Below are positions 1 through 64,000 of a DNA stretch of 64,000 nt, one piece after another; the first letter of the stretch is position 1; every line of letters starts with the position of its first letter. The stretch spans positions 62,001 to 126,000 of the forward strand of contig NZ_QFBC01000018.1 in assembly GCF_003122325.1 (NCBI RefSeq), in the 5' to 3' direction. The notes beneath the pieces were generated by a model. It was not told the DNA's origin, ran no database searches, and worked only from the letters and a program-made list of their open reading frames with translations. The DNA comes from Rhizobium album. GTDB lineage: Bacteria; Pseudomonadota; Alphaproteobacteria; Rhizobiales; Rhizobiaceae. Position numbers and translations under genes: made by a program.

Positions 1-655
1 CCATCGAGACACGCTGCGGCCAGGACAGGCGGTCGATTTCGGCCGCTTCAAGCTCGGCCTTCGGCACCGATCCCAGCGCCGCGAGCGTCATCAGCGTCAT
101 GAACGGCGTCCACATCCAGCAGTCGACGGCCAGCACTGCCCAATAGGCGATCGACGGATTGCCGAGGAAATCGATGACGCCGGTGCCGAAAAGGCCGCTC
201 AGCAGGAAATTCAGGGCTCCGAAAGTCGGATCGTAGATGAAGCGGAAAAACGTGCCGGTGGCGATCGGCGTCAGCACCATCGGCGTGAACAGGAGCGTCA
301 GCGCGACGCGCCGTCCCGGCATGTCCTTCGATCCCCAGAACAGGAAGCCCAGGAGCACGCCGAGCACCGTCTGGATCGAAACACCGACGACGACGAACAG
401 GAAGGTGCGGCGCAGGTCGCCCCAGATATTGTTCTTGTTGAAGAAGATATCCTGGAAATTGCGAATGCCGAAAAACTCCGGCGGCGTTCCCGAGATCAGC
501 GAAAACTTGTGGAACGACAGGCCGAGCAACCACAGCGTCGGAATCGTGTTGAAGACGATGAAGAAGGCGAGAACGGGCGCAAGCAGCGCGAAGACCAGGA
601 ATTTCCGGTTGTCCAGCGCTCGCGAGATCGAGTTGGTCGACATGGCTTTTTCCAT
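1..655 (-). CDS. Sugar ABC transporter permease, CUT1 (MalF/UgpA-like), 3' end cut by window
   Basis: Inner-membrane permease of a carbohydrate ABC importer. The minus strand reads as a hydrophobic protein. After a short cytoplasmic start (MEKAMSTNSISRALDNRKF) comes a first membrane segment (FALLAPVLAFFIVFNTIPTL). A loop with the family-typical SFHKFSL and FFGIRNFQDIF follows, then further membrane segments. It ends at the window edge within the EAA-like region (AALGSVPKAELEAAEIDRLS), where these permeases contact the ATPase. The gene lies downstream of the binding protein on the same strand, 155 bases after its stop, as in CUT1 operons. Start codons at 664, 655 and 643 are all in frame, and none has a decisive ribosome site. 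The second permease and the ATPase should lie to the left of the window. The substrate cannot be told. Confidence 0.85.
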   Translation of the reverse strand, partial: MEKAMSTNSISRALDNRKFLVFALLAPVLAFFIVFNTIPTLWLLGLSFHKFSLISGTPPEFFGIRNFQDIFFNKNNIWGDLRRTFLFVVVGVSIQTVLGVLLGFLFWGSKDMPGRRVALTLLFTPMVLTPIATGTFFRFIYDPTFGALNFLLSGLFGTGVIDFLGNPSIAYWAVLAVDCWMWTPFMTLMTLAALGSVPKAELEAAEIDRLSWPQRVSM

Positions 656-764
656 TTGAGGCATCGCCCGCCGCGAACCGTCGCTAGCGGGTTTGCACCA
701 TGCTTTCACTCCGCCTCGGCCGGTACAGCACGCATACCATGCTGCATTTGGCGAAGCGGCGGGC

Positions 765-796
765 GAGAACGGGCGGGAAGCCTCCCGTCCGTTCTC
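765..796. terminator. Intercistronic hairpin between binding protein and permease genes
   Basis: The arms GAGAACGG-G-CGGGA and TCCCG-T-CCGTTCTC flank a 4-base loop, giving 13 Watson-Crick pairs and one mismatch or wobble. It lies 15-46 bases past the binding-protein stop on the minus strand. No T-run follows, so it is more likely an mRNA 3'-end stabiliser or partial attenuator than a full terminator. That would let binding protein be made in excess over permease, a common arrangement in ABC operons. Confidence 0.55.
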
Positions 797-810
797 CGTC
801 CTGGGCGTTT

Positions 811-2301
811 TTACAGCGATGCAGCCGAGCAGGCATCCGACGGGCCGGCGGAAGCGAAGCCGTCGTCATAGAGGATCTGCTGCTGCTGGCAGGCGATGTA
901 GTCCAGCGCCTGCTTGGCGGATTCCGTCGAGCCGGTCATATAGGAAGTGAAGCCTTCCTGCTGTACGGCCAGCATTTCGGAATAGCGCGGATGGTGCCAG
1001 AAGTCGCGCGAACGGCCCGGTTCCAGCATGAACTTGTAGGCGCGGTTCCAGGGATTGATGCTGTCGAAATCCGGATTGGACAGCGTTGCCTTGTCGGTCG
1101 GGTTGCCGCCGCGCTTGGCGTATTCCAGCGTGGTCTCGGGCTGATACCACCAGTTCAGGAAGTCGATGGCGACACGCATCTTGGCGTCGTCGTTATAGGC
1201 GTTCAGCACCCACGGCTGGCCACCCATGCAGTAGACGCGCTTGGCTTCTTCACCCTTGCCGAACTTCGGCGGCGGAACGACGAGGACCTTGTCCTTGTTT
1301 TCCGGCGTGATCATGGCGAGGCCGACGGCGGCCCACTGCAGGCAGGTCGCGACCTTGCCCTGGGTCCAGACGTCGATTTCTTCGGCAATACCGTAGTTGG
1401 TCGCGCCCGGCGGCATGTATTTCAGCCAGGACTTGTAGAGTTCCATTGCCTTGGCGTTGTCTTCGGTGTTGAGGATGCCTTCGACCTGGCCGGTCTTCGG
1501 ATCCCAGATGTCGCCGCCACGGCTCCACATGATCGACAGCTGCGGGCAGGTGCAGAAGTCGTAGACGCGGCTGTACTGCCAGGCCGCACCCCACAGGCCC
1601 TGGTCGGGGCGCGTGAAGAACTCCATCACCTTCTCGTAGTCTTCGGCATTGAGGTTTTCGTAGTCTTCGAAGGTGGAGGGCAGCTTCATCCCGTACTTGG
1701 CCTGGAAGGCTTCCTGCTCCTTCGGATCCTCGACGAGATCCTTGCGGACGTAGAGTGCCTTGGTGTCGCCTTCCTGCGGCAGGCCCCAGATGTCTTCGCC
1801 ACCATCGGGATACTTCATGTAGGTATTGACGACGGTGTCGGAATACCAGTCGAGCTGCAGGTTCTTGTTCTTGGCTATGATGTCGTTGAGCTTCAGGATC
1901 CAGCCGGGCTTTGCGAGCGCGCCGAGCCACTGGCTGTCGGAAATGATGATGTTGTATTCCTGGCTCTTGGTGGCGAGCGAGGTGGCGGCCTTCTGGAACA
2001 GGTCGGCGAACGGCGCTTCGGCGAAACCGAAGGTGACGTCGTAGCCATACTTTTCCTTGGCGAAATCGGCGAACATCGGCGACATCTTCACGCCGAGCGA
2101 CGACGGCAGCCATCCGGCGATACCGAGAATGTTCATCTCGATCTTCTGGCCGGCCAGCGGATGGCTTTCCTGTGCATGCAGGCGATTGATGAAGGGCGCG
2201 GAAACAAGGCCGGAAAGGCCAAGTGCTGCACTGCCCTTCAAAAGCGTGCGGCGGGGCATGATGAGCCCGCTTCCGGCACGCCGTCCGGAATCAACTGTCA
2301 T
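811..2301 (-). CDS. Extracellular sugar-binding protein, family 1 (CUT1 importer)
   Basis: Periplasmic solute-binding protein of 496 aa that delivers substrate to the permease encoded downstream. The N-terminus carries a twin-arginine type signal (PRRTLLKGSAALGLSGLVSA at about residues 16-35), so export through Tat is likely. The mature part has the family 1 pattern: ISDSQWLGAL near residue 116, a Trp-rich lobe, and a late INPWNRAYKFML region where hinge and ligand residues usually sit. The ATG at 2301 has a strong ribosome site (GGAGGAATACCGAT before it), which supports the longer start over the Met at 2259. It is the first gene of a minus-strand operon reaching past the window edge. The substrate is unknown; nothing in the window identifies the sugar. 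Confidence 0.88.
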   Translation of the reverse strand: MTVDSGRRAGSGLIMPRRTLLKGSAALGLSGLVSAPFINRLHAQESHPLAGQKIEMNILGIAGWLPSSLGVKMSPMFADFAKEKYGYDVTFGFAEAPFADLFQKAATSLATKSQEYNIIISDSQWLGALAKPGWILKLNDIIAKNKNLQLDWYSDTVVNTYMKYPDGGEDIWGLPQEGDTKALYVRKDLVEDPKEQEAFQAKYGMKLPSTFEDYENLNAEDYEKVMEFFTRPDQGLWGAAWQYSRVYDFCTCPQLSIMWSRGGDIWDPKTGQVEGILNTEDNAKAMELYKSWLKYMPPGATNYGIAEEIDVWTQGKVATCLQWAAVGLAMITPENKDKVLVVPPPKFGKGEEAKRVYCMGGQPWVLNAYNDDAKMRVAIDFLNWWYQPETTLEYAKRGGNPTDKATLSNPDFDSINPWNRAYKFMLEPGRSRDFWHHPRYSEMLAVQQEGFTSYMTGSTESAKQALDYIACQQQQILYDDGFASAGPSDACSAASL

Positions 2302-2575
2302 ATCGGTATTCCTCCCAAGTTTGCGCCCTGCCGCTCCGGCAGATCCGCGATACCGGACGCAATCTCCTCAGACGCCCGATTTCGACATAATTCAATGAAT
2401 GCTCGACAAATGTCAACCGTGGACTTTGGGGCTGTCCCATCCTTCGATTGTGCGATGCAATCTTAAATCTTGGTAAGGTGGGGCAGGCGGGCTGGACGGC
2501 CTTTGCGGATCGGCCTAGTTCTCAGCGCAACAGCTGCCCTGCGCTTCCGGTGCACGGCGTTTCCGGAGCCCTGCG

Positions 2576-3787
2576 ATGGGACACAAAATCACCCTGCTCG
2601 TCACTGCGTTGGTCTGCACGATCGCGGGGATCCTGGTTTCTCCGCGCATTCCCGATCTCGGCGGCAAATTGTTTGCCAAGACCGGTGAGGATCATGCCGC
2701 ATCACCGGACACTGAGAGCGGCAAGGGCCATGGCCGCAACAGCCGTTCTGCCGTCACGCCGGTCACGGTGGCGGAGGCCAGGACCATGCCGTTCCCGCAG
2801 ATCATCAAGACCTTTGCCACGGTTCAGGCGCCCGACATGGTGACGGTCGCGGCGCGCATCTCCAGCCAGCTGATGGACATTCACGTCAAGGACGGGCAGA
2901 TCGTCAAAAAGGGCGACCTGTTGTTCACGCTCGACGACCGGGCGCTGAAGGCGCAGCTTGCCCGCGACGAGGCGCTGCTCGCCAAGGATCAGGCGCAACT
3001 GGTCAGCCTGACTGCGGAAGCCGAGCGCTCGAAAAACCTGCTCGGCAACAGCGTCACCAGGCAGGCCTATGATGCGGCGGTCGCCGCCCAGCAATCGGCG
3101 CAGGCCGCCGTCAATGCCGACCAGTCGACCGTCGATGCCGACCGCATCCAGCTCGATTATACCCGCATCACCGCGCCGATCGGCGGACGGCTGGGAGCGG
3201 TGCAGGCGAGCGTCGGCGATCTCGTCAATGGCGGCGGCAGCACCACCCAGCCGCTGGTGACGATCACCACCATCGACCCCATCGACGTCGCCTTCCGTCT
3301 GCCGGAGAGCGAGCTGCACGTCTTCAAGACGATGCTGGACGACGGGCAGGCGGTGCAGGTCGTGGCCAGGCGCGGCGGCACCGACGAAAAGATCGGCGAA
3401 GGCACGCTGGATTTCATCGATTCCTCCGTTGACACCGCTTCCGGCACCATCGCCATGCGCGCCACCTTCGCCAATGCCGATCAGGCGCTCTGGCCGGGAG
3501 AATATGTCGATATCGACGTCAACCAGGGAACGCTGCCGGATGCGACCGTCATCCCCGCCGTCGCCGTACAGCCGGGCCAGAACGGCGCCTTCGTCTATCT
3601 GGTGAAGCAGGACGACACCGTCGACCTGCGCCCGATCCGGGTCGCGGCGAGCGACGACAAGACCGCGGCCATCGGCGGGGGGCTGGCGCCCGGCGATCGT
3701 GTCGTCACCGAAGGGCAGGGGCGGTTGCGCCCCGGCGACAAGGTTTCGATCGCCACCGCCGAAGAAAAAACCGCCGACGCGCAGTAA
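2576..3787 (+). CDS. RND efflux periplasmic adaptor (membrane fusion protein)
   Basis: Adaptor of 403 aa linking an inner-membrane RND pump to an outer-membrane channel. It has an N-terminal membrane anchor (residues 5-22) and a Ser/Thr/Lys-rich linker. Next comes a half lipoyl motif (VTVAARISSQLMDIHVKDGQ, about 92-111). An alpha-helical hairpin rich in Ala, Gln and Lys spans about 130-190, followed by the second lipoyl half (ITAPIGGRLGAVQASVGDLV) and a beta-barrel (TTIDPIDVAFRLPESEL). The layout matches AcrA/MdtA proteins. The RND pump gene starts about 45 bases downstream, so the two form an operon. No TolC-like gene lies beside them, so the outer-membrane partner must be encoded elsewhere. 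Drug or metabolite substrates cannot be inferred. Confidence 0.93.
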   Translation: MGHKITLLVTALVCTIAGILVSPRIPDLGGKLFAKTGEDHAASPDTESGKGHGRNSRSAVTPVTVAEARTMPFPQIIKTFATVQAPDMVTVAARISSQLMDIHVKDGQIVKKGDLLFTLDDRALKAQLARDEALLAKDQAQLVSLTAEAERSKNLLGNSVTRQAYDAAVAAQQSAQAAVNADQSTVDADRIQLDYTRITAPIGGRLGAVQASVGDLVNGGGSTTQPLVTITTIDPIDVAFRLPESELHVFKTMLDDGQAVQVVARRGGTDEKIGEGTLDFIDSSVDTASGTIAMRATFANADQALWPGEYVDIDVNQGTLPDATVIPAVAVQPGQNGAFVYLVKQDDTVDLRPIRVAASDDKTAAIGGGLAPGDRVVTEGQGRLRPGDKVSIATAEEKTADAQ

Positions 3788-3832
3788 CGCCGGCAAGGAC
3801 CGCAGCCGAGGCTGCCTGCACAGGACATGACC

Positions 3833-6800
3833 ATGTCTGTTTCCGAATTTTGCATCCGCCGGCCGGTCGCCACGCTGCTGATGTCGATCGCCATCGTCCT
3901 GGCCGGCATCTTCGCCTACACGGTGCTGCCGGTCGCCGCGCTGCCGCGCACGGATTTTCCCGTCGTCAACGTCTCCGCCTCGCTGCCCGGCGCCTCGCCG
4001 GATACGATGGCGACCTCGGTCGCCACGCCGCTGATCAAACAGTTCGCCACCATCGCCGGCATCGACAGCATTTCCACCACCAATTCGCTCGGCTCGACCT
4101 CGATTTCCATCCAGTTCGCGCTCGACCGCAATATCGATGCAGCGGCCGCCGACGTGCAGGCGGCGATTGCCCGCACCCAGCGGCAATTGCCGCAGGAGAT
4201 GGCGGCGCCGCCGAGCTATCGCAAGGTCAATCCGGCCGACGCGCCGATCCTGCTGCTGGCGCTGAAAAGCGATACGGTGCCGCTCACCAGGCTCGATGCC
4301 TTCGCCCAGGACGTGATTTCGCCGTCGCTGTCGACGCTCGACGGCGTCGCGCAGGTGTCCATCTTCGGCAGCCAGGAATATGCCGTCCGCATCCAGATCG
4401 ATCCGACCGCGCTCGCCGCCCGCGGCATTTCCATCGCCGCCCTGCAACAGGCGGTGGCGCAAGCCAACGACAACACGCCGCTCGGCACGCTGAAGGCGAC
4501 GGACCGGCAGCTCACCATCGTCGCGGATACCCAGCTCGACAATGCCGCCGCCTTTTCCAACCTGATCATCCGCAACACCGGCGGCAAGCCGGTGCGGCTC
4601 GGCGACGTCACCCAGGTGATCGATTCCGTTTCCAACAACCAGAGCGCCAGCTGGTACGATGGGTCGCGGGCGATCATTCTCGCCATCCAGCGCCAGCCGG
4701 ACGCCAATACGGTGGCGGTGGTCGACAAGGTGAAGGCGATGCTGCCGACCTTCGAGCAGCAGCTTCCCGGCGGCGCTTCGCTGCAGACGCTGAACGACCG
4801 CTCGGCCTCGGTCCGCGCCGCCGTCGAGGACGTGCAGTTCACGCTGGCGCTGACCATCGGCCTGGTCTTCCTGGTCATCTTCGTCTTCATCCGCCGGCTG
4901 CGGGCGACGCTGATCCCGGCGATCGCCGTGCCGGTGTCGATCATCGGCACCTTTCCGGTGATGTACCTGCTCGGCTTCTCGATCGACAACATCTCGCTGA
5001 TGGCGCTGACGCTGTCGGTCGGCCTCGTCGTCGACGATGCCATCGTCATGCTGGAAAACATTGTCCGGCACATGGAGGAAAACGGCGAGACGGCGTTCGA
5101 AGCGGCCCTGAAGGGCTCGCGGGAGATCGGCTTCACCATCATCGCCATTTCGTTGTCGCTGGTCGCGGTCTTCATTCCGGTGCTGATGATGGGCGGCGTC
5201 GTCGGCAAGATCTTTTACGAGTTCGCCATCGTCGTCACGGTGTCGATCCTTGCTTCCGCCTTTGTGTCGCTGACGCTGACGCCGATGATGGCGGCGCGTC
5301 TGCCCGACCTTTCGCCGGGCCATGCCGGGGAGCGAGGTCTGGGGCGCTTGCTGGAGCGCGGTTTCGAGGCGCTGGTGCACGGTTATGGCCGGCTGCTGTC
5401 CTTGTGTTTTCGCGTCCAGCCGCTCATCCTCCTGGTGTTCTTCGCCACCATCGGCCTGACGGTCTACCAGGTCTCGGCGATCCCGAAGGGGTTCTTCCCG
5501 CAGGAGGATATCGGCCAGCTGCAGGTCACGACCCAGGCACGGCAGGATATTTCCTTCGCCGCCATGTCTGCGCTGCAGGCCAAGGTGGAGGATGTCTTCG
5601 CCAAATCGCCCTACGTCGCCCATGTCGGCAGTTCGCTCGGCACCGGCGGCGGCGCTTCGGCCATCAATACCGGCCGCCTGTTCGTCGAGCTGAAACCGAA
5701 GACCGAACGCCCGCCGCTCGCAAAGGTCCTCGCCGACCTGCGCGGCCAGCTTGGGAAAATCCCGGGCATCAACGCCTATATGAATCCGGTGCAAAACCTG
5801 TCGGTCGGCGCGCGCAGCTCCGCCAGCCAGTACCAACTGGTGATCCAGAGCCTCGACCAGGGGCTGATGAACGAATGGGCGGAAAAGCTGGCGAACGCGA
5901 TGCGCGACGACCGCCGTTTCTTCACCGACGTCAATTCCGATCTGCAGAACAACGCGCCGCAGGCGCGGCTGGTGATCGACCGCGACAAGGCCGCCACGCT
6001 CGGCGTTTCCGCCAGCGTGCTGCGCTCGACGCTCTACGGCGGTTTCGGCGCCGAGCAGGTCTCGACCATCTACACCTCCACCGACAGCTACGACGTGCTG
6101 ATGGAGCTCGATCCGAAGATCAGCTGGTCGCCGAAACAATTGTCGGAAATCCAGGTGCCGGGCAACAACGGCGCGCTTATCCCGCTTGGCGCCTTCGCCC
6201 GCTTCGAGACGGTGGCCGGCCTGCTCACCGTCAACCAGCTGGGCCAGCTGCCGGCGGTGACGATCTCCTACAACCTGCCGGCCGGTATCGCGCTCGACGC
6301 CAGCATCCGGGAGGTCGACCGGCTGAAGGCGCAGCTGGGCGTGCCCGACGACATCACCACCAGCTATTACGGCACGGCGAAAACTTTCCAGGATGCCGCC
6401 GCCAACCAGGGCCTGCTGATCCTGGGCGCGGTGCTGACCATCTATATTGTGCTCGGCATGCTGTATGAAAGCTTCATCCATCCGCTGACGATCCTGTCGG
6501 GGCTGCCCCCGGCGGCCTCCGGTGCCCTGCTGGCGATCGGCTGGTTCGGGTACGATCTGTCCGTCATCGCCGTCATCGGCCTTTTGATGCTGATCGGCAT
6601 CGTCAAGAAGAACGCCATCATGATGATCGACGTGGCACTGTCCCTGCAACGAGAGGGACTGCCGCCGCAGGAGGCGATCCACCGCGCCTGCACCGTGCGG
6701 TTCCGGCCGATCATGATGACCACGGTGGCGGCGGTGATGAGCACCCTGCCGATCGCGCTCGGCAGCGGCGCCAGCGCCGAATTGCGCCAGCCGCTCGGCG

Positions 6801-6940
6801 TGGCGGTAGTCGGCGGTCTCCTGGTGTCGCAGGTTCTGACGCTGTTCGTGACGCCGGTGATCTATCTTGCCATGGAACGTCTCTCGGCTTTTGTGGCCCG
6901 CCTGCGCCGGCCGGCCGCAAGAGCGGTGAATCCTGCCTGA
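3833..6940 (+). CDS. RND multidrug efflux permease (AcrB/MdtB-type)
   Basis: Proton-driven trimeric pump, 1035 aa from this start, the usual size for the HAE1 family. It opens with the classic FCIRRPVATLLMSIAIVLAG. The proton-relay motif is present as LSVGLVVDDAIVMLENI (about residue 400) with two adjacent aspartates. The C-terminal half repeats the fold, with GLLMLIGIVKKNAIMMIDVA carrying the conserved lysine. Two ATGs lie 6 bases apart (3827 and 3833). The second is better spaced from the AGGA ribosome site and gives the family-standard N-terminus. It is co-transcribed with the adaptor gene upstream. No dedicated regulator is adjacent: the gene on the other side of the adaptor is divergent and belongs to a sugar importer. 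Confidence 0.95.
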   Translation: MSVSEFCIRRPVATLLMSIAIVLAGIFAYTVLPVAALPRTDFPVVNVSASLPGASPDTMATSVATPLIKQFATIAGIDSISTTNSLGSTSISIQFALDRNIDAAAADVQAAIARTQRQLPQEMAAPPSYRKVNPADAPILLLALKSDTVPLTRLDAFAQDVISPSLSTLDGVAQVSIFGSQEYAVRIQIDPTALAARGISIAALQQAVAQANDNTPLGTLKATDRQLTIVADTQLDNAAAFSNLIIRNTGGKPVRLGDVTQVIDSVSNNQSASWYDGSRAIILAIQRQPDANTVAVVDKVKAMLPTFEQQLPGGASLQTLNDRSASVRAAVEDVQFTLALTIGLVFLVIFVFIRRLRATLIPAIAVPVSIIGTFPVMYLLGFSIDNISLMALTLSVGLVVDDAIVMLENIVRHMEENGETAFEAALKGSREIGFTIIAISLSLVAVFIPVLMMGGVVGKIFYEFAIVVTVSILASAFVSLTLTPMMAARLPDLSPGHAGERGLGRLLERGFEALVHGYGRLLSLCFRVQPLILLVFFATIGLTVYQVSAIPKGFFPQEDIGQLQVTTQARQDISFAAMSALQAKVEDVFAKSPYVAHVGSSLGTGGGASAINTGRLFVELKPKTERPPLAKVLADLRGQLGKIPGINAYMNPVQNLSVGARSSASQYQLVIQSLDQGLMNEWAEKLANAMRDDRRFFTDVNSDLQNNAPQARLVIDRDKAATLGVSASVLRSTLYGGFGAEQVSTIYTSTDSYDVLMELDPKISWSPKQLSEIQVPGNNGALIPLGAFARFETVAGLLTVNQLGQLPAVTISYNLPAGIALDASIREVDRLKAQLGVPDDITTSYYGTAKTFQDAAANQGLLILGAVLTIYIVLGMLYESFIHPLTILSGLPPAASGALLAIGWFGYDLSVIAVIGLLMLIGIVKKNAIMMIDVALSLQREGLPPQEAIHRACTVRFRPIMMTTVAAVMSTLPIALGSGASAELRQPLGVAVVGGLLVSQVLTLFVTPVIYLAMERLSAFVARLRRPAARAVNPA

Positions 6941-7168
6941 ATCGGCCTTGAATTGTGGCATCCGCAGTGCCGATTGTGGCAGTCTAAGTCTTTGAATTAT
7001 TATTTTAATTTAACATGATTTCTGAAAGGGGCAGGGCTATTGTCTCATCATGAGGCCGGGAACTGCCGGCAGCCGTACAGGTCGGCTGCGACGCGACGGA
7101 ACCGGACGGCCTCAGCTTCGAAAGGTGGCGGCCGCTCCGACCGCACCTTCATTCGCAGGAGATGCATC

Positions 7169-7603
7169 ATGCGCTCTTATCTCACTCTAGCCGGCGTTGC
7201 CGCCATTGTCCTCACCACATCGGTCGGCGGCGCATTTGCCGCCCCGCATGGCGACCATTTCGGCGGTCGCGACCACCACGGCCGCTTCGATGCCAATTCG
7301 GCCTCCGGCCCCGGAGACGATGGCATCATGCCCCTGGCATCGGTTCCGTTTTCCGTGGAGTCCGCCGCCTATAAGCCGCGGCTCGCAACGATCCTCGGCG
7401 AACTGCGCACGGACAACCGCCGCATCGATGCCGAACATGCCAGGGGTCATCTGAGCCGCGTCGAATTCAACAGGCTGAAGGCGCGCGAAGCCCGGATCCG
7501 CTCCGAAGCAATGGCCGCGGCCACCCGCAACGGCGGCATGATCCCGACCGGCCGCTATCTTGCCCTGCAGCAGCAGGTGCATCAGCTGAGCCGCAGCATC
7601 TAG
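7169..7603 (+). CDS. Small exported protein of unknown function
   Basis: A 144-residue protein with a clear Sec signal peptide (MRSYLTLAGVAAIVLTTSVG, then cleavage near AFA-A). The mature part begins with a His/Gly/Asp-rich stretch (HGDHFGGRDHHGRFD). A helical region with many Arg and Ala follows (ILGELRTDNRRIDAEHARGH, then SRVEFNRLKAREARIRSEAM). The ATG at 7169 follows an AGGAG site 7 bases upstream; longer in-frame versions starting at 7040 lack a signal peptide and are unlikely. The His-rich start could bind metal, but that is inference. It stands alone between the RND operon and the DegP gene, each with its own intergenic space of about 230 bases. Confidence 0.7.
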   Translation: MRSYLTLAGVAAIVLTTSVGGAFAAPHGDHFGGRDHHGRFDANSASGPGDDGIMPLASVPFSVESAAYKPRLATILGELRTDNRRIDAEHARGHLSRVEFNRLKAREARIRSEAMAAATRNGGMIPTGRYLALQQQVHQLSRSI

Positions 7604-7832
7604 CCCCATCGGGCCGGATCCTTTCCAGCCCGCTTCCCAATATCTCCGGTTTTCCGTGAAGACCGGCCCGCCATCGCGGGCGCGGACAGCCATGCCCGCG
7701 CCCCTTCGAACCCGACGTGATCAGGTCGCATTTGCGAGACCGGTGGCCTGATCGTCGCACCGCCGTTTTGGCGCGCCTGTCCCCGGCGCACCACGGTCCT
7801 CCCAACCATCCGGCCTCGCAGGAACAACGTCC

Positions 7833-9365
7833 ATGTCCTCCATCCTTCGCAGACACCGCGTTGCCGCACTGCTGGGCACCGCACTTCTCATCACCCCACT
7901 TTTCCTGCCCCTGTCGTTCAAGGCCGACAGCGCGCATGCGGAAACCGCGCCCGTCAGCGTCAACGGCCTGCTGGCCGCCAATGGCTCCTTCGCGCCGATC
8001 GTTTCTGCCGACAAGCCGGCCGTGGTGACGATCACCACGACGATGAAGGCATCCGCCGATGCCTCCGACGACAACAATCCGCTCAGCGGCAATTCGCCTT
8101 TCGAAGAGCAGTTCCGCCAGTTCTTCGGGCAGCAGGGCATTCCGATGCCCAAGGCGATGCCGCGCAATGACGGCGGCCAGCGTGCCCAGGCGCTCGGCTC
8201 CGGCTTCATCGTCAACTCCGACGGCACGATCGTCACCAACAACCACGTCGTCGACGGCGCCACCGAGATCAAGGTGACGCTCGACGACGGCACGGAACTG
8301 CCGGCAACGCTGGTCGGCGCCGATGCCAAGTCGGATCTCGCCGTCGTCAAGGTGAAGACGTCCAAGCCGCTGCCAACGGTCGGCTGGGGCGATTCGGACG
8401 GGCTGAAGGCCGGCGACCAGGTGCTCGCCATCGGCAACCCGTTCGGCATCGGCACGACGGTGACGGCCGGCATCGTCTCCGCCCGCGGCCGCGACCTGCA
8501 CAGCGGTCCCTATGACGATTTCATCCAGATCGATGCGCCGATCAACCACGGCAATTCCGGCGGGCCGCTCGTCGATACCGAAGGCAGGGTCGTCGGCATC
8601 AACACGGCGATCTATTCGCCGAACGGCGGCAGCGTCGGCGTCGGTTTCGCCATTCCCTCCGACCAGGCGCAAAAAATCGTTGCCCGCCTGATGAAGGACG
8701 GCTCGATCGATCACGGTTATCTCGGCGTGCAGATCCAGCCGGTGACCGGCGATGTCGCCGATGCCATCGGCCTCGAGCATGCCGAAGGTGCCCTGGTCGC
8801 CCATGTCAGCGACGGTTCGCCGGCGGCGGAAGCGGGTATCCGTACCGGCGACGTGGTGACGGCGTTCGGCGGATCGGCGATCAAGACGCCGAAGGATCTG
8901 TCGCGCATGGTTGCCGACGTTTCGCCGGGTGCCAAGGAAGAGCTTTCCGTCTGGCGCGACGGCAAGAACGTGACGATCCCGGTGACGGTCGGTGGCAACG
9001 ATACGGGCCAGAAGCTCGCCTCCGCCGGCGACAGCCAGGAAAAATCCGGTGAATCGAGCCTGCGCGTTCCGGCCATCGGGCTTGGCCTCGGCGACATCAC
9101 GCCCTCCGTCCGCCAGGCGATGAACCTGCAGAACGACGAGCACGGCGCGGTGGTGGAAAGCGTCAATCCGGACAAGCCGGCCGCGACGTCCGGCATCCAG
9201 CCGGGTGACATCATCCTCTCCGTCAACCAGAAGCCGGTGAAGAATGCCCGCGACGCCCGCCTCGCCGTTACGGAAGCTGGCAAGTCCGGCAAGAAGTCGG
9301 TGCTGCTTCTGATCGAGCGCGGCGACACACAGACCTTCGTCGCCGTACCGTTCGGCAGCGCCTGA
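7833..9365 (+). CDS. degP: Periplasmic serine protease, DegP/HtrA (Do) family
   Basis: Envelope quality-control protease and chaperone, 510 aa. A signal peptide occupies about residues 1-36 (hydrophobic run, then AHA-E). The trypsin-like domain carries the full triad: His138 in TNNHVVDG, Asp168 in KSDLAVVKV and Ser242 in HGNSGGPLVD. Two PDZ domains follow at about 280-375 and 400-505. A Gln-rich LA-loop-like segment (EEQFRQFFGQQG) precedes the catalytic core, as in DegP and DegQ. Monocistronic, with its own terminator downstream. Rhizobia usually hold several Do proteases, so the symbol refers to the family and not to strict orthology with one of them. Confidence 0.93.
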   Translation: MSSILRRHRVAALLGTALLITPLFLPLSFKADSAHAETAPVSVNGLLAANGSFAPIVSADKPAVVTITTTMKASADASDDNNPLSGNSPFEEQFRQFFGQQGIPMPKAMPRNDGGQRAQALGSGFIVNSDGTIVTNNHVVDGATEIKVTLDDGTELPATLVGADAKSDLAVVKVKTSKPLPTVGWGDSDGLKAGDQVLAIGNPFGIGTTVTAGIVSARGRDLHSGPYDDFIQIDAPINHGNSGGPLVDTEGRVVGINTAIYSPNGGSVGVGFAIPSDQAQKIVARLMKDGSIDHGYLGVQIQPVTGDVADAIGLEHAEGALVAHVSDGSPAAEAGIRTGDVVTAFGGSAIKTPKDLSRMVADVSPGAKEELSVWRDGKNVTIPVTVGGNDTGQKLASAGDSQEKSGESSLRVPAIGLGLGDITPSVRQAMNLQNDEHGAVVESVNPDKPAATSGIQPGDIILSVNQKPVKNARDARLAVTEAGKSGKKSVLLLIERGDTQTFVAVPFGSA

Positions 9366-9389
9366 TCTTTTCAGACAGTAGAGTAGGAC

Positions 9390-9420
9390 GGCCCGGCCAT
9401 TGCGCCGGGCCTTTGCTTTT
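9390..9420. terminator. Rho-independent terminator between degP and acvB
   Basis: The perfect 8-bp stem GGCCCGGC / GCCGGGCC has a 6-base loop (CATTGC), followed by TTTGCTTTT. It serves the plus-strand protease gene. The acvB stop codon abuts its right edge, so the stem may also end the minus-strand lpiA-acvB transcript. Confidence 0.85.
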
Positions 9421-10793
9421 CAGGGTTGCGCCGAGATGCGTTTCCTGAAGCCGTCGACGATCATCTTCGTCAGCGCTTCATAATTCTCATCGAAATGATG
9501 CCCGCCATCGATGCCGACGACTTCGGCGCCGCTGTCCTTGAGCGTCGGGCATGCATCGTCGTCCTCGTCGGTGCCGTAAAAGCACTGCACCAGTTTTGGA
9601 TCGATGGATTTCAGGTCGTTGATCGGGTCGCCGCTGCCGTCGGATGTCGAGGAACCCAGCCATCCCATCACCGAAATCTCGTAGTCCACCTGATGCGACA
9701 AGGCGAGCAGCGAGATCTGCGACACCACGGCGCGATCGGCGGCACTGAGCCGGTTGTAGGTGGCCGGCAGGATGTCGGCGCCGAAGGAGTAGCCGATCAG
9801 CATCACATGCTTGACGTTCCATTCCTTGCGGTAGAGGGCGATGATTCTTGACAGATCGTCGGCGGTTTCCTGCGGCTGGCGTTCCGTCCAGAAATACCGC
9901 AGCGAGTCGATGCCGACGACGGGAATGCCCTGGGCCTGCAGGAAGGAGCCGACCTGCCTGTCGAGGTCGCGCCAGCCGCCGTCGCCGGAATAGATGATCG
10001 CCATGGTGTCGAGCGCAGGTTTCGCCTCCAGCACGTCGATCGGCAGGCCGAGCGGGCGGTCGTCCGATGCCATGGCGGCGATGCGCTCCTGCAGCAGCGT
10101 GATCAGCGCCGTGTCGGCATCGCCCTCCGTTGAGCGGATGTCGATGTCGGCATGGGCCTCCTGCAGCGCCTTGGCGTGATCGCGGCCATCCTGGGCTGCG
10201 TTGGGAGTAAAGCTGACGGTGACCGGGTCGGGAAGCGGGCCGTCCGTCAGGCCGTAGATCATGCGCTCGCCGACGGTCTGTTTCGTCGCCGGCGTGCAGA
10301 GCTGTTTTGTCAGCGGAATGCCAGCCAGCGGATCGACGGCCAGCGTTTCGCCGATGGTGGCGGCCGGGCTCTGGGCGGCGATTGCCAGCGCCAGGGCGCC
10401 GCCTTCGCCGGCGCCCGCGATGATCGGCAGGCGGTAGGCGGCGTTTCCGGCGGCGCGCTGCACCTGCTGGCTGAGCGATTCGATGTCGGACACCAGGTAG
10501 ATGCAGTCGCCGTCATCCTTGCGCAGCGCCGCCATGTAGGAGGGGAAATCGATGCCGATGACGACAGTGCCGCCGGCGCTCAGCGTCTTGGCATCCTCTT
10601 CTTCCGCAGCGCCCCAGCCGTCGGCGTCGGAAATCAGCACCACGGCGGCGGCAATGTCTCCGTCCGGCACCTCGATGTGCGGCGAGGGGATGAGGCCGGT
10701 ATCGTATTTCGATGCATCGACCTCGGTTGCAAGACCTGCCGTCGACGTGGCGAGCAGGCTTGCCAGCGCCAGGATCAGGGACCGTTTCTTCAT
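9420..10793 (-). CDS. acvB: AcvB/VirJ-family lysyl-phosphatidylglycerol hydrolase
   Basis: Periplasmic alpha/beta-hydrolase of 457 aa. AcvB of Agrobacterium is known to remove lysine from lysyl-phosphatidylglycerol, balancing the synthase encoded just upstream. Seen here: a Sec signal peptide (MKKRSLILALASLLATSTAG, cleavage near LAT), an N-terminal hydrolase-like half, and a C-terminal VirJ domain. That domain contains MAIIYSGDGGWRDLDRQVG, the nucleophile elbow LIGYSFGADILP and a late VVGIDGGHHFDENY that supplies the histidine. The length fits AcvB (two halves) and not the shorter Ti-plasmid VirJ. Its start overlaps the lpiA stop by 4 bases (ATGA), so the two are translationally coupled. In related bacteria the pair is linked to acid tolerance and, in Agrobacterium, to virulence. 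Confidence 0.92.
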   Translation of the reverse strand: MKKRSLILALASLLATSTAGLATEVDASKYDTGLIPSPHIEVPDGDIAAAVVLISDADGWGAAEEEDAKTLSAGGTVVIGIDFPSYMAALRKDDGDCIYLVSDIESLSQQVQRAAGNAAYRLPIIAGAGEGGALALAIAAQSPAATIGETLAVDPLAGIPLTKQLCTPATKQTVGERMIYGLTDGPLPDPVTVSFTPNAAQDGRDHAKALQEAHADIDIRSTEGDADTALITLLQERIAAMASDDRPLGLPIDVLEAKPALDTMAIIYSGDGGWRDLDRQVGSFLQAQGIPVVGIDSLRYFWTERQPQETADDLSRIIALYRKEWNVKHVMLIGYSFGADILPATYNRLSAADRAVVSQISLLALSHQVDYEISVMGWLGSSTSDGSGDPINDLKSIDPKLVQCFYGTDEDDDACPTLKDSGAEVVGIDGGHHFDENYEALTKMIVDGFRKRISAQP

Positions 10794-13405
10794 TTACCAA
10801 CCACTCCTCTGATGCCGCCGCCGATCAGCAGGGCCGAATCCATCAATGCCAGGACCGGGCTCAGCCCGCCCGAAACAGCAAGATAGCGCGGCTGCCACTC
10901 CGGATGAAACTTCGATTTGAAGGCGCGCAGGCCTTTGAAATTGTAAAACCGTTCGCCGTGTTCGAAAATCGCGCCGCCGATGCGGTCCCAGACCGGCGAT
11001 ACCGAGCGCTTCGACATGCCCGACAGCGGCGCCATGCCGAGATTGAATCTGGCAAACCCGGCATCGCGCAGATGTTCCATGATGCGAACGAACAGGAAAT
11101 CCATGGCGCCCTTGGGGGCATCCGGAGAAAAGCGCATCAGGTCGATGGTCCCTTCATGCCTGGTTTCAGTGACCAGAATGGTTGCGAAGGCGACGATCCG
11201 GCCGGCGAGCCGCAGGACGGCGACGGGTTGCGATGCGACATAATCCCGATCGAAGGCGCCGAGCGAAAAGCCCTTTTCGCGGGTGTTGTGATGCGCGAGC
11301 CAGGCATCCGACACCGCCTGCAGCTCATTAATGATCTCAGGCACCGCCTCGGTTTCGACGACGGCAAACTCCAGTCCGTCACGGCCGGCCTTGGCGGCGG
11401 TCTGTCGCAGGTTTGCCCATTTGCCGCCCTTGAGTTCGAAGCGCTTGAGATCGACGACGGCGAGTTCGCCGAGCTTGAAGGAGCGCAACCCGGCATCGGC
11501 GCAGGATGACAGGAGCGCAGGCGAGATCTGGTAGAAGACGGCACGGCATCCGGCGGCGCGCGCGGTCTCGACGAAACGCCAGACGAGTTCCGAAAACGCC
11601 TTCGGCTCGCCGACGGGATCGAAAAGGCAGATCCAGGAGCGGCCCTGCACGCCGTACATGATGAAGGCTCGGCCGTCCTCCGAAAACAGCAGCCGCTTGT
11701 CGCCCATGCGCACCAGGTTGGCATCGGCGACATCCTGGCCATCGACGACGGCGACAGCGCGTGCAAAATCCTCGTTTGACGCGACGGAGCCGGCGCTGGC
11801 GACCGGCCGTAGCAGGCCGAACAGGGCGATGGTCGAGGACATGATGGCGAGGCCCAGGATGGCGCGCAGCCCGCGCGGTGCCTCGGCGGCAAATTCGAAC
11901 TGCCACCACAGGTCATGGCTGTATTCGACGTCGCGATACACGAAGAGCAGCACGACGACGGCGCCGATGCAGATGACGGCGATCGCCATCAGCCAGGTCG
12001 GTGTCATCGCCTGATTGAGCAACGACGCCGGCCGGCTGAAGCGGCGGCGGCTGGCGAAAAGGCTGATGACGAAAAAGACGAGGAAAGCCGCCTCGAACAG
12101 TGCCACCGCCTTGAGGAGCGCGAAGGCGAGGGCCGTCAGCGCAGACATCGTCGCCAGCCACCAGGCACCGTCGAGGCGCTGGCCGAGGCCGCGGGCGGCG
12201 ACCACTAGCGCCAGCCCGAGCAGGCTCGAGAGGAAATGTGCGCCTTCGATGATCGGCAGCGGCAGGTAGGCCGCCAGGAACTCCAGGTTGTCGTCCGGCG
12301 TCGGCGTGACGCTCGAAAAGATCAGCATGACGCCGCAGATCATCGACAGCGTGGCGAGCAGCAGCGGCGACAGCCGCCCGCCGACACGGCGGATGCTGGA
12401 GGCGACCGGATGGCGTGTCAGCTGCCACAGCTCTGTGCCGCTGACCGCGATGATCGCCAGCAGCAGCGGAATGACGTGGTAGATGACCCGGTAGAGCACC
12501 AGCGATCCGAGAACGGCATCGACGCTGATCGAACTGCCAAGCGACGCGATGATGACGGTCTCGAACACGCCCAGCCCGGCCGGGACATGGCTCAATACGC
12601 CGATGCCGACGGCGATGGCGAACACGGCGACGAATGCCGGCCAGCCGATGTCGGCCTGCGGCAGCAGCACATACAGAACCGATGCCGAGGCGGCGATGTC
12701 GAGCGCCGTGATCAGCAGTTGCCGCAGGCAGGTGCCGGCATCCGGCATCCGGACGGAAAACGGCCCGAGCCGCAGCACATGACCTTCGCGGCCGAGGAAA
12801 ACCGCAACACCAAGGGCGATGAGGATTGCCGCCGCGATGGCCCGCAGCAGCCAGGGATGCAGGCCCACCAGCGGTGCGACGTCGCCGGCGATCAGCAATC
12901 CGGCGATGGAGGAGACGGCCGCAAGCCCGAGGCCGAAGGCCAGCGTGACGAAAGCGACGACCCGGGTGATATCCTCCGGCGCAACGTCGAGCCGTGAATA
13001 GGCACGGTAGCGGATCGCCCCGCCGCTCAGGGCGCCGAAACCGGCCGTATTGCCGACGGCATAGGCGCTGAAGGCGGTCAGCGCCACATGCGCCAGCGGC
13101 AGCTTCCTGCCGATATACCGTAATGCGTTCAGGTCGTAGCAGATCAGCGACAGAAAGCTGAGCCCGGTGAACAGCAGGGCAAGCGCCACGTCCGCCCAAC
13201 TGGTTGCAGCAAGCGCCGCCAGCACATCGTCATATTGTACTTCCGCAGTCAGGTGGACGATCGCCACGGCAACGAGGGCGAAGACGGCGACGACGGCGAT
13301 GGCGACGAGAATCGTCCTGAACCTCCTGATAAATCCGATGAGTGGCGATGGTCCGCCGGTCGCCGCTTCGTCCGGAACGAGCATTTCTTCTTCGATGGCC
13401 TGCAT
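10790..13405 (-). CDS. lpiA: Phosphatidylglycerol lysyltransferase / flippase (LpiA/MprF)
   Basis: Bifunctional membrane protein of 871 aa. It transfers lysine from lysyl-tRNA to phosphatidylglycerol and flips the product to the outer leaflet, lowering surface charge. The N-terminal half has many membrane segments, including the flippase signature region NTAGFGALSGGAIRYRAYSR and VLSHVPAGLGVFETVIIASL. The C-terminal half is a soluble GNAT-like synthase domain with GVQGRSWICLFDPVGEP, VAFATILVTETRHEGTIDLM and GAMDFLFVRIMEHLRDAGFA. I chose the ATG at 13405; a TTG at 13453 would add 16 residues but has no better ribosome site. First gene of the lpiA-acvB operon. In related rhizobia lpiA is acid-inducible; no regulator is encoded next to it here. 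Confidence 0.93.
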   Translation of the reverse strand: MQAIEEEMLVPDEAATGGPSPLIGFIRRFRTILVAIAVVAVFALVAVAIVHLTAEVQYDDVLAALAATSWADVALALLFTGLSFLSLICYDLNALRYIGRKLPLAHVALTAFSAYAVGNTAGFGALSGGAIRYRAYSRLDVAPEDITRVVAFVTLAFGLGLAAVSSIAGLLIAGDVAPLVGLHPWLLRAIAAAILIALGVAVFLGREGHVLRLGPFSVRMPDAGTCLRQLLITALDIAASASVLYVLLPQADIGWPAFVAVFAIAVGIGVLSHVPAGLGVFETVIIASLGSSISVDAVLGSLVLYRVIYHVIPLLLAIIAVSGTELWQLTRHPVASSIRRVGGRLSPLLLATLSMICGVMLIFSSVTPTPDDNLEFLAAYLPLPIIEGAHFLSSLLGLALVVAARGLGQRLDGAWWLATMSALTALAFALLKAVALFEAAFLVFFVISLFASRRRFSRPASLLNQAMTPTWLMAIAVICIGAVVVLLFVYRDVEYSHDLWWQFEFAAEAPRGLRAILGLAIMSSTIALFGLLRPVASAGSVASNEDFARAVAVVDGQDVADANLVRMGDKRLLFSEDGRAFIMYGVQGRSWICLFDPVGEPKAFSELVWRFVETARAAGCRAVFYQISPALLSSCADAGLRSFKLGELAVVDLKRFELKGGKWANLRQTAAKAGRDGLEFAVVETEAVPEIINELQAVSDAWLAHHNTREKGFSLGAFDRDYVASQPVAVLRLAGRIVAFATILVTETRHEGTIDLMRFSPDAPKGAMDFLFVRIMEHLRDAGFARFNLGMAPLSGMSKRSVSPVWDRIGGAIFEHGERFYNFKGLRAFKSKFHPEWQPRYLAVSGGLSPVLALMDSALLIGGGIRGVVGK

Positions 13406-13617
13406 GCTGGAAATCCGCTTCTTCTGGCACAACTGCAATGGGTGCAACTGCAATTCGTAGCGCCTGTCAATTTACCGTGAAGAGAGCTTATTTTAGGCAG
13501 CCGATTCAACGGATGACAATGCTTGCGGTTTCCATCACCTATGGTGCCGCGACGCGACGTCGCACATGGTTTCCAAAAGCTTGCGAAGGTGCTCTTGAAG
13601 ACGAGGAGGGGTTTCCT

Positions 13618-13911
13618 ATGTCAGCCTCGTCCCGCCCGTATCCGGTTGGCGGAAAGTCGCGTCAAAACAGTTGGAAAGATATGCGTAGTTTACATTTCTT
13701 GCACATGGCCTTCGGTCCTGCAGACCTCGATATCCTGCGGACGGCTCTGGAAACCTGGTGCGAAGAACGCGGCATCGCCCTGGACAGCATCGGTGGCGAA
13801 CTTGCTGCATCGGCGCTCGTCAACATGTTCCGCGAAGGACATCGTACCGTGCCGGCGCTCGTGGATGCCCTGAACCGGCACAAGTCGCTTTCCTCGGAAC
13901 TGGCGATCTGA
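13618..13911 (+). CDS. Small conserved-type protein, paralogue of the one at 26822
   Basis: A 97-residue protein of unknown function. The ATG at 13618 follows a strong ribosome site (AGGAGGGG, 7 bases ahead). A polar N-terminal extension of about 25 residues leads into a core of about 60 residues: FGPADLDILRTALETWCEER, GIALDSIGGELAASALVNMF, then REGHRTVPALVDALNRH. The core matches the small protein at 26822 position by position (W-C-x-E-R-x-I-x-L-x-S-x-x-G-x-x-A-A-S, later A-L-x-x-A-L-N). Both look like short all-helical soluble proteins. There is no signal peptide and no recognisable DNA-binding motif. It is divergent from lpiA, with about 210 bases between the starts, so the two could share a control region. 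Confidence 0.7.
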   Translation: MSASSRPYPVGGKSRQNSWKDMRSLHFLHMAFGPADLDILRTALETWCEERGIALDSIGGELAASALVNMFREGHRTVPALVDALNRHKSLSSELAI

Positions 13912-14042
13912 AGATCCAGTTGGCTGCGGGCGGCATGTCACGCCCGTGGCATCTCGGGCGATAATGCGCGTTTGGCGTGTCATGCCCGGCTTATATATGG
14001 CATTGCGCATAAAATTCATTCCGGATTTTCATATATTGAAGA

Positions 14043-14060
14043 TTGGAAAATAATTTGCCA
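14043..14060. promoter_or_regulatory. Candidate RpiR-type operator in front of sugar importer
   Basis: The near-palindrome TTGGAAAATAATTTGCCA lies about 95 bases before the binding-protein start. A closely similar motif, ATGGAAAAATAATTTCA read on the minus strand, lies just upstream of the minus-strand catabolic operon at 22675-22691. Both sit in AT-rich islands that also hold ATATATTGA. A shared site at both operon heads, with an RpiR gene in the island, suggests co-regulation. This is inference from motif sharing only. Confidence 0.45.
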
Positions 14061-14152
14061 TTCTCCCCCGGCGATGTTCTTGAGGAGGGACACGCCCTGT
14101 CGCGGCCAGCAGCTGGCGGCCACCGGCAATCAATCAAGAGGAGGAGAACGAC

Positions 14153-15097
14153 GTGCTTGGAAAGCTCAAATTGTTGATCGCGGGTGTCGCGCTGGCGGCA
14201 TCGGTGACGGTTGCCGCCGCTCAGGAAAAAAGAACCTTCTACTGGGTCTCGCATGGTTCGCCGGCCGATCCGGTCTGGACCTACTTCCTGCAGGGCGCAC
14301 AGCAGTGGGCCACGGATACCGGCAACACCGTCAACACTTCCTTCCACAGCGGCGACGTGCCGTCGCACCAGGAAGCCATCCGCGCGGCGATCGCCGCCGG
14401 TGCCGACGGCATCGTCACCAGCAGCCCCGATCCGGGCAGCCTCGTCGAGGTGGCGAAGGAAGCCAATGCCGCCAAGATCCCGATCATCAACATCAACACG
14501 CCGGATCCGACGGCGAGCTTCGACGCCTATGTCGGCGGCGACCTCGTCGTCTACGGCAAGAACTGGGCGCAATATCTGGTCGACAAGGGCCTGGTGAAAT
14601 CGGGGGATTTCGTCTGGATGCCGGTCGAGGTGCCCGGCGCTACTTATGGCGTGCAGGAAGAGGAAGGCATCGCCAGCGTCTTCAAGCCGCTGAACATCAC
14701 CTGGGAAGTGACGGATGCAACGCTCGACCAGGCCGAGATCATCACCCGTATGTCGGATTATCTCACCGCCAACCGCACCAAGGTGAAGGCGATCATCGGT
14801 CTCGGCGACCTCGTCACCGGCTCCATCAAGCGCGTCTTCGACCAGGTCGGCGTCAAGCCGGGCGAAATCCCGGTCGTCGGCTGGGGCAACTCGCTCGACA
14901 CCACCGGCGAGGTCAAGGAAGGGTATGTCAACGCCGCACAGTGGCAGGACCCGCAGGCGACCAGCTATGTCGGCCTGTCGCTCGCCTCGATGGCCAAGAG
15001 CGGTATCCCGACCGGCTTCAACGTCATCGTCGGCGCCCTCTACGAAAAGGATACGGCGCAGATTTACGACGACGTCCTGAAGGGCGGCCAGAAGTAA
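14153..15097 (+). CDS. Sugar ABC importer periplasmic binding protein (CUT2, RbsB-like)
   Basis: Periplasmic binding protein of 314 aa of the pentose/hexose (CUT2) type. It has a Sec signal peptide (MLGKLKLLIAGVALAASVTV, cleavage at AAA-Q). The two-lobe binding fold shows in FYWVSHGSPADPVWTYFLQG, AAIAAGADGIVTSSPDPGSL, IPIININTPDP and the hinge region GLGDLVTGSIKRVFDQVGVK plus PVVGWGNSLDT. The start is GTG at 14153 behind a very strong GAGGAGGAG ribosome site. It heads a three-gene operon (binding protein, permease, ATPase) facing a catabolic operon on the other strand. The ligand is a sugar or polyol. The FrcBCA fructose system of Sinorhizobium is a reasonable comparison by architecture, but identity is not shown. 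Confidence 0.9.
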   Translation: MLGKLKLLIAGVALAASVTVAAAQEKRTFYWVSHGSPADPVWTYFLQGAQQWATDTGNTVNTSFHSGDVPSHQEAIRAAIAAGADGIVTSSPDPGSLVEVAKEANAAKIPIININTPDPTASFDAYVGGDLVVYGKNWAQYLVDKGLVKSGDFVWMPVEVPGATYGVQEEEGIASVFKPLNITWEVTDATLDQAEIITRMSDYLTANRTKVKAIIGLGDLVTGSIKRVFDQVGVKPGEIPVVGWGNSLDTTGEVKEGYVNAAQWQDPQATSYVGLSLASMAKSGIPTGFNVIVGALYEKDTAQIYDDVLKGGQK

Positions 15098-15106
15098 GAT
15101 GAAGAC

Positions 15107-15135
15107 GGCGGCCGCGGTGCGTTTCCGCAGCCGCC
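15107..15135 (+). terminator. Intercistronic hairpin after binding-protein gene
   Basis: The outer arms GGCGGC / GCCGGC-type pair (GGCGGC with GCCGCC) enclose an inner TGCG / CGCA pair, with a 5-base bulge on the left. TTTCTCGCTT follows. It lies 10 bases past the binding-protein stop, inside the operon. It probably stops part of the transcription or protects the upstream mRNA, giving more binding protein than permease. Confidence 0.55.
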
Positions 15136-15199
15136 TTTCTCGCTTCAAGCCTGCGGTATTGCCGCCGGCTGCCATTTCTCCTGGACGAGGCGTTGCATT

Positions 15200-16186
15200 G
15201 TGAACAATCAATACTTTTTGCGAAACCTGATCGCCAAGCCGGAATTCGGGCCTTTCGTGCTGCTGGCGCTGGAAATCGCCATCTTTACTGCGATCAATCC
15301 GAATTTCCTGTCGCCGCAGAATATTTCCAACACGCTGGCCTTCACCGTCGAGCTGGGGCTGATCGCGCTGGCGATGACGCTTTTGATGACGGCGGGCGAA
15401 TTCGATCTTTCGGTCGGCTCCGTGTTCGGTTTCGCACCGGTGCTGATGTGGACGTTGTTCAACAGCGAGATCATGCCGCTTGGCCTTGCCTTCTTCGTGG
15501 CGCTTCTCGTGGCGTCGCTGATCGGCATGGCCAACGCCTGGTTCGTGGCGCGGCTGAAGATCCCGTCGTTCCTGGTGACGCTCGGCATGTTGCTCGTCGT
15601 GCGTGGCACCGCCCTGTTCGTGACCGACGGCTTTCCGCAGCGGACATGGTCTGCGGGTGGCTCGTTCCTTGCCGATATCCTGGTCGGCAGCTTCAATATC
15701 GGGCCGTTCCGCATCTACATGTCGCTGTTCTGGTTCGTCCTTGCGGTGCTGGTGCTCGGCTACGTCCTGAACAGGACGAAAGCCGGCAACTGGATCCAGG
15801 CGGCCGGCGGCAATCCGGGGGCGGCGCGTGCCCGCGGCGTCGGCGTGGAGAAGACCAAGGTGGCGCTGTTCATGCTGTCGGCCACGCTGGCCGGCTTTTC
15901 CGGCATCATCAGCTCCATCCGCACCTCGGCGGCCAATCCCAACAGCGGCACCGGTTACGAGTTGGAGGTCATCGCCATGGTGGTCATCGGCGGCACGGCG
16001 CTGACCGGCGGCCGCGGCACGATCATCGGCACGGTGCTCGGCATCTTCATCCTGCGCACCATGCGCAATGGCATCATCATGGTGGGCGTTCCGGGGCTGG
16101 CCTACAACATCTTCATCGGGGCGATCATCCTCGGCATGATGGCTTTGCATTCCTGGCTCGAACGCCGTCACCAGGCAGGGACGTAA
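15200..16186 (+). CDS. Sugar ABC importer permease (CUT2, RbsC/FrcC-like)
   Basis: Inner-membrane permease of 328 aa. Multiple membrane segments include EIAIFTAINPNFLSPQNISN, LALAMTLLMTAGEFDLSVGS (the conserved GEFDLSVGS of the BPD_transp_2 family) and GMANAWFVARLKIPSFLVTL. GTGYELEVIAMVVIGGTALT with the following GGRGTIIGT is the EAA-equivalent coupling region. The start is GTG at 15200. It ends 3 bases before the ATPase start, so the two are tightly coupled. Together with the binding protein and ATPase it makes a complete CUT2 importer. Confidence 0.92.
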   Translation: MNNQYFLRNLIAKPEFGPFVLLALEIAIFTAINPNFLSPQNISNTLAFTVELGLIALAMTLLMTAGEFDLSVGSVFGFAPVLMWTLFNSEIMPLGLAFFVALLVASLIGMANAWFVARLKIPSFLVTLGMLLVVRGTALFVTDGFPQRTWSAGGSFLADILVGSFNIGPFRIYMSLFWFVLAVLVLGYVLNRTKAGNWIQAAGGNPGAARARGVGVEKTKVALFMLSATLAGFSGIISSIRTSAANPNSGTGYELEVIAMVVIGGTALTGGRGTIIGTVLGIFILRTMRNGIIMVGVPGLAYNIFIGAIILGMMALHSWLERRHQAGT

Positions 16187-16189
16187 GAC

Positions 16190-16951
<762 letters not shown>

Positions 16952-16999
16952 GGCGTTCCAGCGACGATTTAGTGTCCGAAACTGCGTAGAAACAGAGGC

Positions 17000-17923
17000 T
17001 TAAAGCGCGTCGTCCGGCTCCGGGAGATCGTGGCGCGCTTCGGGATCCTCGTTCGCCCGGGCAATCTGGTGGCCGAGGCTGACGATGATCGACTGGCACA
17101 GCACCATGGCCGGCACCTGCGAGCGGAAATGCCCGAGCCGGGCTTCCTTGACATACAGCGTATGCCGGCCGAGCTTGGCGACGGGGCTGAGTTCGTTGTC
17201 GGTGATCACCATCAGCGGCACGCCCTTGTGGTGCGCCGCCCGCGCCAGTTCCACCGTCTCCGGGGTGTAGTCGTCGAAGGTGATGACCAGCATGGCGTCG
17301 CCCGGGGCGATGGCCGAGAGTTGCTGTTCGCGCATCGAGCCGAGATTGTCGATGAGATGCGCCCGTTTGCCGACACGGGAAAAGCCATAATAGGAATAGA
17401 CGCCGACGCCGAAGGCGCCGCGGGCCGCGGCAATGTGGATGGCGCCGGCCTCCAGCAGGGCGGCAACGAAGGCGCGCAGTTCGTCGCGGTCGATATCCTC
17501 GCGAAAACGCACCAGCGCATCCATGGCCGCCTGCACGAAGGTGTCGAAGACGCCGCTCGGGTCCTCGAAATCCATCTCGCCCGGATCCTGTACGCGCGGC
17601 TGGCCGGTGATCGCCTTGACGCGGGCGGAATAGGTCATGCGCGGGCCGACGAGGCGCTGGCGGAAGACGTTCTGCAGGTCGCTGAAGCGCTCGAAGCCGA
17701 TTTCCTTGGCGAAACGGGTGATGGTGGACGGTTGCACGCCGGCGCGGCGGGCGAGCTCGACGATGGTGTAGATCGCCACGTCCTCCGGATTGTTGAGGAA
17801 GAATTGCGCCGTCTGCTGCAGGCGCTTGCTGAGTTTCGATTTTCGCTCGGTCAACGCCGCCACCAGGCTGGAATAATCCTCGATGGCTGTCGCTGCAACA
17901 TCCGGCCCGTTTTCCGCAGACAC
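17000..17923 (-). CDS. RpiR/MurR-family transcriptional regulator with SIS domain
   Basis: Regulator of 307 aa. The N-terminal helix-turn-helix (LSKRLQQTAQFFLNNPEDVA, then VELARRAGVQPSTITRFAKE and IGFERFSDLQ) is typical of RpiR proteins. The C-terminal SIS domain (about 145-280: AGAIHIAAARGAFGVGVYSY, LVITFDDYTPETVELARAAH) senses a phosphosugar or sugar. It is the last gene of the five-gene minus-strand catabolic operon, 139 bases downstream of the oxidoreductase gene, and it faces the importer. It most likely controls both the importer and the catabolic operon. The related AT-rich motifs at 14043 and 22675 are its candidate sites. The effector is unknown. Confidence 0.9.
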   Translation of the reverse strand: MSAENGPDVAATAIEDYSSLVAALTERKSKLSKRLQQTAQFFLNNPEDVAIYTIVELARRAGVQPSTITRFAKEIGFERFSDLQNVFRQRLVGPRMTYSARVKAITGQPRVQDPGEMDFEDPSGVFDTFVQAAMDALVRFREDIDRDELRAFVAALLEAGAIHIAAARGAFGVGVYSYYGFSRVGKRAHLIDNLGSMREQQLSAIAPGDAMLVITFDDYTPETVELARAAHHKGVPLMVITDNELSPVAKLGRHTLYVKEARLGHFRSQVPAMVLCQSIIVSLGHQIARANEDPEARHDLPEPDDAL

Positions 17924-18062
17924 GATCCTTATCCTTCTCCGGCCTGTGCCGTGTGAGTATTTTCTATTATACGCGCACCATTCCTGACCGCGGGACCGCT
18001 ACGGCCGTTTGCCGGAAGCCCTGTTGCGGCGAACGCAACCAGCGGCAATCGCTCAATGCGGC

Positions 18063-19232
18063 TCAGCTAATCGTTTTCCATGTCCCGCCGGCCTCATGCG
18101 AATCCACGGCGGCTTCGATGAAGCGCATCCCCGCCAGCCCGTCTTGCACCGTCGGCACGGTGAAGGAGGCTTTTGGCGCGCCGCGACGCCGCGCGGCGAT
18201 CAGCGAGACGGCATCGACATACAGATTGGCGAAACCCTCGATATAGCCTTCGGGGTGTTCCGCCGGCATGCGCGAAGCCGATTGCGCATCCGGCCCGAGT
18301 GCCGCGCCGCCGCGGGTGAGAATGCGGGTCGGCTCGCCGAAGCGGGCGAAGCGCAGCAGTTCCGGCTCGTGCCCGTGCCACTCCAGCCCGCCCTTGTCGC
18401 CGTAGACTTTCAGCGAAAGACGGTTGTAGTTGCCGGGAGAGACCTGGCTGGCGATCAGTACGCCGCGCGCACCGCCGGCATAGCGCATCAGCACATGGGC
18501 GTTGTCGTCCAGCCGTCGTCCGGGCACGAAGGTGGTGAGGTCGGCCGCAACCGCTTCCGGCAGCATGCCGGTGACGAACTGCGCCAGGCTGTAGGCATGC
18601 ACGCCGATATCGGCCAGGCAGGCGGAGCGGCCGGCGCGGGCGGGATTGGTGCGCCATTCCGCCTGCTTCTGGCCTTCGGCGTCGATGGCCTGGGTCAGCC
18701 AGTCCTGGATATATTCGGTCCGCACGATGCGGATGGCGCCGAGTGCGCCGCCCTGAACCATGGCCCGCGCCTCGCGCACCATGGCGTAACCCGTGTTGTT
18801 GAGCGTCACGGCGAAGACGAGGCCGCTCTTTTCCGCCAGTTGCGCCAGCTCTTCGGCCTCTTCGAGCGTCGCCGAAAGCGGCTTGTCGCAGATGACGTCG
18901 ATGCCATGCTGCAGGAAGGCTTTTGCGGCCGGCGCATGCAAGTGGTTGGGCGTGACGATGATGACCGCCTCGATGCCGTCCTCGCGGGCGCTTTCCGCCT
19001 GCGCCATGGTCTCGAAGTCGGGATAGCTGCGCTCTGCGGCAATGCCGAGATCTTCGGCCGAAAGCCGGCCGCGCTCGGCATCCGACGAAAAGGCGCCGGC
19101 CACCAGCACTGCCTTGTCGTCGAGCCTCAGCGCCATGCGATGCACCGCGCCGATGAAAGCACCGCGCCCGCCGCCCACCATGCCGAGCCGCAGGCGCGTT
19201 TCCGTCCGCCCGTCTGCCGTCGCATAGACCAT
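18063..19232 (-). CDS. Gfo/Idh/MocA-family NAD(P)-dependent sugar oxidoreductase
   Basis: Dehydrogenase of 389 aa acting on a sugar, inositol or polyol. The N-terminal Rossmann fold shows as LRLGMVGGGRGAFIGAVHRM (about residues 14-33), followed by the family motif AVIIVTPNHLHAPAAKAFLQ and the catalytic-lysine motif HGIDVICDKPLSATLEEAEE (EKP-type, here DKP). The C-terminal beta-sheet domain includes the HAYSLAQFVTG histidine region. It starts 4 bases after the isomerase/epimerase stop, so the two are coupled. The pairing with a sugar phosphate isomerase is common in inositol-like and rare-sugar pathways. The exact substrate is not evident. Confidence 0.88.
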   Translation of the reverse strand: MVYATADGRTETRLRLGMVGGGRGAFIGAVHRMALRLDDKAVLVAGAFSSDAERGRLSAEDLGIAAERSYPDFETMAQAESAREDGIEAVIIVTPNHLHAPAAKAFLQHGIDVICDKPLSATLEEAEELAQLAEKSGLVFAVTLNNTGYAMVREARAMVQGGALGAIRIVRTEYIQDWLTQAIDAEGQKQAEWRTNPARAGRSACLADIGVHAYSLAQFVTGMLPEAVAADLTTFVPGRRLDDNAHVLMRYAGGARGVLIASQVSPGNYNRLSLKVYGDKGGLEWHGHEPELLRFARFGEPTRILTRGGAALGPDAQSASRMPAEHPEGYIEGFANLYVDAVSLIAARRRGAPKASFTVPTVQDGLAGMRFIEAAVDSHEAGGTWKTIS

Positions 19233-19236
19233 GGCC

Positions 19237-20295
19237 TTATCCTTTCATGCCGAGCAGGGCGCGGTTGACGGCCATGTCGGCGCCGGTGGCGGCAAAATCG
19301 TCGAAGGCGCGGTCGGTCACTTCGATGATATGCCGGGCGATGAAATCCGAGCCCGCGCGGGCGGCGATTTCGGGATGTTGCAGGCAGCATTCCCATTCGT
19401 AGACCGCCCAGCCGGCAAAATCATACTGCGCCATCTTGGAAAACACCGCCTTGAAATCCACCTGACCGTGGCCGAGCGAGCGGTCGCGGGCGGCGCGTTC
19501 CAGCCAGCCCTTGTAGCCGCCGAACACGCCCTGGCGCGCCGTGGGATTGAATTCGGCATCCTTGACGTGAAACATCTTGATGCGCTCGTGGTAGACGTCG
19601 ATGAAGCCGATGTAATCCATCGCCTGCTTGATGAAGTGGCTGGCGTCGTAATTGATGTTGCAGCGTGCGTGGCCGTCGACAGCATCGAGGAACATCTCGA
19701 AGGTATCGCCGTCGAAAATGTCTTCGGTCGGGTGGATTTCGAAGCAGAGATCGACGCCGGCCTCCTCATAGGCATCGAGCAACGGCCGCCAGCGCCGGCC
19801 CTGCTCGGCAAAGCATTCCTCGATCAGGCCAGCCGGCCGTTGCGGATAGGGATAAAAATAAGGCCAGGCCAGCGCACCGGAGAACGTAACGTGTTCCGTC
19901 AATCCGAGCCGCCGCGATACGGTAGCGGCCTTGCGCACCTGGTCGGCCGCCCAGTGCCGGCGTTTTTCCGGATTGCCGCGCAGGTCCGGCGGGCACTGGC
20001 CGTCGAACATCAGGTCGTAGGCCGGGTGCACCGAAACCATCTGGCCCTGGAAATGCGTCGACAATTCGGTGATGGCGATGCCGATATCGGCGAGCTTGCC
20101 CTTCAGTTCGTCGCAATAGGTTTCGCTGTCATAAGCGAGGTCGAGATTGAACAGGCGGCGATCCCAGGTGGGGATCTGGATGCCCTTGTAGCCGTAATCG
20201 CGCGCCCAGGCGGCAATCGACTCCAGGGAGTTATGCGGCACGGTATCCTGCGCGAACTGGGCCAGAAACAGGCCGGGGCCTTTGATCGTACGCAT
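19237..20295 (-). CDS. Sugar phosphate isomerase/epimerase (xylose-isomerase-like TIM barrel)
   Basis: TIM-barrel enzyme of 352 aa of the AP-endonuclease 2 / IolE-type superfamily. Metal-binding positions typical of the fold can be seen in the order VDLCFEIHPTEDIFDG (Glu, His), CNINYDASHFIKQAMD (Asp, His), KMFHVKDAEFNP (His, Asp) and GWAVYEWECCLQHPEI (Glu). It probably isomerises or epimerises a keto-sugar intermediate together with the neighbouring oxidoreductase. Third gene of the catabolic operon, preceded by a 42-base gap with a GGAGGAGAAA ribosome site. The substrate is not determinable from the sequence. Confidence 0.88.
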   Translation of the reverse strand: MRTIKGPGLFLAQFAQDTVPHNSLESIAAWARDYGYKGIQIPTWDRRLFNLDLAYDSETYCDELKGKLADIGIAITELSTHFQGQMVSVHPAYDLMFDGQCPPDLRGNPEKRRHWAADQVRKAATVSRRLGLTEHVTFSGALAWPYFYPYPQRPAGLIEECFAEQGRRWRPLLDAYEEAGVDLCFEIHPTEDIFDGDTFEMFLDAVDGHARCNINYDASHFIKQAMDYIGFIDVYHERIKMFHVKDAEFNPTARQGVFGGYKGWLERAARDRSLGHGQVDFKAVFSKMAQYDFAGWAVYEWECCLQHPEIAARAGSDFIARHIIEVTDRAFDDFAATGADMAVNRALLGMKG

Positions 20296-20337
20296 GGATT
20301 TCTCCTCCTTCGTCGACGCGTTTTTCTGCAGATGGAT

Positions 20338-21864
20338 TCAATTGCTGGTCATGAACTCGGCAACCACATTACGGGCCGGTGCCTGCTGCAGCTGCGCCAG
20401 CAGTGTGGCAAGCCTTGCCGCGATCTGCGGGTTCGCCTTGAGATCGTGTCCGAAGACGGCTTCCAGATCGAGAAATGCGTTCACCATGGCTTTCGCATCG
20501 CTGCCGCAGGAACGGCCGATGGCCGTGGTCTTCACTGTCAGCGGGTCGTGGACGTCGTGGGGTTCTCCCCGCCAGTTCCGGCCCGCGGCATAAGCCATCC
20601 AGCCGGCAACGCCGAGCAGAAGCCCATCGCAGGGCGTGCCGGCCCGGATTGCCGCCCGGATCGGCTCCAGCAGCCGCTGCCGGATCTTTTGCGAGCCGTC
20701 GGTGGAAATCTGCGCCGTCCGGTGCTTGAGGTCGGCATTGGTCAGCCGCTCGATGGCCTCGTCGAGATAGGCGGCCGGATCGATGCCGGCGACGGCCGGC
20801 AGGTGCGGCAGCACTTCCCGCGCGATCGTGCAGCGGGCAAAGGCGGCAAAGACCGGATCGGCGAGCACGCCGGACATGAATTCGATGCCGGAAAGAAAAC
20901 CGAGCTGGCAGAGGTTGGACTGGATGCCGTTGACCACCCGCATCTTGAGAATTTCGTAGGGTTCGACGTTGGGGACATAGAGAGCGCCGGCCAGATCCCA
21001 GGGCGGCAGCACGGTCTGGCCATCGGTCTCGATCACCCACATGCGATAGGGTTCCCCGGCAACCAGGGCCTCGTCGCGAAGGCCTGTATCGGCTTCGAAG
21101 GCGTCGAGATAGTCCGGCCGCGTGGCGGGCACGATGCGGTCGACCATGGAATTGGCGAAGGTGACGTCGCTGCGGATGCGGTCGCCGAGACGCGGATCGA
21201 TCCGTTCTGCCAGGGCGAGCACGCAGTGCCGCAGCGTGTCGCCGTTGCCGGGCACGTTGTCGCAACTGATGACGGCCGGTGGCGGATGTCCTTGCTCGAA
21301 GCGCATGGCGAGCGCCCGCGCCAGGAAACCCGGTGCGGACACCGGCTGTTCGGGATGGCGGATATCGTGGACGATAGCGGGGTGATCGAAATCCAGCTCG
21401 CCGGTGGCAGGGATATGGCAATAGCCCTTTTCGGTGATCGTCAGGGTGATCGCCCGTATGTCAGGCGCTGCCGTCCTCCGCAGCGCCGCGGCCAATGTCT
21501 GCCGTGCGGGATCGCTGCCGGTGTCGAGCACGGAAATGTTCGTCTGCAGGGCGCCGATGATCCGCCGTTCGACGGTGCCGTTGTTGCGCAATTCCCGGCA
21601 ATAGAGCCCGTCCTGCGGATCGAGCATGGGTGACAGTGAGGGCGGCTTGAGGTTGATGCCGACGATGCCCCAATCCCCGAAGGCGGCCTCCAGCGCGTCG
21701 TCGGTATATTCGGCCTGGTGGCAGCGATGGAAGGCGCCGACGCCGATATGGACGATGCCGGCTTTCAGGCGACTGCGATCGTATCCCGGGCGGCGGATCG
21801 CCGCTGGCAATTCCACGAGGCTCTGCGTGCTGAGACGGACTGGCGGCGAAGAGATGGAGCGCAT
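20338..21864 (-). CDS. Mannitol dehydrogenase-family (long-chain) polyol/hexuronate dehydrogenase
   Basis: NAD-dependent dehydrogenase of 508 aa of the mannitol dehydrogenase / fructuronate reductase family. The N-terminal nucleotide-binding part has AGIVHIGVGAFHRCHQAEYT. The catalytic domain carries the family lysine/asparagine motif LKMRVVNGIQSNLCQLGFLS (K-x-R-x-x-N-G), and PPAVISCDNVPGNGDTLRHC is also typical. I chose the ATG at 21864, placed 2 bases after the stop of the preceding dehydrogenase gene. The open frame runs on upstream to 22554, but only inside that gene. Second gene of the operon. This enzyme makes a polyol or aldonic acid the most likely substrate class of the island. Confidence 0.88.
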   Translation of the reverse strand: MRSISSPPVRLSTQSLVELPAAIRRPGYDRSRLKAGIVHIGVGAFHRCHQAEYTDDALEAAFGDWGIVGINLKPPSLSPMLDPQDGLYCRELRNNGTVERRIIGALQTNISVLDTGSDPARQTLAAALRRTAAPDIRAITLTITEKGYCHIPATGELDFDHPAIVHDIRHPEQPVSAPGFLARALAMRFEQGHPPPAVISCDNVPGNGDTLRHCVLALAERIDPRLGDRIRSDVTFANSMVDRIVPATRPDYLDAFEADTGLRDEALVAGEPYRMWVIETDGQTVLPPWDLAGALYVPNVEPYEILKMRVVNGIQSNLCQLGFLSGIEFMSGVLADPVFAAFARCTIAREVLPHLPAVAGIDPAAYLDEAIERLTNADLKHRTAQISTDGSQKIRQRLLEPIRAAIRAGTPCDGLLLGVAGWMAYAAGRNWRGEPHDVHDPLTVKTTAIGRSCGSDAKAMVNAFLDLEAVFGHDLKANPQIAARLATLLAQLQQAPARNVVAEFMTSN

Positions 21865-21866
21865 CG

Positions 21867-22664
21867 TCAGCAGTCCCTTGCCACGCTGGGTGCGCCGACC
21901 ACGGCCTGCTCCAGATCGACGATGGCGCCGGTGAGCAGGCCGGAAAGATCGCTGAGCAGAAAGAGCGCCAGTTGCGCCACTTCGTCGACGGTCAACATTC
22001 GTTTGAGCGGCATTCCGGCGGCGGCATGCGCCTGCCAGTCGGCTCCCTTGCCGAGAAGCTCCGATTGCATGCGGTGCTCGGCAGGCGTTGCTGCCCATCC
22101 CATGTTGATGCCGTTGGCGCGGATGCGGTCGGCAAGATGGGCATTGGCGGCATTTTTCGTCAGGGTCGCCAGCGCGCCTTTGCTTGCCGCGTAGATCGCC
22201 AGGTCCGGCGTGCCGCAATGCGCGTTCATCGACAGGATGTTGACAATGGCACCCGGCGCGCCGCGTTGCAGCAGGTGGCGGACGAAGGCCTGCATGAGGA
22301 AGAACGGCGCGCGGGCGTTGAGGGCAAACAGCCGCTCCCAGTCGGCCACCGTACCATCGAGGATCGATGCCCGGTCGGTGGCGCCTGCCGCGTTCACCAG
22401 CAGGTCGAGCCTGCCGAAATGCGCCAGTGCCGTAGCCGCCACATGCTCTGGCGCGCTGGGATCGGCAAGATCGGCGGCGACGAACAGTGTCGGGCATCCG
22501 GTATCCGTCAAGGCGGCCGACAGCGCTTTTCCCTGGGCTTCGTTGCGGCCGCAAATGGTTATCCCGGCGGCGCCGGATGCCGCGGCGACCTCGGCCACGC
22601 GCGCACCGGTTCCTTGCGTGCTGCCGGTGACGAGCAGGATCTTGCCGGCAAGATCAATGCGCAT
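21867..22664 (-). CDS. SDR-family NAD(P)-dependent dehydrogenase
   Basis: Classical short-chain dehydrogenase of 265 aa. Cofactor site LLVTGSTQGTGARVAEVA (T-G-x-x-x-G-x-G, about residues 11-28), structural LLVNAAGATDR, and catalytic Ser, Tyr and Lys in NILSMNAHCGTPDLAIYAAS with the K next (YAASK). The C-terminal LSGLLTGAIVDLEQAVVGA is typical of the sugar-acting members. First gene of the minus-strand operon. It lies right behind an AT-rich leader that holds the proposed operator. It likely works with the polyol dehydrogenase whose gene starts 2 bases after its stop. Confidence 0.88.
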   Translation of the reverse strand: MRIDLAGKILLVTGSTQGTGARVAEVAAASGAAGITICGRNEAQGKALSAALTDTGCPTLFVAADLADPSAPEHVAATALAHFGRLDLLVNAAGATDRASILDGTVADWERLFALNARAPFFLMQAFVRHLLQRGAPGAIVNILSMNAHCGTPDLAIYAASKGALATLTKNAANAHLADRIRANGINMGWAATPAEHRMQSELLGKGADWQAHAAAGMPLKRMLTVDEVAQLALFLLSDLSGLLTGAIVDLEQAVVGAPSVARDC

Positions 22665-22674
22665 ATATCCCTCG

Positions 22675-22691
22675 TGAAATTATTTTTCCAT
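22675..22691 (-). promoter_or_regulatory. Candidate RpiR-type operator in front of catabolic operon
   Basis: TGAAATTATTTTTCCAT on the plus strand (ATGGAAAAATAATTTCA on the minus) lies 11 bases upstream of the first gene of the minus-strand operon. It matches the motif at 14043-14060 (core GGAAAAtAATTT). The surrounding 60 bases are markedly AT-rich, unlike the rest of the region, and probably hold the promoter too. The site is so close to the start codon that binding would block transcription. Confidence 0.45.
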
Positions 22692-22872
22692 TTTTTATAT
22701 ATTGATATTATCTGTTCTTTTGTGTCAAGCGGGGAAAGACATGTGGGGCAAAGCGATGCCACCATCGGTGCTGCGGGCAGAAATTTGATCTTAACCTCTT
22801 GATAACTATTGGTTCACATCCAATTCATCTGGAAAGTGCTAAATAAGTCCCATGTGAAATTGGAGAACGCCG

Positions 22873-23460
22873 ATGCTTTTCTATTCTTCCCCCCGCGACG
22901 AGGTTTTTTATGGCGGCCCGAATCTGGATACGGTTGTTTTCAGCGGCCGCGCCGCCGATTACGACGTGATCGTCCGCTCGAACCAGGAGTTCGAGGTGCG
23001 GGATTTCGGCAACACCGTCAATGACGGCATCGATACGCTGTTCTCTATCGAACGCCTTGAGTTCGCCAACGGCACATTGGCTTTCGATCTGGACGGGGCT
23101 GCCGGACAGGCCTACCGTATCTATCAGGCAGCTTTCGATCGCACGCCGGATGCCGGCGGCCTGTCCTACTGGATCGACACGCTCGACCACGGCGTTTCCC
23201 TGATCAAGGTTGCTTCCGATTTTATCGGTTCAAGGGAATTCCGCGATATCTATGGTTCCAATCTTTCCAACCAGGAATTCGTCGAAGAGCTTTATTACAA
23301 TGTGCTCGGCCGTGCCGGTGAAGCCGGCGGTGTCGATTACTGGACGGATGAACTGGCCGATGGCGCTTCTCGGGCATGGTTGCTGGCGAATTTCTCGGAA
23401 AGTCGGGAGAATGTCCAGGGCGTGGCGCCGGCCATCAAGGATGGAATTTTCTTCACCTGA
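22873..23460 (+). CDS. DUF4214-domain protein with RTX-like N-terminal segment
   Basis: A 195-residue protein. Residues 10-75 (RDEVFYGGPNLDTVVFSGRA, later DGIDTLFSIERLEFANGTLA) resemble the linker often found in secreted calcium-binding RTX proteins of rhizobia. Residues 80-170 form a DUF4214 domain (YRIYQAAFDRTPDAGGLSYW, YYNVLGRAGEAGGVDYWTDE) made of short helical repeats. There is no Sec signal, in line with possible type I secretion or a cytoplasmic role. The protein is short for the family and could be a stand-alone end piece of a larger secreted protein. ATG at 22873 with GGAGAAC ahead. It follows an AT-rich leader and ends before a strong hairpin. Confidence 0.78.
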   Translation: MLFYSSPRDEVFYGGPNLDTVVFSGRAADYDVIVRSNQEFEVRDFGNTVNDGIDTLFSIERLEFANGTLAFDLDGAAGQAYRIYQAAFDRTPDAGGLSYWIDTLDHGVSLIKVASDFIGSREFRDIYGSNLSNQEFVEELYYNVLGRAGEAGGVDYWTDELADGASRAWLLANFSESRENVQGVAPAIKDGIFFT

Positions 23461-23469
23461 ATGAAAACG

Positions 23470-23494
23470 GGGGCCGGCCGCTGCAGCCGGCCCC
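23470..23494. terminator. Hairpin between the DUF4214 gene and htpG (convergent)
   Basis: A perfect 9-bp stem GGGGCCGGC / GCCGGCCCC with a 7-base loop. It sits between the stop of the plus-strand gene and the stop of minus-strand htpG, so it probably serves both directions. The run after it on the plus strand is pyrimidine-rich (ACCTCTTTCTC) and not a clean T-tract. Confidence 0.7.
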
Positions 23495-23503
23495 ACCTCT
23501 TTC

Positions 23504-25390
23504 TCATCCCTTCAGCGCGCGCTCGACGATGCGGGCCAGACGGTCGGAAAAGGCGCGCGGATCTGTCGGCTTGTCGCCGTCGAGCACACGGGCCTGATCC
23601 AAGAGCAGCAGGACGGCATCCTTGCGGAAATCTTCGTCCTTGCCGCTGTCGGCAATCGACCTGACCAAAGCATGGTCGGGATTGATCTCCAGGATGGGCT
23701 TGGCCGCGGAATCCAGCCGCCCCGCACCCTGCAGAATTTTTTCGAGCTGGCGGTCAGGGCCGTGCTCCGGTGCGACCAGGCAGACGGCGCTTTCCGTCAG
23801 GCGGTCCGAGGCCCGCACATCCGAGACGGCGTCACCGAGTGTTGCCTTGGCAAAAGCCAGGAAATTGGCAATGGTCGGCGGCGTGTCGCCCGGCTTCGAT
23901 TCTTCGCCGTCGAGCTTCTTGATATCGGCAAGTTCAGCAGCACCCTGCGTGATGGATTTGAGCGACTTGCCGTCGAAATCCGGCGCCGACGTTACCCAGA
24001 AGCTGTCGACCGGATCGGACAGCAGCAGCACCTCGATGCCGCGGGCGCGAAAACCTTCGAGTTGCGGCGAGGCTTTTAGCTGCGCCAGGCTGCCGCCGGT
24101 GAGATAATAGATCGCGCCCTGGCCTTCCTTCATGTTCTTCACGTAGTCGGCCAGGCTGCGTGTCGCCTCTTCCGACGTGGTGGTGCGGAAACGGGCCAAC
24201 GCCAGCAATTGCGAGCGGCGCTCGTAATCCTCGTAGATTCCCTCCTTCAGCACGCTACCGAAGGTTTCCCACAGCGTCGCGAACGTCTCGGGTTCGTTGT
24301 CCGCCAGCTTTTCGATGCTGGTCAGCACGCGGCTGGTCAACCCTTTGCGGATCGCCGCCAGGATCGGGCTTTCCTGGATCATTTCGCGCGAGACGTTGAG
24401 CGGCAGGTCGGCGGTATCCACCAGTCCGCGGACGAAGCGCAGGTAACGCGGCAGAAGGTCGGCGTCGTCGGTGATGAAGACGCGCTTGACGTAAAGCTTC
24501 ATCCGTCCCTTGCGGTCGGGATCGAAAAGATCGAAAGGCTGCGAGCCGGGGACGAACGCCAGCGCGGTATATTCGTGCCGGCCTTCGGCGCGGAAATGCA
24601 CGGTCAGCGCCGGCTCGTCGTACTGGCCGGAGATGCCGCGGTAGAAATCGGCATATTCTTCCTTGCTGATCTCGCTCTTCGAGCGGGTCCAGAGCGCCGA
24701 GCCATCGGTGATGCGGCTGGCTTCGCCGCCGGGTTTTTCGACGAGGTCGATTGGGACCGGCACATGGCCCGACTGCTCCTTGACGATACGTTCGACCGTC
24801 CAGCGCGACGCATAGGTTCTGGCGTCCTCCAGCAGGTGAAGGGTAACGCGTGTGCCGCGCTTCGGGGCATCGGCGAGGTCGACCTGTGAAACGGTGTAGC
24901 TGCCCTTGCCATCGGAAGACCACGTCCAGGCCTCGTCGGCGCCGGCGAGGCGAGAGACGACATCGACGCGATCGGCAACCATGAAGGCGGAATAGAAGCC
25001 GACACCGAACTGGCCGATCAGCTGCGCGCCGTCCTTGCCCTTGGCGGCCTCGACCATGTCCATGAAAGCCCGGGTTCCGGAGCGGGCGATGGTGCCCAGC
25101 GCTTCGACAAGGTCGTTGCGGCTCATGCCGATGCCGTTGTCCTCGATGACGACACGACCGTTTTCTTCATCGAGGGTGAGGGTGATACGGGCGGAAGGGT
25201 CTTCCGACAGAAGTTCCGGCCGGCCGATCGCCTCGTAGCGCAGCTTTTCGCAGGCATCGGCGGCGTTGGAAATCAGCTCACGAAGGAAAACGTCCTTATC
25301 GGAATAGACGGAATGCACCATCATGTGCAGCAGTCGCGCCACATCGGCTTCGAAGACGTGATTCTCGACGGATTTCTCTGCACCGCTCAT
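23504..25390 (-). CDS. htpG: Chaperone HtpG (Hsp90)
   Basis: Cytoplasmic Hsp90 chaperone of 628 aa, the usual bacterial length. The N-terminal GHKL ATPase shows LRELISNAADACEKLRYEA, VVIEDNGIGMSRNDLVEAL and LIGQFGVGFYSAFMVADRV. The middle domain holds VKRVFITDDADLLPRYLRFV, RGLVDTADLPLNVSREMIQE and the catalytic-loop Arg. The C-terminal dimerisation domain ends in RARIVERALKG-like sequence. ATG at 25390, preceded by AAGGAGGATC. The open frame extends further upstream only by chance. Monocistronic, with a heat-shock-like promoter upstream. Confidence 0.97.
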   Translation of the reverse strand: MSGAEKSVENHVFEADVARLLHMMVHSVYSDKDVFLRELISNAADACEKLRYEAIGRPELLSEDPSARITLTLDEENGRVVIEDNGIGMSRNDLVEALGTIARSGTRAFMDMVEAAKGKDGAQLIGQFGVGFYSAFMVADRVDVVSRLAGADEAWTWSSDGKGSYTVSQVDLADAPKRGTRVTLHLLEDARTYASRWTVERIVKEQSGHVPVPIDLVEKPGGEASRITDGSALWTRSKSEISKEEYADFYRGISGQYDEPALTVHFRAEGRHEYTALAFVPGSQPFDLFDPDRKGRMKLYVKRVFITDDADLLPRYLRFVRGLVDTADLPLNVSREMIQESPILAAIRKGLTSRVLTSIEKLADNEPETFATLWETFGSVLKEGIYEDYERRSQLLALARFRTTTSEEATRSLADYVKNMKEGQGAIYYLTGGSLAQLKASPQLEGFRARGIEVLLLSDPVDSFWVTSAPDFDGKSLKSITQGAAELADIKKLDGEESKPGDTPPTIANFLAFAKATLGDAVSDVRASDRLTESAVCLVAPEHGPDRQLEKILQGAGRLDSAAKPILEINPDHALVRSIADSGKDEDFRKDAVLLLLDQARVLDGDKPTDPRAFSDRLARIVERALKG

Positions 25391-25427
25391 CGTTTCTCGA
25401 TCCTCCTTGCAATCTCTTTCCGCCCTC

Positions 25428-25456
25428 AATTGGCAAGCTGGCACCGGAAATTCAAG
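25428..25456 (-). promoter_or_regulatory. Candidate RpoH (sigma-32) promoter of htpG
   Basis: On the minus strand CTTGAA (complement of 25451-25456) is followed after exactly 17 bases by CCAATT (complement of 25428-25433). This is close to the CTTGAA-N17-CCANAT pattern described for rhizobial RpoH promoters, and it sits 38 bases ahead of the htpG start. htpG is a standard RpoH target, which makes the match credible. Confidence 0.65.
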
Positions 25457-25601
25457 GAAAAAAAACCGCTTTCGGTCGATCCGCGCAAGGACTCTTGATT
25501 GCCGGCCATGCTCCATGAGAAAAGAGAACGAAACATGATTCTGTGTTGCAGCACGATGCTTCAAGGCCACCTCCGGGCGGCACGGCGGAAGGGCCAGGGC
25601 G

Positions 25602-26666
25602 ATGAACCGCGAATTCGATGATGATGATGCCGTGTCCGCCGCCGACGAAGCCGGCGGCATGCTGGAGGCGACCACCGCCGGCATGCCCGGTCATCTGGCT
25701 GATCTGACCGACCGGGCGCGCGACTATGTGCGCAAATCGTCGTCCGACAACACCCGGCGGGCCTACGCCTCCGACTGGAAGCACTTTTCCTCCTGGTGCC
25801 GGCGCAAGGGGCTGGCAGCGATGCCGCCGCAGCCGCAGACGATCGGGCTTTACATCACCGCGCTCGCCTCGGGAGACGGCACGGGCGTCAAATCCTCCGT
25901 CAGCACCATCGAACGGCGGCTTTCGGCGCTGTCGTGGAATTTTGCCCAGCGCGGCCTGACATTGGACCGGCGCGACCGCCACATCGCCACCGTGCTTGCC
26001 GGTATTCGCCGGGCGCATGCCCGCCCGCCGGAGCAGAAAGAGGCGATCCTGCCGGAAGATCTGATCGCCATGCTGGAAACGCTGGATCGCGGCAGCCTGC
26101 GCGGCCTGCGCGACCGCGCCATCCTGCTGATCGGTTTTGCCGGCGGTCTTCGCCGGTCGGAGATCGTCGGGCTCGATTGCGGCCGCGAGCAGACCGAGGA
26201 TGGTGCCGGCTGGATCGAGATCCTCGACAAGGGCATCGTCGTGACCCTGCGTGGCAAGACCGGGTGGCGCGAGGTCGAGATCGGCAAGGGCTCTTCGGAT
26301 GCCACCTGTCCCGTCGTGGCGCTGGAAACCTGGCTGCATCTCGGCCGCATCGGCCACGGTCCGCTGTTCCGCCGGGTGATCGGCCTGGGCAAGTTGGTCG
26401 ATGCCGAGCGGCTGAACGACAAGCATGTCGCACGGCTCGTGAAGAAGGCGGCGATGGCCGCGGGCGTGCGCGGCGACCTGACCGAAGGGGAGCGGCTGTT
26501 GAAATTCTCGGGCCACTCCTTGCGTGCCGGCCTCGCCTCCTCGGCGGAGGTCGACGAACGCTATGTCCAGAAGCAGCTCGGCCATGCCTCGGCGGAGATG
26601 ACCCGGCGGTATCAGCGCCGCCGCGATCGCTTCCGCGTCAACCTGACGAAAGCATCCGGCCTCTGA
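25602..26666 (+). CDS. Tyrosine recombinase / site-specific integrase
   Basis: Integrase of 354 aa. The N-terminal SAM-like core-binding domain spans about 35-140 (DYVRKSSSDNTRRAYASDWK). The catalytic domain has the full set of residues: Arg184/185 in GGLRRSEIVGL, Lys219 in RGKTGW, His305-x-x-Arg308 in GHSLRAG, His328 in LGHASAEMTRRYQRR and nucleophile Tyr337. So it looks active. It has no excisionase, transposase or phage genes beside it, and I see no flanking repeats or tRNA. It may be a chromosomal house recombinase (Xer-like) or a relic of an old element. It is divergent from htpG with about 210 bases between the starts. Confidence 0.9.
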   Translation: MNREFDDDDAVSAADEAGGMLEATTAGMPGHLADLTDRARDYVRKSSSDNTRRAYASDWKHFSSWCRRKGLAAMPPQPQTIGLYITALASGDGTGVKSSVSTIERRLSALSWNFAQRGLTLDRRDRHIATVLAGIRRAHARPPEQKEAILPEDLIAMLETLDRGSLRGLRDRAILLIGFAGGLRRSEIVGLDCGREQTEDGAGWIEILDKGIVVTLRGKTGWREVEIGKGSSDATCPVVALETWLHLGRIGHGPLFRRVIGLGKLVDAERLNDKHVARLVKKAAMAAGVRGDLTEGERLLKFSGHSLRAGLASSAEVDERYVQKQLGHASAEMTRRYQRRRDRFRVNLTKASGL

Positions 26667-26821
26667 TTTTCCGACCGTATAGCCGGTATCGACTGCGATG
26701 TTGCAGAACGGGACGTGCTCGTGTCATCCGTTAACTGCGCGCCGTAATCGCGATTGAAAAAATCTCCGGAAGTCTCACCCTGAAGCAGTCCGAACCGCTT
26801 TCACCCACCGGAGACCCCTTT

Positions 26822-27031
26822 ATGTTCCAAAGCCTTACATCCGCGCTTGTCTACGATGAAGTAGACGTTCTCACAGGCGCCGTCTTTTCCTGGTGCGCCG
26901 AACGCCGCATCAGCCTGCGCAGCCAGGAAGGCGTGAGCGCCGCCAGTGCCGCGATCGATCTCTATCTCGCTGGCTATGCAACGCAGGACGCCCTGCTTGC
27001 CGCACTGAACGACAGCGATAGCCTGAACTGA
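26822..27031 (+). CDS. Small conserved-type protein, paralogue of the one at 13618
   Basis: A 69-residue protein of unknown function. ATG at 26822 behind CCGGAGACCCC. Sequence blocks: YDEVDVLTGAVFSWCAERRI, SLRSQEGVSAASAAIDLYLA, then GYATQDALLAALNDSDSLN. It shares the W-C-x-E-R-x-I-x-L-x-S-x-x-G-x-x-A-A-S pattern and the A-L-x-x-A-L-N tail with the 97-residue protein at 13618. It is predicted helical and soluble, without signal or membrane segment. It is monocistronic between the integrase and an ArsC-like gene. A role as a small regulator or adaptor is possible, but nothing shows it. Confidence 0.7.
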   Translation: MFQSLTSALVYDEVDVLTGAVFSWCAERRISLRSQEGVSAASAAIDLYLAGYATQDALLAALNDSDSLN

Positions 27032-27247
27032 CCTTCCAGGGCACGCGCTTACCGTTCGTGTGCCCGATCGACCTCTCTTCATTTCAAATTTTCTGCTGCA
27101 CCCGGCCATCGTCTCATGGCCGCCCCGCGCCGCCTTCGGCTGCCGATCCCGGCAATCCACAGCGAAAACGCCAATCCGGATGTTGAAGCCTTGCCGTCTC
27201 TGGTAGAGCAGCCGTCATATCCAGGAACGTCCCTGCAAAGGTCCGCC

Positions 27248-27601
27248 ATGACAATCACGCTCTACGGCATCAAGAATTGCGACACGATGAAGAAGGCCCG
27301 CACCTGGCTGGACAGCCAAGGCGTGACCTATCATTTCCACGACTACAAGTCGGAAGGTGTTACAACAGAGCAGCTGCAGCGCTGGTCGGCGGCCTGCGGG
27401 TGGGATACAGTGCTCAACCGTGCCGGGACGACCTTCCGGGCACTGGACGAGGCTCAGAAGGCGGATCTGGACGAAAGCAGGGCGATCGTCCTGATGCTTG
27501 CCCAGCCATCGATGATCAAGCGCCCGGTGCTGGAGGCTGATGGCCGGATCATCGTCGGGTTCAAGCCGGAGCGTTACGCGGAGTTTTTCGCCAAGGGCTG
27601 A
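27248..27601 (+). CDS. ArsC/Spx-family thioredoxin-fold protein (YffB-like)
   Basis: A 117-residue protein of the arsenate reductase-like family. The single active Cys is in YGIKNCDTMKKARTWL (residue 11). The conserved partner residues follow in HDYKSEGV, LNRAGTTFR and MIKRPVLEADGRIIVGFKPE (family P-x-x-Lys/Arg-RP-hallmark). The sequence is of the YffB type, for which arsenate reduction is not established, so a thiol or redox role is safer. The ATG at 27248 gives the family N-terminus; an upstream in-frame ATG at 27116 adds a non-conserved, Pro-rich stretch and is unlikely. Its 3' end overlaps that of the convergent Rrf2 gene by 28 bases. Confidence 0.85.
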   Translation: MTITLYGIKNCDTMKKARTWLDSQGVTYHFHDYKSEGVTTEQLQRWSAACGWDTVLNRAGTTFRALDEAQKADLDESRAIVLMLAQPSMIKRPVLEADGRIIVGFKPERYAEFFAKG

Positions 27602-28011
27602 TCGCGGATGAAATCTTCCAGCGTCATGTTGTCGAGGATATCGGCGATGGCATTGCGCACCGTGCTCATCGAGCGGCGGACTTCGCAGGTTTCCGGATCG
27701 GAACAGTCGTCGCACGCCTCATAGGCGGTGCGGCTGGCACAGCGGATCGGCGCCAGCGGCCCGTCAAGGACGCGGATCGCGTGGCCGATGCGGATTTCCG
27801 ATGCCGGTTTCGACAGTGCGTAGCCGCCTCCCGGTCCCTTCTTGGAGCGAAGGATGCCGGCATTGCGGAACTCAAGCAGGATAGTGTCGAGAAATTTCTT
27901 CGGAATGTTGTTGCCGGCGGCGATCTCGCTGCTCAGCGCCGAACTGCCAGGACCAAGCCGCGCTAGATGGTTCAGCGCCTTGAGACCGTATTTGCCTTTT
28001 TTCGTCAGCAT
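27574..28011 (-). CDS. Rrf2-family transcriptional regulator
   Basis: Regulator of 145 aa with a winged helix-turn-helix (KKGKYGLKALNHLARLG, IPKKFLDTILLEFRNAGILR, SKKGPGGGYALSKP). Four cysteines at residues 91, 100, 103 and 109 (RCASRTAYEACDDCSDPETC) fit an iron-sulfur cluster site as in IscR/NsrR-type members. It may therefore sense Fe-S status, iron or nitric oxide. It is not the RirA type by its N-terminus. Convergent with, and overlapping, the ArsC-like gene; pncB lies 27 bases upstream on the same strand and the two may be co-transcribed. Confidence 0.88.
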   Translation of the reverse strand: MLTKKGKYGLKALNHLARLGPGSSALSSEIAAGNNIPKKFLDTILLEFRNAGILRSKKGPGGGYALSKPASEIRIGHAIRVLDGPLAPIRCASRTAYEACDDCSDPETCEVRRSMSTVRNAIADILDNMTLEDFIRDQPLAKNSA

Positions 28012-28037
28012 ATTACATCACATCGTCAGCGATCGCC

Positions 28038-29342
28038 CTAAACAAGGACTTTTTGATCGACCCGATCCTCCTGACCGAAAAATTTCAGATATCGCTCGAC
28101 TTCCTTCGGATCGCCGGTCGCCTTTTGCGGATTGTCGGACAGCTTGACGGCCGGCCTGCCATTGGCATCGACCACCTTGCAGACGATCGAGATCGGCTTC
28201 AGGCCCTCGATGGTCTTCGGGGCGCAGCCGGCGAAATCGTTGGTGAGGTTCGTTCCCCAGCCGAAGCTCATGCGCACCCGGCCCTCGAAATGCCGGTAGG
28301 TATCGACGATGGCGTCGACATCCAGCCCGTCGGAGAAGATCAGCAGTTTCTGGCGCGGATCGCGACCCATCTTTTCCCACCAGGCGATGATCTTCTCGCC
28401 GCCTTCGATCGGCGGGGCGCTGTCGGGGCGGAAGCCGGTCCAGTCGGCCACCCATTCCGGCGCATCGCGCAGGAAAGCGGCCGTGCCGAAAGCATCGGGC
28501 AGTACGATCAGCAGGTTGCCGCCGTAAAGCTTGTTCCAGTCGCGCAGGATCTTGTAGGGGGCGGCCGCCAGTGCCTCGTCGGTTTCGGCGAGAGCCGCGG
28601 CGACCATCGGCAGTTCGTGGGCATTGGTGCCGACGGCTTCGAGATCGGAATCCATGGCCAGAAGCACGTTGCTGGTACCGGTGAACCGCGAACCGATGCC
28701 TTCCTTCAAGGCATCGACGCACCAGCGCTGCCACAGGAAGCTGTGACGGCGGCGGGTGCCGAAATCGGAGATGCGCAGCCCAGGCAACAGCCGCAACCGC
28801 TCGACCTTCGACCACATCTTCGCCTTGGCGCGGGCATAAAGCACGTCGAGGGTGAAGAGCCCGAGCGCCTTCATTGCGGCGCGCGAGCGCAACTCGTTGA
28901 TGATGGCGAGCGCCGGGATCTCCCACATGGTGGTTTCGACCCAGTTGCCGTGGAAATTGAGGATATATTGCCCGTCGCTCTTGGAGAGTTCGTATTCGGG
29001 CAGCTGGAAATTGGAGAGCCAGGAGATGAACTCCGGCTCGAAGATCTGCGCCTTGCCATAAAACGTGTTGCCTGATAGCCAGATCATCTCCTTCTTGGAG
29101 AGCCGCAGCGTCCGCGCATGGTCCAGCTGCTCGCGCAGTTCCTGCTCATCGATCTCGTCGGCAAGGCGCACGGTCTTGGTGCGGTTGATCAATGAGAAAG
29201 TAGCGCGGACGTCGGGATAGAGCTTCCAGATCATCTGCAGCATCAGAAGCTTGTAAAAATCGGTATCGATCAGGCTGCGGATGATCGGATCGAGCTTCCA
29301 GGTGTGATTGTAGACGCGTGTAGCAATGTCTGTCTTCGTCAT
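28038..29342 (-). CDS. pncB: Nicotinate phosphoribosyltransferase
   Basis: NAD salvage enzyme of 434 aa that makes nicotinate mononucleotide from nicotinate, PRPP and ATP. Family blocks: [20 protein letters not shown] near the start, [40 protein letters not shown] (with the phospho-His region [12 protein letters not shown]) and [32 protein letters not shown] is the phosphate-binding loop. The length matches the bacterial PncB type. It is followed by the Rrf2 gene on the same strand. Housekeeping-type gene. Confidence 0.95.
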
Positions 29343-29547
29343 GGAAATCCGCCTTCACCGCATGCGGCCAACCGTTTTGCTGCCCGTGAGTCGCGAAGAC
29401 GACGCGCAAGCGAATGAATGACCGATGTTATCAAAAAAACCGGCCACGAAGTCCAGAGCGGTTGCACAGTTTTCGGGCGCCCCGGCGAAAATGTCGCCTT
29501 GAAGCTGCTGAAATTGAACCTGCCGACAGGCGGCGTGGACCGTTTGC

Positions 29548-30507
29548 CTAGTAACCGACGGTCCGATCGACGAGATTGCCCAGGGAGCCGTCCTGCTCGA
29601 ACTGCCGGATCTGGCTTTCGACGTAGCGGAACAATGCCCGTTCGTCCGATGCCGCTGCGGCATGCGGGGTCAGAACGACGTTGTCCATGGCCCAGATCGG
29701 GCTTTCCGGGCTCAAGGGCTCCTGTTCGAAGACGTCGAGCGATGCGGCACCAAGCACCCCGGCGTTCAATGCGGCGATCAGGTCGGTTTCCACCTGGCTG
29801 CGGCCGCGCCCGGCATTGATGAAGACGGGTTTGCCGAGCGCGCCGCCCTGCCGCAGACCGGCAAACAGCCGCGCGTTGAAGATGCCCGTGGTATCGGGCG
29901 TCAGCGGCAGCAGACCGACGAGGAAATCCGTCCTGCCGAGGAAGGTTTCGAGGCCGGCGGTATCGTAGGTTTCCACGCCGTCGATGATCTTTTTCGTGCG
30001 GGACCAGCCGATAACGTTGAACCCCATGACCCGCAGCTTTTCCACCGCATCGCGGCCGAGGATGCCGAGGCCCATGACGCCGACGGTGATGTCTTCGGCG
30101 GCCGGCTGGGAGAGTTCGTGCCAGAGCCGGTCACGCTGCTGCCGGGCGTAGGCCGATACCTGCCGGAGATGCGTCAGGCACTGCAGCACGATCCATTCGC
30201 TCATGCGCGTCGTCAACGACGGATCGACGAAACGCACGACCGGGACCTCCGGCAGGGCAGCCATCGACAGGATCTTGTCGACCCCGGCGCCGCCGGAGAA
30301 GATCACCTTGAGATCGCGTGCCCGGCTGAAAAGGTCCGGATCGGGGTTCCAGACGATGGCATAATCGATGCCTGCGAGATCGCGGCCGGCGGTGGCGGGA
30401 TCGGCGACGTTGATCACCTCCCGGTCGGCAAAGGCGGTGCTCAGCGCCTTTGCGACGACGGCGGGATCGAACTTGAGATCGACGATGACGGGGCTCTTGC
30501 GGGACAT
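29548..30507 (-). CDS. Glyoxylate/hydroxypyruvate reductase A-like D-2-hydroxyacid dehydrogenase
   Basis: NAD(P)H-dependent 2-hydroxyacid dehydrogenase of 319 aa, GhrA type. The cofactor-binding domain shows ITVGVMGLGILGRDAVEKLR and VIGWSRTKK. Catalytic Arg sits in VFINAGRGRSQVETDLIAAL, Glu in LDVFEQEPLSPESPIWAMDN and His in VVLTPHAAAASDERALFRYV. The gene lies 17 bases after the yejF stop on the same strand, so it may be read from the yej operon. It probably reduces glyoxylate or hydroxypyruvate. The paralogue choice is not certain. Confidence 0.9.
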   Translation of the reverse strand: MSRKSPVIVDLKFDPAVVAKALSTAFADREVINVADPATAGRDLAGIDYAIVWNPDPDLFSRARDLKVIFSGGAGVDKILSMAALPEVPVVRFVDPSLTTRMSEWIVLQCLTHLRQVSAYARQQRDRLWHELSQPAAEDITVGVMGLGILGRDAVEKLRVMGFNVIGWSRTKKIIDGVETYDTAGLETFLGRTDFLVGLLPLTPDTTGIFNARLFAGLRQGGALGKPVFINAGRGRSQVETDLIAALNAGVLGAASLDVFEQEPLSPESPIWAMDNVVLTPHAAAASDERALFRYVESQIRQFEQDGSLGNLVDRTVGY

Positions 30508-30524
30508 GGTGGGGCTTTCGATGC

Positions 30525-32153
30525 TTATTGCTTGATGCCGCCGATGGAAACGGCTTCGAGGTTGAAGGCGGCGGCCATGAGGGCGCGGGTATAATCTTCC
30601 TTCGGCGCCGAGAAGATCTCGCTGGAGGCGCCCTGCTCCACCACCTTGCCGAACCGCATGACGATGACGTCGTTGGCGAGCGCCTTCACCACCCGGAGGT
30701 CGTGGCTGATGAACAGGTAGGCGAGGTCGTGGCGCTGCTGCAGGTCGCGCAGGAGATCGACGACCTGCGCCTGCACACTCATGTCGAGCGCCGAGGTCGG
30801 CTCGTCGAGCATGACGAAGCGCGGCTTGAGCACCATGGCCCGGGCAATGGCGATGCGCTGCCGCTGGCCGCCGGAAAATTCGTGCGGATACCGCCAGCGG
30901 GTCGCGGTGTCGAGGTTGACCTCTTCCAGCGCCCAGCAGACGCGCCGGTCGCGTTCCTCCGACGACAGCGAGCGCTCATGCACCTTCAGGCCCTCGGCGA
31001 TGATATCGGCCACCGACATGCGCGGCGACAGCGAGCCGAAGGGGTCCTGGAAGACGATCTGCATCTGGTTGCGCAGCGGCCGCATCTCCTTGAACGAGAA
31101 ACGGTCGATGCCCTGGCCGACAAAAGCGATGCGGCCCTGCGAGGCGATCAGGCGGGTCAGCGCCAGCCCGAGCGTCGTTTTGCCGGAACCGGACTCGCCG
31201 ACGACGCCGAGCGTCTGGCCGGCGCGCAGCGTCAGGTCGATGCCGTCCACCGCCTTGACGTGGTCGACCACCTTGCGCAGGAAGCCGGCCTTGATCGGAA
31301 ACCACACCTTGATGTCGTCGCCTTCGATGACCACCGGCTTCGACGGGTCGGACGGTGGCGGTTCGCCGCGCGGCTCGGAGCCGAGCAGATGGCGGGTATA
31401 GGCGTGCTGCGGATTGGTGAAGATCTCCTCCACCGGTCCGCTTTCGACGATCCGCCCCTGGGTCATGACGCAGACCCGGTCGGCGAACTTGCGCACGATG
31501 CCGAGGTCGTGGGTGATGAACAGCATCGACATGCCGTGATCGTTCTTCAGATCGCGCAGCAGTTCGAGCACCTGCGCCTGGACGGTGACGTCGAGCGCCG
31601 TCGTCGGCTCGTCGGCGATCAAGAGTTCCGGCCGGTTGGCGAGCGCCATGGCGATCATCACGCGTTGCCGCTGGCCGCCGGACAATTCGTGGGGATAGGC
31701 GCTCAAGCGCTTTTCCGGCTCGCGGATGCCCACCTGTTTCAGCAGTTCCAGCGTCCGGGCGCGCCGCGCCGACCAGCTGAGATCGGCATGCAGCTCGAGA
31801 ATCTCGCTGATCTGCTTTTCGATCGTGTGCAGCGGATTGAGCGAGGTCATCGGCTCCTGGAAGATCATCGTGATGTCGTTGCCACGCACCGCGCGCAGCT
31901 TGGCATCCGATGCGGACAGCAGGTCCTGGCCCTTGAACAGGATCTGGCCGGACGGGTGACTCGCAGCCGGATACGGCAACAGCCGCAGGATCGAATTCGC
32001 CGACACCGATTTTCCCGAGCCGGATTCGCCGACCAGCGCCACCACTTCGCCACGCCCGATATCGAAGGAGACCCGGTCGACGGCCGTGCTGATCTTGCCG
32101 CCCTGGTGAAAGGCAACCGAAAGATCGCGGACGGAGAGAAGGGGTTCGGTCAT
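30525..32153 (-). CDS. yejF: Peptide ABC importer, double ATPase (YejF-like)
   Basis: ATPase of 542 aa with two nucleotide-binding halves, the typical YejF layout. Half 1: [55 protein letters not shown]. Half 2: [58 protein letters not shown]. Each half carries the oligopeptide-binding C-terminal extension ([16 protein letters not shown] and [13 protein letters not shown]). The gene is 7 bases after yejE. YejABEF imports peptide-like compounds such as microcin C in E. coli. In rhizobia it has been linked to tolerance of host NCR peptides. Confidence 0.94.
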
Positions 32154-32160
32154 GCGGTTC

Positions 32161-33312
32161 TCATCGGAATGTCTTTCGCGGATCGAAGGCGTCGCGCACC
32201 GCTTCGCCGACGAAGATCAGCAGCGACAGCATGATCGACATGGTGAAGAAGGCGGTGAGGCCGAGCCAGGGCGCCTGCAGGTTCTGCTTGCCCTGGGCGA
32301 TCATCTCGCCGAGCGATGCCGAGCCCGGCGGCATGCCGAAGCCGAGGAAGTCGAGCGAGGTCAGCGTCGTGATCGAGCCGGAGAGGATGAAGGGCAGGAA
32401 GGTGAGCGTCGCCACCATGGCGTTCGGCAAGAGGTGGCGGAACATGATCGTCCAGTTGCCGACGCCGAGTGCCCGGGCGGCACGCACATATTCGAAATTG
32501 CGCGCCCGCAGGAATTCGGCGCGCACGATGCCGACGAAGCTGACCCAGGAAAACAAAAGCATGACGCCGAGCAGGATGAAGAAACCCGGCGGCAGCACGG
32601 CGGCGATGATCAGCAGGATGTAGAGCACCGGCAGCGACGACCAGATCTCGATGAAACGCTGCATCAGCAGGTCGGTCCAGCCGCCGAAATATCCCTGTAT
32701 CGCGCCTGCCGTGACACCGACGATGGCCGAGGCGATGGTGAGCGCCAGGCCGAACAGCACGGAGACGCGGAAGCCGTAGATCATCCGGGCAGTGACGTCG
32801 CGAGCCTGATCGTCGGTGCCGAGCCAGTTGAGGTTGCCGAGCGTGCAATTGGGGTCGTCAGCGCCGAGCGGATAACCGGAGCAGCGCTCCTCCTTGCTCA
32901 TCAGCCAGAAGGGTGCGGTCGGCGCCGAGTGCGGGATGTTGGAATTGGCCGTCTGGTAGGAGTAGCGGATCGGCGGCCAGATCAGCCAGCCATTCGCCTT
33001 GATCTCGTCCTCGATGAACGGCGAGCGATAATCGGTTTCGGCCAGGAAGCCGCCGAACTTTTCTTCCGGATAGGTGACGAGCACCGGCAAGAGGATTTCG
33101 CCCTTGTAGGAGGCGATCAGCGGCTTGTCGTTGGCGATCAGTTCGGCGCAAAGGCTGAGGATGAAAAGCACCATGAACAGCCAGAAGGACCAGTAGCCGC
33201 GTTTGTTGGCCTTGAAATTCTCCCAGCGCCGCAGATTGGTGGGCGATAGCAGCCCCTTTCTCGGCGGAGCCTCGACCTGGCGTTCTGCGGTGGCAACTGT
33301 TGAGCCTGCCAT
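32161..33312 (-). CDS. yejE: Peptide ABC importer permease (YejE-like)
   Basis: Permease of 383 aa of the DppC class. A cytoplasmic start (LLSPTNLRRWENFKANKRGY) precedes the first membrane segment WSFWLFMVLFILSLCAELIA. A long periplasmic insert follows (about 60-165), with FLAETDYRSPFIEDEIKANG and LNWLGTDDQARDVTARMIYG, a YejE hallmark. The BPD transporter domain carries VRAARALGVGNWTIMFRHLL, the coupling loop. The ATG at 33312 shares its A with the yejB stop (TGATG), so it is translated by coupling. Confidence 0.94.
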   Translation of the reverse strand: MAGSTVATAERQVEAPPRKGLLSPTNLRRWENFKANKRGYWSFWLFMVLFILSLCAELIANDKPLIASYKGEILLPVLVTYPEEKFGGFLAETDYRSPFIEDEIKANGWLIWPPIRYSYQTANSNIPHSAPTAPFWLMSKEERCSGYPLGADDPNCTLGNLNWLGTDDQARDVTARMIYGFRVSVLFGLALTIASAIVGVTAGAIQGYFGGWTDLLMQRFIEIWSSLPVLYILLIIAAVLPPGFFILLGVMLLFSWVSFVGIVRAEFLRARNFEYVRAARALGVGNWTIMFRHLLPNAMVATLTFLPFILSGSITTLTSLDFLGFGMPPGSASLGEMIAQGKQNLQAPWLGLTAFFTMSIMLSLLIFVGEAVRDAFDPRKTFR

Positions 33313-34406
33313 CACACGTCCCTCCGCTCGAAGTCGATGCGCGGGTCGATCAGCGTGTAGATGAGGTCGGACACCAGGCCGACCAGCAGGCCCATCAGCG
33401 AAAAGATGTAGAGCGTGGCGAAAACGATCGGATAGTCGCGGTTGACCACGGCGAGATAGCCGAGACGGCCCAGGCCATCGAGCGAAAAGATGTTTTCGAT
33501 CAGCAGCGATCCGGTGAAAAAGGCCGAGATGAAAGCGCCGGGGAAACCGGCGATGACGATCAGCATGGCGTTGCGGAAGACATGGCCGTACAGCACCTGC
33601 CGCTCGTTCAGGCCCTTGGCGCGGGCGGTGGTGACATATTGCTTCTTGATCTCGTCGATGAAGGAGTTCTTGGTGAGCAATGTCGTCGTCGCGAAGGCGG
33701 CGAGCGACAGCGAGATCAGCGGCAGCACCAGGTGCCAGATGTAATCGAGGATCTTCTGCCACCAGGAAAGATCGGCGAAATTGTCGGATTTCAGGCCGCG
33801 CAGCGGAAACCAGTCGAAGAACGAGCCGCCGGCAAACAGCACGATCAGCAGGATGCCGAACAGGAAGCTCGGCACGGCATAACCGATGATGATCACCCCC
33901 GAGGTCCAGATGTCGAAGGTGGAGCCGTCCTTGACCGCCTTCTTGATGCCGAGCGGGATAGAGATCATGTAGGAAAAGATCAGGATCCAGACGCCGAGCG
34001 AGATCGAGACCGGCATCTTCTCGATGATCAGGTCGATGACCGAGGTATTGCGGAAGAAGCTTTCGCCGAAATCGAAGCGGATGTAATTCCACATCATCTC
34101 GAGGAAGCGCGTCAGCGGCGGCTTGTCGAAGCCGAACTGTTTTTCCAGCTTGGCGACGAGATCGGGATCGAGCCCCTGGGCGCCGCGATAGCTGCTGCCG
34201 CTTTCGTTGGAAATGCCCTGCTGGCTGACGAGGTCGCCACCGCCCGAGAGGCGGTCCGCGGCGCTGTCGCCCTGCCCCGTCAGGTCGGCGATGACGCGTT
34301 CGACCGGTCCGCCCGGGGCAAACTGGATGACGGCAAAGGAGATGGCCATGATGCCGACGATCGTCGGGATCATCAGCAGCAGGCGGCGCAGGATATAGGC
34401 ACCCAT
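33312..34406 (-). CDS. yejB: Peptide ABC importer permease (YejB-like)
   Basis: Permease of 364 aa of the DppB class. The first membrane helix is YILRRLLLMIPTIVGIMAIS, followed by the family motif FAVIQFAPGGPVERVIADL. The coupling region TTARAKGLNERQVLYGHVFR and the last helix (LVGLVSDLIYTLIDPRIDFE) are typical. A long loop (about 45-100) distinguishes it from DppB and matches YejB. It lies between yejA (152 bases upstream) and yejE (overlap). Confidence 0.94.
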   Translation of the reverse strand: MGAYILRRLLLMIPTIVGIMAISFAVIQFAPGGPVERVIADLTGQGDSAADRLSGGGDLVSQQGISNESGSSYRGAQGLDPDLVAKLEKQFGFDKPPLTRFLEMMWNYIRFDFGESFFRNTSVIDLIIEKMPVSISLGVWILIFSYMISIPLGIKKAVKDGSTFDIWTSGVIIIGYAVPSFLFGILLIVLFAGGSFFDWFPLRGLKSDNFADLSWWQKILDYIWHLVLPLISLSLAAFATTTLLTKNSFIDEIKKQYVTTARAKGLNERQVLYGHVFRNAMLIVIAGFPGAFISAFFTGSLLIENIFSLDGLGRLGYLAVVNRDYPIVFATLYIFSLMGLLVGLVSDLIYTLIDPRIDFERRDV

Positions 34407-34558
34407 CAGGACGGGGCTCCGGGAAGTTTCAAGTCGTGGTTCCTCACTTGCGCCGGTCTGGCTTCAACCGATGAAGAGTGCTCGCGGCGGCGGGCGATTC
34501 GTTTCATGCCATTTGGTAGCCACTCGCCGGCCGAACGCAAGAACTTCACGGTTTCGCT

Positions 34559-36397
34559 TTACTTCGCCGCCTCGACAGACCACCAGGCCGCGGGGAAACC
34601 CAGCCCGTATTCGGGAAATTGCCCGTGGGTAATCCGGTTCCAATAGGCGATCCGCACGTTGTTCGAATAAAACAGCGGCACGACGAAATGGTGGGCCAGC
34701 AGCACGCGGTCCATCGCCTTGATCGCCGCCACCTGCTCGTCGCGGTTCGGCGCGAAGATGATCATCTTGATCAGCGCGTCGACGGCGGGATCGGCGATGC
34801 CGGCGTAGTTGCGCGACCCCGGCCGGCTGGCGGCATCCGACCCCCAATAATCGGCCTGTTCGTTGCCCGGATTGAGCGTTTCCGCCCAGACGACATAGAT
34901 CATGTCGTAATCGAAGGAGCGGACGCGGTTGGTATATTGCGATGCATCGACGGTGCGCAGCCGCGCATCGATGCCGATCCTCTTGAGGCTGTTGGCAAAC
35001 GGCAGGACGGTGCGCTCGAAGGAGGGGCTGGACAGCAGGATCTCGATCGCCATCGGTTTTCCGGACGCGGCATTGACCATCTGGTTGCCCTTCAGCACCC
35101 AGCCCGCCTCCTTCAGCAGGCCGACCGCCTTGCGCAAGTTTTCGCGCGTCTTCTGCGGATCGCCGCCGACCGGGTTGGTGTAGGGCGTGGTGAAGACCTC
35201 CGCCGGCACCTTGTCCTTCATACCCTCCAGGATTTCCAGCTCGCGGCCTTGCGGCAGGCCCGAGGAAGCAAGCTCCGTGCCCCAGAAATAGCTGTCGATG
35301 CGCTTGAAGGCGTTGTAGGCGAGCGTGCGGTTCAGGTCCTCGAAGTCGAAGGCGTAGTTCAAGGCCTGGCGGACACGCGGATCCTTGAACTGCTCGCGCC
35401 GGAGATTTGGCACCAGCGCCTGCATGATGCCGGTGGCGCGCAACGGATTTTCGACTTCCTCGCGCGTGACGCGGCCGTCCTTCACCGCCGGGAAATCGTA
35501 GCCCGTCGCCCAGCGGCTGGCGCTGGATTCGCGGCGGAAATCGACGTTGCCGGCCCGGAACGCCTCCAGTTCGACGTCGAAATCGGCGTAGAAGGTATAA
35601 TCGATGGTGCGGAAATTGTGCTGGCCGACATTGACGTTCAAATCTTTCGCCCAGTAGTCGTCACGCAATTCGTAGCGGATGCTCGACCCCGGGGAAAAGG
35701 AAGCAAGGCGATAGGGTCCGGACCCCATCACCGGCTCCAGCGTCGTGCGGCTGATGTCGCGCTGGTTGCCCTTGTCGTCCTTGCCTTCCCACCAATGCTT
35801 GGGAACGACGGGAAACTGACCGAGGATGCTGGGCAGTTCCTTGTTGTTCTTTTCGTCGAAGCGGAAGGTGACCTCGCGTTCGCCGGTCTTTTCCGCCGAA
35901 ACGACATGGTTGTAATACAGGAACATGCGCGGATCGTGCTTCTTGGCCATGTCGAAGCTGAAGATCACGTCTTCCGGCGTCACCGGCTGGCCATCGGCCC
36001 ATTTCGCTTCCGGCCGCAGGCGAAAACTCGCAAAGGAAATATCGTCGGGATAAGCGACGGCCTCCGCCAGCAGGCCGTAGGAGGTAATGACCTCATCTTC
36101 CGTGGATGTCATCAGCGTGTCGAAAATCAGGGACAGGCTGGCGGGCTGTTCGCCCTTGGCAAGCACCGGGTTGAAGCTGTCGAAAGTGCCATTTTCGGAG
36201 AGCTTGAGCGTGCCGCCCTTCGGCGCCGCAGTGTTGACGTAACCGAAATGGGCGAAGTCCTGCGGCAGTTTCGGCTCGCCTATGCTGGAAAGGGCGTGGC
36301 GCCAGACGAGGTCTTGTGCCGTGGCGGCGAAGGGTTGAAGCAGGAAACCGCATGCGAGAGAAACGAACAGGCCGGTTTTCCATTGCGACAACGCCAT
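34559..36397 (-). CDS. yejA: Peptide ABC importer periplasmic binding protein (YejA-like)
   Basis: Family 5 binding protein of 612 aa. Signal peptide MALSQWKTGLFVSLACGFLL with cleavage at ATA-Q. Family blocks: FDSFNPVLAKGEQPASLSLI, RLRPEAKWADGQPVTPEDVI, VVPKHWWEGKD and MGSGPYRLASF (the G-T/S-G-P-Y motif). Later come FKDPRVRQALNYAFDFEDLN and RPGSRNYAGIADPAVDALI. YejA-type proteins capture peptides such as microcin C, with larger ligand space than OppA. First gene of the yejABEF operon. The symbol rests on the whole-operon match. Confidence 0.92.
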   Translation of the reverse strand: MALSQWKTGLFVSLACGFLLQPFAATAQDLVWRHALSSIGEPKLPQDFAHFGYVNTAAPKGGTLKLSENGTFDSFNPVLAKGEQPASLSLIFDTLMTSTEDEVITSYGLLAEAVAYPDDISFASFRLRPEAKWADGQPVTPEDVIFSFDMAKKHDPRMFLYYNHVVSAEKTGEREVTFRFDEKNNKELPSILGQFPVVPKHWWEGKDDKGNQRDISRTTLEPVMGSGPYRLASFSPGSSIRYELRDDYWAKDLNVNVGQHNFRTIDYTFYADFDVELEAFRAGNVDFRRESSASRWATGYDFPAVKDGRVTREEVENPLRATGIMQALVPNLRREQFKDPRVRQALNYAFDFEDLNRTLAYNAFKRIDSYFWGTELASSGLPQGRELEILEGMKDKVPAEVFTTPYTNPVGGDPQKTRENLRKAVGLLKEAGWVLKGNQMVNAASGKPMAIEILLSSPSFERTVLPFANSLKRIGIDARLRTVDASQYTNRVRSFDYDMIYVVWAETLNPGNEQADYWGSDAASRPGSRNYAGIADPAVDALIKMIIFAPNRDEQVAAIKAMDRVLLAHHFVVPLFYSNNVRIAYWNRITHGQFPEYGLGFPAAWWSVEAAK

Positions 36398-36584
36398 AGG
36401 GCAATCCTTCTTCGATTTGATTTGCCGCAGGATAGCGGGAAAAGCGGCGAAATACAGGTTCTTTCACATGAACATTGGGGGTGATCGCAACAACATGCCG
36501 GTAAAAACATGGATTCACCCAAATTGCGTTTCACGCTAGGGTAACGTCAGGCAAATCACTCATCGATCGCGTTCGGAATTCCTC

Positions 36585-37646
36585 ATGGTATCAGGCTTCG
36601 TTCCCTTCCTGCAAAAGACGGCATCCGCCGGCCTTGTGCTTCTCCTTATCCTCGGAACGCTGACGGAAAGCGTTTTTGCCGATGAGGCAAAGCCGGCGAA
36701 AGAGCTGTTCGGCGGGATGACACTGCCGACGAGAGGCAAGGCATCGCCTTATGGCTTTTACGCCAAGGGTTGCATGGCCGGCGGCGTTGCCATTCCGACC
36801 GACGGGCCGACCTGGCAGGCGATGCGCCTGTCGCGCAACAGGCGGTGGGGCAATCCTGCCATGATCGCGCTCATCGAGCGGCTGTCGCGGGATGCCGCGA
36901 AATATGACGGCTGGCCGGGCCTGCTCATCGGCGACATCTCGCAGCCGCGCGGCGGCCCGATGAAAAGCGGCCACGCCTCGCACCAGATCGGCCTCGATGC
37001 CGATATCTGGCTCAACCCGATGCCGTCGCGGACGCTGACGGCGCGCGAACGCGAGGATGTTTCGGCCAAATCGATGCTCAAGAAAAACACGTTCCTGACC
37101 GTCGATCCGACTATCTGGACCCCGGCGCATGCCCGGCTGATCATGCGTGCGGCAAGTTATCCCGAAGTGCAGCGCATCTTCGTCAATCCCGCCATCAAGA
37201 AGAAGCTTTGCGATACATGGACCGGTGACCGTACCAACCTTGGCAAGGTGCGGCCGATCTACGGCCACGACTATCACTTCCATATCCGCATGTATTGCCC
37301 GCCCGGTTCGGCGGACTGCAAGCCCCAGGCGGCGGTGACGAAAGGAGATGGCTGCGACAAGTCCCTCGCCTGGTGGTTTACCGACGAGCCATGGGCCAAG
37401 CCGGGCAAGAAGCCCGATGAGAAGCCGGTAAAACCCCGTTACACCATGCTCTCCGACCTGCCGAAGGCGTGCGCCTTGGTGCTGAATGGTCCGGCGACGC
37501 CGTCGGAAGCCGCCGCGACTTTCGGCACGGGCGTGGCTGCGAGTGCCTTCACGGCGGAAACCGATGCCGTGGCCCTGCCGGCGCAGACAGGCGACGATCT
37601 CCCGGCCGACGTCCCGATTCCGCTCGCCCGGCCCGTCGGGCAATGA
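36585..37646 (+). CDS. mepA: Penicillin-insensitive murein endopeptidase
   Basis: LAS-family metalloendopeptidase of 353 aa that cuts peptide cross-links in peptidoglycan. Signal peptide about 1-32 (cleavage near VFA-D). Zinc ligands: SGHASHQIGLDADIWLNP (His and Asp, about residues 128-145) and the late YGHDYHFHIRMYCP (H-x-H). Conserved SLAWWFTDEPWAKPG follows. Several Cys (CMAGG, KKLCDTW, YCPP, DCKP, GCDKS, ACAL) fit the disulfides of MepA. The C-terminal 60 residues are Ala/Pro-rich and rhizobial in character. Divergent from yejA. Confidence 0.95.
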   Translation: MVSGFVPFLQKTASAGLVLLLILGTLTESVFADEAKPAKELFGGMTLPTRGKASPYGFYAKGCMAGGVAIPTDGPTWQAMRLSRNRRWGNPAMIALIERLSRDAAKYDGWPGLLIGDISQPRGGPMKSGHASHQIGLDADIWLNPMPSRTLTAREREDVSAKSMLKKNTFLTVDPTIWTPAHARLIMRAASYPEVQRIFVNPAIKKKLCDTWTGDRTNLGKVRPIYGHDYHFHIRMYCPPGSADCKPQAAVTKGDGCDKSLAWWFTDEPWAKPGKKPDEKPVKPRYTMLSDLPKACALVLNGPATPSEAAATFGTGVAASAFTAETDAVALPAQTGDDLPADVPIPLARPVGQ

Positions 37647-37730
37647 GTTGCCGGTCGCTGTCTTCTCAAACCCCTTGAACATGCTATAGAGGGCACCAAA
37701 TCGATTTAAAACCGATCGACGGGGGACAGT

Positions 37731-38141
37731 ATGGCGGGCGGCAAGTGCATCGCGCTCATTGCACACGACCAGAAGAAGGATGACATGGCGGAGTTTGCCC
37801 GCCGTCATCAGCAGGTTCTTTCCAATTTCCGTATCGTTGCCACCGGCACCACCGGCGGACGGGTGCTGGAGGCCTGCCCGACGCTGGATGTGTTGCCCTT
37901 GAAGAGCGGTCCGCTGGGCGGCGACCAGCAGATCGGCGCACTGATCGCCACCGGCGAAGTCGACATGCTGATCTTTTTCGTCGACCCCCTGACCGCGATG
38001 CCGCATGATGTCGATGTCAAGGCATTGATGCGGCTGGCGACCGTGTACGATATTCCCATGGCGCTCAACCGGGCGACCGCCGAACGGCTGATCGATTTCA
38101 ATCTTTCCGGAACAGGGGCCGGCCATGTCCAGACCAATTGA
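37731..38141 (+). CDS. mgsA: Methylglyoxal synthase
   Basis: Enzyme of 136 aa turning dihydroxyacetone phosphate into methylglyoxal plus phosphate, a bypass of lower glycolysis. The phosphate site is IVATGTTGG, the catalytic Asp65 lies in [11 protein letters not shown] and His92 in [14 protein letters not shown] at 37731. The end overlaps the start of glk by 17 bases, so the two are co-transcribed. The C-terminal end is longer than the conserved core and hosts the glk ribosome site. Confidence 0.95.
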
Positions 38142-39168
38142 TACCGACCCGCATCTGCCCTTTCCGATCCTGATCGGCGATATCGGCGGCACCAATGCGC
38201 GGTTTTCCATCCTGCTCGACGCTTATGCCGAGCCGCGTCCGTTCCCGATCGTGCAGACCGCCAATTACCCGACGATCGACCAGGCCATCCAGAAGGCGGT
38301 GCTCGACAAGACGTCCGTCCGGCCGCGGGCGACGATTCTCGCCATCGCCGGCCCGATCAACGGCGATGAGATCCCGCTGACCAATTGCGACTGGGTCGTC
38401 CGGCCGAAGGCGCTGATCAATGATCTCGGTTTCGAGGACGTGCTGGTCATCAATGATTTCGAGGCGCAGGCGCTTGCCGTCGCCTCGCTTGCCGAGGAAT
38501 ACCGCGAACCGATCGGCGCGGCGTCGGACAATTTCACCGCTTCGCGTGTCGTGCTCGGGCCGGGTACCGGGCTCGGCGTTGCCGGCCTCGTGCATGCGCA
38601 GCACACCTGGTTCCCGGTTCCGGGCGAAGGCGGCCATGTCGATGTCGGCCCGCGCACCGAGCGTGACTGGCGGATCTGGCCGTTCCTGACGCCGGTGGAG
38701 GATCCGACCGCGACCGTCGGCCGCATTTCCGCCGAGGAGCTTCTCTCCGGCCGCGGCCTGCTCAACATCTATCACGCCGTCTGCGGCGCCGACGGCAAGG
38801 AGCCGACGCTTCCGACACCGGCCGATGTTTCGACCGCAGCGCTTGCCGGCACGGACGCTGCCGCCGAGGAAGCGATTTCGCTGTTTACCACTTATCTTGC
38901 CCGCGTCGCCGGCGATATGGCGCTGATTTTCATGGCGAAGGGCGGCGTCTATCTGGCCGGCGGCATCTCGCAGAAGATCATCCCGGCTTTGAAGAAGCCG
39001 GAATTCCGGGCGGCGTTCGAGGACAAGGCGCCGCATTCGGCGCTGATGCGCACGATCCCCACCTACGTGGTCACGCATCCGCTGGCTGCCCTTTCCGGCC
39101 TTGCCGCCTATGCCCAGACGCCGACACGCTTCGGTGTGGAAACCGATGGGCGGCGTTGGCGGGGCTAA
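38125..39168 (+). CDS. glk: Glucokinase
   Basis: Glucokinase of 347 aa (Pfam Glucokinase type, not ROK). The ATP-phosphate loop is [54 protein letters not shown] and [20 protein letters not shown] hold the sugar-binding Asn/Asp and Glu. The late [20 protein letters not shown] is the adenosine motif. It starts within the last 17 bases of mgsA. Coupling of glucose entry to the methylglyoxal bypass is the likely reason for the pairing, but that is inference. Confidence 0.95.
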
Positions 39169-39286
39169 GCCGCAAGTCTTTCATGGCCCTGCCTATGGTC
39201 AAATGCCGCCGGACTGATTATAGAGCCGCCAGACGCCTGGAAAATTGGCGGGAAGACGCGTTCATTGCGACAGGAAAGCGTGGTTT

Positions 39287-41077
39287 TTGGTAGATAACGC
39301 CCGACAGCAGCACCCGATCGACTCGGAAACCGTGACCGGCGTCCTGAAGCGGATCATCGCCGAGAACGGCCGCGACCATATCGGCGGCTACATCTTTGCA
39401 ATCGCCTGTCTCGCGACGGTGGCGCTGACGACGGCGTTCACCGCCTGGATCATGGAATCCGTGGTCAACGAGGCCTTTGCCAAGCAGCGCGCCGATGTCG
39501 TCTGGCTGATCTGCGGCTCGATCTTCATCGCCTTCGTGCTGCGCGGCTTCGCCACCTACGGGCAGGCGGTGACGCTGTCCAAGATCGGCAACAACATCGT
39601 CGCCCAATATCAGCGGCGGCTTTATTCGCACCTGATGAAGCTGTCTGTCGGCTTCTTCGCCGAGTCGCGCTCGGCACATCTGGCCGCCCAGATCAGCCAG
39701 AACGTCAACGGCATCCGCGACGTCCTGAACCTGACGGTGACCTCCACCGCCCGCGACCTGTTGACGCTGGTCGCGCTGATCATCGTGATGATCACCAAGG
39801 ATCCGGTGCTGACGCTGATCGTCTTCGTCGTCGCGCCGCCGCTGCTTTATGCATTGCGCTACGTCTCGAAGCGCCTGCGCACGGCAACGCGCGAATCGGT
39901 CGAGCTGAACAGCCATGTGCTCGGCGCCATGCAGGAAACCATCCAGGGGATCGCCATCGTCAAGGCCTTCACCATGGAGAAGGAACTGGCCCGCAAGGTG
40001 GAAGGCATCATCGACGATGCCGAAAGCCGCGCCAACCATATAGCCCGGCTGACCGAACGCACCGCGCCGCTGACCGAAACCTTCGCCGGGTTTGCGATCT
40101 CCAGCGTGCTTGCCTATGCCGCTTTCCGTTCGATCTATGGCGGCGTGTTGCCGGGCGCGTTCTTCTCGTTCGTTGCCGCCCTGCTGATGGCCTATGATCC
40201 GGCGCGGCGGCTTGCCAAGCTGCAGGTGCAGCTGGAACGCGCCGTGGTCAATGCGCGCATGATCTATGCGCTGCTCGACATGAACACGCGCAAGAACGAC
40301 CGCGTGGACGCCAGGGACCTGGTGGTCACCGATGCCCGGGTGGAATTCCGCGACGTCACCTTCTCCTATTCCAACAGCGAGCCGATCCTCAAGGGCGTCA
40401 GCTTCTTTGCCGAAGGCGGCGAGACGACGGCGCTGGTCGGTCCCTCCGGTGCCGGCAAGTCGACGGTGATCAGCCTCATTCCGCGGTTCTACGATCCGAA
40501 GGAAGGGGCGATCTTCATCGACGGCCAGGACATTGCCGGCGTGACCAAGGAATCGCTGCGCCACCATCTCGCTTATGTGTCGCAGCAGCCTTATCTCTTC
40601 GAAGGCACGATCCGCGACAATATCCGTTACGGCCGGCCGGAAGCCAGCGATGCGGATGTCGAGGCTGCCGCCAAGCTCGCCTATGCCCATGATTTCATTC
40701 TCGCCCAGCCGCAGGGTTACGAGACGCCCGTCGGCGAAAACGGCGTGACGCTGTCCGGCGGCCAGCGCCAGCGCCTGTCGATCGCCCGCGCCTTGGTGCG
40801 CAATGCGCCGATCCTGCTGCTCGACGAGGCGACCTCGGCGCTGGATACGGAATCGGAAGCAGCCGTGCAGAAGGCGCTCGACGAGGCTATGAGCGGGCGT
40901 ACGGTGGTGGTCATCGCCCACCGCCTCTCCACCATCGTCAAGGCCGACAACATCATCGTGATGCAGGATGGCCGGGTGGTCGAGGAAGGCACTCACGAGA
41001 CGCTTGCGAAGCGCGGTGACGGGCTCTACGCTCGTCTCAACAATCTCCAGACGCCGTTTGCCGGCGGACAATCCTAA
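39287..41077 (+). CDS. ABC exporter, fused membrane and ATPase domains (MsbA-like)
   Basis: Half-transporter of about 596 aa that should act as a homodimer. Six membrane helices span about 30-310, then a nucleotide-binding domain: Walker [18 protein letters not shown]-loop [20 protein letters not shown], signature [20 protein letters not shown], Walker [17 protein letters not shown] and H-loop [12 protein letters not shown] at 39287 is placed 8 bases after AGGAAAG and is the best start; another TTG at 39245 is possible. It belongs to the lipid/drug exporter group, and the substrate is unknown. Followed after 20 bases by dapB. Confidence 0.88.
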
Positions 41078-41097
41078 TAGAATCAGGGCCACGAGAC

Positions 41098-41919
41098 ATG
41101 AGCGAAGCGCCGATGAAGCTGGTTGTGGTGGGAGCGGCCGGCCGCATGGGCCAGACGCTCATCCGGCTCATCGATGCGATGGACGGCGTCGTGCTGCATG
41201 CGGCGATCGAGCGGGCCGGCTCGCCTTTCCTCGGCAAGGACGCCGGCGAGCTTGCCGGCCTCGGCCATAAGGATGTGGCGGTGACGGATGATCCGCTGGC
41301 GGCTTTCCTGCATGCCGATGGCGTCGTCGATTTCACCTCTCCCGCCTCGACGGTGACGTTTGCCGGCCTCGCGGCGCAGGCGCGCATCGTGCATGTCATC
41401 GGCACCACCGGATGTTCGGTGGAGGATGGGGAAAAGATCAAGGCCGCCGCCCGCCACGCCCGCATCGTCAAGTCCGGCAACATGAGCCTCGGCGTCAATC
41501 TTCTCGGCGTGCTGGCAAAGCAGGCCGCTGCCGCCCTGCCGGCCAGCGACTGGGACATCGAAGTGTTGGAGATGCACCACAAGCACAAGGTGGACGCACC
41601 ATCCGGCACGGCGCTGCTGCTCGGCGAGGCGGCCGCGGAAGGCCGCGGCATCGACCTGGCCAGCCATTCCGTGCGCAGCCGAGACGGCCATACCGGGGCG
41701 CGGCCGGCGGGCACGATCGGCTTTGCGACGCTGCGCGGCGGCTCGGTGATTGGCGAACATTCGGTCATTCTTGCCGGCGAGGGCGAGTTGGTGACGCTGT
41801 CGCACAGCGCCGGCGATCGGACGATCTTCGCCCGGGGCGCGCTCCGCGCCGCACTCTGGGCGCGCGACAAGAAGCCCGGCCATTATTCCATGCTCGATGT
41901 TCTCGGGCTTTCCCGCTGA
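41098..41919 (+). CDS. dapB: 4-hydroxy-tetrahydrodipicolinate reductase
   Basis: Lysine and diaminopimelate biosynthesis enzyme of 273 aa. Cofactor site [19 protein letters not shown] (G-x-x-G-x-M-G). [31 protein letters not shown] and the catalytic His/Lys motif [20 protein letters not shown] are all present. ATG at 41098, 20 bases after the ABC exporter stop. gpmA follows 21 bases later, so the three are likely co-transcribed. An essential-type gene carried on this repABC replicon. Confidence 0.96.
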
Positions 41920-41940
41920 TCCCCCAGGAGGAATGTTTTC

Positions 41941-42576
41941 ATGAGCGGTACACTTGTCCTCGTTCGCCACGGCCAGAGCGACTGGAACCTGAAGAACCTG
42001 TTCACCGGCTGGAAGAACCCGGATCTCACTGCACTCGGCATCGAGGAAGCGACGACGGGCGGTCAGGCCCTTGCCGATTACGGCATTAAATTCGATATCG
42101 CCTTCACCTCGGCGCTGAAGCGGGCGCAGGACACCTGCAAGATCATCCTGGACAAGGTCGGCCAGCCGGATCTCGAAACGATCCGCGACGAGGCGCTCAA
42201 CGAGCGTGACTACGGCGACCTTTCCGGCCTCAACAAGGACGATGCCCGCGCCAAGTGGGGCGAGGAGCAGGTGCATATCTGGCGCCGGTCCTACGACATC
42301 CCGCCGCCGGGCGGCGAAAGCCTGCGCGATACCGGCGCCCGCGTCTGGCCCTATTATCTCACCGACATCCTGCCGCGCGTGCTCTCCGGCCAGAAGGTCC
42401 TGGTCGCCGCCCACGGCAATTCGCTGCGCTCGCTGGTCATGGTGCTCGACCGCCTGACCAAGGAAGAGATCCTCAAGCTCAACCTCGCGACCGGCGTGCC
42501 GATGGTCTACAAGCTGAACGCGGATTCGACCGTCGCCTCGAAGGATGTGCTCGGCGACATGTCGGCCGCCCACTGA
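41941..42576 (+). CDS. gpmA: 2,3-bisphosphoglycerate-dependent phosphoglycerate mutase
   Basis: Glycolytic mutase of 211 aa, short for the family, as is usual in rhizobia. The phospho-His motif is [60 protein letters not shown] and [16 protein letters not shown] supply the other active-site residues. ATG at 41941 behind CCAGGAGGAA. Last gene before a strong terminator. Confidence 0.96.
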
Positions 42577-42604
42577 GGCTGTCCGTGATTTCTCAGTATT
42601 GTTC

Positions 42605-42627
42605 GAGGCGGCCCCTGCGGCCGCCTC
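42605..42627. terminator. Bidirectional terminator between gpmA and phnF
   Basis: A perfect 9-bp stem GAGGCGGCC / GGCCGCCTC with a 5-base loop, followed by TTCAGTTTT. It lies between the convergent stops of gpmA and phnF. Confidence 0.8.
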
Positions 42628-42628
42628 T

Positions 42629-43366
42629 TCAGTTTTCGATGGTGAAATGCACGCGGTCTGCCGGAAACCGCGTGATGGCATATTGTACCGGCACGCCGTC
42701 CAGATCGGTGTTCAGGGCCTTGGTGACCAGCACGATGGCACCCGGCGACAATTCGAGGTCGGTTATTTCGCTCGGCTCCGCATGGGTTGCGGAAATCTCC
42801 GTGCTGGTGCGGATGTAGTCGGCCAGTCCCAGTTCCGCAAACGCCTTGGTGATCGACTCGCTGCGCCGATAGGCATCGGCTATGCCGGCGAAGCGGTCGC
42901 CCGGAAACCAGCTCGTCGAGCGGGAGACGGGCACGCCATCCACCTTGCGCAGCGCTTCCAGCTTGATCACCGGCGTACCGGTCGCCAGACAGAGATGGGT
43001 TGCGATCGTTTCCGATGCCGGCTCGGTGTCGAAGGATAAGAGCAATCCCTGCAACTCGCGGCCCTGGCCGCCGATGCCGGCCGTAAAGCGTGTCCGCTTG
43101 GAAATCGGAAAATTGAGCCGCTGGCGGCGTTCGATCAGCGTGCCGCGTCCCTGCACGGCGCGAACGATACCTTCCTGCCCCAAAGCGGCCAGTGCGCTGC
43201 GTACCGTATGCCGGTTGACGCCGAACTGTTCGGCCAGCACCAGCTCCGGTGGAATCATGCCCGAATGATCGTACTCGCCGTTGTCGATAGACGTTCGAAC
43301 GCGATCGGCGATCTGTCTCCAGAGCGCCACGCCGTTTTGCCGTTGAACCTGTCGTTGTCCTGCCAT
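42629..43366 (-). CDS. phnF: GntR/HutC-family regulator of phosphonate metabolism (PhnF)
   Basis: Repressor of 245 aa. The N-terminal winged helix (VALWRQIADRVRTSIDNGEY, PPELVLAEQFGVNRHTVRSA, VRAVQGRGTLIERRQRLNFP) is of GntR type. The C-terminal UTRA ligand domain spans about 95-245 and includes the ISKRTRF start and LNTDLDGVPVQYAITRFPA near the end. It is divergent from phnGHIJKL and separated from it by about 80 bases that hold a perfect 18-bp dyad, the probable operator. PhnF proteins are known repressors of phosphonate or phosphate genes. The inducer is unknown. Confidence 0.92.
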   Translation of the reverse strand: MAGQRQVQRQNGVALWRQIADRVRTSIDNGEYDHSGMIPPELVLAEQFGVNRHTVRSALAALGQEGIVRAVQGRGTLIERRQRLNFPISKRTRFTAGIGGQGRELQGLLLSFDTEPASETIATHLCLATGTPVIKLEALRKVDGVPVSRSTSWFPGDRFAGIADAYRRSESITKAFAELGLADYIRTSTEISATHAEPSEITDLELSPGAIVLVTKALNTDLDGVPVQYAITRFPADRVHFTIEN

Positions 43367-43416
43367 GTCACACGCTTGTCACGTCAAAAGGCTAAAAAAA
43401 GCCAAATATGTATGGT

Positions 43417-43434
43417 TGTCTATATTAATAGACA
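43417..43434. promoter_or_regulatory. Candidate PhnF operator
   Basis: TGTCTATATTAATAGACA is a dyad with perfect 7-base arms (TGTCTAT / ATAGACA) around ATTA, sitting 15 bases before phnG and 50 bases before phnF. It is AT-rich in a GC-rich region. This is the expected type of GntR/HutC site (dyad, TCTA...TAGA core). No Pho box was recognised by eye. Confidence 0.7.
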
Positions 43435-43449
43435 TTTGGGATCGTGACA

Positions 43450-43917
43450 ATGGATGCAGCGAAAGAAATTGAAAATGGCAGGGCGGGGCGCAAGCGCGTA
43501 GCCGGGCTTCTCGCCGCCGCCCTTATCGAGGAACTGGAAGTTGCCTACGGGCAGCTCGCATCACCGCCGGAGGTGCAGTCCGTTCGCGGTCCGGAAACCG
43601 GGTTGGTGATGGTGCGCGGCAGGATCGGCGGCGGCGGCGCACCGTTCAACCTCGGTGAAGTCACGGTCAGCCGAGCGACGGTGCGGCTGGCATCCGGCGT
43701 GATCGGCCATGCCCACGCGCTCGGCACGGATCGCAGGAAGGCCAGGCTGGCAGCGATTTTCGACGCGCTCTGGCAGGAGGATGGCCAGAAGGAATTTGTC
43801 GAGCGCGCTTTGCTCTGGCCGATTGCCGTCCGGCTGGCCGATGAAGAGCGCCTCAAGGCTGAAGAGACCGCAGCGACCCGCGTGGATTTCTTCACGATGG
43901 TGCGGGGAGAGGATTGA
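43450..43917 (+). CDS. phnG: C-P lyase complex subunit PhnG
   Basis: Subunit of 155 aa (from ATG at 43450; a GTG at 43444 is in frame) of the PhnGHIJ core that transfers methylphosphonate to ATP's ribose. Family blocks: VQSVRGPETGLVMVRGRIGG and NLGEVTVSRATVRLASGVIG. HAHALGTDRRKARLAAIFDA holds the conserved Tyr/His-Lys part, followed by a C-terminal helix. First gene of the operon, right behind the operator. The stop overlaps the phnH start as TGATG. Confidence 0.94.
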   Translation: MDAAKEIENGRAGRKRVAGLLAAALIEELEVAYGQLASPPEVQSVRGPETGLVMVRGRIGGGGAPFNLGEVTVSRATVRLASGVIGHAHALGTDRRKARLAAIFDALWQEDGQKEFVERALLWPIAVRLADEERLKAEETAATRVDFFTMVRGED

Positions 43918-44525
43918 TGAACCTTGAAGCAGAAGCTCTGACCGGCGGCTTCGCCCAGCCGGTCTTCAACGCTCAGGATATTTTCCGGATGGTCATGGAT
44001 GGCATGGCCCGCCCCGGCACCCTGAAACAGGTGGCCGTCGATATCGATCCCCCTGCCCCGCTTGGCCGCGCGGCCGGTGCGCTTGCGCTGACGCTTTGCG
44101 ATCAGGATACGCCTGTCTGGCTGAGCGCCGGCATCGCCAGATCGGCGGTGCCCGGATGGCTTGCCTTCCACACCGGTGCGCCGCAGACGCGGGAAAAGGC
44201 CGAGGCACGGTTTGCCTTCGGAGAGGTCGGGCTGGCTTTGTCGTCGTTTGGCTTGTTTGCCACCGGCAGCCAGGAATATCCCGACCGCTCCGCGACGCTG
44301 GTGCTCGAAATCTCCAATCTGGAGACCGGTTCGCCCCTGACGCTTACCGGTCCCGGCATCGCCGGATCGACGGTCGTCCGGCCGCAGGGCCTGCCGGAAA
44401 GTTTCCTGCGTCTCTGGGCGGAAAACCGCACCCTTTTCCCGCGCGGCATCGATGTCGTGCTGGCGGCCGGCAGCGATTTCCTCTGCCTGCCACGGACCAC
44501 GAAAATCACCGTCAAGGAGAATTGA
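43917..44525 (+). CDS. phnH: C-P lyase complex subunit PhnH
   Basis: Structural subunit of 202 aa of the PhnGHIJ core. Conserved PVFNAQDIFRMVMDGMARPG at the start, then RAAGALALTLCDQDTPVWL, LALSSFGLFATGSQEYPDRS and TLVLEISNLETG. A C-terminal FPRGIDVVLAAGSDFLCLPR is the family's end signature. I chose the ATG at 43917, sharing its A with the phnG stop; a TTG one codon before is also possible. Translation is coupled to phnG. Confidence 0.94.
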   Translation: MNLEAEALTGGFAQPVFNAQDIFRMVMDGMARPGTLKQVAVDIDPPAPLGRAAGALALTLCDQDTPVWLSAGIARSAVPGWLAFHTGAPQTREKAEARFAFGEVGLALSSFGLFATGSQEYPDRSATLVLEISNLETGSPLTLTGPGIAGSTVVRPQGLPESFLRLWAENRTLFPRGIDVVLAAGSDFLCLPRTTKITVKEN

Positions 44526-44527
44526 GC

Positions 44528-45643
44528 ATGTATGTTGCCGTCAAGGGCGGGGAAGCCGCCATTGCCAACGCGCACCGGCTTCTGGCCGACCGGCGCCGCG
44601 GCGATCGGTCGCTGCCTGCAATCACCATCGATCAGATCGTCGCGCAGCTGGCATTGGCCGTCGACCGGGTGATGGCCGAGGCTTCGCTCTACGACCGCGA
44701 ACTGGCGGCGCTCGCCATCGCGCAGGCCCGCGGCGACATGATCGAGGCGATCTTCATCCTTCGGGCCTACCGCACCACGCTGCCGCGCCTCGGCACCTCG
44801 GAACCGCTCGACACGGCGGCGATGCAGATCGAGCGGCGTATCTCGGCGACCTACAAGGACCTGCCGGGCGGCCAGCTGCTAGGGCCGACCTTCGACTACA
44901 CCCACCGCCTGCTGGATCCGGCTTTGCTGGCCGATGCGCCGGTGGATGAGCCGCTGCGCCGGGCCGCCGATACCGGACCGGTGACGCGCGTTTCCGAAAT
45001 CCTGCGGGAAGAAGGCCTGATCGAGCCGGACGGCGAACTGCCGCCGGATCACGTCACCGCCGACCTGACCCGCGAACCGCTCGATTTCCCGATGACCCGC
45101 GACCTGCGGCTGCAGGCGCTGGCCCGCGGCGACGAGGGGTTCCTGCTGGCGCTCGGCTATTCGACGCAACGCGGTTACGGCCGCACCCATCCCTTCGCCG
45201 GCGAAATCCGCATCGGCGAGGTCGAGGTCGAGCTCGATGTGCCGGAGCTTGGTTTTGCCGTCTCGCTCGGCCGCATCCAGGTCACCGAATGCCAGATGGT
45301 CAACCAGTTCCATGGTTCCGCCAAGGCGCCGCCGCAGTTCACCCGCGGCTACGGCTTGGTCTTCGGCCAGAGCGAACGCAAGGCGATGGCCGTGGCGCTG
45401 GTCGACCGCGCGCTGCGCGCCGAGGAGCTGGGCGAAGATATCGTCGCGCCTGCCCAGGACGAGGAATTTGTGATTTCGCACTCCGACAACGTCCAGGCGA
45501 CCGGCTTCGTCGAGCACCTCAAGCTGCCGCATTATGTCGACTTCCAGGCCGAGCTGGATCTGGTGCGGCGCATGCGGCGCGAATTCGAGGAAGCGCGAAG
45601 AGCGAGCATCAACCCCGAAGCGCCGCGCGAAGCTGCCGAATGA
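44528..45643 (+). CDS. phnI: C-P lyase complex subunit PhnI (nucleosidase)
   Basis: Subunit of 371 aa. PhnI on its own is a purine nucleosidase. In the core complex it forms ribose-1-phosphonate-5-triphosphate. Family blocks: MYVAVKGGEAAIANAHRLLA, LDTAAMQIERRISATYKDLP, GFLLALGYSTQRGYGRTHPF and VTECQMVNQFHGSAKAPPQF. SHSDNVQATGFVEHLKLPHY is near the end. The ATG is 3 bases after the phnH stop. It is followed by a 76-base gap holding a perfect hairpin, the only real gap within the operon. Confidence 0.95.
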   Translation: MYVAVKGGEAAIANAHRLLADRRRGDRSLPAITIDQIVAQLALAVDRVMAEASLYDRELAALAIAQARGDMIEAIFILRAYRTTLPRLGTSEPLDTAAMQIERRISATYKDLPGGQLLGPTFDYTHRLLDPALLADAPVDEPLRRAADTGPVTRVSEILREEGLIEPDGELPPDHVTADLTREPLDFPMTRDLRLQALARGDEGFLLALGYSTQRGYGRTHPFAGEIRIGEVEVELDVPELGFAVSLGRIQVTECQMVNQFHGSAKAPPQFTRGYGLVFGQSERKAMAVALVDRALRAEELGEDIVAPAQDEEFVISHSDNVQATGFVEHLKLPHYVDFQAELDLVRRMRREFEEARRASINPEAPREAAE

Positions 45644-45645
45644 CG

Positions 45646-45680
45646 GATGTCCGGACCGGCGCCGCGCCGGTCCGGACATC
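45646..45680 (+). repeat. Perfect inverted repeat (15-bp stem) between phnI and phnJ
   Basis: GATGTCCGGACCGGC, loop GCCGC, then GCCGGTCCGGACATC. The stem is perfect over 15 bp and the two arms themselves contain the palindrome TCCGGA. It starts 3 bases after the phnI stop and ends 39 bases before phnJ. The T-run after it is poor, so it is not a standard terminator. It may protect the phnGHI mRNA, tune the stoichiometry of PhnJ, or be bound by protein. Confidence 0.9.
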
Positions 45681-45719
45681 CCTTTCCGATATTCCGTTCC
45701 TCACCAAGGACAGTGTTTC

Positions 45720-46616
45720 ATGATCCCGGACGTTTCGCAGGATAACGGTCTCGCCACCTATAACTTTGCCTATCTCGACGAGCAGACGAAACGGATGATC
45801 CGCCGTGCCATCCTCAAGGCGATCGCCATTCCCGGCTATCAGGTGCCTTTCGCCTCGCGGGAAATGCCGATGCCTTATGGCTGGGGCACCGGCGGCGTAC
45901 AGGTGACGGCCGCCATCCTCGGCCCCGACGATGTGCTCAAGGTCATCGACCAGGGCGCCGACGACACCACCAACGCCGTTTCCATCCGCGCCTTCTTCCA
46001 GAAGGTCGCCAATGTCGCCGTTACCACACGGACGGTGGACGCAACGATCATCCAGACCCGCCACCGCATTCCCGAAGAAAAACTGTCGGCGGGCCAGGTG
46101 CTCGTCTACCAGGTGCCGATCCCCGAACCCTTGCGGTTCCTCGAGCCACGCGAGACGGAAACCCGCAAGATGCATGCGCTGGAAGAATATGGCCTGATGC
46201 ATGTGAAGCTTTACGAGGACATCGCCCGCAACGGCCACATCGCCACCACCTATGCCTATCCGGTGAAGGTGCACCGCCGTTATGTGATGGACCCCTCGCC
46301 GACGCCGAAATTCGACAATCCGAAGATGCACATGTCGCCGGCCTTGCAGCTCTTCGGCGCCGGCCGCGAGAAACGCATCTATGCGGTGCCGCCCTTTACG
46401 GATGTCGTCAGCCTCGATTTCGAGGACCATCCCTTCGCCATCCAGCATTTCGACAAGCCGTGCGCGCTTTGCGGCGCCGACCATGTCTATCTCGACGAGG
46501 TGATCCTCGACGACAAGGGCGGCCGCATGTTCGTCTGTTCGGATACCGATTATTGCGAGGATCGCCGTGCCCACGGGCATGCCGGCGAGATGCTTGCCAA
46601 GGAAGCTGCAGAATGA
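45720..46616 (+). CDS. phnJ: C-P lyase catalytic subunit PhnJ (radical SAM-like)
   Basis: Catalytic subunit of 298 aa cutting the carbon-phosphorus bond through SAM and a 4Fe-4S cluster. The four key cysteines are present in the special spacing C-x2-C-x21-C-x5-C: Cys248, 251, 273 and 279 (DKPCALCGADHVYLD, MFVCSDTDYCEDR). The radical Gly probably lies in AIAIPGYQVPFASREMPMPY (Gly39). MPYGWGTGGVQVTAAILGPD is also conserved. The ATG at 45720 follows the hairpin region. The stop overlaps phnK as ATGA. Confidence 0.97.
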   Translation: MIPDVSQDNGLATYNFAYLDEQTKRMIRRAILKAIAIPGYQVPFASREMPMPYGWGTGGVQVTAAILGPDDVLKVIDQGADDTTNAVSIRAFFQKVANVAVTTRTVDATIIQTRHRIPEEKLSAGQVLVYQVPIPEPLRFLEPRETETRKMHALEEYGLMHVKLYEDIARNGHIATTYAYPVKVHRRYVMDPSPTPKFDNPKMHMSPALQLFGAGREKRIYAVPPFTDVVSLDFEDHPFAIQHFDKPCALCGADHVYLDEVILDDKGGRMFVCSDTDYCEDRRAHGHAGEMLAKEAAE

Positions 46617-47389
46617 CCGACGCCCCGCTCCTGCGTGTTCACAACGTTTCGAAGTTCTACGGCAGCCGCATCGGATGCCGCGACGTGTCCTTCGATCTCT
46701 GGCCGGGCGAGGTCCTGGCCGTCGTCGGCGAGTCCGGTTCCGGCAAGAGCACGCTGCTCAACTGCCTGTCCACCCGGCTGCTGCCGACCACCGGCAGCAT
46801 CGAATACCATATGCGCGACGGCAAATATCGCGACCTCTACCGCATGAGCGAGGCCGAACGCCGCTTCCTCATGCGCACCGACTGGGGTTTCGTGCACCAG
46901 AACCCGGCCGATGGCCTGCGCATGACCGTATCTGCCGGCGCAAACGTCGGCGAGCGGCTGATGGCGGTCGGCGGCCGGCATTACGGCAATATCCGCTCGA
47001 CGGCCACCGACTGGCTCGGCCGGGTCGAAATCGGCGCCGACCGTATCGACGACCAGCCGCGCGCCTTTTCCGGCGGCATGCGGCAGCGGCTGCAGATCGC
47101 CCGCAACCTGGTCACCGGCCCGCGCCTTGTCTTCATGGACGAGCCGACCGGCGGCCTCGACGTATCCGTTCAGGCCCGCCTGCTCGACCTGGTGCGCAAC
47201 CTCGTCAACGACCTCGGCCTTTCGGCGATCATCGTCACCCACGATCTCGCCGTGGCGCGCCTCCTGTCGCATCGCATGATGGTGATGAAGGACGGGCTGG
47301 TGATCGAACAGGGCCTGACCGACCGGGTGCTGGACGATCCGCGCCAGCCCTATACCCAGCTTCTCGTCTCCTCCATCCTGCAAGTCTGA
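46613..47389 (+). CDS. phnK: C-P lyase-associated ABC-type ATPase PhnK
   Basis: ATPase of 258 aa that docks on the PhnGHIJ core and is not a transporter subunit. Walker [22 protein letters not shown]-loop WGFVHQNPADGLRM, signature FSGGMRQRLQIARNLVTGPR, Walker B LVFMDEPTGGLDVSVQARLL and H-loop IIVTHDLAV. The PhnK-specific insert IEYHMRDGKYRDLYRMSEAE is clear. Coupled to phnJ by ATGA overlap. Confidence 0.96.
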   Translation: MTDAPLLRVHNVSKFYGSRIGCRDVSFDLWPGEVLAVVGESGSGKSTLLNCLSTRLLPTTGSIEYHMRDGKYRDLYRMSEAERRFLMRTDWGFVHQNPADGLRMTVSAGANVGERLMAVGGRHYGNIRSTATDWLGRVEIGADRIDDQPRAFSGGMRQRLQIARNLVTGPRLVFMDEPTGGLDVSVQARLLDLVRNLVNDLGLSAIIVTHDLAVARLLSHRMMVMKDGLVIEQGLTDRVLDDPRQPYTQLLVSSILQV

Positions 47390-47407
47390 GGCAACAAGGA
47401 AATCATC

Positions 47408-48115
47408 ATGGCAACGCCGCTTGTCGTTTCGGAAGTCTTCAAGAGTTTCACCATGCACCTGCGCGACGGGCTGACCCTGCCCGTCGTCGCCAATGCCTCC
47501 TTCTCGGTCGCCAGCGGCGAATGCGTCGTGCTCGGTGGGCCATCGGGCGTGGGCAAAAGCTCGATCCTGAAAATGCTCTACGGCAATTACAGCGTCGATG
47601 CCGGGCAGATCCTCATCAAGCACAAGGACAAGGTCGTGGACGCCGCCTCGGCCGATCCCCGCATGGTGCTGGATATCCGGCGGCACACGCTGGGTTACGT
47701 CAGCCAGTTCCTGCGCACCGTGCCGCGTGTGGCGGCACTCGACGTCGTTGCCGAACCGCTGGTCTCGCGCGGCGAGGATTCCATCGAAGCCCGCCGCAAG
47801 GCCGGCCAGCTGCTGGAAGCCCTCAACCTGCCGAAGCCGCTCTGGCAATTGCCGCCGGCGACGTTTTCCGGCGGCGAGCAGCAGCGCGTCAACATCGCCC
47901 GCGGTTTCATCACCGATCATGCCGTCCTGCTGCTGGACGAACCCACGGCCTCGCTCGACGCGATGAACCGTGCCGTCGTCATCGAAATGATCCGGGAGAA
48001 GAAGAAGGCGGGCGTCGCTCTACTCGGCATCTTCCACGACGAGGAGGTGCGTGATGCGGTTGCCGACCGGATTATCGACGTCTCGCATTTTTCACCACGT
48101 CGGGCTGCCGCCTGA
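47408..48115 (+). CDS. phnL: C-P lyase-associated ABC-type ATPase PhnL
   Basis: ATPase of 235 aa partnering PhnK. Walker A VLGGPSGVGKSSILKMLYGN, Q-loop TLGYVSQFLRTVPRV, signature FSGGEQQRVNIARGFITDHA, Walker B VLLLDEPTASLDAMNRAVVI and H-loop LLGIFHDEEVRDAVADRIID (His shifted as usual in PhnL). Begins 18 bases after phnK. It is the last phn gene here: phnM, phnN and phnCDE are not in the window. Confidence 0.95.
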   Translation: MATPLVVSEVFKSFTMHLRDGLTLPVVANASFSVASGECVVLGGPSGVGKSSILKMLYGNYSVDAGQILIKHKDKVVDAASADPRMVLDIRRHTLGYVSQFLRTVPRVAALDVVAEPLVSRGEDSIEARRKAGQLLEALNLPKPLWQLPPATFSGGEQQRVNIARGFITDHAVLLLDEPTASLDAMNRAVVIEMIREKKKAGVALLGIFHDEEVRDAVADRIIDVSHFSPRRAAA

Positions 48116-48159
48116 TTTTTTGTGGCGGAGACCGGGTCTTGATGATAACGGCCCCTCCC

Positions 48160-48182
48160 CCCTCCCCGCCTGAAGGGGAGGG
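48160..48182. repeat. Inverted repeat (8-bp stem) in the phnL-peptide importer gap
   Basis: CCCTCCCC, 7-base loop, GGGGAGGG. The stretch resembles the short C-rich/G-rich palindromes common between rhizobial genes. It probably ends the phn transcript, but there is no T-run. The rest of the 267-base gap holds no gene I can support. It does contain a G+C-rich stretch (48185-48300) that looks non-coding. Confidence 0.6.
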
Positions 48183-48382
48183 TGATTGACCCTTGCTGGC
48201 CCGCGTGGCCGAAGCAGGCTGTTGCGCTCCGCAGCCATGCCGCGTTATGAAATGTTTGCCCGGCGCTGAGGGAAGGAATTCCCATTCCTGTTCGAAGCGA
48301 TTGGCAAGGCACAGAATGCCGAAGTTTATTTGGCACTTGCGGCGCTCCATCGGGCGCCCGATCTTGTGGAGCGAGATTTTTC

Positions 48383-49990
48383 ATGGACCACGCCGTTTCC
48401 CGCCGCTTTGTTCTCCAATCCACGGCGCTGTTGCTCGCCTCGACGGCGCTGTCGTCGAAAGCCCTGGCGCAGGATGCGCCGGCCGGCGGGCGCCTGGTGG
48501 TTGCCGCCGATTCCGAGCCGAAGAGCCTCAATCCGGCCATCGTCGCATCCAACGGTGTCTTCTTCATCGCCAGCAAGGTGATCGAACCGCTGGCCGAAGC
48601 CTCCTTCGATGGCGAGAACGGCCTTGCGCCGCGGCTTGCTACCCATTGGGAAGGCTCCGAGGACGGTCTTTCCGTCACCTTCAAGCTCAGGGAAGGCGTG
48701 AAATGGCATGATGGCAAGCCTTTCACCTCCGCCGACGTCGCCTTCTCGGCACTGCAAATCTGGAAGCCGTTGCAGAATCTCGGCCGGATCGTCTTCGCCA
48801 ATCTCGAAACGGTGGAAACGCCCGACGATCACACCGCCATCTTCCGTTTTTCCAAGCCGACGCCGCTGCAGCTGGTCCGCAACGCTTTGCCGGCCGTCAC
48901 CAGCGTCGTCGCCAAGCATATCTTCGACGGCACCGATATCGCCAAGAATCCGGCCAACAACCAGCTCGTCGGTACCGGCCCGTTCAAGCTCGCGGAATAC
49001 AAGCCCGGCGAATATTACCGGCTGGAGCGCAATCCCGATTATTGGGGCGAAGGCCAGCCGAAGCTTAACGAGGTGATCTACCGCGTGCTGCCGGACCGCG
49101 CCGCCGCCGGATCGGCGCTGGAAGCGGAAGAAATTCAGCTGGCGGCTTTCTCCGCCGTGCCGCTGGCTGATCTCGACCGCATTTCCAAGGTGCCGGGCAT
49201 CAAGGTGGTGACGAAGGGATATGAGGCGCTGACCTATCAGCTGGTCGTCGAGATCAACCATCGCCGCAAGGAACTTGCCGATCTGAAGGTGCGGCGGGCG
49301 ATCGCCCATGCGATCGACAAGAAATTCGTGGTCGATACCATCTTCCTCGGTTACGCCACCGCCTCGACCGGGCCGGTGCCGAAGAATGCTCCGGAATTTT
49401 ACAGCGCCGATGTGCCGGCCTATGATTTCGATGTTGAGAAGGCCAACGCCCTGCTCGACGAGGCCGGATATCCGCGCGGCGCCGATGGCACCCGTTTTGC
49501 GCTGAAACTTCTGCCCGCGCCTTATTTCAACGAGACAAGGCAGTTCGGCGATTATCTGCGCCAGGCGCTGGCCGCGGTCGGCATCGATGCGGAATTGGTG
49601 AACAATGACGCGGCGGCGCACCAGAAGGCGGTTTATACCGACCATGCCTTCGACCTCGCCGTGGCGCCGCCGGTTTTTCGCGGCGATCCGGCGATCTCCA
49701 CCACAATTCTGGTGCAATCGGGCATTCCCGCCGGCGTCGGTTTTTCCAACCAGGGCGGTTACGCCAGCGCGGAGATCGACGGTGTCATCGCCACGGCGGC
49801 ACAGACCATCGATGCCAAGGCGAGGACGTTGCTCTATAATGACTTCCAGCGGCTCGTCGTCGAGGATCTGCCGTTGATCAATGTCGCCGAATGGGGCTTC
49901 ATCACGGTGGCGCGCGATACGGTGCTCAACGTCGCCAACAATCCGCGATGGGCGGTGTCGAATTGGGCGGATACGGCCCTGCAGGCGTGA
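48383..49990 (+). CDS. Peptide/opine-type ABC importer binding protein (family 5)
   Basis: Periplasmic binding protein of 535 aa of the OppA/DppA family. It has a Tat-like signal: MDHAVSRRFVLQSTALLLAS with SRRFVLQ, cleavage at ALA-Q. Family motifs: EPKSLNPAIVASNGVFFIAS, VTFKLREGVKWHDGKPFTSA, NQLVGTGPFKLAEYKPGEYY and KVRRAIAHAIDKKFVVDTIF. It heads a five-gene Opp/Dpp-type importer operon with ATGA/GTGA overlaps between the last genes. It follows the C-P lyase genes after 267 bases. The ligand is unknown: peptides, opines, nickel or other modified amino acids are all possible. Confidence 0.92.
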   Translation: MDHAVSRRFVLQSTALLLASTALSSKALAQDAPAGGRLVVAADSEPKSLNPAIVASNGVFFIASKVIEPLAEASFDGENGLAPRLATHWEGSEDGLSVTFKLREGVKWHDGKPFTSADVAFSALQIWKPLQNLGRIVFANLETVETPDDHTAIFRFSKPTPLQLVRNALPAVTSVVAKHIFDGTDIAKNPANNQLVGTGPFKLAEYKPGEYYRLERNPDYWGEGQPKLNEVIYRVLPDRAAAGSALEAEEIQLAAFSAVPLADLDRISKVPGIKVVTKGYEALTYQLVVEINHRRKELADLKVRRAIAHAIDKKFVVDTIFLGYATASTGPVPKNAPEFYSADVPAYDFDVEKANALLDEAGYPRGADGTRFALKLLPAPYFNETRQFGDYLRQALAAVGIDAELVNNDAAAHQKAVYTDHAFDLAVAPPVFRGDPAISTTILVQSGIPAGVGFSNQGGYASAEIDGVIATAAQTIDAKARTLLYNDFQRLVVEDLPLINVAEWGFITVARDTVLNVANNPRWAVSNWADTALQA

Positions 49991-50030
49991 CGGGTTTTCT
50001 GCCCGTTCTTATCCGGGAGTGACATCGGAC

Positions 50031-51020
50031 ATGAAGCGGGCCATGCTCTTGCTGAGACGTCGGGCGATCAGCAGCATTCCGGTGCTGCTGATCGTCATCG
50101 TCTTCACCTTCCTGCTCTTGGAATCCGCCTCCGGCGATGCCGTCGATGCCTATCTGGTGTCGATCGGCGGCGGCGATGCCGCGCTGGTGCAGTCGCTGCG
50201 GCAGTCCTACGGCCTCGACCAGGGCATGGCGACGCGGCTGTGGCTGTATTTTTCGGCGCTTTTGCGCTTCGATCTCGGCTGGTCGGTCGCCTTCGACCGG
50301 CCTGTGCTCGGGCTGATCCTCGAACGCCTGCCCAACACGCTGCTGTTGATGGGCAGCGCCACCGCCCTCTCTTTCTGTCTCGGCTCGCTGCTCGGCATCG
50401 TCGCCGGCGCCCGGCCGGACAGTTTTCGCGATCGCTTCCTGTCGATCGGTTCCCTCCTGCTTTACGCCATACCGGGCTTCTGGCTGGGGCTGGTGCTCGT
50501 CATCGTCTTTGCCGTCAACCTGCGCTGGCTGCCGACATCCGGCATCGAGACGATCGCCTCCGGCAAGCAGGGTCTTGCCCGCGCCATGGATATCGGCAAG
50601 CACCTGATCCTGCCGGTGAGTGCGCTCGGATTCATCTATCTGGCGCTGTTCCTTCGGGTGATGCGTGCCGGCATGGTGGAGACGTGGCGGATGGATTTCG
50701 TGCTGTTTGCCCGTTCCAAGGGGCTTTCGCGTCTGCGCATCGTGCTGCGGCATGTGGCGCGCAATGCACTGTTGCCGCTGGTGACGGTTCTCGGCCTGCA
50801 ATCGGCGGCGATGCTGGGCGGCAGCGTGGTGATCGAAAGCGTCTTTGCCATCCCCGGTTTCGGCCGGCTGGCGCAGGAGGCCGTCAACGGCCGCGATGCG
50901 CCGCTGCTGATGGGCATCATCATCGTCAGCGCCGTCTCCGTCATTTTCGTCAATCTGGTCGTCGATATCGCCTATGCGTTTCTCGATCCGCGGGTGGGCG
51001 CTTCGGAGGCAGGGGCATGA
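50031..51020 (+). CDS. Peptide ABC importer permease (DppB class)
   Basis: Permease of 329 aa. First helix AISSIPVLLIVIVFTFLLLE, then SASGDAVDAYLVSIGGGDAA and the family-typical short cytoplasmic loop GLDQGMATRLWLYFSALLRF. The EAA region is ARSKGLSRLRIVLRHVARNA. It ends FLDPRVGASEAGA. ATG at 50031 with the site CGGGAGT. Coupled to the next permease by ATGA overlap. Confidence 0.93.
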   Translation: MKRAMLLLRRRAISSIPVLLIVIVFTFLLLESASGDAVDAYLVSIGGGDAALVQSLRQSYGLDQGMATRLWLYFSALLRFDLGWSVAFDRPVLGLILERLPNTLLLMGSATALSFCLGSLLGIVAGARPDSFRDRFLSIGSLLLYAIPGFWLGLVLVIVFAVNLRWLPTSGIETIASGKQGLARAMDIGKHLILPVSALGFIYLALFLRVMRAGMVETWRMDFVLFARSKGLSRLRIVLRHVARNALLPLVTVLGLQSAAMLGGSVVIESVFAIPGFGRLAQEAVNGRDAPLLMGIIIVSAVSVIFVNLVVDIAYAFLDPRVGASEAGA

Positions 51021-51847
51021 GCTTTTTCACCCGCCTGCTTCGCTCGCCCGAAGGGGCGTTCGGGATGATTATCCTGGCTGCTCTGGTGCTGGTTGCGCTC
51101 CTGGCGCCGATCCTGTTTCCCGGCGATCCGTTGCGCATTGCCGGCCCGGCCCTGCTACCGCCGTTTTCCGATCCCGCCCTGCCGCTCGGGACCGACCGTC
51201 TCGGTCGCGACGTGCTCGCCGGCCTGATGCATGGTGCCCGCACCTCGCTGACGGTCGGCATCGCCGCTGCGCTGATGGCCATCGTGCTGGGTGCTCTTGT
51301 CGGGACCGCAGCCGGCTTTGCCGGCGGGCTCATCGACGAGGCGTTGATGCGGGTCGTCGACGCTTTCCAGATCGTCCCGAGTTTCCTTCTGGCTCTGGCG
51401 ATCGTCAGCGTCGTCGGCCCGTCCCTGCCGGTGGTGATCGCCGCGATTGCGCTGGGTGCCTGGGCCGATCCGGCGCGGCTGACGCGGGCTCAGGTGCTCT
51501 CCATCCGCGAGCGCGATTACGTCGCGGCCGCAGAGGTCATCGGCATGCACCCGCTGGAAATCGCCCTGAAGCAGGTATTGCCCAATGCCCTGCCGCCGGT
51601 GCTCGCCCTGACGTCGGTGATCGTCGCCGCGGCGATCCTGACGGAAGCGGCCCTTTCCTTTCTCGGGCTCGGCGATCCCAATGTCGTCACCTGGGGATCG
51701 ATGATCGCGGAAGGACGCAACGTCATCCGCTCGGCGGCCTTCCTGTCCATTGCCCCCGGCCTGGCGCTGGTCGTCACCGTCATCGGCGTCTATCTCTTCA
51801 GCGAGGCTTTGAGCCGGGTGATTGCTGGCGGGAGGGCGCGACCATGA
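51017..51847 (+). CDS. Peptide ABC importer permease (DppC class)
   Basis: Permease of 276 aa, short form. It has MIILAALVLVALLAPILFPG, then PLGTDRLGRDVLAGLMHGAR (the LGTDxxGRDxxS motif). The EAA loop is RERDYVAAAEVIGMHPLEIA and the C-terminal region is GLGDPNVVTWGSMIAEGRNV. ATG at 51017 overlapping the previous stop. The stop overlaps the next ATPase start. Confidence 0.93.
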   Translation: MSFFTRLLRSPEGAFGMIILAALVLVALLAPILFPGDPLRIAGPALLPPFSDPALPLGTDRLGRDVLAGLMHGARTSLTVGIAAALMAIVLGALVGTAAGFAGGLIDEALMRVVDAFQIVPSFLLALAIVSVVGPSLPVVIAAIALGAWADPARLTRAQVLSIRERDYVAAAEVIGMHPLEIALKQVLPNALPPVLALTSVIVAAAILTEAALSFLGLGDPNVVTWGSMIAEGRNVIRSAAFLSIAPGLALVVTVIGVYLFSEALSRVIAGGRARP

Positions 51848-52623
51848 CCGATCTGCTTGCGACGATCCGCCGGTTATCCGTCGCTTATGGCGATGTCGAT
51901 GCGGTGCGTGGCCTGAGTTTCGACATCAGGCTCGGCGAGCGGCTGGCGATCATCGGCGAAAGCGGTTCCGGCAAAAGCACGTTTGCACGAGCGATCGCCG
52001 GCCTGCTGCCGCCGCGGGCGAGCCTGTCGGGCGAAATGGACTGGCCTTGTTTCGGCAGGCCGCCCCTGCCCGGCCGCGATCTCGGCTTCGTGTTCCAGGA
52101 TCCCGGCTCCAGCCTCAACCCGGTGCTGACGATCGGCGAACAGATTGCCGAAGGGGCGCGCCGTCACCTCGGCTACTCGGCCTCCGAAGCCTGGCAGCGG
52201 GCGCGCGAGCTTGCGGGGCGGGTTTACCTGCCGCAGCCGGACACGATCCTGAACGCCTTCCCGCATCAGCTTTCCGGTGGCCAGAAGCAACGGGTGGCGA
52301 TTGCCGCCGCCATTTCCAGCCGCCCGAGGTTTCTGATCGCCGACGAGGTGACGAGCGCGCTCGACATGGTTGTGCAGGCGGAGATCGTCAGCCTGCTGCG
52401 CCGGCTTGTGGCGGAGGATGGCATGACGCTGCTGTTCATCACCCACGATATCGCGCTGGCATCGAGCTTCGCCGATCGCATCGTGGTTTTTCGCAACGGT
52501 GAACTGGTGGAGATCGGTGCCGCGAAGGCGGTCGTTTCGCGTCCGGCCGATGTCTATACGGCGGAGCTGATCGCTGGGCATATCGATTTCACCACGCCGC
52601 GCCTGGTCGAGGACATGCCGTGA
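51844..52623 (+). CDS. Peptide ABC importer ATPase (DppD class)
   Basis: ATPase of 259 aa, lacking the long oligopeptide C-terminal extension seen in many DppD proteins. Walker [22 protein letters not shown]-loop DLGFVFQDPGSSLNPVLTIG, signature LSGGQKQRVAIAAAISSRPR, Walker B FLIADEVTSALDMVVQAEIV and H-loop LFITHDIALA. Coupled on both sides by 4-base overlaps. Note EVTSALD in place of the usual EPTSALD. Confidence 0.92.
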   Translation: MTDLLATIRRLSVAYGDVDAVRGLSFDIRLGERLAIIGESGSGKSTFARAIAGLLPPRASLSGEMDWPCFGRPPLPGRDLGFVFQDPGSSLNPVLTIGEQIAEGARRHLGYSASEAWQRARELAGRVYLPQPDTILNAFPHQLSGGQKQRVAIAAAISSRPRFLIADEVTSALDMVVQAEIVSLLRRLVAEDGMTLLFITHDIALASSFADRIVVFRNGELVEIGAAKAVVSRPADVYTAELIAGHIDFTTPRLVEDMP

Positions 52624-53411
52624 CGGAGCCGCTTCTGGAAATATCCGGCCTGAGCAAAACCTTCGTCAGCGGTGGCCGGCGCGTTTCGGCGGTGGAGAGC
52701 GTGTCGTTCGATATCCGGCCGGGCGAGACCGTTGGGCTGGTCGGCGGTTCCGGCAGCGGCAAGTCGACGCTGGCGCGGCTTCTTCTGCGCCTGACGCCGC
52801 CGGAGAGCGGTCGGATCCGTTTCGAAGGCAAGGATTGGCTCGACCTGTCCGGCAACGCCCTGCGCCGGGCGCGAGCGCGGCTGCAGATGGTTTTCCAGGA
52901 TCCGCTGGCCGCCTTCAATCCGCGGGCGACGGTGGCGGATGTGCTGATGGACCCGCTTCGCATTCATGGAACTGTCGTTCCGGCCGCCCGGCCAAAGGAG
53001 GTCGAGCGCCTGCTGGAGCGTGTCGGGCTGCCTTCCGCGCTTGCCGAGCGCTCGGTTCTGGACGTCTCCGGCGGCCAGCGGCAGCGTGTCGCCATTGCCC
53101 GGGCGCTTGCCACCCGGCCGGCGCTGATCGTGCTGGATGAGGCGGTTTCGGCTCTCGATGTCTCGGTGCGCCGCAAGGTGCTGGAACTGCTGGTGGCGTT
53201 GCAGAAGGAGAACGGCCTCGCCTATCTCTTCATTTCCCACGACCTTGCGGTCGTTCGTGCCGTTTCCCATCGGGTTCTGGTGATGGATGCCGGGCGGATC
53301 GTCGAGGCGGCAACGGCAAGCCGAATCATCGAAGACCCGCAATCGGATGCGGCGAAAGCATTGGTGAGAGCCGTGCCGAAGCTCGAAAGTGAAAATGACG
53401 CGGCGACATAA
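52620..53411 (+). CDS. Peptide ABC importer ATPase (DppF class)
   Basis: ATPase of 263 aa. Walker A VGGSGSGKSTLARLLLRLTP, Q-loop LQMVFQDPLAAFNPRATVAD, signature [20 protein letters not shown], Walker B LIVLDEAVSALDVSVRRKVL and H-loop [20 protein letters not shown]. Start GTG overlapping the previous stop (GTGA). Last gene of the importer operon, followed by a hairpin. Confidence 0.92.
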   Translation: MTEPLLEISGLSKTFVSGGRRVSAVESVSFDIRPGETVGLVGGSGSGKSTLARLLLRLTPPESGRIRFEGKDWLDLSGNALRRARARLQMVFQDPLAAFNPRATVADVLMDPLRIHGTVVPAARPKEVERLLERVGLPSALAERSVLDVSGGQRQRVAIARALATRPALIVLDEAVSALDVSVRRKVLELLVALQKENGLAYLFISHDLAVVRAVSHRVLVMDAGRIVEAATASRIIEDPQSDAAKALVRAVPKLESENDAAT

Positions 53412-53453
53412 GGGCCACGCCATGCGCCGGCCCCTCCCCTCTCGTCATTCTCC

Positions 53454-53478
53454 GGCAAGGGATGTTTGATCCCTCGCC
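53454..53478. terminator. Hairpin between importer operon and MFS gene (convergent)
   Basis: GGC-A-AGGGAT, loop GTTTG, ATCCCT-C-GCC: a 9-bp stem with one internal mismatch. It lies between convergent stops, so it may serve both strands. No strong T-run. Confidence 0.55.
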
Positions 53479-53493
53479 GAAACCCTTCGCGGC

Positions 53494-54771
53494 TCAGGCA
53501 GGCAGCGGCGTTGCCGCCTGTGGCTGCCTGGGCTCGATCAACATCGAGATGACGGCGGCGAGCAGGCCGGTGACCCCGGCGATCAGGAAGGCGATTTCGT
53601 AATTTCCCTGGATCTCGCGCATGAAGCCGCCGAAGAAGGCGGCGCAGGCGGCGCCGACCTGGTGGCCGGCGACGATCCAGCCAAACACCAGCGGGCCGCT
53701 TCGGTCGCCGAAGGCCTCGTTGCTGAGACGCAGCGTCGGCGGCACGGTGGCGATCCAGTCGAGTCCGTAGAGAACCGCAAAGATCGTCAGGCTGGCGACG
53801 GAAAAGCCGGAATAAGGCAGGTACATCAGCGACAGCCCGCGGACGCCGTAATACACGAACAGCAGCTTGCGCGGATCGAAACGATCGGTCAGCCAGCCGG
53901 ACAGCGTCGTGCCGATCAGGTCGAAAATGCCCATGAGCGCAAGGAGGCCGGCTGCCTGGACTTCCGGAATCCCCATGTCGCCGCAAAAGGCGATGAGATG
54001 GGTGCCGACGAGGCCGTTGGTGGTAAAACCGCAGACGAAAAACGTGGCGAACAGATACCAGAAGACGCGGGTGCGGGCGGCCTTGCCGAGCGTCGAAAGC
54101 GTGTTGAGCAGGAAATTGCCGGTCGCCGGCGCTGGCGACACCTCGTCGGCATCGGCGCCGTAGCGCGTCAGGCCGATGGAGGCGGGACGTTCCGGCACCA
54201 GAAGATAGACGAGCGGCAGCAGCGCTGCGGCCGCAATGGCGACGGCGATGGCGACCGGGCGCCAGCCGCCCGACTGGGCGAGCATGGCGAGTACGGGCAG
54301 GAAGACGAGCAGGCCGGTAGCACTGCTCGCCGACATCAGGCCCATGACCAGGCCACGATTGGTCTTGAACCAGCGGTTGACGATGGTCGCGCCGAGAACG
54401 GTCGCCACGGCACCGGTGCCGATGCCGGACATGATGCCCCAGGTGGCGATCAGTTGCCATGGTTGCGTCATACCGAGGCTGAGCAGCGTCGAGCCGGACA
54501 TCAGGAGCAAGGCGCCCATCAATGTCCGGCGCAAGCCGAAGCGCTCCATGAAGGCGGCGGCGAAGGGTCCGGCAAGACCATAAAGAAAGATGCCGATGGC
54601 GGCGGCGGAAGAAATGGTGTCGCGACGCCAGCCGAAGGCTTCCTCCAGCGGCAACATCATCACCGACGGCGCCGAGCGCAGGCCGGAGGAGATGAGAAGC
54701 GCCAGGAAAATAACGCCGACGACAACGAAGGCATATCGCTGGCCGAACGGGCGAGTTCTTGCTATTGTCAT
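53494..54771 (-). CDS. MFS transporter (monocarboxylate/NarK-like permease)
   Basis: Twelve-helix major facilitator of 425 aa. Starts with RYAFVVVGVIFLALLISSGL. The MFS loop motif appears as FMERFGLRRTLMGALLLMSG (loop 2-3), and the second half has the matching loop SGWLTDRFDPRKLLFVYYGV. It resembles the oxalate/formate or monocarboxylate-type group. Substrate unknown. Divergent from a TetR gene with a shared 72-base control region carrying a dyad, so the TetR protein likely represses it. Confidence 0.9.
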   Translation of the reverse strand: MTIARTRPFGQRYAFVVVGVIFLALLISSGLRSAPSVMMLPLEEAFGWRRDTISSAAAIGIFLYGLAGPFAAAFMERFGLRRTLMGALLLMSGSTLLSLGMTQPWQLIATWGIMSGIGTGAVATVLGATIVNRWFKTNRGLVMGLMSASSATGLLVFLPVLAMLAQSGGWRPVAIAVAIAAAALLPLVYLLVPERPASIGLTRYGADADEVSPAPATGNFLLNTLSTLGKAARTRVFWYLFATFFVCGFTTNGLVGTHLIAFCGDMGIPEVQAAGLLALMGIFDLIGTTLSGWLTDRFDPRKLLFVYYGVRGLSLMYLPYSGFSVASLTIFAVLYGLDWIATVPPTLRLSNEAFGDRSGPLVFGWIVAGHQVGAACAAFFGGFMREIQGNYEIAFLIAGVTGLLAAVISMLIEPRQPQAATPLPA

Positions 54772-54778
54772 GTGACCA

Positions 54779-54816
54779 ACCGGTACGTATCTAGAGGATG
54801 TGAATTAGTACGTACC
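54779..54816. promoter_or_regulatory. Candidate TetR operator between MFS and tetR genes
   Basis: GGTACGTA at 54782-54789 and its exact complement TACGTACC at 54809-54816, 19 bases apart, in the 72-base gap between divergent starts. The left arm extends into ACCGGT (54779-54784). Such placement fits dual repression of both genes. Confidence 0.65.
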
Positions 54817-54843
54817 AGTCAGTAACATGTCAAGAGGGTCCTG

Positions 54844-55464
54844 ATGGTTGACGCAGAGTCCATCGATGCCGCATCCGATAGCAAACGGGCCGACGCGCCG
54901 CAGGCACCGCGTGCCGTCGACAAGATTCTGGGCGTTGCGCGGGAGCTGTTTTATCGGAAGGGCATTCGTGCCATCGGTGTCGACGAGATCGTCCGCCGGG
55001 CCGGTGTGACGAAACCCAGCCTCTATCGCAGCTTCTCCTCCAAGGACGAACTGGCGGCGACCTATCTGGAGAATTACGAGCGGGAGTTCTGGAAGCGTTT
55101 CGAGGAAGCGGTCGCCGCTCATCCCGGTGACGCGCGTGCACAAATCATCGCCTACATGACGGGGGTTGCCGCCCGGGCCTTGAAGCAGGACCATCGGGGT
55201 TGCGGCCTGTCGAACGCCGCGGTGGAATATCCCGAGATCGACCACCCTGCCCGGCGGGTCAGCGAAGCCAACAAGCGCCAGTTGAGGAAACGGTTTCGCG
55301 AGAAGGCCGCCGAGATGGGGGCGGCCGATGCCGACGCCCTTGGAGACGGCTTGTTGTTGCTGTTTGAAGGCACCCATATATCCGGCCAGCTTTTCAGGGA
55401 CGATGGCCCCGCCGTCTCATTGGCAGCGAATACGGAGCGGCTGATCGATTCGTTCCTGCGCTGA
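54844..55464 (+). CDS. TetR-family repressor (partner of MFS gene)
   Basis: Regulator of 206 aa. N-terminal helix-turn-helix ILGVARELFYRKGIRAIGVD, EIVRRAGVTKPSLYRSFSSK, DELAATYLENYEREFWKRFE. C-terminal ligand domain with the pattern RGCGLSNAAVEYPEIDHPAR. The same pattern (YGCDLANAAIELKEQGHPAH) occurs in the second TetR protein at 59782, on the other side of repABC, so the two belong to the same subfamily. ATG at 54844. Likely represses the divergent MFS transporter. Confidence 0.92.
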   Translation: MVDAESIDAASDSKRADAPQAPRAVDKILGVARELFYRKGIRAIGVDEIVRRAGVTKPSLYRSFSSKDELAATYLENYEREFWKRFEEAVAAHPGDARAQIIAYMTGVAARALKQDHRGCGLSNAAVEYPEIDHPARRVSEANKRQLRKRFREKAAEMGAADADALGDGLLLLFEGTHISGQLFRDDGPAVSLAANTERLIDSFLR

Positions 55465-55568
55465 GGCGCGCTTCAGCGTTTACATGCTGTTTTCCGAGCC
55501 ATGACAGGGAGTTTCCTGGGTAAAAGTGCCGCAAAAGGTCCGAAAACCTGGCCAAAATCCTAAATTCC

Positions 55569-55633
55569 TTGTCACTCTGGCAGAATCGGGCGATAGTGAC
55601 GATAATTTCCTTCTAATTGGAAAATATCGTCAC
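55569..55633 (+). promoter_or_regulatory. repABC promoter and RepA-type operator
   Basis: A -35 box TTGTCA (55569-55574), a 17-base spacer and a -10 box GATAGT (55592-55597). The large inverted repeat GTGACGATAATTTCC (55596-55610) / GGAAAATATCGTCAC (55619-55633) overlaps the -10 box and probable start point. The arms match over 14 of 15 positions. RepA of repABC replicons is known to repress its own operon at such sites. The repeat ends 17 bases before the repA ATG. Confidence 0.75.
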
Positions 55634-55650
55634 CGAGGCCTTCGGAAGAA

Positions 55651-56829
55651 ATGAACGTTACACCTGCCATAACGCAACCGGAACTGAGTTTTGCGGATAT
55701 CATTCTCGATCAGGGAAGCGAGATTTCCAGCAAGCTCGACATGCTGCGCATCGAAAAGTTTCCGCCGAATGCTCAGAAGACGCTGCGGCAGTTTTCGCTG
55801 TCGGAAGTCGCGGATTTTGTCGGCGTGTCGCAAAGCTATCTGAAGAAGCTGCATCTGCAGGGCAAGAGCGTCGAGCCCCTCACCTCCCCGACCGGGCGTC
55901 GTTATTACACCGCCCAGCAGATGAACGAGCTGCGGCAATATCTCGACCGCGTGCCGCATCGCCGCAACGGCGAGAAGCTGCAGGTGATTGCCGTCGTCAA
56001 TTTCAAGGGCGGTTCCGGCAAGACGACCACGGCAGCCCACCTTGCCCAGCATCTGGCGCTGAAGGGGTTTCGCGTCCTGGCGATCGACCTCGACCCGCAG
56101 GCATCGCTGACGGCGCTCTACGGTATCCAGCCGGAGCTTGACGGCAACCCTTCGCTCTATGAATCGCTGCGTTACGACGACAAGCGGCGTCCGATTTCGG
56201 ATGTGATCCGCTCGACCAACTTCCCTGATCTCGACATCGTTCCGGCCAATCTCGAATTGCAGGAATACGAATACGATACGCCGATCGCGATGCAGAGCAA
56301 GGAATCGACGGCGGGCAAAACCTTCTACACGCGCATCGGCGATGCACTGGACGAAGTCGATGCGGATTACGATGTCGTTGTCGTCGATTGCCCGCCGCAG
56401 CTCGGCTACCTCACCCTCACCGCTTTGACTGCTGCGACCTCGGTGCTGATCACCGTCCATCCGCAGATGCTCGACATCATGTCGATGAGCCAGTTTCTGC
56501 TGATGCTGGGCGATATCCTCAAGAGCGTCGAGGGCGTCGGCGTCAAGGTGTCGCTCGACTGGTTCCGCTACCTGATCACCCGCTATGAGCCGATGGATAT
56601 TCCGCAGCAGCAGATGGTCGGCTTTATGCAGTCGATGTTTGCCAAGCAGATGCTGAAGAACCAGATGGTGAAGTCGACGGCCATTTCGGATGCAGGCTTG
56701 ACGAAACAGACATTGTACGAGGTTGAGCGCTCGCAATTCACGCCGTCCACCTATGATCGCGCCCGGGAATCGCTCGATGCGGTGAATTCGGAGATTATCG
56801 AACTGATGATCAAGGCATGGGGGCGGTGA
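55651..56829 (+). CDS. repA: Plasmid/chromid partition ATPase RepA (ParA)
   Basis: ParA-type Walker ATPase of 392 aa. N-terminal helix-turn-helix (about 45-90: FSLSEVADFVGVSQSYLKKL). The deviant Walker A is NFKGGSGKTTTAAHLAQHLA (about 120). Then come LAIDLDPQASLTALYG, VVVVDCPPQLGYLTLTALTA and late YEPMDIPQQQMVGFMQSMF. It acts in partition with RepB and represses the operon. First gene of repABC, behind its own promoter and operator. Length and order match repABC loci of Rhizobiaceae. Confidence 0.97.
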   Translation: MNVTPAITQPELSFADIILDQGSEISSKLDMLRIEKFPPNAQKTLRQFSLSEVADFVGVSQSYLKKLHLQGKSVEPLTSPTGRRYYTAQQMNELRQYLDRVPHRRNGEKLQVIAVVNFKGGSGKTTTAAHLAQHLALKGFRVLAIDLDPQASLTALYGIQPELDGNPSLYESLRYDDKRRPISDVIRSTNFPDLDIVPANLELQEYEYDTPIAMQSKESTAGKTFYTRIGDALDEVDADYDVVVVDCPPQLGYLTLTALTAATSVLITVHPQMLDIMSMSQFLLMLGDILKSVEGVGVKVSLDWFRYLITRYEPMDIPQQQMVGFMQSMFAKQMLKNQMVKSTAISDAGLTKQTLYEVERSQFTPSTYDRARESLDAVNSEIIELMIKAWGR

Positions 56830-56907
56830 TGATGACGTTGTCAGCCGTACATTCGGCCTTTTTTCGATGCCAATTCAATTGCTTGCTGCAAATTAGGGGG
56901 GAATGAG

Positions 56908-57909
56908 ATGGCCCGCAAGGATGTTCTTCTCGGCATTACCCAGGCAGACAGCAACCGCACCGGCCGTCAGGCGACGCCGGGTTATGCCTCGCGTGGCGCC
57001 TCCCGATCGATGATCAATTCGCTGGGTGAGCTTGCGGAGAAGGCGGCGCGGGCCGACCAGCTGCTGGAAGGCGAGGTCGTGCAGGAACTGGATGCCGCAC
57101 TGATCGAGGCCTCCTTCGTCTCCGACCGCATGGATGAGGACGATGAGGCGTTTCAGGAACTGGTGGCGGCAATCGAAAGTCGTGGCCAGGACAGCCCCGT
57201 CCTGTTGCGGCCGCACCCGACAGGCGGCGGGCGTTACCAGGTCGTTTTCGGTCATCGGCGCGTGCGTGCGGCGCGCCAGCTCGGCCGGCCCGTTCGGGCG
57301 GTGGTCAAGGAGATCGACGACCGCGACCACGTCATCGCCCAGGGCCAGGAAAATTCGGCGCGTGAAAACCTGTCCTTCATCGAACGTGCCAGCTTTGCGC
57401 AAAAACTCCTCGACCTCGGTTACGATCGCCCGACCATCCAGTCGGCGCTGGCCGTCGATGCGCCGATGCTGACCCGCATGCTGTCCGTCTCGGGCCGGGT
57501 TCCCGCCGCCTTGCTGCAGGCCATTGGTGCCGCCAAAAGTGTCGGCCGTGATCGCTGGCTTGAGCTGACCCAGCTGGTCGAGAAACCGTCAAACCTCGAC
57601 AAGGCGCTTGGTTTCGTCACGACGGCGGAATTTCTCGCGGCAAAGGCTGAGGATCGTTTCGAGCTGTTGCTCAACCATATCAAGCGGGGGCAACGCGGCA
57701 GCAAGCGTAGCGCCCCTGCGGCAAACACCTGGGCACCGGCGGACAAATCCGTCAGCGCCGAGTTCAAGAACACCGGCAAGGCGTTCTCTTTGTCTTTGAA
57801 GGCGAAGGATGCCGGCCGATTCGGCCAGTTTCTCTCCAGCAATCTGGACAGGCTTTATCAGCAGTTCAGGCAGGAAGAGGAGAGCGGCAGCATGAAACAA
57901 GGAGACTGA
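56908..57909 (+). CDS. repB: Partition protein RepB (ParB)
   Basis: ParB-type DNA-binding protein of 333 aa. The ParB N-terminal nuclease-like domain spans about 60-150 (DEDDEAFQELVAAIESRGQD, VVFGHRRVRAARQLGRPVRA). The CTP-site ENSARENLSFIERASFAQKL follows, with a helix-turn-helix at about 160-185. ATG at 56908 behind AGGGGGGAA. It should bind parS palindromes; I did not find a convincing parS (GTTNNNNGCNNNNAAC type) in the window. It follows repA by 78 bases and is followed by the antisense RNA region. Confidence 0.96.
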   Translation: MARKDVLLGITQADSNRTGRQATPGYASRGASRSMINSLGELAEKAARADQLLEGEVVQELDAALIEASFVSDRMDEDDEAFQELVAAIESRGQDSPVLLRPHPTGGGRYQVVFGHRRVRAARQLGRPVRAVVKEIDDRDHVIAQGQENSARENLSFIERASFAQKLLDLGYDRPTIQSALAVDAPMLTRMLSVSGRVPAALLQAIGAAKSVGRDRWLELTQLVEKPSNLDKALGFVTTAEFLAAKAEDRFELLLNHIKRGQRGSKRSAPAANTWAPADKSVSAEFKNTGKAFSLSLKAKDAGRFGQFLSSNLDRLYQQFRQEEESGSMKQGD

Positions 57910-57914
57910 ACCGC

Positions 57915-57971
57915 AAAAGAAAAAGGTCCCCGAACCGACGAAGCGGATCCGAGAACCTCTCTCGATGTAGC
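57915..57971 (-). ncRNA. Antisense RNA controlling repC (ctRNA, incA type)
   Basis: On the minus strand, TTGACT (complement of 58001-58006), a 17-base spacer and GATTCT (complement of 57978-57983) form a promoter. It predicts a start near 57971. The transcript then folds at 57925-57957 into a stem of about 12 pairs (with wobbles; GGTTCTCGGATCC opposite GGTTCGGGGACC) and ends in TTTTTCTTTT (57915-57924). The length of about 55 nt, the position between repB and repC and the opposite strand match the ctRNA of repABC loci, which blocks repC expression. Confidence 0.82.
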
Positions 57972-58063
57972 AATCTGAGAATCCCATTTCCGCGAATCGT
58001 AGTCAAGTGTTTTCAGCGTCTTTTCGGCGAACGAATTTCTTTTGCCTTCTTTGAAGGTGAAGA

Positions 58064-59281
58064 ATGATGAATGGGCAATATGTAACGACGCCTTTCGGGC
58101 GGCGAGCGATCTCGTTTGGCATGCTGGCGCATCAGCTGCAGGCACGTGACATCGATCCCGAGCAGCGCGTGGAAAAATGGAAACTGTTTCGGGCTCTCTG
58201 CGAGGCCCGGCAGCATTTCGGCGTGTCTGACAGGGCACTCGCCGTCCTGAACGCGCTCTTGAGTTTTTATCCGAAGACCGAGATCTCCGAAGAAAACGGC
58301 CTGGTGGTGTTTCCATCCAATGCGCAGCTTTCGGTGCGGGCTCACGGCATCGCGCCGGCGACGCTTCGCCGTCATCTTGCTGCTCTGGTCGATGCCGGCC
58401 TGCTGATCCGCAAGGATAGTCCCAACGGCAAGCGATATGCCAGGAAGGGCGATGCCGGGCAGGTCGAGCAGGCTTTTGGCTTCAGCCTTGCACCATTGCT
58501 GACGCGGGCCGACGAGATCGAGGCGGTCGCCGCACAGGTCGTCGCCGACAGGCAGGCGCTTCGCAGCATGCGCGAGCAGGTTTCCTTGTGCCGTAGAGAT
58601 ATCGCCAAGCTCATCGAAGCCGCGATGGAAGAAGCGATGCCAGGGGATTGGGACGGTCTTTATCTGCGCTTCCGGGAGATCGTCGGCCGATTGCCGAAGG
58701 TTCCGGATCTTCGAGATCTCGCGCCGATCCTGAAGGACTTTAGAAATCTGCGGGCTGACATCGTCAACCGGATGGAATCTTTGGTAAAATCAAAAAAACA
58801 GAGCGCCAATGAGTCTCAAATTGAGCAGCACATACAGAATTCAAACCCAAACCATCCTACTGAACTTGAACTCGCTTTGAAAACAAAGCAGGAAGCGATC
58901 CGGAGGGTTTATCCGACTGAGGACGGAAGCAGCTTGAAAACATTTCCATTGGCGATGGTGCTGCAGGCCTGCCCGGAGATCGGCGCTTATGGCCCCGGCG
59001 GAGCGGTTGGCAACTGGCGGGATCTGATGGCGGCGGCCGTCACCGTGCGGTCGATGCTGGGCGTCAGTCCGGGCGCGTACCAGCAAGCCTGCGAGACGAT
59101 GGGGCCGGAAAATGCGGCGACGGTGATTGCGTGTATTCTGGAGAGGGCCGGGCAGATCAATTCGGCGGGCGGCTATTTGAGGGATTTAACGCGCCGGGCG
59201 GAGCAGGGGGAGTTTTCGCTCGGGCCGATGCTGATGGCGCTGATCAGGACGAATACAGGCAGAACGCAGAAAGCGGGTTGA
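58064..59281 (+). CDS. repC: Replication initiator RepC
   Basis: Replication initiator of 405 aa, limiting factor for replication of repABC replicons. Start MMNGQYVTTPFGRRAISFGM with FGRR near residue 12. Conserved KLFRALCEARQHFGVSDRAL, then VLNALLSFYPKTEISEENGL with VVFPSNAQLSVRAHGIAPAT. The C-terminal half has GPGGAVGNWRDLMAAAVTVR and SAGGYLRDLTRRAEQGEFSL. The two ATGs at 58064 and 58067 both fit AAGGTGAAG. An AT-rich segment in mid-gene is the likely origin. The last 30 residues are less conserved in character. Confidence 0.97.
   Translation: MMNGQYVTTPFGRRAISFGMLAHQLQARDIDPEQRVEKWKLFRALCEARQHFGVSDRALAVLNALLSFYPKTEISEENGLVVFPSNAQLSVRAHGIAPATLRRHLAALVDAGLLIRKDSPNGKRYARKGDAGQVEQAFGFSLAPLLTRADEIEAVAAQVVADRQALRSMREQVSLCRRDIAKLIEAAMEEAMPGDWDGLYLRFREIVGRLPKVPDLRDLAPILKDFRNLRADIVNRMESLVKSKKQSANESQIEQHIQNSNPNHPTELELALKTKQEAIRRVYPTEDGSSLKTFPLAMVLQACPEIGAYGPGGAVGNWRDLMAAAVTVRSMLGVSPGAYQQACETMGPENAATVIACILERAGQINSAGGYLRDLTRRAEQGEFSLGPMLMALIRTNTGRTQKAG
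58770..58895 (+). other. AT-rich segment inside repC, probable origin of replication
   Basis: A stretch much richer in A+T than its surroundings, with GGTAAAATCAAAAAAACAG, CAAATTGAGCAGCACATAC and GCTTTGAAAACAAAGC. In repABC replicons the origin lies within the repC coding sequence in such an AT-rich part. Here it encodes the low-complexity linker near residues 236-277 (KSKKQSANESQIEQHIQNSN). The assignment rests on position and composition only. Confidence 0.55.
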
Positions 59282-59397
59282 TGCGCGAACCGGCAGGAGC
59301 GCGCATCAACGAAGCGGATTGGTGTTCTTCTGGCGCATGGGCGCGCCGGACTGGACAGATGAAACAGGTTTTTCCAATGCGATGCTCGCAACCCGGA

Positions 59398-59652
59398 TCA
59401 ATAGCAGGCCATGCCGCACGTGGTGTCACGCTGCTCCACGGCCGGAAACAACGCGTGGAGCTTGCGGTGCGGCAGGACGGACGCCTGATAGGCGACGGGC
59501 TTTGTGCCCGGCTTCCGGTGCAGGCGATCGGCGCTGGAATACAAAAACGTCTTGAATTCCGTTGGGCTCATTCCGTCGGCGCGGGCGACGGACAAGATCA
59601 AAGGATCGTTCAAGACCTCGGAGAGAGTGAGGTCCCCATGAAATTGCGACAT
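59398..59652 (-). CDS. Small protein of unknown function next to repC
   Basis: An 84-residue protein. A strong ribosome site (AAGGAGAACCGTC, then ATG at 59652) supports it. Sequence blocks: MSQFHGDLTLSEVLNDPLIL, SVARADGMSPTEFKTFLYSS, then ADRLHRKPGTKPVAYQASVL and a basic, Cys-containing end. The middle (LNDPLILSVARADGMSPTEF) resembles a small-protein type I associate with rhizobia, but no function is known. It is convergent with repC and divergent from the second TetR gene (130 bases). Confidence 0.65.
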   Translation of the reverse strand: MSQFHGDLTLSEVLNDPLILSVARADGMSPTEFKTFLYSSADRLHRKPGTKPVAYQASVLPHRKLHALFPAVEQRDTTCGMACY

Positions 59653-59736
59653 GACGGTTCTCCTTCATCGCTTGAAGGCCCACGACACCGGTGCGGTGGA
59701 GACGAGGACCGAAACTTGACAGAACTGGCTAAGAGT

Positions 59737-59775
59737 GTTACCGGTAAGTAACATCCTGATAGTTACCGACCGGTC
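59737..59775. promoter_or_regulatory. Candidate operator of the second TetR gene
   Basis: Two ACCGGT-centred palindromes: TTACCGGTAA (59738-59747, inside GTTACCGGTAAGTAAC) and GACCGGTC (59768-59775), with centres about 29 bases apart. They lie right before the TetR start at 59782. A good -35 TTGACA is at 59716-59721. Both the small minus-strand gene and the TetR gene could be controlled from here. Confidence 0.6.
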
Positions 59776-59781
59776 ACACTC

Positions 59782-60420
59782 ATGTCAATACGTACGACGC
59801 ACAAAAATCAAGAACACAAAGATCCTGGCGAATTTGAGGATGTCGCAGGGGAGGAAAAGCTCCGACCGCGGGAAAGGATCGTTTCCGCCGCCTGTGAATT
59901 GTTCCGCACGCATGGTATCCGTGGCATCGGTGTCGATGCGATCGCTGATGCCGCCGGCACCAACAAGATGACGCTGTATCGTCATTTCGGATCGAAGGAC
60001 GATCTGATCTGCGAGGTTTTGCGCTCGACGTCGCGCAAGGCGGCGCGTGTCTGGGACGAGCTGGAAGCCAGCTATCCCGACAATCCGAAGGCGCAGCTCA
60101 GGGGATGGATTGCCGCGCGCGCAAAATGCCTCGAATATGAGCCCTACGGTTGCGACCTTGCCAATGCTGCCATCGAGCTGAAGGAGCAGGGGCATCCGGC
60201 GCATTCCGTCATTGAAGAATTCAAGCTACAGCAACGGCAGCGGCTGGCGGATTTGTGCAGCAGGGCCGGCATGAAGCAGGCCGATCTTTTGGCCGATATG
60301 CTGTCGATGTTGCTGGAAGGCGCGCGTGTCAGCCGTCAGGCCATGGGCGGGGAGGGGCCATCGACCCAATTCGCCAAGGCGTGCGAGACAACCATCTCGT
60401 CGCTTGAGCATCAGCATTAG
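59782..60420 (+). CDS. TetR-family regulator (second)
   Basis: Regulator of 212 aa. N-terminal extension of about 28 polar residues, then the helix-turn-helix RERIVSAACELFRTHGIRGI, GVDAIADAAGTNKMTLYRHF, GSKDDLICEVLRST. Ligand domain with YGCDLANAAIELKEQGHPAH, shared with the TetR protein at 54844. It sits downstream of repC and is divergent from a small unknown gene, which may be its target. There is no transporter beside it. ATG at 59782. Confidence 0.9.
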   Translation: MSIRTTHKNQEHKDPGEFEDVAGEEKLRPRERIVSAACELFRTHGIRGIGVDAIADAAGTNKMTLYRHFGSKDDLICEVLRSTSRKAARVWDELEASYPDNPKAQLRGWIAARAKCLEYEPYGCDLANAAIELKEQGHPAHSVIEEFKLQQRQRLADLCSRAGMKQADLLADMLSMLLEGARVSRQAMGGEGPSTQFAKACETTISSLEHQH

Positions 60421-60568
60421 CGTTTGTTATTTTTATGACAAAACGTCACCCTTTTTGAGGGAAGAGCTCTCGATTTCTACTTTTTGAATAGGTATTGTCG
60501 GGAGTGAACGGATCGGCTGCTATACATTGGTGGTTTGAACCGGATTCCTGCAAATTGGAGTGGCGGCG

Positions 60569-62521
60569 TTGACCGTGGCCAAAAATGCAAAGCCGCGAAT
60601 CTGCCTTCTCGGGCGGCCGAAACTGCTCGAAAACGGGCAGGAAATCCCTTTGCCGGAAAAATCCTATCTGTTGTTGGGGCTTCTTGCCGTGTCCCAGGGG
60701 CTGGAGACCGACAGGGAAACCGTCCGGAGCCTGTTATGGCGCTCCGAAACGCCGGAGCGGCGGGCGGGCAGCCTGCGGCAACTTTTGTCGCGCATCGACC
60801 AAAGCGTGCCGACAGATGTGCCGCCTTTGCTGAAGACGACGCGGACCAGCCTGGCGTTGAATGACGATGCCTGGGATGTTGACCTGCTTTTGCTGCTTCG
60901 GGCCGATGATCTGCCGAAATCGCAGTGGGTGCTTTTCGAAGGCGACCTTCTGGAACTGTCGCAGACACCCACGCATGGCGCCGAGGAATGGCTGACATTC
61001 GAGCGGCAGCAACTCGCTGATTGCCGGGTGCGGTTGTTGTCGCGCATGCTGGAAGAGGATGGCGAGTGGGAGGACGACGACCTGCTGTTTCTCGCCGAAC
61101 GGCTGCTGGATATCGATCCGGCGCACGAAATCGCCCACCGGACGCTGATGTCCGTCTACGCCCGCAAGGGCGACATGTCCGGCGCCCGGAAAGCCTACCT
61201 GCGCTGCAAGGCGCGTCTACGCGAGGATTTCGATACGGAACCGGAAGAGAAGACGGTCGGCCTGGCCCTTGAACTCGGCATCGTGCAGCCCGCCAGTGCG
61301 GCCGGCGTGGCATCGCCGCTTTCGCTCCCGGTATCGGCCTCCAGTTCCGCCGGCGAGCCGCGCATCGTCATTCTTCCGCCGGAATCGATCCTCTCCGATC
61401 CGCTGATGATGCGGGTTGGTCGCGCCTTGCTCGAGGAGGTGACCATCGGCCTCAGCCAGCAGCGCGGTTTCAAGATCATCGCCGCCCATACGAGCTTCGA
61501 GTTGGTGAGCCGGGCGATCGAGCCGGTGCAGTTTGCCGCGACGTCGGACGATCTGAAATTCGATTATTCGATCTATGTCACGGTGCGGGGAGCGGGTGAG
61601 GACGTGCTTGCCACCTGTCGTCTGACACGGCTTTCCGATGCCAGTGTGCTCTGGGCAATCGACCTGCCGCTGACGCTGCAGAGGATCAACGATTCCTTCT
61701 CGCATCTTGCCCGGCGCATCGTCACATCGTTGACCGATACGATCGAAAGTTCGGAACTTTCGAAACCCGTGGCCGATACCACGCCGACCGCCTATCGACT
61801 GTATCTCGAAGGCAAGCGGTTGTTGTCCGGAACCGATCTGCAATTGCTGCGCAAGGCCCGCAAACTTTTCCAGGCTTCATTGCAGCGCTGCGACAGCTTT
61901 GCGCCGGCGCATGCCGGCATATCGCGCAGCCTGTCGCTTGAATGGCTGGTGCGGTTCATGCGGGCCAGGGAATTGCTGGACAAGGCCAAGGAAGCGGCGG
62001 TGCTGGCGCGGCGGACCGATCCCAACAACGGCCGTGTCTTTCGCGAGCTGGGTTTTATCGCGCTTTACCAGCGGCGGTTCGAAGAAAGCCTCGATTTCTT
62101 CCAGCAGGCGAGGGAACTCAGCCCCAACGATGCCGACATTCTGGCGGATTATGCCGATGCCCTGTCCCACGATGGCCAGCTCGACGCAGCCCTTTCCCTG
62201 AGCATCGCCGCCTTCCGCCTGAACCCGCTACCCTCAGATCATTATTACTGGCAGCTGGGCGGCATCTATTTCGTCCAGGAAAACTACGAAAAGGCGCTGG
62301 AGGTCATGGAACCGGTGCGGTCGCGACCGGCAACGGCCCGTCTGCTCGCCGCAATCTATGCGATGATCGGCGATCTGCCGCAGGCCAGGCATCATGCTTC
62401 GGTCGTGCTCGAGAACTTCCCGGATTTCCGCACCGAGCACCTCTGGCATTTCGTTCCCGACCGGCAACCGGATCACACCAGGCTGCTCATTCGCGGGCTC
62501 AATATTGCAGGCCTGCAATAA
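60569..62521 (+). CDS. SARP/BTAD-type transcriptional regulator with TPR region
   Basis: Regulator of about 650 aa. The N-terminal winged helix (ICLLGRPKLLENGQEIPLPE, SYLLLGLLAVSQGLETDRET, SLRQLLSRID) and the bacterial transcriptional activation domain (AEEWLTFERQQLADCRVRLL through MSGARKAYLRCKARLREDFD, about 130-230) are of the SARP/BTAD class. The middle part (RIVILPPESILSDPLMMRVG) resembles the TolB-N-like modules of adenylate-cyclase-type regulators. The C-terminal half has TPR-like helices (FRELGFIALYQRRFEESLDF, SPNDADILADYADALSHDGQ). Start TTG at 60569 is 8 bases after GGAG; a GTG at 60560 overlaps that site. It lies 106 bases upstream of the small ORF and ycaO gene and may control them. 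Confidence 0.85.
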   Translation: MTVAKNAKPRICLLGRPKLLENGQEIPLPEKSYLLLGLLAVSQGLETDRETVRSLLWRSETPERRAGSLRQLLSRIDQSVPTDVPPLLKTTRTSLALNDDAWDVDLLLLLRADDLPKSQWVLFEGDLLELSQTPTHGAEEWLTFERQQLADCRVRLLSRMLEEDGEWEDDDLLFLAERLLDIDPAHEIAHRTLMSVYARKGDMSGARKAYLRCKARLREDFDTEPEEKTVGLALELGIVQPASAAGVASPLSLPVSASSSAGEPRIVILPPESILSDPLMMRVGRALLEEVTIGLSQQRGFKIIAAHTSFELVSRAIEPVQFAATSDDLKFDYSIYVTVRGAGEDVLATCRLTRLSDASVLWAIDLPLTLQRINDSFSHLARRIVTSLTDTIESSELSKPVADTTPTAYRLYLEGKRLLSGTDLQLLRKARKLFQASLQRCDSFAPAHAGISRSLSLEWLVRFMRARELLDKAKEAAVLARRTDPNNGRVFRELGFIALYQRRFEESLDFFQQARELSPNDADILADYADALSHDGQLDAALSLSIAAFRLNPLPSDHYYWQLGGIYFVQENYEKALEVMEPVRSRPATARLLAAIYAMIGDLPQARHHASVVLENFPDFRTEHLWHFVPDRQPDHTRLLIRGLNIAGLQ

Positions 62522-62627
62522 CATAGTCTTTTCAATATATTAGATCGCGTGTCACGGTCGAATGACGCTTGTCGTGGTGAATTTCTCCCGCCCGCAGCGA
62601 TGCTGCATTCCAACGTGGAGACACCTC

Positions 62628-62759
62628 ATGAAGACCAATGAGACGACTGCGAATTCCGTTCGGCTTTCCGCTGCCGCGCAGGCGGCCCTGAAGCAGGAGA
62701 GCTTGAGCGTCGAAACCAACGCCACGTCGAACATCGTTCACGCCGTTCGTTTCCGGTAA
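62628..62759 (+). CDS. Candidate RiPP precursor peptide (43 aa)
   Basis: ATG at 62628 with GTGGAGACACCTC ahead (GGAG, 8 bases), stop TAA at 62757-62759, ycaO start 6 bases later. Sequence blocks: MKTNETTANSVRLSAAAQAA, LKQESLSVETNATSNIV, HAVRFR. The N-terminal part is polar and helical (leader-like). The C-terminal part (SLSVETNATSNIVHAVRFR) holds Ser and Thr but no Cys, and ends in a basic VRFR. Gene size, spacing and the YcaO neighbour make a modified-peptide precursor the best reading. I do not recognise it as any described precursor. The cleavage site cannot be set from the sequence. Confidence 0.62.
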   Translation: MKTNETTANSVRLSAAAQAALKQESLSVETNATSNIVHAVRFR

Positions 62760-62765
62760 ACTGCC

Positions 62766-64000
62766 ATGATGCAAATGTCTGCCTCGTCGTCACTGGATCT
62801 GCTTGTGGACGATCTCGGACGCTCATCGACGGGTTTCAACGCCTATCATGATCGTTCGGTGACGCCGGGGCGGACGTTTGCGTCCATCAAGCCGTTTTTT
62901 CCCGCATTGGGCATCACCAGGGTCGGCCTGCTGACCGGGCTGGATGTGCTCGATATTCCCGTTGCCTTTGCCACGCGCCCGAACAGCCACACATTGTCGG
63001 TGTTCCAGGGCAAGGGGATAGACAATGACGCGGCGTTGGCCTCCGCGGCCATGGAGGCCGTCGAAACGCGCATAGCGGAAATCGTCCCCGACGATCTGCA
63101 CCTGAAAACCGTGGACGCTATGCGTTCCTCCGGCCGGTCGATGATCGACCTGGCGTCGGTGGCGCGCTGCGTTCCCGACGAGATCACCAGGGCGCCGCTG
63201 CCCTGGTGCCGCGGCTATGACCTCATGTCCGGCCAGGGCGTGGATGTGCCGTGGTGGCTCGTCGGCCTCGATCATCGCGGCACGCGTCCCGCCGGTTTCG
63301 AGCAATCGAGCGATGGCCTTGCATCCGGCAACCGGCCGGCTGAGGCGGTTCTGCACGGCCTCTGCGAACTGGTGGAGCGTGACGCCTGGGCATTGACGCA
63401 GCTGCGGCCCTGGGAGTGGCTGCAGCATGCGCGCATCGATCCCGCCAGCCTGAACGATCCCGTCGTCGATATTCTGCGCGCCCGCATTGCCAGGGCGGGC
63501 ATGGAGCTGTTGCTGCTCGACATGACCACGGATATCGGTGTTCCGGCGTTCCTGGCGGTGATCATCCCCGGCGCCATGGCGGCCCGGTTCGATGCCCGGT
63601 GGACACAGGTTTGCGGCGGCTGCGGCTGCCATCCCGATCCGGTGCGCGCCGCCTTGCGTGCCATCACCGAAGCGGCCCAGAGCCGTTTGACGGCGATCGC
63701 CGGCAGCCGCGACGATTTTTCGCCACGGCTTTATCAGCGCCTCGACGGCGACCAGTCGATGGCTCAGCTTGTGTCGCTCAAGGATTGCTCTTCACGGCCG
63801 TTTCCGCCTGCGGCTGTCGAGCGCCGGCCGGAAACGGTACAGGCGACGATCCGCCGGATCGTCGATCGGCTTGAGGAAAAGGGGATAGGGCAGGTCGTCG
63901 CCGTACCGCTGTCTTCCCCGGATTTTCCCGTTTCGGTGGTTCGGGTGATCGTGCCCGGGCTGGAAGTCGAGATCGTCGGTGACAATATTCAGCTTGGTTT
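62766..64000 (+). CDS. YcaO-domain protein, TfuA-associated type (3' end cut by window)
   Basis: The open frame encodes 411 residues up to the window end with no stop. YcaO enzymes use ATP to phosphorylate a peptide backbone amide, giving azoline or thioamide bonds. The three ATP/Mg signatures are present: ASAAMEAVETRIAE (Ser93, Glu97, Glu100), CELVERDAWA (Glu201, Glu204, Arg205) and ITEAAQSRLTAIAGSRDD (Glu302, Gln305, Arg307). CGGCGCHPDP (283-292) just before the third motif is typical of the YcaO branch that works with TfuA. There is no N-terminal E1-like or RRE domain, as fits that branch. Start ATG at 62766 (second ATG at 62769). TfuA and further genes should follow outside the window. 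Confidence 0.92.
   Translation, partial: MMQMSASSSLDLLVDDLGRSSTGFNAYHDRSVTPGRTFASIKPFFPALGITRVGLLTGLDVLDIPVAFATRPNSHTLSVFQGKGIDNDAALASAAMEAVETRIAEIVPDDLHLKTVDAMRSSGRSMIDLASVARCVPDEITRAPLPWCRGYDLMSGQGVDVPWWLVGLDHRGTRPAGFEQSSDGLASGNRPAEAVLHGLCELVERDAWALTQLRPWEWLQHARIDPASLNDPVVDILRARIARAGMELLLLDMTTDIGVPAFLAVIIPGAMAARFDARWTQVCGGCGCHPDPVRAALRAITEAAQSRLTAIAGSRDDFSPRLYQRLDGDQSMAQLVSLKDCSSRPFPPAAVERRPETVQATIRRIVDRLEEKGIGQVVAVPLSSPDFPVSVVRVIVPGLEVEIVGDNIQLG

Follow-up and report, generated by a model that had tools for sequence, protein, structure and literature searches.

A predicted thioamide-type RiPP module with a control circuit of its own on a repABC replicon of Rhizobium album

Our analysis points to a self-regulated module for a thioamide-type RiPP on a repABC replicon of Rhizobium album. 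The cassette begins near the end of the stretch of DNA that was analyzed, which spans 64,000 nucleotides and is referred to here as the window, and it continues in locus L002, a stretch that spans the window's end and supplies the genes beyond it. We assign this reading a probability of about 0.78, a value that includes the predicted operator, the proposed antirepression, and an effector role for the product. Six genes make up the cassette, in the order BTAD-TPR regulator, peptide, ycaO, tfuA, small helical protein, and XRE regulator (Table 1). The peptide gene, ycaO, and tfuA form a tight group on one strand, preceded by the BTAD-TPR gene and followed by the small-protein gene and a convergent XRE gene. 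What is new is the control module, which consists of a BTAD-TPR gene on the same strand, an 11-bp-phased repeat after tfuA, and a small protein paired with an XRE regulator. Rhizobia thus equipped probably produce a modified peptide whose expression is governed by a dedicated genetic switch.

Table 1. Positions of the cassette features and of a nearby transporter gene (window positions unless a locus is named)
Feature	Position	Strand	Remarks
SARP-like regulator, BTAD domain and C-terminal TPR repeats	60560..62521	+	653 aa from the listed GTG; true start not established
Direct repeat TCACGG-N5-TGACGC, predicted BTAD-TPR operator before the peptide gene	62552..62568	+	Position conserved in class A
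Precursor peptide gene, predicted YcaO-TfuA substrate	62628..62759	+	43 aa, MKTNETTANSVRLSAAAQAALKQESLSVETNATSNIVHAVRFR
ycaO, 423 aa	62766..64000 in the window (411 aa), ends 37 nt beyond	+	ATG start; Pfam YcaO 234 bits, cut-off 25.7
tfuA, 249 aa	L002 8035-8784, outside the window	Same as ycaO	Pfam TfuA 133 bits, cut-off 30
Second direct repeat	L002, 2027 nt after the ycaO start, outside the window		
Small helical protein, 100 aa	L002 8886-9188, outside the window		Gene after tfuA
XRE regulator	L002 9199-9600, outside the window	-	HTH_3 45 bits, cut-off 23
MFS transporter gene	L002 12995-14275; L110 3391-4623; L111 2794-3975		

The genome of 6.86 Mb contains a single Pfam YcaO match. We place the cassette on a repABC replicon because RepB and RepC genes lie just upstream; together with an AAA_31 (RepA-like) gene, they occupy approximately positions 56140-59281 of the window (L002 up to 3282). 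On several of the 60 listed plasmids, the orthologue is found 20 to 30 kb from one end of the record. The same arrangement occurs on plasmid pRL11 of R. johnstonii 3841, where RL_RS32815 (BTAD), RL_RS40325 (47-aa hypothetical), RL_RS32810 (YcaO), RL_RS32805 (TfuA), RL_RS32800 (hypothetical), and RL_RS32795 (HTH) follow one another in that order, and gene order in Rhizobium sp. Pop5 is identical. The boundary of the cassette was drawn by comparing L002 ORFs of at least 80 aa with eleven other loci. The BTAD-TPR gene, ycaO, tfuA, the 100-aa ORF, and the XRE gene were common to the loci compared that share the window's type of peptide (class A: L058, L090, and L110-L115), and a TetR gene was additionally common to L002 and both loci of the same genus (L110 and L111). 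Among the passages that a search for locus-tag prefixes brought up in the main texts of published papers, none gave fitness or expression data for the pRL11 cassette. When five cassette proteins were submitted to PADLOC, four returned nothing and the XRE regulator returned 19 matches, none of which was exclusive by name (HTH, RmrA, capH, control proteins); with generic XRE matches as the sole outcome, an anti-phage role was dropped.

That the 43-residue peptide is the substrate of YcaO-TfuA is strongly supported by its conservation and by its one-to-one co-occurrence with ycaO. This substrate had been proposed in a first-pass annotation made from the letters of the window, and the gene features that it described hold up on inspection, with GGAG placed 7 nt before the ATG and 6 nt separating the TAA stop codon from the start of ycaO. 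A 65-aa in-frame version beginning at 62562 was set aside, as relatives do not back it and favor the 43-aa start. Relatives of ycaO at 59 to 75% identity were drawn from the genomes searched and from 32 contigs (31 from Rhizobium and one from a Hyphomicrobiales MAG), and flanks were read at 30 of 77 other listed places and at 10 weaker or order-level places. With second copies of other loci (L089, L111, L112, L114, and L115) counted once, this small gene precedes ycaO in 36 of 36 distinct orthologous loci; the peptides of L079 and L114 were missed by the conservation script and seen when the loci were read directly. Another 119 plasmid records carry a YcaO that is 60 to 80% identical, and the small gene is present in both of the annotated ones that were read. 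A profile of the peptide, the kind of search that the first-pass annotation had suggested, matched 7 of 297 family genomes, once in each and every time at such a ycaO, with no more than 23 candidates scored for any genome (G382, which may or may not be among the 297, has a class A peptide).

The small gene evolves as a protein, given a mean pN/pS of 0.33 for the 35 distinct sequences (simple Nei-Gojobori proportions). Constraint is unevenly distributed, with a ratio of 0.46 in alignment columns 1-22 and 0.26 in columns 23-52. The C-terminal end is nearly invariant across the same 35 sequences and follows the pattern N-[AG]-x4-5-[TV]-H-A-[LVM]-[RK]-[FY]-[RQ], in which N, H, and A do not vary. 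It is the core that varies in many RiPPs; here the C terminus is the conserved part. Since conservation is highest in this C-terminal part, which is likely the core, we think it probable that the product acts as a constant effector or signal and not as a fast-diversifying bacteriocin.

Our best inference, drawn from sequence comparison, is that YcaO-TfuA thioamidates the 43-mer. The start of tfuA overlaps the end of ycaO by 4 nt, and for both proteins the closest curated equivalog models are those of the McrA-glycine thioamidation pair, each scoring below its cut-off: YcaO reached 189.5 bits against TIGR03266 (cut-off 365) and TfuA reached 162.9 bits against NF033432 (cut-off 235.2). The nearest solved YcaO is MJ1094 (E 3e-29), with which the conserved E-rich ATP-site segments align, in keeping with the ATP-binding signatures noticed earlier, and the nearest TfuA structure chain is 6xp8. 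Assignment of the enzyme to the TfuA type, likewise made in the first-pass annotation, is upheld by the adjacent tfuA and by McrA-type models outscoring azole and S12/uL16 models. The case for thioamidation rests on these McrA-type models and structures, on the tendency of YcaO enzymes that form thioamides to rely on TfuA and a thiocarboxylated ThiS-type carrier outside habitats with high sulfide (PMC13063428), and on the one ThiS match in the genome. Two findings contrary to the peptide-substrate proposal had been envisaged when it was made, namely, orthologous ycaO genes without a conserved small ORF and a neighborhood of the ribosomal S12 type; we found the ORF throughout, as described above, and a score of 12.7 bits against the S12/uL16-type model NF040716, which has a cut-off of 700.

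Related loci allowed the control genes to be followed over a wider range. Membership in the module was defined by a precursor match of class A or class B, to which L091 was added by eye, giving 12 class A loci, 25 class B loci, and one sister locus (L091). Class B is found in many genera of the family, with a YcaO that is about 40% identical and a different precursor in the same place; that precursor is about 70 to 100 aa long, starts like MAKVVVIGIAGEPGLWLADL, and in some loci has repeated units at its C terminus. The YcaO tree splits the two precursor classes. All 38 module loci, against 0 of 10 other YcaO-TfuA loci, have a BTAD-TPR gene upstream in the same orientation. A BTAD-TPR-like gene is present on the opposite strand within 7 kb in five of the 10 (L107, L109, L119, L121, and L122), and for that reason the link between this regulator and YcaO-TfuA, as judged from gene neighborhoods, may extend beyond the module and be older than it. 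The best BTAD-TPR match of the whole genome adjoins ycaO in 19 of 20 genomes searched, a count that includes non-module genome G053, where the match is on the other strand, 4.1 kb from ycaO; in the remaining genome (G011), it is the second-best match that adjoins ycaO. Tree distances of YcaO, taken raw and therefore including shared species history, correlated with those of BTAD at r = 0.93 (43 loci), with those of TfuA at 0.89 (47 loci), and with those of XRE at 0.65 (31 loci).

The regulator itself scored 41.8 bits against Pfam BTAD (cut-off 22.1) and 45.4 bits against TPR_12 (cut-off 30.1); its structure model was poor (pLDDT 58.5). With a BTAD domain, a TPR C terminus, and period-11 direct repeats before target genes, the system resembles SARP regulators with TPR, yet it belongs to alphaproteobacteria, shows no ATPase domain in the Pfam scan, and is tied to a YcaO-TfuA peptide cluster. 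SARP sites are described as direct repeats 11 bp apart (PMC4393881). Alignment of the regions upstream of the class A peptide gene revealed two TNACGC-like units at this distance, with L090 one base off the exact pattern. The repeat in the window is the single match in 64 kb, and since 0.43 matches would be expected by chance, it is not significant when taken alone. From the class A alignment we derived the pattern TVACGS-N5-TVACGS, and the interval scanned after tfuA was chosen once the repeats there had been seen. On these terms, the repeat follows closely behind tfuA in 29 of 38 module loci (11 of 12 in class A, 18 of 25 in class B, and 0 of 1 in the sister), with the exact repeat absent there from L090, L091, L092, L094, L100, L108, L124, L130, and L131. 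It occurs upstream of ycaO in 13 of 38, before the precursor in 12 and between peptide and ycaO in L090. Other spacings (periods 6 to 17) were seen in 0 to 2 of the 38 loci, the repeat turned up elsewhere 7 times in 1.29 million strand-bases, and the same intervals of the 10 non-module loci contained none. For the 23 class B loci examined (L104 and L123, in which no start was found, were left out), a site before the precursor was found in 0, and the BTAD and precursor genes are 12 to 46 nt apart in 19. Given this short gap and the missing site, the target in class B would be the gene after tfuA.

The gene after tfuA encodes a protein of 88 to 100 aa in class A and one of 70 to 100 aa with a like pattern in class B. 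Similarity between the two forms is modest (hhalign E 9e-5, probability 59%), and their kinship is backed by the same position and, mostly, the same operator. HMMs found one form or the other in 29 of the 34 module loci scanned (L058, L067, L080, and L087 were left out) and in 0 of 10 non-module loci. Furthermore, the small protein and the XRE regulator come and go together, with both present in 29 of the 34 loci and neither present in five (L091, L102, L103, L104, and L125). Since these five form two lineages of the tree, the joint absence represents at least two events, not five. A tblastn search found no XRE in seven loci; two of them (L130 and L131) were scored as having XRE by annotation, which places an HTH gene ahead of the BTAD-TPR gene. 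The XRE family is multicopy: 4 genomes had 2 to 8 matches, and in one of them, G424, a copy other than the one linked to ycaO scored best. When upstream regions were aligned, no clear shared palindrome that could serve as an XRE operator was visible by eye. AlphaFold predicts that residues 11-50 of the small protein fold into a helical hairpin (block-mean pLDDT 90-98), and a fold search of the PDB gave 90 matches at E <= 10 and none at E <= 0.001. In place of the small protein, a glycosyltransferase-like ORF of 406 to 408 aa, named by eye, follows the operator in L102, L104, and L125, and a 485-aa ORF does so in L103. L092 and L094 have no tfuA directly behind ycaO, and the small-protein gene follows ycaO instead. 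In L092, a tfuA is encoded on the other strand, about 2.7 kb upstream; in L094, none was found within 12 kb.

These elements can be assembled into a mechanism. YcaO, working with TfuA, would swap a backbone oxygen of the peptide for sulfur, creating a thioamide, with a ThiS-type carrier from primary metabolism delivering the sulfur. The BTAD-TPR protein would bind the 11-bp direct repeats and activate the small-protein gene as well as, in class A, the peptide operon. The small helical protein would then counteract the XRE repressor and thereby complete a feedback loop similar to that of CinS and PraR. In R. leguminosarum, the CinS antirepressor relieves the PraR repressor (PMC4149787), and what our module has in common with that pair is an XRE regulator whose small partner gene is present or absent along with it. 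Here, the small-protein gene is found behind a BTAD-type operator, and the likeness drawn is one of arrangement. By this analogy, the small helical protein probably relieves the XRE repressor. As a guess motivated by the tight linkage and the constant peptide end, the TPR part of the regulator may sense the product.

The first-pass annotation had suggested looking for tfuA, a protease, and an exporter in the next 5 kb. The expected tfuA is there, while neither a protease nor an exporter gene is found in the shared cassette (class A loci compared, pRL11, and Pop5). An MFS transporter gene does occur nearby, at a distance of up to about 10 kb, in L002 and in the two loci of the same genus, upstream in L110 and L111 and about 4.2 kb downstream of tfuA in L002. 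These copies are 70 to 72% alike, and the gene is absent from the other loci compared. Together with the TetR gene, it could serve to export the product, or it could be a neighbor that has nothing to do with it.

An alternative to the effector role, to which we give slightly less than even odds, is that the locus encodes an ordinary thioamidated RiPP. The product would be secreted under a cluster-situated activator, the XRE regulator and the small protein would do no more than tune expression, and a general or nearby transporter would take care of export. This scenario shares its chemistry with the preferred explanation and differs in the role of the product, so that the two odds overlap. It fits with the nearby MFS gene, with the glycosyltransferase-like ORF behind the operator in three related modules, and with the repeated precursor units of related modules, as are known from thiovarsolins (PMC6511847). 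Known thioamidated clusters are also noted to be without transport genes, and clusters to come with assorted regulators (PMC8120280), which means that a missing exporter alone is no argument for an intracellular product. What speaks against secretion is a class A peptide end that hardly varies, unlike that of a diversifying toxin, together with the finding that no export or immunity gene is common to all loci compared. In a bolder reading, the TPR part of the SARP-like regulator would have the thioamidated peptide of its own module as ligand. Peptide, regulator, operator, antirepressor, and XRE repressor would then form a peptide-driven switch within or between cells, a possibility that we consider rather unlikely.

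The chemistry, too, could be different from what we propose. An enzyme pair that modifies another cell protein, as happens with uL16 in E. coli and McrA in archaea, and that uses the 43-mer as a mere assistant would agree with the McrA pair being the nearest models and with the existence of YcaO enzymes that act on proteins (PMC13063428). We think this improbable, given that the peptide and ycaO co-occur one to one, that a different small peptide occupies this position beside related ycaO genes, and that this type of ycaO is accessory, being present at 59% identity or more in 8 of 394 family genomes (the present one included) and sitting on plasmids, as in the 119 records mentioned above. Formation of azol(in)es on Ser or Thr of the peptide, with no thioamide, appears a shade more improbable still. 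In all 12 class A loci, tfuA stands beside ycaO, and the SagD model of azole-type enzymes (TIGR03604) gave 120.3 bits against a cut-off of 219.25. Furthermore, the shared cassette contains no cyclodehydratase partner gene, and the YcaO as translated does not end in PxPxP, the C-terminal motif looked for in azole-type YcaO. Azol(in)e formation would nonetheless be compatible with a peptide that has Ser and Thr and no Cys, and a bottromycin-type YcaO works without a C protein (PMC4603692).

Among known thioamidation systems, the predicted module resembles two in part. With the thiovarsolin genes varA, varY, and varT it shares adjacent precursor, ycaO, and tfuA genes and, in some related modules, repeated precursor units, but the shared cassette has no amidinotransferase, ATP-grasp, or heme-oxygenase-like gene and has BTAD-TPR, XRE, and small helical protein genes instead. 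With the McrA-glycine pair it shares the nearest YcaO and TfuA models and the nearest solved YcaO; unlike that pair, its proteins score below the equivalog cut-offs and the linked substrate candidate is a small peptide gene. We know of no likeness of the 43-mer to trifolitoxin. It is from trifolitoxin of R. leguminosarum bv. trifolii that the TfuA family takes its name (PMC4603692). The first-pass annotation had called the locus new-looking. This does not apply to the class, which is already known, since more than 500 YcaO-TfuA clusters were mined in Rhizobium in 2021 (PMC8120280); in the available sections of that paper, regulators and glycosyltransferases are mentioned in general terms, and all thioamidated RiPPs known by then are said to come from Actinobacteria. 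Novelty does appear to hold for the peptide, in that we found no description of it or of the module in the accessible portions of the YcaO/TfuA literature, and supplementary cluster figures of PMC8120280 (Rhizobium and Agrobacterium) may show the gene order. Now that substrate and promoter sites are named, and given that R. johnstonii 3841, a laboratory strain, carries the cassette on pRL11, a single strain suffices for testing both product and switch. Should the regulator indeed read the modified peptide, this would be a new type of peptide signaling in plant symbionts; with the peptide as ligand, it would amount to a Gram-negative signaling system built on a backbone-modified peptide.

Some of the loci that we read have features of their own. 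ORFs before ycaO with C-terminal repeats were seen in L096, L102, L108, and L109 (FSGKLEA, SDRAYSFDGR, NGLHEVAS-like, and TPTQVCGKISPKAV), and these repeated units are reminiscent of multi-core precursors. On one stretch of plasmid pC5.7c of R. rhizogenes (L130), there are two ycaO genes, and both are preceded by an ORF for a class-B-type precursor. In a more distant YcaO-TfuA branch (L107, L119, and L121), the TfuA open frames extend to 430 to 447 aa, compared with about 245 aa. Finally, a different YcaO-TfuA cluster, on plasmid pRlX4 of R. beringeri (L133, 3119-10546), includes a second YcaO, MoaD/ThiS and MoeB genes, and a leader peptide annotated as Nif11-like, and it is adjoined by recombinase and integrase genes.
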